NCBI GenBank assembly: GCA_016462625.1
Contig: JAEMSV010000077.1
Span: 1 to 17,756, forward strand
Direction: 5' to 3'
Source: Solirubrobacteraceae bacterium
GTDB lineage: Bacteria; Actinomycetota; Thermoleophilia; Solirubrobacterales; Solirubrobacteraceae
DNA: 17,756 bases
Shown here: positions 1-17,756 of the stretch, piece after piece
Numbering within the stretch: the stretch's first letter is position 1
How the letters are laid out: every line of letters starts with the position of its first letter
Program-made: the position numbers and the translations under genes
The notes under the pieces: model-generated
What the model was told of the DNA's origin: nothing
Databases searched by the model: none
The model's input: the letters and a program-made list of their open reading frames with translations, nothing else

Positions 1-26
1 GCGCGCCTGCTGGACTCACTCGGGGG

Positions 27-887
27 TTAGGACTGCACCTTCTCCTCGGCCGGGGACTGCTGCGCGTCCTCGCTCTTGGAGTCGGCAGCCTTCGGCGCCT
101 TGCGCTCGACCCGCTCGCACGAGCCGTTCGGGTTCTCGGCCGTCGCGTCGGTGATGACGTCGACGGCGTCCAGCCAGGCGCGGTCCTTGCCGTCGCCGCA
201 GGTGATGCGGTCGACCTCGCCATCGCGGGTGCGGAACTGGTCGTTGCCGGCGCCGCCATCGAGTGCGTCACCGATCTGATCGGTCTCGCCGGCCGGGCCG
301 GGCGTCACGTCAACGCGGGCGAGCGCCCACAGCTTGTCGTCGCCGTTGCCGCCGGACGAGGTGTCCTGACCCGCGTTCGCGTAGATGACGTCGTTGCCCT
401 CGCCGCCGCTCTGGACGTCGTCGCCGGTGCCGCCCGACATCCGGTCGTTGCCCAGCTCGCCGTCGGACGTGTCGTTCCCGCTGCCGCCGTGGATGCGGTC
501 ACGCGAGTCGCCGCCCTTCAGCGTGTCGTTGCCGGCGGCGCCGTAGATGCGGTCGAACGAGGTGCGGTCGCCGGTGTTGTTCGCATCGCCGACGACCGTG
601 TCGTCACCGGGACCGCCGTTGAGGAGGTCGTTGCCCTGCACGCCGGAGATGGTGTCGTTCCCGCCCATGCCGAACACGCGGTCGTTGCCTTGACCGCCGT
701 TGAGCGTGTCGTCGCCGGCACGCCCGAAGATGCGGTCGTTGCCGTCGTTGCCGTTGATGAGGTCCACGGCGTTCGTGCCGCGGAGCCGCTCGTTGCCGGG
801 GCCGCCCTCGATCGTCGCGGCGAACGCGACGCTCGGAACGAGCGCCAGGGCCGCGATGGCGGCGGTGGTTGTGCGCAGATGCTTCAC
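27..887 (-). CDS. Secreted RTX-like calcium-binding repeat protein
   Basis: A 286-residue protein with a Sec signal peptide (about residues 1-23, ending VAFAA). Residues 28-185 carry roughly a dozen glycine/aspartate nonapeptides of the GGxGxDxxx type (for example GGQGNDRVFG), which in the RTX family wind into a calcium-binding parallel beta roll. The repeats are followed by a capping segment with RDGEVDRITCG and SCERVER (Cys230, Cys257), then a polar, charged tail from about residue 263. No protease, lipase or adhesin domain is visible, so the role is probably structural or surface-associated. The start is GTG, chosen because a strong AGGAGGAG lies four bases upstream and the signal peptide begins there. 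It is divergent from a shorter paralogue at 1030 that shares the cap, with boxed repeats between them. The repeat family is clear; the function is unknown. Confidence 0.88.
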   Translation of the reverse strand: MKHLRTTTAAIAALALVPSVAFAATIEGGPGNERLRGTNAVDLINGNDGNDRIFGRAGDDTLNGGQGNDRVFGMGGNDTISGVQGNDLLNGGPGDDTVVGDANNTGDRTSFDRIYGAAGNDTLKGGDSRDRIHGGSGNDTSDGELGNDRMSGGTGDDVQSGGEGNDVIYANAGQDTSSGGNGDDKLWALARVDVTPGPAGETDQIGDALDGGAGNDQFRTRDGEVDRITCGDGKDRAWLDAVDVITDATAENPNGSCERVERKAPKAADSKSEDAQQSPAEEKVQS

Positions 888-891
888 GGGA

Positions 892-899
892 CTCCTCCT
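892..899 (-). promoter_or_regulatory. Strong ribosome binding site of the minus-strand RTX-like gene
   Basis: Read on the minus strand the sequence is AGGAGGAG followed by TCCC and the GTG start at 887. This is a near-perfect anti-16S match and it fixes a GTG start. The divergent partner at 1030 has no comparable site. Confidence 0.8.
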
Positions 900-951
900 G
901 ATTCCGGTTGCAGTCCGAGCATTCCCCTGTGGAGGGCCAGGTGCGAGGCCG

Positions 952-990
952 TCTCACAGAGCTCTCACGCTCCGTGAGAAATCCGTGAGA
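952..990. promoter_or_regulatory. Phased box array: two TCTCAC and two GTGAGA at 11-bp steps, probable response-regulator site
   Basis: TCTCAC occurs at 952-957 and 963-968, and its reverse complement GTGAGA at 974-979 and 985-990. Starts are exactly 11 bases apart, and both nested pairs share one dyad centre at 971. On a common strand the 11-mers are TCTCACAGAGC, TCTCACGCTCC, TCTCACGGAGC and TCTCACGGATT. OmpR/PhoP-family regulators typically bind direct repeats spaced about one helical turn, and a gene for such a regulator starts at 1493. The array lies between the divergent RTX-like genes, so it could serve both. Binding by that regulator is inference. The inner pair could also form a 6-bp stem in RNA. 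Confidence 0.6.
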
Positions 991-1029
991 AGGCGTCTAC
1001 GCGGGCTCGGACATCCCGGCCGGTGCGTC

Positions 1030-1500
1030 ATGCTGCGTGCCATGTCCCGTCGTGTGATCGCGCTGCTCCTTGTCCTCGTGGTGCTGCCCGCCGGGCCGGC
1101 GCTCGCCGAAGCGATGCGCGGGACGAAGGGCGACGACACCATCGACGGCACCGCACGCGCCGATCGCATCGACGGCCTGCGCGGCAACGACCAGCTCCAC
1201 GGTCGCGGCGGCAACGACCGGGTCAACGGCGGCGCGGGGAACGATCTCCTCTCGGGCGACGCCGGCAACGACCGCCTCAACGGCGGCCCCGGCGACGACA
1301 CCCTGCTCGGCGGCGCGGGCGGCGACATCCTCAACGGCGGCCCCGGCGCGGACACGATCATCGGCGGCAACGGCCGCGACGTCATCCGTGCCCGCGACGG
1401 CGTCGCCGACCGCATCACGTGCGGCGCCAAGCGCGACCGGGTCACCGCAGACGCGATCGACGACGTCGCCCGCGACTGCGAGTCTGTCTCGCGTGGCTGA
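1030..1500 (+). CDS. Small secreted RTX-like calcium-binding repeat protein
   Basis: A 156-residue paralogue of the divergent gene ending at 27. It has a signal peptide (hydrophobic residues 9-26, ending ALAEA), about eight GGxGxDxxx repeats (residues 32-118, for example GGAGNDLLSG), and the same C-terminal cap: ARDGVADRITCG followed by RDCESVSRG, with Cys131 and Cys150. Calcium binding is expected for the family; no enzymatic domain is present. An in-frame ATG at 1042 (MSRRVIALL) gives an equally good signal peptide, and neither start has a clear Shine-Dalgarno sequence, so the first four residues are uncertain. The end overlaps the start of the response regulator gene by eight bases, suggesting one transcript and translational coupling. 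Confidence 0.85.
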   Translation: MLRAMSRRVIALLLVLVVLPAGPALAEAMRGTKGDDTIDGTARADRIDGLRGNDQLHGRGGNDRVNGGAGNDLLSGDAGNDRLNGGPGDDTLLGGAGGDILNGGPGADTIIGGNGRDVIRARDGVADRITCGAKRDRVTADAIDDVARDCESVSRG

Positions 1501-2188
1501 TGACGCCCGCTCGGCACAACCCGTCGTCCTGCTGGTGGACGACGACGCGGGCATCCGGCGAACGGTAGGAGCGAGTCTCGAGCTGGAGGGCTTCACGGTC
1601 ATCCCCGCGTCGGGCGGCAAGGCCGCGCTGGAGGCTGCCGCGCGCATGCACCCCGCGGTCATCCTGCTCGACCTGAACATGCCCGACCTCGACGGGCTCG
1701 AGGTCCTGCGGCGGCTCCGCGAGGTCGGGGACGAGGTCCCGATCTGCATCCTGTCGGCTCGCGACGACGTCGACGACCGCGTGGCCGGGCTCGAGCGCGG
1801 GGCCGACGACTACGTCGTCAAGCCGTTCGCGATCGAGGAGCTCACCGCGCGGCTCCATGCCCTGCTGCGCCGCCGCCCCGCGAGCGAGGACTCTGCGCTG
1901 CAGGTCGAGGACATCCGGCTCGATCCCCGCGCGCGCACCGCGCTGCGCGGCGGCCGCGACCTCGAGCTGACCAACCGCGAGTTCGAGCTGCTGCAGCTGT
2001 TCCTGCGCAATCCGGGCGAGGTGCTGGACCGCCGGCGGCTGCACGAAGAGGTCTGGGGCTACACCTTCGATCCGCAGACCAACGTCGCGGACGTGTTCGT
2101 CGGGTACCTGCGGCGCAAGCTGGAGTCCGGCGGCGAGCCGCGCGTGATCCACACCGTGCGCGGCGTCGGATTCGTCCTGCGAGGCTGA
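1493..2188 (+). CDS. OmpR/PhoB-family two-component response regulator
   Basis: A 231-residue protein with an N-terminal receiver domain (about residues 10-122) and a C-terminal winged-helix DNA-binding domain (about 137-230). Receiver residues are all present: acidic Asp16/Asp17 in LLVDDDAG, phospho-acceptor Asp60 in ILLDLNMPD, Ser88 in ILSAR, and Lys110 in YVVKPF. The effector has the usual LTNREFELLQLF, recognition helix TNVADVFVGYLRRK and terminal VRGVGFVLR. The start is taken as GTG at 1493, giving a normal-length protein; the reading frame is open further upstream but only over RTX coding sequence. It overlaps the RTX-like gene by eight bases, and the kinase starts four bases after its stop. 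It resembles the MprA/PrrA-like actinobacterial group. The boxes at 952-990 are a candidate target. Confidence 0.95.
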   Translation: MADDARSAQPVVLLVDDDAGIRRTVGASLELEGFTVIPASGGKAALEAAARMHPAVILLDLNMPDLDGLEVLRRLREVGDEVPICILSARDDVDDRVAGLERGADDYVVKPFAIEELTARLHALLRRRPASEDSALQVEDIRLDPRARTALRGGRDLELTNREFELLQLFLRNPGEVLDRRRLHEEVWGYTFDPQTNVADVFVGYLRRKLESGGEPRVIHTVRGVGFVLRG

Positions 2189-2192
2189 GCCG

Positions 2193-3554
2193 ATGCACAG
2201 CCTGCGCGGGCGCCTCACGCTCGGGGTCCTCCTCGTCCTGACGCTCGTCCTCTCCGTCGCGGGCGTCCTGGTCTCGCACTACGTCGACAGCTCCGAGCGC
2301 GACGCGTTCGACGACCGCCTGCGCCGCACCGCCGAGCTGTCGCGTGCGACCGCTTTGGCCGCGGTCCAGGAGGAAGTGCCGGAGAACGACCGGCGCCTCG
2401 ATGCCGTGCTGACCGCCACGCGGACCTCGCTACGCCTCGTCCTCGGCGAGCAGGCGCTGCTCGACACCGGCGCGCCCCCGCCCGACCACGGCCGGCTCCC
2501 GCTCGGCCTGCACACCTTCAGCTCGGGCGGCGATAGCTACCGCGCCTACGTCACGACGCTGCGCGACCCGAACCTCGGCGGCCTGGCGCGACTGGAGATC
2601 GTCTCGAGCCTCGACGCGCTCGAGGACCGCGAGCGCGGGCTGCACCAGCGGCTGCTCCTGCTCGGCGGGCTGGGCCTGCTCGCGGCGGGGATCGGCGTGT
2701 GGCTCGCCGCCGACCTCGTGCTGCGCCCACTCGGCCGGCTGCGCACGTTCGCCTCGCGGGTCGCCGAGCAGGAGGACCTCGACCAGCGCGCGCCGGAGTC
2801 CGGCCCGACGGAGATCCGGTCGCTCGCCGCGAGCTTCAACGCGATGCTCGCGCGGCTCGGGCGCTCGTCCGCCGACCGCGAGCGGGCGCTGGACGCGACC
2901 CGCCGGTTCGCCGCCGACGCCGGCCACGAGCTCCGGACCCCGCTGACCACCGTGACCACCACGCTCTCCACGCTCAGCCGCCACCCCGAGCTCCCGGCCG
3001 AACGGCGGACCGAGATGGCCGACGACGCGCTGGCCGAGCAGCGCCGGCTCGTCGACCTGCTCGACGGGCTGCAGGCGCTCGCGCGCGGGGACAGCGCCGA
3101 GGTCGAGTGGCGCGACGTCGACCTCGCCGACACGGTCGACGCGGTCGTCACGGCCGCGCGCTCACGCCATCCGGAGGCGACGATCGACGCCATGCTGCCC
3201 GACGACGCGCTGGTGCTGCCCGGCTGGGAGCCCGGGCTCCGGATGCTCGCCGAGAACCTGGTGGAGAACGCGGTCCGGCACGGCCGCGAGGACGGGCGCG
3301 TCGAGGTCGGTCTGGTCGGCGCGGACGACGGCGTGGTGCTGACCGTCGACGACGACGGTCCCGGCATCGCCGAGGCCGACCGCGAGCGCGTGCTCGAGCC
3401 GTTCGCCCGGGTCGAGGGCACCGACCGTCCCGGGTCCGGACTCGGCCTCGCCCTCGTCGCCCAGCAGGCCCGTCACCACGGCGCCAGCTTGGAGATCAGC
3501 GACGCACCGCTTGGAGGAGCGAGGGTCCGGGTACGGTTCCCGCGTCCGGAGTGA
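2193..3554 (+). CDS. Membrane sensor histidine kinase, partner of the preceding regulator
   Basis: A 453-residue kinase. A first membrane segment (about 8-28) and a second (about 153-176) enclose an extracytoplasmic sensor region of about 125 residues with no recognisable ligand domain. A HAMP linker follows (about 177-230), then the dimerisation domain with phospho-accepting His245 in AGHELRTPLT. The ATPase domain has the N box ENLVENAVRHG (about 354-364), G1 box DDDGPGI (386-392) and G2 box GSGLGLA (414-420). All catalytic motifs are intact. In this class the autophosphorylated histidine donates phosphate to the partner regulator, here Asp60 of the upstream gene, with which it is co-transcribed at a four-base gap. 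The stimulus is unknown; proximity to calcium-binding proteins allows an envelope or calcium signal, but the sequence does not show it. Confidence 0.95.
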   Translation: MHSLRGRLTLGVLLVLTLVLSVAGVLVSHYVDSSERDAFDDRLRRTAELSRATALAAVQEEVPENDRRLDAVLTATRTSLRLVLGEQALLDTGAPPPDHGRLPLGLHTFSSGGDSYRAYVTTLRDPNLGGLARLEIVSSLDALEDRERGLHQRLLLLGGLGLLAAGIGVWLAADLVLRPLGRLRTFASRVAEQEDLDQRAPESGPTEIRSLAASFNAMLARLGRSSADRERALDATRRFAADAGHELRTPLTTVTTTLSTLSRHPELPAERRTEMADDALAEQRRLVDLLDGLQALARGDSAEVEWRDVDLADTVDAVVTAARSRHPEATIDAMLPDDALVLPGWEPGLRMLAENLVENAVRHGREDGRVEVGLVGADDGVVLTVDDDGPGIAEADRERVLEPFARVEGTDRPGSGLGLALVAQQARHHGASLEISDAPLGGARVRVRFPRPE

Positions 3555-3601
3555 GTTTCCCCTCCGGAACTTCTGCCAACGACCGCTGTTGCGGGTACTG
3601 C

Positions 3602-4873
3602 ATGCGACGACTCCTGCCCTCCATCCTCGGCGCCGCGATCCTCCTCACGGCGGCCCCGGTCGCCCTCGCGGCCAACCCGACCCCGCCGGCGATCACCAAC
3701 GCCAACGCGGAGAACGTCGAACGCACCACGGCGACCTTCGCCGGCTCCGTCGACCCCAACGGCGCGGACACGACCTACCACTACGAGTACGGCACGACGA
3801 CGGGCTACGGGCTCGTCACGCCGAACGTCGTGGTCCCCAACGGCGACGACCCCGTCCCGGTCAAAGTCAACGTCGCCGGGCTGACCGAGAACACGACCTA
3901 CCACTACCGCCTCGTCGCGACGAACGCCGCCGGGGTCACCAACGGCGCCGACCGGACCGTCAAGACCGATGCGGCCCCCGCGGCGCCGAGGGCGCCCGCC
4001 GTCTCCACAAGCCCCGCACGCGACGTCCGGCCGACCACCGCGACGCTCGTCGCGCGCGTGAACCCTCGCGGGCAGAGCACGACCTTCTACTTCCAGTACG
4101 GGACGACCACGGCCGTCACGTCGCGGACGCCCAGCGTCGCCGCCGGATCGGGCACCAGCACGGGGACCGTGACCGCGGCGGTGCGCGACCTGAAGATCAA
4201 CACGCGGTACTACTTCCGCGTCGTCGCCGTCAACGCCACCGGGACCACGCGGGGCGGCACCCGCAACTTCACGACGCTGCGCGCCCCGACCGGCGTCAGC
4301 CTCTCGGCCTCATCCCGGGCGGTCGTCTGGAACGGCGCGATCACCGTCGCCGGCCGGATCGCCGGCGGCGGCGTCGGCGGCGCGCCCGTCGCGCTCGAGC
4401 GCTCGGACTTCCCGTTCCTCACCGGCTTCCGCGAGGTCGCCCGGCAGAACGCCGACAAGGAGGGCGACTACCGCTTCAGCGTCGGGCCGCTCTACTCGGC
4501 CGTCCGGCTGCGGGTCGTCACCCGGACGACGGTCGCCGCCGCCAGCGCCCCGGTGCAGATCAACAACCGGGTGTCGGTGGGCGTGAAGACCATCGGCGGC
4601 AATCGCCGCTCGGTCGCGCTCTCCGGCGTGGTGAACCCGGCGGTGCCGAACGGGCGGATCTCCGTGCAGCGGCAGACCGCCGCGGGCGCCTGGATCCGCG
4701 TGAAGCGCGCCAAGCCCCAGGCGCTGACCGGGAACCGCTCGCGCTACCGGGTGCGGGTCAACCGCACGCGCCGCGCGGCGAAGTTCCGCGTCGTCGTGAT
4801 CCCGAACGACCAGGGCGAGCACGTCAACGGCGTCACGCGGGAGTTGCGGATCGCCAAGCGCAAGCGGCGCTGA
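3602..4873 (+). CDS. Secreted fibronectin type III-like repeat protein
   Basis: A 423-residue exported protein. The signal peptide spans residues 1-23 (MRRLLPSILGAAILLTAAPV, then ALAA). Two fibronectin-III-like beta-sandwich repeats follow, about residues 33-122 and 138-224. Each begins RTTATFAGSV or PTTATLVARV, carries a YEYGTTT or FQYGTTT strand, and ends with an NTTYHYRLVATNAAG or NTRYYFRVVAVNATG strand. The rest (about 227-423) is beta-rich with a very basic end (KRKRR) and no assigned domain. No catalytic motif or LPxTG sorting signal is seen, so a structural or adhesive surface role is plausible. The start is the ATG that begins the signal peptide; the frame is open upstream only across the kinase gene. 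It lies 47 bases after the kinase and may share its transcript. Confidence 0.85.
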   Translation: MRRLLPSILGAAILLTAAPVALAANPTPPAITNANAENVERTTATFAGSVDPNGADTTYHYEYGTTTGYGLVTPNVVVPNGDDPVPVKVNVAGLTENTTYHYRLVATNAAGVTNGADRTVKTDAAPAAPRAPAVSTSPARDVRPTTATLVARVNPRGQSTTFYFQYGTTTAVTSRTPSVAAGSGTSTGTVTAAVRDLKINTRYYFRVVAVNATGTTRGGTRNFTTLRAPTGVSLSASSRAVVWNGAITVAGRIAGGGVGGAPVALERSDFPFLTGFREVARQNADKEGDYRFSVGPLYSAVRLRVVTRTTVAAASAPVQINNRVSVGVKTIGGNRRSVALSGVVNPAVPNGRISVQRQTAAGAWIRVKRAKPQALTGNRSRYRVRVNRTRRAAKFRVVVIPNDQGEHVNGVTRELRIAKRKRR

Positions 4874-4877
4874 GCGT

Positions 4878-4969
4878 TGTCCTGATTTCCGCACAACTCG
4901 CGCTCTGGCTACACTGTGCCGATAACAGCACAAACGGTCACCAGGGCGTGATGTATGGATATCAGCACA
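4878..4969. promoter_or_regulatory. Three HipB-type operators in a 37-bp phased array
   Basis: Three 18-bp sites share the form TGTnn-N8-GCACA: 4878-4895 (TGTCC-N8-GCACA), 4915-4932 (TGTGC-N8-GCACA, perfect dyad) and 4952-4969 (TGTAT-N8-GCACA). Starts are exactly 37 bases apart. All three spacers carry GAT at positions 2-4 and C at position 7. The E. coli HipB operator is known to be TATCC-N8-GGATA, so the half-site length and 8-bp gap match that family while the bases differ. The third site covers the hipB start codon at 4955. This predicts cooperative autorepression by HipB or HipBA. The sites are seen directly; the protein bound is inferred. Confidence 0.72.
4887..4915 (+). promoter_or_regulatory. 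Weak candidate promoter for hipBA
   Basis: A -10-like TACACT at 4910-4915 lies 17 bases after a poor -35-like TTCCGC at 4887-4892. It overlaps the first and touches the second operator-like site, as expected for a repressed promoter. The hexamer match is only moderate, so this is tentative. Confidence 0.3.
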
Positions 4970-5218
4970 CGTGAATCAGATCAGGAGTGGACCGTCGGCT
5001 CGTCGGCCGACCTCGGTCGTGCCATCGCGGGCGTGCGCGCGGTCCACGGTCTGACCCAGGAGGAGCTCGCCGAGCGCACCGGCATTCAGCGCTCGTACCT
5101 GGCGAAGCTCGAGGCCGGCGCATCCGTCCTGCTGCTGGAACGTGCGCTCCGCGCGCTGCGGCGCATGGGAGCGACGGTCACGGTGACGCTCCCGGCAGAC
5201 CGCGAGCCCCGTGACTGA
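4955..5218 (+). CDS. hipB: HipB-like antitoxin, XRE-family DNA-binding protein
   Basis: An 87-residue protein, close to E. coli HipB (88). A Cro/C1-type helix-turn-helix occupies about residues 20-63: LGRAIAGVRAVHGLTQEEL, then AERTGIQRSYLAKLEAG. The segment ASVLLLERALRALRRMG and a short beta-like VTVTLP end the protein. In HipBA systems this protein binds HipA, neutralises it and represses the operon. The ATG at 4955 is preceded by AGGG eight bases upstream. Another ATG at 4951 is out of frame and ends after seven codons. The end overlaps the hipA start by eight bases, the classic coupled antitoxin-toxin order. Three operator-like sites lie upstream, one covering the start codon. Confidence is high for family and partner, moderate for true toxin-antitoxin behaviour. 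Confidence 0.88.
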   Translation: MDISTRESDQEWTVGSSADLGRAIAGVRAVHGLTQEELAERTGIQRSYLAKLEAGASVLLLERALRALRRMGATVTVTLPADREPRD

Positions 5219-6422
5219 GCAGCTCAGCGTCTGGCTCGGCGGTGCAGAGGTCGCCCGGCTCCAGCGCCGCGGCGCGTACGACGTCCGTTGCCGGTACAGC
5301 GAGGACGCCGTCCGCGCGTGGCCGCAGAACAGCCCGGTCATCTCCTGCTCGCTGCCCCTCGGCGCGCGCGCCCTCCCGGCCAATCCGTACTGCCGGGGGC
5401 TCCTGCCGGAGGGCCAGGCCCTCCAGGTCCTCGCCCGGGAAGCGAACCTCCCGGTCACCGCCACGTTCGAGCTGCTGGCGCGTTACGGCCGCGACATCGC
5501 CGGCGCGCTCGTCATCGCCGCTGAGCCGCCAGACCCCGCCCAGTTCGGCGTCGAGCCATACGACGAGGACGACCTCGTGGCCGCGGTCCGTGACCTCGAA
5601 GCCCATCCCCTCGGCGCCCACGACGACAGCGAGCTGTCCCTGGCCGGCCTCCAGGACAAGCTGCTCCTCGTCGACCTCGGAGACGGCGGCTGGGGACGGC
5701 CGCTGCACGGTCAGCCTTCGACCCACATCCTCAAGGTCGACGACGCGCGCTACCCCGGGCTCGTCGTCGCCGAGGCCCAGTGCCTGGCCGCCGCCCGGGC
5801 GGCAGGCCTGACGACGATCGACGCCGACATCCTGATGCTGGAGGACGTCCCGTGCCTGGTGGTCTCGCGCTTTGACCGCACCTCTGACGGCACCGAGATC
5901 CAGCGCATCCACCAGGAAGATCTGTGCCAGGCACTCGGCATCGACCACGAGGCGAACCGCGGCCGCGCGAAGTACGAGCGGTCGGGCGGGCCGACGTTCC
6001 GCCAGGCGGCCGAGCTCCTCGACCGCTACGCCCGCGATCCTGCCGCCGAGCTCGACCAGCTCGTCCGGGCGGCCGTCTTCACCGTGCTGATCGGCAACGC
6101 GGATGCGCACGGGAAGAACCTCGCGCTGCTGCACCCCACGCCGCAGACGGTGACGCTCGCGCCGCTCTACGACACCGTCCCGACCATGCTGTGGCCGAAG
6201 CTGCGCCGCGAAGCCGCGATGTCGATCGGCGGTTCGCTCGACCTCACTGCGATCACGCTCGACGACATCCTCCGGGAGGCCCGAAGCTGGGCCCATCCTG
6301 CCGACCGGGCCGAGGCGGTCGCGCGTGAGACCATCGAGCGCGTGACCGGGTCCCTCGGTACCGCCATCGTCGATCCACGGCTGGTCGAACTCGTCGAGCA
6401 GCAGGCGGCGCGGTTGCGATGA
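5211..6422 (+). CDS. hipA: HipA-like serine/threonine kinase toxin
   Basis: A 403-residue HipA-family kinase starting at GTG. The N-terminal subdomain (about 1-110) has the GLLPEG motif and LLARYGRDIAGALVI. The kinase core matches E. coli HipA by position: Ser143 in ELSLAGLQDK (autophosphorylation Ser150 there), Lys175 in HILKVDD (Lys181), Asp298 in IGNADAHGKN (catalytic Asp309) and Asp321 in PLYDTV (metal-binding Asp332). All are intact, so activity is expected. E. coli HipA phosphorylates glutamyl-tRNA synthetase, halting translation and promoting dormancy; the target here is unknown. It is slightly shorter than E. coli HipA (440). It overlaps hipB by eight bases, and its stop overlaps the Nudix start by four (ATGA). 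Confidence 0.92.
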   Translation: MTEQLSVWLGGAEVARLQRRGAYDVRCRYSEDAVRAWPQNSPVISCSLPLGARALPANPYCRGLLPEGQALQVLAREANLPVTATFELLARYGRDIAGALVIAAEPPDPAQFGVEPYDEDDLVAAVRDLEAHPLGAHDDSELSLAGLQDKLLLVDLGDGGWGRPLHGQPSTHILKVDDARYPGLVVAEAQCLAAARAAGLTTIDADILMLEDVPCLVVSRFDRTSDGTEIQRIHQEDLCQALGIDHEANRGRAKYERSGGPTFRQAAELLDRYARDPAAELDQLVRAAVFTVLIGNADAHGKNLALLHPTPQTVTLAPLYDTVPTMLWPKLRREAAMSIGGSLDLTAITLDDILREARSWAHPADRAEAVARETIERVTGSLGTAIVDPRLVELVEQQAARLR

Positions 6423-6931
6423 GCCTCAACCCCGCGCTCGACGACGTCTCGTTCTGCCCGCGCTGCGGGAAGGACGCGGACGTCCGCGCGCCGCGGCTGC
6501 TGCGCTGCGAGCACTGCGGCTACCACGCGTTCTACAACCCCAAGCCGGTGGCGTCGGCGATCCCCGTCGACGCCGACGGCCGGGTGATCCTGCTGCGCCG
6601 GGGCTTCGAGCCGGGTGCGGGGAAGTGGACGTTCCCGGGTGGGTTCGTCGACCTCGGCGAGTCGGTCGAGGAGGCCGCGCGGCGTGAGGTGATGGAGGAG
6701 ATCGCGATCGAGGTGTCGTTGGGCCCGCTCGTCGGCGTGTACTCGCGCGCGGACGACCGGATCGTGCTCGTGGTCTTCGCGGCGGTCGCGCTCGGGGAGC
6801 CGCAGACGACCGACGAGGCGCCCGAGGTCCAGGCGTTCGCGCGCGACGAGATCCCGTGGCCCGACCTCGCGTTCTGGTCCACCGAGGCGGCGCTGCGCGA
6901 TTGGCTCGGTTTGCAGAAAGCGGTATTTTGA
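6419..6931 (+). CDS. Nudix hydrolase with N-terminal zinc ribbon
   Basis: A 170-residue protein. An N-terminal zinc ribbon (Cys13, Cys16, Cys30, Cys33: CPRCG and CEHCG) precedes a Nudix fold. The Nudix box lies at 75-97: Gly75, Glu81 and REVMEEIAI at 89-97, with Ala in place of the usual last Gly. The metal-binding REVxEE core is intact. Zinc-ribbon Nudix proteins hydrolyse nucleoside diphosphates linked to another group (NADH, ADP-ribose, related compounds); the substrate cannot be read here. The ATG overlaps the hipA stop by four bases, so translation is probably coupled to the toxin gene, which is unusual for a generic housekeeping enzyme. The DUF2236 gene starts six bases after its stop. 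Confidence 0.9.
   Translation: MSLNPALDDVSFCPRCGKDADVRAPRLLRCEHCGYHAFYNPKPVASAIPVDADGRVILLRRGFEPGAGKWTFPGGFVDLGESVEEAARREVMEEIAIEVSLGPLVGVYSRADDRIVLVVFAAVALGEPQTTDEAPEVQAFARDEIPWPDLAFWSTEAALRDWLGLQKAVF
6901..6929 (+). promoter_or_regulatory. Candidate internal promoter for the DUF2236 gene at 6938
   Basis: TTGGCT at 6901-6906 (four of six bases of TTGACA) and TATTTT at 6924-6929 (four of six of TATAAT) are separated by exactly 17 bases, in an unusually AT-rich patch at the end of the Nudix gene. Initiation would fall at or within a few bases of the ATG at 6938, giving a near-leaderless transcript. The gene could then be expressed apart from hipBA. Confidence 0.4.
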
Positions 6932-6937
6932 AGGCAG

Positions 6938-7852
6938 ATGCCCTCAGATAAGGCAACAGCCACTCGAAGCCCCGCCACGGGAACCCCGACGCCCACGCTG
7001 ATCGACGAGCCGCTCCCCCGCGAGGTCGCCGACACCCTCAACGGGTTCGCGCTCCTCGCCGGCGGCGCGAACGTGATCATGCAGCTGTCCCAGCTGCCCA
7101 TCGGCCACGGGGTCGCGCTGAGCAAGGTCGAGAGCGGGCGCGTCGACCTCCACCCCTTCAAGCGCCTGCGCACGACCGCGTCGTTCCTCGCGATCTCGAT
7201 GACGGGCTCGGTCGAGGACCGCATCGGCCTGCGCCGCGAGATCGGGCGCGCGCACGTCCAGGTCCGATCCGAGCCCGGGGACGCCGTGCAGTACTCGGCC
7301 TTCGATTCCGAGCTCCAGCTGTGGGTGGCCTCGTGCCTGTACTACGGGATCGAGGACGTCTTCCGCCGGATGTACGGACGGTGGCCCACCCGCGAGGAGC
7401 GGGTCCGGATGCTGCACTACGGCCGCCGCCTCGGCACGACGTTGCAGGTGACCGACGAGATGTGGCACACCACACCCGAGGCGTTCGACAGGTACTGGCA
7501 CGCCGGCCTCGCGAACGCGCGGATGGACGACCTCACCCGCGGTCACCTGCAGGACATCGCCACCCAGCGGTTCCTCTTCACCCGGCTCCTGCGCTTCGGC
7601 TGGCCGGTCGAGCTCATGGCCAAGCTGCTCGCCATCCCCGCCTCGTTCATGACGATCGGGTTCCTGCCCGCCCCGCTGCAGGAGGAGCTCGGGCTCCCCT
7701 GGAGCACGAAGGCGCAGCGCCGGCACGACCGCATCTTCAACACGCTCGCCTGGGGCGCCGCGCGGGTCCCGCTGCGCCTGCGCATGCTCCCCGTCACGTT
7801 CAACGCGTGGGAGACGCGGCGGCGCCTGCGCAAGGGCCGGCCGGTGGTCTGA
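6938..7852 (+). CDS. MpaB/DUF2236-family protein lacking the usual WVHA histidine
   Basis: A 304-residue member of the oxygenase MpaB family (DUF2236, related to latex-clearing protein Lcp). Family landmarks are GRAHVQVR (about 103-110), the central FDSELQLWVASCLYYG (about 122-137), and a helical C-terminal half ending PLRLRMLPVTFNAWETRRRL. In most members the central motif reads WVHA, whose histidine corresponds to the heme ligand of Lcp. Here it is WVAS, so heme binding may differ or be lost; the paralogue at 15207 keeps it. The N-terminal 20 residues are Ser/Thr/Pro-rich and low complexity, with no signal peptide. It starts six bases after the Nudix gene, but a candidate promoter lies just upstream. 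The substrate is unknown. The stop is four bases from the convergent Usp-like stop. Confidence 0.85.
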   Translation: MPSDKATATRSPATGTPTPTLIDEPLPREVADTLNGFALLAGGANVIMQLSQLPIGHGVALSKVESGRVDLHPFKRLRTTASFLAISMTGSVEDRIGLRREIGRAHVQVRSEPGDAVQYSAFDSELQLWVASCLYYGIEDVFRRMYGRWPTREERVRMLHYGRRLGTTLQVTDEMWHTTPEAFDRYWHAGLANARMDDLTRGHLQDIATQRFLFTRLLRFGWPVELMAKLLAIPASFMTIGFLPAPLQEELGLPWSTKAQRRHDRIFNTLAWGAARVPLRLRMLPVTFNAWETRRRLRKGRPVV

Positions 7853-7856
7853 CGCG

Positions 7857-8336
7857 CTAGGCGCTTGCGCGCGGAGCGTCCGGCGCGGGGATCCGCCGGC
7901 CTGCGGCGGTCACGGTCGTGACGGGCAGGCCCAGGCCGGCGATCTTGCTCGGCAGGCTCGTGCGCAGCCAGCGCGAGACGCGGCGCGGCAGCGTCGAGAG
8001 GATGACCTCGTCGAACGGGCCGTGGCGGTTGATCGCGTCGGCGACGGCGCTGAGCGGGTTCGGGTCGCCGACGAGGCCAGTGACGGGCGCGCCGCACGCG
8101 TCCTCGAGCAGCGGGAGGGCGAGGTCGAGGATGACCTGCGCCTCGTTCTCGTTCTCCACGTCGCTCTCCTCCATCCGGCGGAGCGCCAGCGGCACGTTCG
8201 GAACGAGGAGGGTGAATTCGCAGGGTGCTTCCTCGGCGCGCAGCCTGATGGCGTCGAGCAGCACCGGCGTAGCGGCGGTGCGGTGCGCGACGATGAGCAC
8301 ACGGGCGGGAGCGAGTCCGTTCACAACAGTGTGCAT
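7857..8336 (-). CDS. Universal stress protein-like alpha/beta protein
   Basis: A 159-residue soluble protein with an alternating beta-alpha pattern: strand ARVLIVAHR at 11-19, strand FTLLVPNV at 41-48, and FDEVILSTLPRRVSRWLRTSLPSKIAGLGLPVTTV at 108-142 (shown here as key segments FDEVILSTLP and LGLPVTTV). This resembles small Usp-like proteins of actinobacteria. I see no clear Gly-x2-Gly-x9-Gly ATP-binding signature, so nucleotide binding is uncertain. The start is ATG at 8336; the frame is open to 8480, but that extension crosses the dyad-rich regulatory region and is not protein-like. A dyad (ACAACA and TGTTGT) covers the start codon. It diverges from the TetR operon with 131 bases between, so the two could share control. 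Confidence 0.7.
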   Translation of the reverse strand: MHTVVNGLAPARVLIVAHRTAATPVLLDAIRLRAEEAPCEFTLLVPNVPLALRRMEESDVENENEAQVILDLALPLLEDACGAPVTGLVGDPNPLSAVADAINRHGPFDEVILSTLPRRVSRWLRTSLPSKIAGLGLPVTTVTAAGRRIPAPDAPRASA

Positions 8337-8341
8337 GTTGT
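8323..8341. promoter_or_regulatory. Dyad over the Usp-like start codon
   Basis: ACAACA at 8323-8328 and TGTTGT at 8336-8341 form a perfect 6-bp inverted repeat with a 7-base gap. It covers the ATG of the minus-strand gene. It may be an operator or an RNA structure; no regulator is assigned. Confidence 0.4.
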
Positions 8342-8363
8342 CACAAAGACCAGGACCAAAACA

Positions 8364-8378
8364 TCGACCGCTGGTCGA
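8364..8378. promoter_or_regulatory. Short perfect dyad in the Usp-TetR intergenic region
   Basis: TCGACC at 8364-8369 and GGTCGA at 8373-8378 are perfectly inverted with three bases between. It is one of four dyads in 130 bases. It could be a small operator or a hairpin; there is no T-tract, so not a typical terminator. Confidence 0.35.
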
Positions 8379-8386
8379 AAGTACGA

Positions 8387-8411
8387 GTGCGAACGCGCCA
8401 GGTTTTCGCAC
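8387..8411. promoter_or_regulatory. 7-bp inverted repeat in the Usp-TetR intergenic region
   Basis: GTGCGAA at 8387-8393 and TTCGCAC at 8405-8411 are perfectly inverted with an 11-base gap, a 25-bp span. Half-site centres are 18 bases apart. It differs in sequence from the neighbouring TetR-type palindrome and could bind another regulator. Confidence 0.4.
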
Positions 8412-8421
8412 CGCCCAGAAC

Positions 8422-8451
8422 TTACCCACATAGAAATTTCTACCGGAGTAA
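8422..8451. promoter_or_regulatory. TetR-type operator, copy 1, upstream of the beta-oxidation operon
   Basis: A 30-bp imperfect palindrome: arms TTAC (8422-8425) and GTAA (8448-8451) around a perfect 12-bp palindrome TAGAAATTTCTA (8431-8442). It reads the same on both strands at 22 of 30 positions. A -10-like TAACAT at 8449-8454 overlaps it, so binding would block transcription of the TetR operon starting at 8468. A second copy with 24 of 30 identical bases is at 17344-17373. The adjacent TetR is the natural candidate to bind, which is inference. Confidence 0.75.
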
Positions 8452-8467
8452 CATCCGTCGCCGCCCG

Positions 8468-9121
8468 ATGGATGCCGCACCCTCCCCCCGGACCCGCCTC
8501 CCGCGCGCCGAGCGCATGGAGCAGACGCTCGCCGTGGCCCACGCGCTCTTCGCCGAGCGCGGGTTCACCGCGGTGACGATGGACGACGTCGCCGCGGCGG
8601 TCGGCGTCACCAAGCCGCTGCTCTACAACTACTTCGGCAACAAGGAGCGACTGTACCTCGCGTGCCTGGCGCAGAGCGCCGACGCGCTGGTCTCCACCGT
8701 CGTCGACGCCGTCGCCGCCGCTGACCGCCCGCCGGACGCGCTGGGCGACGGCATCCGCGCCTTCTTCAGCTTCGTCGAGCAGGACCGGTCCTCGTGGGCG
8801 GTCCTCTTCGACGAGACGCTGCCGGCCAACGGCGAGATCGCCGACCGGGTCGCGCAGTACCGCGAGCAGATCCTCGACGCCGTGGCCAGCGCCTCGCTGC
8901 AGCAGTTCCCTGCGGAGACGCGGGAGCAGGTGCGCGTCGAGACCGAGGCGCTCTCCACCGCGATCCTCGGCGCCGTCGAGGCGCTGATGCGGTGGTGGCT
9001 GCGCACCGAGGCGATCACCGCGCACTACGCGGCCGAGCTGCTCATCGCGACGATCGAGCCGGGTCTCCGGCAGGTCTCCGAACTCCCAGACACCAGACCA
9101 GCAGGAGATTCCACTCCATGA
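8468..9121 (+). CDS. TetR-family repressor of the thiolase operon (FadR-like role)
   Basis: A 217-residue TetR protein. The N-terminal helix-turn-helix lies at about residues 17-63: AHALFAERGFTAVTMDDVAAA, then VGVTKPLLYNYFGNKERLYL (family recognition motif YxYFxxKExL). The rest is an all-helical ligand and dimer domain with no readable ligand. The ATG at 8468 gives a normal-length protein. Its stop overlaps the thiolase ATG (ATGA), so it heads the operon and is made with the enzymes it probably controls. TetR regulators beside fatty-acid degradation genes usually respond to acyl-CoA; that is family knowledge, not visible here. The palindrome at 8422-8451 overlaps its promoter, predicting autorepression, and its copy at 17344 suggests control of the distant acyl-CoA dehydrogenase. 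Confidence 0.92.
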   Translation: MDAAPSPRTRLPRAERMEQTLAVAHALFAERGFTAVTMDDVAAAVGVTKPLLYNYFGNKERLYLACLAQSADALVSTVVDAVAAADRPPDALGDGIRAFFSFVEQDRSSWAVLFDETLPANGEIADRVAQYREQILDAVASASLQQFPAETREQVRVETEALSTAILGAVEALMRWWLRTEAITAHYAAELLIATIEPGLRQVSELPDTRPAGDSTP

Positions 9122-10410
9122 CTCCCTCCGTGCGCCGCGTTGCCGTCGTCGGCGGCAACCGGATCCCGTTCGCGCGCTCGAACGGCCCGTACGCCCACGC
9201 GTCGAACAGCGACATGCTCGCCGCCGCCCTCGACGGGCTGATCGAGCGCTACAACCTCCAGGGCGAGACGCTCGGCGAGGTCGTCGCCGGCGCGGTGCTC
9301 AAGCACCCGCGCGACCGCGACCTCACGCGTGAGGTCGTCCTCGGCTCGAAGCTCGCGCCCGAGACGCCCGCCTACGACGTCCAGCAGGCCTGCGGCACCG
9401 GCCTGGAGACGACGATCGCCATCGCGAACAAGATCGCCCTCGGGCAGATCGACTGCGGCATCGCCGGAGGCGTCGACACCACCTCCGACGCGCCGCTCGC
9501 GCTCAACGACGACCTGCGCGAGATCCTGCTCGACGCCAACCGCACGCCCGACACGGCGGGTCGGCTGAAGCTGCTGACGCGCCTGCGTCCCGGCATGGTC
9601 GTGCCCGCGATCCCCGCCAACGAGGAGCCGCGCACCGGCCTCTCGATGGGCGAGCACTGCGCGATCATGGCGTCGGAGTGGGGCATCACCCGCGAAGCGC
9701 AGGACGAGCTGACCATCCGCAGCCACAACGCGCTCGCCGCCGCGTACGACCGCGGCTTCCAGGACGACCTCATGACGACGTACCTGGGCCTCGAGCGCGA
9801 CCAGAACCTCCGCCCCGGCGGGACGATGGAGAAGCTCGGCAAGCTCAAGCCGGTCTTCGGCGGTCCCGAGGGCACCATGACCGCGGCGAACTCCACGCCG
9901 CTGTCCGACGGCGCGAGCGTCGTGCTGCTCGCCAGCGAGGAGTGGGCCAAGGCCCGCAACCTGCCGATCCTCGCCTACATCACCGAGTCGCAGACCGCGG
10001 CCGTCGACTTCGTCCACAAGCGCGAGGGCCTGCTCATGGCGCCGGCCTACGCCATGCCGACGATGCTCGACCGCGCCGGCAACGCGCTCCAGGACTTCGA
10101 CGTCTACGAGATCCACGAGGCGTTCGCCGCGCAGGTGCTCTGCACGCTCGCCGCGTGGGAGGACCCGGTGTTCTGCAAGGAGCGCCTGGGCCGCGACAAG
10201 CCGCTGGGCGCGATCGACCCGGCGAAGATCAACATCAACGGCGGCTCGCTCGCCGCCGGCCACCCGTTCGCCGCCACCGGCGGGCGCATCGTCGCCTCTC
10301 TTGCCAAGGAACTCTCCGAGCGGGGTAGTGGCACGGGCGTCATCAGCATCTGCGCGGCGGCCGGTCAGGGCGTCGTCGCCATTCTCGAGTCTGCAGGGGG
10401 CGCGAAGTGA
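9118..10410 (+). CDS. Acetyl-CoA C-acyltransferase (thiolase, FadA2/FadI-like)
   Basis: A 430-residue thiolase, cleaving 3-ketoacyl-CoA with CoA into acetyl-CoA and a shortened acyl-CoA (or the reverse). All catalytic elements are present: nucleophile Cys92 in QQACGTGLE, His333 in YEIHEAFAAQ, His382 in GGSLAAGHPFAATGGR and second Cys412 in ISICAAAGQG. The length is that of the FadI/FadA2 group, longer than the usual 390-400. The ATG at 9118 has AGGAG ten bases upstream (9103-9107) and overlaps the TetR stop by four bases. Its own stop overlaps the GTG of the FabG4-like gene. The order thiolase - FabG4 type - MaoC matches neighbouring fadA2, fabG4 and htdX of Mycobacterium tuberculosis, supporting a degradative or remodelling fatty-acid role. 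Confidence 0.93.
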   Translation: MTPSVRRVAVVGGNRIPFARSNGPYAHASNSDMLAAALDGLIERYNLQGETLGEVVAGAVLKHPRDRDLTREVVLGSKLAPETPAYDVQQACGTGLETTIAIANKIALGQIDCGIAGGVDTTSDAPLALNDDLREILLDANRTPDTAGRLKLLTRLRPGMVVPAIPANEEPRTGLSMGEHCAIMASEWGITREAQDELTIRSHNALAAAYDRGFQDDLMTTYLGLERDQNLRPGGTMEKLGKLKPVFGGPEGTMTAANSTPLSDGASVVLLASEEWAKARNLPILAYITESQTAAVDFVHKREGLLMAPAYAMPTMLDRAGNALQDFDVYEIHEAFAAQVLCTLAAWEDPVFCKERLGRDKPLGAIDPAKININGGSLAAGHPFAATGGRIVASLAKELSERGSGTGVISICAAAGQGVVAILESAGGAK

Positions 10411-11807
10411 GCCAGGATCTCTACAGCCAGATCGTCAACTCGGCACCGGGCGGCTTCGTCGCCAAGCGCGTCGGGCTGCCGCAGCCGACCGCGCTGGACC
10501 GGTATTCACCGGGTCAGCCGGTCGTCGACGGCGAGGTGCTCGTCGGCGGCGCGCCCGGCGGTCGCCTGTTCGGCGCGATCGCCCAGACGCTGAAGGACGC
10601 CGACGTCAGCGTCGCGACGAGCCTCGACGGCGACGTGCGCAACGCCGCCGCCGACGCGGGCCTCGACGCCTCGGTCTTCAACCCCGAGGCCGCCGGCGGC
10701 CGCCGCTTCAAGGGCCTGGTCTTCGACGCGACCGGCATCAAGGACTCCACGGAGCTCGTCGAGCTGCAGAAGTTCTTCCACCCCGTCGCGAGCAAGGTCA
10801 AGAGCAGCGGCCGCGTGGTCGTCCTCGGCACCCCGCCCGACGACACCAGCTCGCCGCGCGAGTACACGGCGCAGCGCGCGCTGGAGGGCTTCACCCGCTC
10901 GTTCGGGAAGGAGGTCGGCCGCGGCGCGACCGTGCAGCTGATCTACGTGGCGCCGAAGGCCGAGAACCTCATCGGCTCGTCGCTGCGGTTCTTCCTCTCG
11001 CCGAAGTCCGCGTACGTGTCCGGCCAGGTCGCGTACGTGTCGAAGGGCGAGGCGGTCCCGGCCGACATCGACTGGGAGCTGCCGCTGAAGGGCAAGCGCG
11101 CGCTGGTCACCGGCGCGTCGCGCGGCATCGGCGCGGCGATCATCGAGACGCTCGCCCGCGACGGTGCGGACGTCGTCGGCCTCGACGTGCCGCAGCTCGG
11201 CGAGGATCTGAAGAAGGTCACCGACGCCCTCGGCGGCGAGGCCATCGAGCTCGACATCACCGCCGAGGACGCGCCGGCCACGCTGGCGAAGTACTTCAAG
11301 GACGGCGTGGACATCGTCGTCCACAACGCGGGCGTCACGCGCGACCGCACGCTGGCGAAGATGCCCGAGGACCGCTGGGCGGGCCTCATGGAGATCAACC
11401 TCTCCAGCGAGGAGCGCATCAACGACGCGCTGCTCGCCGCGGGTGCGATCAACAAGGGCGGGCGCATCATCGGCGTCTCCTCGATGGCCGGCATCGCGGG
11501 CAACCGCGGCCAGACGAACTACGCGACGTCGAAGGCCGGCGTCATCGGCATGGTGAAGTCCATGGCCCCGGTCCTCGCGAAGGACGGGATCACGATCAAC
11601 GCGGTCGCGCCGGGCTTCATCGAGACGCAGATGACCGCCGCGATGCCGATCGCCGTGCGCGAGCCCGGCCGCCGCCTGAACTCGATGAACCAGGGCGGCC
11701 TGCCGGTCGACGTCGCGGAGACGATCGCCTGGTACGCCTCGGCGGGCTCGGGCGGCCTGACCGGCAACGTGGTCCGGGTCTGCGGCCAGATGATGCTGGG
11801 GGCCTGA
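10407..11807 (+). CDS. fabG4: FabG4-type long 3-oxoacyl reductase (SDR)
   Basis: A 466-residue short-chain dehydrogenase, far longer than housekeeping FabG (about 245) and like the high-molecular-weight FabG4 group (454 in M. tuberculosis). The first ~220 residues are a flavodoxin-like Rossmann domain without a usual nucleotide motif, as known for FabG4. The C-terminal ketoreductase has the cofactor loop VTGASRGIG (about 236-244), HNAGVTRD, catalytic serines in GVSSMAG, and Tyr372/Lys376 in YATSKAG. FabG4 prefers NADH and reduces 3-oxoacyl-CoA reversibly, so here it would act as the 3-hydroxyacyl-CoA dehydrogenase step. The GTG start overlaps the thiolase stop (GTGA); the stop overlaps the MaoC ATG by one base. 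The symbol reflects family and synteny, not proven orthology. Confidence 0.9.
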   Translation: MSQDLYSQIVNSAPGGFVAKRVGLPQPTALDRYSPGQPVVDGEVLVGGAPGGRLFGAIAQTLKDADVSVATSLDGDVRNAAADAGLDASVFNPEAAGGRRFKGLVFDATGIKDSTELVELQKFFHPVASKVKSSGRVVVLGTPPDDTSSPREYTAQRALEGFTRSFGKEVGRGATVQLIYVAPKAENLIGSSLRFFLSPKSAYVSGQVAYVSKGEAVPADIDWELPLKGKRALVTGASRGIGAAIIETLARDGADVVGLDVPQLGEDLKKVTDALGGEAIELDITAEDAPATLAKYFKDGVDIVVHNAGVTRDRTLAKMPEDRWAGLMEINLSSEERINDALLAAGAINKGGRIIGVSSMAGIAGNRGQTNYATSKAGVIGMVKSMAPVLAKDGITINAVAPGFIETQMTAAMPIAVREPGRRLNSMNQGGLPVDVAETIAWYASAGSGGLTGNVVRVCGQMMLGA

Positions 11808-12697
11808 TGGCGACCCGTGAGCTCAGCGGCCCGCCCGCCATCCTGCCGCTCTACGCCAAGGCCGCGCTTCCGATGATCCCGGGGGCGTCGAAGCTCCCGT
11901 TCGTCCCGGGCGGCGGCAAGGACGTGCCCGACCTCGAGCTCGTCTTTCCCGAGGTCACGTTCGACACCGCCAAGCTGGCGGCGTACAACCGCGTCTGCGG
12001 CTTCACGCTGCGCGACGCCGTGCCGTCGACGTACATCCACGTCCTCGCGTTCCCGCTGCACATGGCGCTGATGAGCGAGCCGGACTTCCCGTTCGGCGCG
12101 GTCGGCCTCGTGCACATCAACAACACGATCACCCAGCACCGGCCCGTTGGCGTGGGCGAGACGATCTCGCTGAAGCTGAGCGCGAGCAAGCTCAAGCCGC
12201 ACCCCAAGGGCAAGGCGTTCGACATGCTCGCCCAGGCCAAGGTCGGGCGCACGATCGTGTGGGAGGGCGTCTCGACGTACCTGCGGATCGGCAAGGGTGA
12301 CCCGGAGGCGAAAGCTCCGAAGCGTGAGGAGCTCCCGGACCCCGCGGTCAGCGCGACGTGGAAGCTCCAGAGCGGGCTCGGCCGCAAGTACGCGAGCGCG
12401 TCGGGCGACCGCAACCCGATCCACCTGTACGACCTGACCGCCAAGCCGCTCGGGTTCAACAAGGCGATCATCCACGGCATGTGGACGAAGGCCCGGTGCC
12501 TCGCGGCGCTCGAGGCCGTGCTGCCCGAGGCGTACAAGGTCGACGTGCAGTTCCGCAAGCCGATCCCGCTGCCCTCGAAGGTCACGTTCGGCGAGGACAT
12601 CTCGCCCAACGGGATCCGCTTTGCGGTGAAGAACGCGAAGAAGGGCACGCCCCACCTCGACGGCACGGTCGTCGAGGTGGCGCGCAAGAAGGGCTGA
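11807..12697 (+). CDS. MaoC-family enoyl/3-hydroxyacyl-thioester dehydratase (HtdX-like)
   Basis: A 296-residue double hot-dog protein. The C-terminal hot dog (about 185-296) has the hydratase-2 motif YASASGDRNPIHL, with catalytic Asp201 and His206, and GFNKAIIHGMW (216-226). The N-terminal half (about 45-160) is a degenerate hot dog without the motif, as in two-domain R-hydratases and HtdX. The reaction is reversible hydration of trans-2-enoyl-CoA to (R)-3-hydroxyacyl-CoA. The ATG overlaps the FabG4-like stop by one base (TGATG). The three enzymes thus supply hydration, dehydrogenation and thiolysis; only acyl-CoA dehydrogenation is missing from the operon. R-stereochemistry is expected for MaoC enzymes and would need a matching R-specific reductase in the FabG4-like partner. 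Confidence 0.9.
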   Translation: MATRELSGPPAILPLYAKAALPMIPGASKLPFVPGGGKDVPDLELVFPEVTFDTAKLAAYNRVCGFTLRDAVPSTYIHVLAFPLHMALMSEPDFPFGAVGLVHINNTITQHRPVGVGETISLKLSASKLKPHPKGKAFDMLAQAKVGRTIVWEGVSTYLRIGKGDPEAKAPKREELPDPAVSATWKLQSGLGRKYASASGDRNPIHLYDLTAKPLGFNKAIIHGMWTKARCLAALEAVLPEAYKVDVQFRKPIPLPSKVTFGEDISPNGIRFAVKNAKKGTPHLDGTVVEVARKKG

Positions 12698-12716
12698 CGG
12701 CGGGACCCTCGGCGTA

Positions 12717-13415
12717 TCACCGGTAGGTGAACGCGTCGAGGGTCTGCCGGATGTACTTCCCGAGCACGGTCCCCAGCGCGGTCTCGTGCCGGTACTGGAG
12801 CGCCGCGTAGCGCTCATCGACCTTCGCCAGCGCGTCCGCGTCCAGGCGCTGCGTGCCGGCGCGCCGCGCGTCCGCATTGACCGGCACCGGCTCTCCCCAG
12901 ATGCCGAAGGCATCGTGGAAGAGCTCGGCGTAGGAGGCGGCGCCGACCCGGCGTGCCGCGTCGGGCAGGTCCCCGACCAGCGTGTCGGGCGCGCGGTCCC
13001 AGTACTCCGCGAAGCCACCGCGCTGGATCTCGGAGTCGGCGAGCACGAGATTGAAGACGGCCCGCTGGGTGGGATTGACGTCTGCCAGAAAGCGGTACTC
13101 GCCGGTCGCGTTCCACTGCTTCCACATGCGTGCGATCACCGCGTAGGTGAGCTGGCCCCGCGGCAGATCCTTGACCGTGTCGAGCTTGACCTTGTAGTCG
13201 GGCCGGTCGCCCAGGCCCGTCATCAGCCGGTCGATCTGCGCCTGCGAGTCCGGGATCACGTCGACCGCGGGGTCGTACGCGTACGCGGCGTCCGCCTCGT
13301 CCTGGTGGACAGGCACGGGGGCGGGAACGGTGGACGTCGCCGACCCGGCAACGTCATCTCCGCACCCCGCCACCGCAAGGGCGAGCAGCATCAGCAATGC
13401 GGCGAGCAACGGCAT
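12717..13415 (-). CDS. DUF4375-like (DMP19-like) lipoprotein
   Basis: A 232-residue predicted lipoprotein. The start is set at the ATG at 13415 because it yields a signal peptide MPLLAALLMLLALAVAGCGD with lipobox AVAGC (Cys18); the frame is open to 13499 but those extra 28 residues are basic, Cys-rich and not signal-like. After a short Pro/Thr/Val linker comes a helical domain of about 190 residues with QRAVFNLVLADSEIQRGGFA, EYW, and ASYAELFHDAFG, resembling DUF4375 (DMP19-like) proteins. The function is unknown. It would be anchored on the outer face of the membrane. It converges on the MaoC gene (19 bases apart) and diverges from the gene at 13532. Confidence 0.8.
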   Translation of the reverse strand: MPLLAALLMLLALAVAGCGDDVAGSATSTVPAPVPVHQDEADAAYAYDPAVDVIPDSQAQIDRLMTGLGDRPDYKVKLDTVKDLPRGQLTYAVIARMWKQWNATGEYRFLADVNPTQRAVFNLVLADSEIQRGGFAEYWDRAPDTLVGDLPDAARRVGAASYAELFHDAFGIWGEPVPVNADARRAGTQRLDADALAKVDERYAALQYRHETALGTVLGKYIRQTLDAFTYR

Positions 13416-13456
13416 CGGGCGGCACCGTACCGGCCGCGGGGTCTCGCGCAGGCCGC

Positions 13457-13485
13457 GGACACAAATCTTTTTGCAAACGGTGTCC
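13457..13485. promoter_or_regulatory. Inverted repeat between divergent genes at 13415 and 13532
   Basis: GGACAC at 13457-13462 and GTGTCC at 13480-13485 are perfectly inverted around an AT-rich 17-base centre containing TCTTTTTGCAAAC. The contrast with the GC-rich surroundings suggests the shared promoter/operator region. The regulator is unknown. Confidence 0.35.
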
Positions 13486-13531
13486 ATCGAACACACCACA
13501 CGACACTCCGGAATCGACGAAGTTCCCGCGT

Positions 13532-14515
13532 GTGGCCACGACGACGCGTCCGGTTCCGAAGCTCCCGTTCCGGCTCCCGCCGCCTCCGCCGCACTGGAAG
13601 CGCTGGGTCGCCGGGACGTTCGCCCTGCTGTGCGTCGTCGTGCTCGTCGGGGGGCTCGGCGGCAACTGGCAGGTCCCCGGGCGTTCCGCGGACGGCCTGC
13701 CGAACTGCGGCACCCTGCGCCCCCGCGCGATCATCGGCTCGTTCGGCGCGCCTGATCCCCAGCCGCCACGCGCGATGCGCGAGACGTTCGCCACGCCGCC
13801 CGCCGGGACGTGGTGCTCCTCGAACGTCGGCCACGGCGAGACGACGTTCGGGCCGGAGGGCGTCACGCTGCAGACCCCGCGAACCCGCAACGGGGTCGTG
13901 CCCACCCGCGCCGCGCTGTTCCCCTACCACCGTGCCGGCGTCACGGCCAAGCCGGCGTTCACGCTCGGCATGACCGCGGCGATGCGCGTCGGGCCGCTCG
14001 ATCTCGACGGCTTCGGCGGCTCGGCGGGATGGGGCGTCTCGAACGGCTCGCTCGATCCCCGCGCAGCCGAGATGGCGTGGTTCATGGTCAACCGGTCGGG
14101 CGGCCCGGTCGGGTTCCTCGGGCAGCAGTTCGGGTCGCCGGGGTTCCACCTGCTCGGCGAGGACTTCCCTCGGGGGTTCTTCATCATGGCCAAGGACGCG
14201 GGGATCGACGTCCCGCAGGTCAAGCTGCTCGACGAGTCCCTCCTCGGGCGCGGGCACTCCTACGCGATCGAGCTCGGCGAGGAGCAGGTGGAGTTCTACG
14301 TCGACGGCGAGCCCGTCGGCGTGTTCGACAGCCCGCCGAAGGGCACGGCGCACGACCTCGCGACCGGCGACCTGCCGCTCCTCGGGCAGTTCTGGCTCGA
14401 CCGCGGGTTCTGGCTCCCGCTGCCCATCCCCCAGCTCGCCAACCGCGAGCACGAGCTGACGATGTCGGAGTACCGCCAGGGGCCTGCGGACCGGACCCCG
14501 CGCATCCTGCGCTGA
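13532..14515 (+). CDS. Membrane-anchored extracytoplasmic protein of unknown function
   Basis: A 327-residue protein starting at GTG (VATTTRPVPK); upstream extension runs through the divergent promoter. A Pro-rich cytoplasmic N-terminus (about 1-20, with PPPPPHWKRW) precedes one membrane helix (about 24-43, VAGTFALLCVVVLVGGLGG). The remaining 280 residues would lie outside: beta-rich, with Cys-containing NCGTLRP and GTWCSSN, then GFGGSAGWGVSNGS, and late strands VEFYVDGEPVGVFDSPP and FWLDRGFWLPLP. The VEFYVDGxxV pattern recalls concanavalin-A-like folds (LamG or GH16 type), but I see no GH16 ExDxxE catalytic motif. A lectin-like surface role is one possibility. Its stop directly abuts the convergent TetR stop (14516) with no spacer. 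Confidence 0.75.
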   Translation: MATTTRPVPKLPFRLPPPPPHWKRWVAGTFALLCVVVLVGGLGGNWQVPGRSADGLPNCGTLRPRAIIGSFGAPDPQPPRAMRETFATPPAGTWCSSNVGHGETTFGPEGVTLQTPRTRNGVVPTRAALFPYHRAGVTAKPAFTLGMTAAMRVGPLDLDGFGGSAGWGVSNGSLDPRAAEMAWFMVNRSGGPVGFLGQQFGSPGFHLLGEDFPRGFFIMAKDAGIDVPQVKLLDESLLGRGHSYAIELGEEQVEFYVDGEPVGVFDSPPKGTAHDLATGDLPLLGQFWLDRGFWLPLPIPQLANREHELTMSEYRQGPADRTPRILR

Positions 14516-15154
14516 TCAGCGGACGCCGGCGAGCGGCACGAACACGACGCGGGCGATCCTGCGCGCCTCGTCGTCCCCGACCGGCTCGGGACGCAGACCG
14601 GGCAGCAGAAGGTAGGCCAGTGCGAGCCTGACGATCGCATCGGCCTGGACTTCCGGGTCGCCCGGCACCAGCTCCTCGGTGCGCTGCCCCTCCGCGAGGA
14701 AGGCGGCCACGAAGCGCACCGCGATCTGCTGCGGGGACGGGTCCCCCGCGGTCATCGCGGCGGCGACCGCCGCGGTTCGGGCGGGATCGGTGCCGCGCAG
14801 GAACGGGCGATCGCCGAGCCGGAGGAGGGAGGCGAACGTCTCCGCGATGCGCTCGGCCGGGTCGCGGACGCGGGAGAAGATGTCGATGACCTCGTCGAGG
14901 AACCGGCGGAGCTCGCCGACCAGCGCCCGCTCGAGGAGCTCGTCCTTGCCGCCGAATCGCCGGAACAGCGTCGCGCGGCCCACCCCGCTGCGCGCCGCGA
15001 TGTCGTCCATGGTCGCGCGCTCGGTCCCACGCTCGGCGAGCACCTCGAGCGCCGCGTCGAACACGCGATGCTCGGTGTCGTCGGCCGCGGGCCCGGCAGG
15101 GCGGCCGAGCGCCCGCCCGAGGAGCTCGTCGAGCGGGGAAGCCGGACGGGTCAT
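14516..15154 (-). CDS. TetR-family repressor divergent from the DUF2236-lipase operon
   Basis: A 212-residue TetR protein. The helix-turn-helix is at about residues 28-74: FDAALEVLAERGTERATMDD, IAARSGVGRATLFRRFGGKD. The rest is the helical ligand domain. The ATG at 15154 lies six bases after TAGGAT (minus strand, 15166-15161), a -10-like element, and no Shine-Dalgarno sequence is visible, so the mRNA is probably leaderless. A 36-bp dyad at 15167-15202 fills the space to the divergent gene at 15207. The expected behaviour is repression of itself and of the DUF2236-lipase pair, with an unknown, perhaps lipid-derived, inducer. Confidence 0.9.
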   Translation of the reverse strand: MTRPASPLDELLGRALGRPAGPAADDTEHRVFDAALEVLAERGTERATMDDIAARSGVGRATLFRRFGGKDELLERALVGELRRFLDEVIDIFSRVRDPAERIAETFASLLRLGDRPFLRGTDPARTAAVAAAMTAGDPSPQQIAVRFVAAFLAEGQRTEELVPGDPEVQADAIVRLALAYLLLPGLRPEPVGDDEARRIARVVFVPLAGVR

Positions 15155-15160
15155 TCGGCA

Positions 15161-15166
15161 ATCCTA
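15161..15166 (-). promoter_or_regulatory. -10 element for a leaderless tetR transcript
   Basis: On the minus strand TAGGAT (four of six bases of TATAAT, TAnnnT form) is followed by six bases and then the ATG at 15154. This is the usual geometry of leaderless actinobacterial transcripts. No -35 match is evident. Confidence 0.4.
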
Positions 15167-15202
15167 GGTGTGATACTGACTACTTGTTGTTAGTCTCACA
15201 CC
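15167..15202. promoter_or_regulatory. 36-bp TetR-type operator between divergent tetR and DUF2236 genes
   Basis: The sequence equals its reverse complement at 28 of 36 positions. The outer arms GGTGTGA (15167-15173) and TCACACC (15196-15202) are perfect, with ACT/AGT inside. It occupies nearly all the 52-base gap and ends four bases before the ATG at 15207. A -10-like GATACT (15172-15177) lies inside. Binding by the TetR from 15154 should shut both promoters. Confidence 0.75.
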
Positions 15203-15206
15203 CCCC

Positions 15207-16103
15207 ATGCCCGCGATCGACTCTTCCGCGGCGGCCGTCCGGGAACTCACCGCCTGGAACCCCGCAGCCCGCGAGCGCCCGCTCGCCGCGCCCCTCGGCC
15301 CCGACTCCGTCACCTGGAAGGTCTTTGGTGACCTGACCTACGTCATGGGGGCCGCGCGCCGCCTGCTGATGGACGTCGCTCACCCCACGATCGCCGACGG
15401 TGTCCGCGAGTTCTCGGTGTTCCAGACCGATCCCTACGGTCGCGGCGAGCGCACGCTGGCGATGATCCTCGGCGTGATCTACGGCCAGGAGCACGCGCTG
15501 GCCACCGCGCAGCGTTTGCGCGAAGGCCACCAGCCGTTCCGCGGCGAGCGCGCCGACGGCAGCCGCTGGAGCGCGCTGGAGCCTGAGGCCTACCACTGGG
15601 TCCACGCCAGCATCATCGACGGCGTCTGGACCCAGCAGCAGGCGCTCGGCCGCGGCTGGCGCGCCGGCGAGGTCGAGCAGTTCTACGACGAGATGCACGA
15701 GGTCGGGCGCATGTACGGCGTGCGCGACCGCGACATGCCGCCGACCTGGGCGAAGTTCCGCGTCTGGTTCGACGAGTTCGTCGCCGACCGGCTCGAGCGC
15801 TCGGACATGACCGACGCCGTCCTGCAGATCACGGCGCGCCCGACCCCGCCGCCCGTCCCCGTCCTCGGCTGGAAGCCCGTGTGGGCCGTGCCGGGACGCA
15901 CCGCCGGCCGGCTCAACATGCTGCTCACCGGCGGACTGCTGCCGCCGCTCCTGCGCGAGCGCCTCGGCGTGCACTGGACCCCGTGGCACCAGCGGGCGTT
16001 CGACGCGAACGCCGTGGTCTCCCGCGCGATGGTCCCGCGGCTCCCCGACCGGATCCGCCTGCTGCCTGACACCTACACCGCCATGAAGGAGGCGACGCGC
16101 TGA
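15207..16103 (+). CDS. MpaB/DUF2236-family oxygenase with intact WVHA motif
   Basis: A 298-residue member of the MpaB/Lcp-catalytic-like family. It shows the full pattern: TWKVFGDLTYVMGAARRLLM, AHPTIADGV (about 58-66), FQTDPYGRGERT (72-83), GHQPFRGER (108-116), and YHWVHASIIDGV (129-140) with His133 at the position of the Lcp heme ligand. Heme-dependent oxidative cleavage is known for Lcp and proposed for others; the substrate is unknown here. No signal peptide is seen. The ATG at 15207 has no Shine-Dalgarno sequence (a run of C precedes it), consistent with a leaderless mRNA from inside the operator. Its stop overlaps the lipase ATG by one base, so the two are one transcription unit. Confidence 0.88.
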   Translation: MPAIDSSAAAVRELTAWNPAARERPLAAPLGPDSVTWKVFGDLTYVMGAARRLLMDVAHPTIADGVREFSVFQTDPYGRGERTLAMILGVIYGQEHALATAQRLREGHQPFRGERADGSRWSALEPEAYHWVHASIIDGVWTQQQALGRGWRAGEVEQFYDEMHEVGRMYGVRDRDMPPTWAKFRVWFDEFVADRLERSDMTDAVLQITARPTPPPVPVLGWKPVWAVPGRTAGRLNMLLTGGLLPPLLRERLGVHWTPWHQRAFDANAVVSRAMVPRLPDRIRLLPDTYTAMKEATR

Positions 16104-16993
16104 TGCGCCGCTTCGTCGTGACCGCCGCCACCCTGGCTGCCGTGCTCATCCCTGCCACGCAGGCCCACGCCGCCTACCCCGTGGAGACCAGCTTCGCGCG
16201 GGCGCTGACGGCCGGCCTGAAGAACCCCGGCGCGATGCCGCCCGGCACGAACGACTGGGACTGCAAGCTCACCGCCGAGCATCCGCGCCCGATCATCCTG
16301 GTGCACGCCACCGCCCTCCCGCCGAGCGTGAACTGGATGGGCCTCGGCCCGTTCCTCGCCAACGAGGGCTTCTGCGTCTTCACCCCGGTCTACGGCCGAG
16401 TGCACGGATGGCCCGGCATGGGCCGCTACGAGGACAGCGCCGCGGACCTCGGCCGCTCCGTCGACCGTGTCCTGGCGAACTACCCCGGCCTCGACAAGGT
16501 CGACCTCGCCGGCCACAGCCAGGGCGGCGCCATGCCCCGGTGGTACATCAAGTTCCTCGGGGGCACCGAGACGGTCCACCGGCAGATCAGCATCGCCGGC
16601 CCGAACAAGGACGGCACCGACTTCCTCGGGATCATGAAGCTGATCAAGCGCTGGAAGGCGCTCGGGCTGGTCCGGTTCGTCGGGGTCGCCTTCGAGCAGC
16701 AGGTCTACGGCTCGGCGCTGATGCGGACGCTCAACGCGGGAGACCGCACGCCCGGCGACGTCAAGTACGACATGATCTCGTCGAGGTACGACGAGATCCT
16801 GACGCCGTACACCAACGGGTTCCTGGACGACGCGAACAGCAACTGGACCGTCCAGACCGGCTGCAGCATCGACTTCTCCGACCACACGCAGATCGTCTAC
16901 TCGCGGCGGGTCATGACGAAGGTGGCGAACCTGCTGGACGACGGCAACCGCAAGCTGCCCTGCCGGCTGGAGATCCCGCTGGGAGTGCGCTGA
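16103..16993 (+). CDS. Secreted triacylglycerol lipase / esterase (alpha/beta hydrolase)
   Basis: A 296-residue exported hydrolase. The signal peptide covers residues 1-24 (MRRFVVTAATLAAVLIPATQ, then AHAA). The mature part has the oxyanion strand PIILVHATA (62-70, in place of the common VHG), nucleophile Ser139 in AGHSQGG, and likely Asp230 (SSRYDEILTPY) and His261 (FSDHTQIVYSR) completing the triad. The order and spacing match bacterial class I/II secreted lipases, also common in actinobacteria. Four cysteines (54, 91, 254, 287) could make two disulfides outside the cell. It overlaps the DUF2236 stop by one base, so it is presumably co-regulated through the TetR operator at 15167. Fatty acids it releases could feed the beta-oxidation genes nearby, which is inference. 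Confidence 0.9.
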   Translation: MRRFVVTAATLAAVLIPATQAHAAYPVETSFARALTAGLKNPGAMPPGTNDWDCKLTAEHPRPIILVHATALPPSVNWMGLGPFLANEGFCVFTPVYGRVHGWPGMGRYEDSAADLGRSVDRVLANYPGLDKVDLAGHSQGGAMPRWYIKFLGGTETVHRQISIAGPNKDGTDFLGIMKLIKRWKALGLVRFVGVAFEQQVYGSALMRTLNAGDRTPGDVKYDMISSRYDEILTPYTNGFLDDANSNWTVQTGCSIDFSDHTQIVYSRRVMTKVANLLDDGNRKLPCRLEIPLGVR

Positions 16994-16999
16994 CGGCTC

Positions 17000-17353
17000 T
17001 CAGTGGCGCAGGCCCACCCGGCGGGTGGCCGACGCGGTGTTCCCCGCCGCGTCCCGGGTCCGCAGCTGCAGCACCGCGGTCGCGGTCTTCTTACGCGCCC
17101 ACGTGCGGCGCACCACACGCAGCGCGCGTCGCGACACCGCGATCCGGACCGTCACGGTCCGCCCCGCGGGCAGCTTCGCGACCACCTTCGTGAGCTTCGG
17201 ATCGGTGCCGGGCACCGCGATGTGCCCGGTGACGGTGAGCGTCGCCGCCTCGTTCGACCGGACCTTCAAGAGGATCCGGTTCTTCTGTCGCAGGATCCGC
17301 TGCCGGGAGGCCGCGGTCAGCGTGAACTGAGAGACAGGCCCGGTTACTTGCAT
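17000..17353 (-). CDS. Orphan beta-sandwich domain ORF, possibly a truncated remnant
   Basis: A 117-residue ORF resembling the C-terminal beta domain of long secreted proteins of this bacterial group: RQRILRQKNRILLKVRSNEA, TLTVTGHI, LPAGRTVTVRIAVSRRALR, then TRDAAGNTASATRRVGLRH. Such domains normally end much larger exported proteins, yet no signal peptide, repeat region or longer in-frame extension exists upstream. The only ATG (17353) lies inside the operator-like palindrome at 17344-17373, and there is no Shine-Dalgarno sequence. It may be a remnant of a deleted gene, or a small leaderless protein. It is convergent with the lipase (six bases apart). The protein-like character is clear; its status as an expressed gene is not. 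Confidence 0.5.
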   Translation of the reverse strand: MQVTGPVSQFTLTAASRQRILRQKNRILLKVRSNEAATLTVTGHIAVPGTDPKLTKVVAKLPAGRTVTVRIAVSRRALRVVRRTWARKKTATAVLQLRTRDAAGNTASATRRVGLRH

Positions 17354-17373
17354 AGAAATTTATACCTGGGTAA
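17344..17373. promoter_or_regulatory. TetR-type operator, copy 2, upstream of the acyl-CoA dehydrogenase
   Basis: A 30-bp element matching 8422-8451 at 24 of 30 positions: TTAC arm, central CATAGAAATTT, ACC and GTAA arm in identical spacing. It contains TTGCAT (17348-17353) and, 17 bases later, TAATGT (17371-17376), a plausible -35/-10 pair for the gene at 17410. Binding would cover the promoter. The likely binder is the TetR encoded at 8468. Confidence 0.72.
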
Positions 17374-17396
17374 TGTCTCGGGAGTTCCCACTTCCC

Positions 17397-17401
17397 AGGA
17401 G
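17397..17401 (+). promoter_or_regulatory. Ribosome binding site of the acyl-CoA dehydrogenase gene
   Basis: AGGAG lies eight bases before GTG at 17410. It supports that GTG as the start, with a leader of roughly 25-30 bases from the predicted promoter. Confidence 0.65.
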
Positions 17402-17409
17402 ACCGAGAC

Positions 17410-17756
17410 GTGACCACCGCCGACAAGAGCATGGGACTGGCACTGCGCGCCGTGCGCACCCTCGCCGAGTCCGATCTGCTCGATCGCGTGGGCCTGCGCA
17501 AGCAGGTCGAGCGCGCGCTGTACGCCGGGAGCCGGGATGGCTTCCGGGCCGCAGGCGCCGCCGGCCGCACCTTCGCCGCGGCCCAGAAGCTGGGCCGCCC
17601 GGCCCGTCAGAAGAAGGCCAAGCCGCGCGAGCTCTTCGACGTGACGCCCGACGACGATCAGCAGATGCTCATCGAGGTCACCAAGCAGTTCGCCGCCGAG
17701 GCCATCCGCCCCGCCGCGCAGGCCGCCGACCACGACACCGCGACCCCGAAGGAGCT
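17410..17756 (+). CDS. Acyl-CoA dehydrogenase, N-terminal part (cut by window end)
   Basis: The first 115 residues of a gene running off the window. An N-terminal extension of about 75 residues (MTTADKSMGLALRAVRTLAE, later AGAAGRTFAAAQKLGRPARQ) precedes LFDVTPDDDQQMLIEVTKQF and AAEAIRPAAQAADHD, the typical first helix of acyl-CoA dehydrogenases. The catalytic Glu and FAD-binding regions would lie beyond the end, so identity rests on this segment only. The reaction would be FAD-dependent oxidation of acyl-CoA to trans-2-enoyl-CoA, the step absent from the operon at 8468-12697. A GTG start with AGGAG eight bases upstream is well placed. Its promoter carries the same palindrome as that operon. 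Confidence 0.78.
   Translation, partial: MTTADKSMGLALRAVRTLAESDLLDRVGLRKQVERALYAGSRDGFRAAGAAGRTFAAAQKLGRPARQKKAKPRELFDVTPDDDQQMLIEVTKQFAAEAIRPAAQAADHDTATPKE

Follow-up and report, generated by a model that had tools for sequence, protein, structure and literature searches.

A 30-bp palindrome in the genome of a Solirubrobacteraceae bacterium stands directly before the gene of a TetR-family regulator, and a second copy precedes an acyl-CoA dehydrogenase gene that lies apart from the regulator's operon. We propose, with a probability of about 0.8, that the palindrome is the operator of this regulator and controls both units, and that the protein is a FasR-like, autoregulated repressor that occludes its promoters and is probably released by acyl-CoA. 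The control of fatty-acid breakdown by TetR proteins is known; what is new is an unusually private and constant operator. It provides a readable and testable candidate operator, with a candidate two-unit regulon, for a little-studied bacterial order, and an example of a pathway gene that is found apart from its operon yet bears its own copy of the operator. A literature search that combined the order with TetR and with terms for fatty acids or regulons had no studied fatty-acid regulator among its best matches, and a search for the regulator FdmR had no paper devoted to FdmR among its best matches.

Two matching sites and the genes behind them

The window, by which we mean the whole stretch of 17,756 nucleotides that was analysed, contains operator 1 at positions 8422..8451 (TTACCCACATAGAAATTTCTACCGGAGTAA) and operator 2 at positions 17344..17373 (TTACTTGCATAGAAATTTATACCTGGGTAA), both on the plus strand. 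An earlier note on this DNA had given these coordinates and an ungapped match at 24 of 30 bases, and the window sequence confirms both. Mirror symmetry is present in 11 of 15 pairs of operator 1 and in 9 of 15 pairs of operator 2. The view that this resemblance is unlikely to be due to chance also holds. When the two sites themselves, on either strand, are set aside, the next-best match to either of them in the window reaches 16 of 30 bases; the arrangement TTAC-N22-GTAA occurs twice in the window versus not once in 200 dinucleotide-preserving shuffles; and the sites are kept in related genomes.

The genes behind operator 1 are all encoded on the plus strand. The first, with its first in-frame start 17 nt past the operator, encodes a FasR-like TetR-family regulator of 217 residues (8468..9121), identified by domain, profile and fold matches. 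It is followed by a thiolase of the acetyl-CoA C-acetyltransferase family NF006740 (9118..10410), which has Pfam thiolase domains and, scored in a longer open frame, reaches 734.8 bits (cut-off 539), by a 3-oxoacyl reductase of family NF006110 (10407..11807; 643.7 bits, cut-off 410), and by a MaoC-type dehydratase/hydratase (11807..12697; PF01575). The reductase at 10407 is presumably of the FabG4 type, a name given in the earlier note, and we take the NCBIfam models matched by the thiolase and the reductase to cover FabG4 and FadA2. Behind operator 2, a Shine-Dalgarno-like AGGAG (17397..17401, plus strand), present also in loci L001, L002 and L138, precedes an open frame that starts with GTG at 17410 and runs for 115 codons before it is cut by the window end (17410..17756, plus strand). 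By itself this 115-codon piece gives no Pfam match. The corresponding full-length protein of 438 residues in Svornostia abyssi (L001:15360-16673) carries the acyl-CoA dehydrogenase domains PF02771, PF02770 and PF00441, which upholds the original naming of the distant gene; we call it FadE1 here.

The two units had been described as encoding a full round of beta-oxidation. The enzyme classes bear this out, but MaoC and FabG4-type enzymes are members of the (R)-3-hydroxyacyl route, so that the flux could run in either direction. A second acyl-CoA dehydrogenase gene comes after the first at L001:16697 onward and at L002:19630-20646; its frame is broken in the Svornostia abyssi record and open in L002 over the stretch read. 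Elsewhere in the window, genes resembling MPAB/Lcp-type oxygenases flank the operon on both sides (6938-7852 and 15207-16103), the latter being divergent from a second TetR gene (14516-15154) and having a lipase-like gene (16103-16993) behind it. The stretch 4955-6422 contains a HipA-type gene and, ahead of it, a small helix-turn-helix-like frame, an arrangement reminiscent of HipBA pairs, and repeats of the GGxGxD kind are seen by eye at 27-887 (minus strand) and at about 1041-1500 (plus strand).

Distribution of the motif and of the regulator

A search of 232 Solirubrobacterales genomes for the pattern TTAC-N5-TA-N-AAATTT-N-TA-N5-GTAA, with at most one mismatch, finds it in 41; this and the other counts across genomes treat related genomes as independent and concern sites chosen by pattern. 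It occupies a single place in each genome except for two places in G001, G002 and G003, so that the random recurrence across the genome that would have spoken against an operator is not seen. Orthologues of the 8468 TetR, accepted at E values up to 1e-40, are among the matches listed for 48 of the 232 genomes, and 40 genomes hold both motif and listed orthologue. In the remaining motif genome, G174 (the record of L033), the TetR match lies in two pieces directly behind the site. Since 40 of the 41 motif genomes have a listed orthologue, the motif is not a product of chance; Fisher's test on the resulting table (40/1/8/183) gives 1e-35, a value that ignores the relatedness of the genomes. In a sample of 396 genomes from the phylum only G001 has the motif, and two others matched the reversed pattern, once per strand.

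The scores of the regulator itself show a gap. In a search of the class, 33 of 399 genomes have TetR scores of at least 189 bits and the remaining matches score 125 bits or less; in the search of the order, three partial matches at contig ends score 172-179 bits. At the protein level 60 loci were found, of which 27 (L034-L060), with at most 51% identity over short stretches, were dropped as non-orthologous. The 33 orthologous loci have 53-91% identity in the best segment, and nearly all of their records are named Solirubrobacterales, one of its families, or unplaced Actinomycetota bins. That a different regulator reads the site, such as the second TetR at 14516-15154, which is also encoded in the window and carries a TetR_N domain, appears highly improbable, for the motif accompanies the 8468 TetR and is mostly found directly before it (this association was counted for orthologues of the 8468 protein).

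The expectation that the site would be present at orthologous loci is borne out at 27 of the 33 loci, with no more than one mismatch, and in 40 of the 48 TetR genomes; it fails in part in 6 of the 48, which hold just one half. Among the remaining loci, L005, L014, L015 and L017 retain just the right half, the sequence of L009 starts within the site and L032 reads N there. The eight TetR genomes that lack the motif at one mismatch comprise G073, which has the operator at two mismatches, G045, in which the place of the operator reads N, five with the right half alone (G046, G048, G050, G052 and G197) and one with the left half alone (G075). The TetR orthologues that go with half-operators are those of loci L106, L110-L112, L133 and L134. 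The DNA-binding helix is nearly unchanged in the aligned half-operator TetRs of L005, L014, L015 and L017.

The earlier proposal of a TetR regulon is thus supported by the conservation of the motif with the TetR gene, but the regulon seen is tiny, consisting of one operon and a split-off dehydrogenase, and is not a wide one. At three mismatches no additional motif place was found in six genomes, where the reversed pattern was also missing, nor did a search at the same tolerance in those six and 10 further genomes (mostly the exceptions) reveal a wider regulon. Weaker sites below the thresholds of these pattern searches are possible elsewhere in the genomes.

Anatomy of the proposed operator and its candidate promoter

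We compared 45 distinct oriented sites, admitted at no more than two mismatches and with a recognised gene no more than 400 bases downstream; TetR follows 36 of them, an acyl-CoA oxidase 5 and the dehydrogenase 4. L130, on the minus strand and matched to FabG4, was dropped from this set. Constancy inside the pattern is partly built in because the sites were picked by that pattern; position G27, which lies outside it, is constant in 45 of 45 sites. T33, three bases past the palindrome, is found in 40 of 45, and the matching A at the mirror position is present in 17. With T33 kept beyond the palindrome, the end of the right arm reads TAANNT, a form of TANNNT, and this -10-like box overlaps the right arm in 40 of the 45 sites, in agreement with the earlier statement that the site lies over a promoter-like region. 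TANNNT is the -10 box of M. tuberculosis, centred 7-12 bp before the transcription start (PMC3898074). The candidate boxes in the window are TAACAT at operator 1 (8449..8454) and, from its sequence and the comparison of sites, TAATGT at operator 2 (17371..17376), both on the plus strand.

An in-frame start codon is found 10-14 bases past the operator in 38 of the 41 TetR and oxidase sites, the exceptions being L136, L124 and the window (17 bases). This spacing makes it likely that the TetR mRNA is leaderless or nearly so. The dehydrogenase starts 37-38 bases past its operator, behind the AGGAG. A leader hairpin enclosing this Shine-Dalgarno sequence, seen in L001, was dropped as not general (z-scores of -0.5 in the window, -2.2 in L001, +0.7 in L002 and +1.6 in L138).

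From this arrangement we infer binding, repression and release as follows. The FasR-like TetR would bind operator 1, directly before its own gene, and would cover the -10 box that overlaps the right arm, which would shut off its own operon (tetR-thiolase-reductase-maoC). Through operator 2 it would also shut off the separated acyl-CoA dehydrogenase unit, and fatty acyl-CoA would probably release it. The protein could instead activate at this site, as FasR does at the fas promoter, or have a dual role, and FasR, its closest solved relative, is a TetR-like activator (PMC7382501). We consider this unlikely, since the site overlaps TAANNT in 40 of 45 cases and in 38 of 41 leaves 10-14 bases between its end and the start codon, a position from which bound protein should obstruct polymerase.

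The right half of the operator is more constant than the left across the 45 sites, it contains the -10 box, and it is what survives in five of the six one-half genomes. These features would also be accounted for if the conserved block served chiefly as a core promoter of unusual type, read by a special sigma factor, its symmetry being incidental. Three observations make such a promoter quite improbable. The left arm, which has no evident promoter role, is also kept, and stands alone in G075; the symmetric pair 12/19 covaries (T-A 29, G-C 7, G-A 8 and C-A 1 in 45 sites); and the right half plus -10 box, searched with one mismatch, gave 17 matches in 10 genomes, every one at a known operator, whereas the promoter of a sigma factor should, by expectation, recur.

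A CRP-like box, GTG-N8-CAC, accompanies 17 of the 45 sites at a distance of no more than 40 nt upstream (shuffle mean 0.4, maximum 4), and in 16 of these it starts at -15 to -13, the first base of the operator being 1. The loci are L004, L007, L008, L010-L012, L016, L018-L021, L023-L025, L031, L098 and L136. By eye, a similar box is present in the window at 8330-8345 (TGTGCATGTTGTCACA), about 75 bases further up and near the start of a divergent frame.

Related regulators and the history of the operon

Matches to PF00440 (62.6 bits) and PF21943 (49.8 bits) place the 8468 protein in the TetR family, its structure model has a pLDDT of 90, and TetR folds top the fold search. The locus also has the layout of an autoregulated TetR operon, with the operator directly before the regulator gene and conserved with it. 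The protein falls below the cut-offs of the NCBIfam FasR equivalog (104.4 bits, cut-off 330) and of the Bacillus-type FadR (NF053878; 31.1 bits, cut-off 200); the latter, a TetR protein, is alike in fold and in its role in fatty-acid degradation. By sequence and fold its best match is FasR, the mycobacterial regulator of fas-acpS, which is characterised by an acyl-CoA tunnel and release by long-chain acyl-CoA, and with which it has in common an RLPR-ER start and a GV-KP-LY stretch. FasR, as described in PMC7382501, is a TetR-like activator of fatty-acid synthesis bound to three inverted repeats, and its 25-bp DNA has TAC...GTA outer arms and ACGTAGAA, which is also present in the operator of L030. 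Unlike FasR, the system described here has a different operator spacing, an operon of the breakdown type and a site that covers the -10 box. The sites that were read are followed by genes for TetR, an acyl-CoA oxidase or an acyl-CoA dehydrogenase. When the FasR oligonucleotide is compared with a half-site matrix, p is 0.15 without gaps and 0.006 with a free spacer, and as only the free-spacer comparison is significant we keep the kinship of the operators as a lead.

The TetR-family FadR of Sulfolobus acidocaldarius represses a beta-oxidation cluster via very few genomic sites, has one operator at its own gene, is released by acyl-CoA, and binds as one or two dimers (PMC6449355). The proposed system is like it in having few sites, one of them at the regulator's own gene; FadR differs in being archaeal and in having four sites in a 30-kb cluster, and the 8468 TetR has 17% identity to it (6en8) in the fold alignment. 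In mycobacteria a conserved dehydratase gene is found behind fabG4 (fabG4-htdX; PMC6008564), and fabG4 (Rv0242c) and fadA2 (Rv0243), neighbours by locus number, encode lipid-inclusion proteins (PMC10699116). The excerpts of these two papers mention no TetR adjacent to the mycobacterial genes, whereas here the genes are set behind their own regulator.

The dehydrogenase gene adjoins MaoC in 17 of the 25 loci that read past MaoC, forming one run with TetR, thiolase and reductase. L001, L002 and L003 are arranged as the window is, with the dehydrogenase apart and behind its own operator (that of L003 being seen in L138). In the five Solirubrobacter loci the operator is instead separated from tetR by an acyl-CoA oxidase gene; the oxidase gene is directly ahead of TetR in L022, and the two are on different contigs in G085. 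A thiolase tree of 38 rows unites the window with L001, L002 and L003 in one clade (100/100) next to Solirubrobacter (87/81). Because this tree is rooted at its midpoint only, the direction of change is given conditionally: one operator probably served, originally, one operon ending in the dehydrogenase, and in the clade of the window the dehydrogenase would have split off with an operator of its own, which would keep both units together. Among themselves the four second sites share 28-30 of 30 bases, and with the four first sites they share 23-27, as expected if the second copy arose before these four genomes diverged. L003 comes from a metagenome bin labelled Bifidobacterium breve and is close to Svornostia in the thiolase tree.

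Tentatively, FasR-like TetRs may read modular TAC/GTA boxes, the spacer setting specificity. In the family studied here the spacer is N4, with TAC-N4-RTA at operator positions 2-11 in 37 of 45 sites and TAY-N4-GTA at positions 20-29 in 33 of 45. We counted such boxes, after noticing the pattern by eye, before 12 paralogues, namely the eleven best-scoring below the TetR score gap and one further down, five rows between being left out. TAC-N5-GTA occurs in tandem, with 17 copies before 7 of the 12 (shuffle mean 0.36, maximum 3 in 500 shuffles). TAC-N6-GTA occurs twice before the paralogue L142, where the site again takes the form of a TTAC...GTAA palindrome of 30 bp; this N6 count alone is within the shuffle range (maximum 3), and the remaining spacers from 2 to 11 are within that range as well. 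The FasR oligonucleotide begins with one copy of TAC-N6-GTA (PMC7382501). A new FasR-like branch would in this way be linked to a possible box grammar that could serve to predict operators. As to stoichiometry, the 30-bp length of the operator and the half-sites that are kept alone suggest two TetR dimers, one per operator half, and one dimer per box pair would explain the half-operators.
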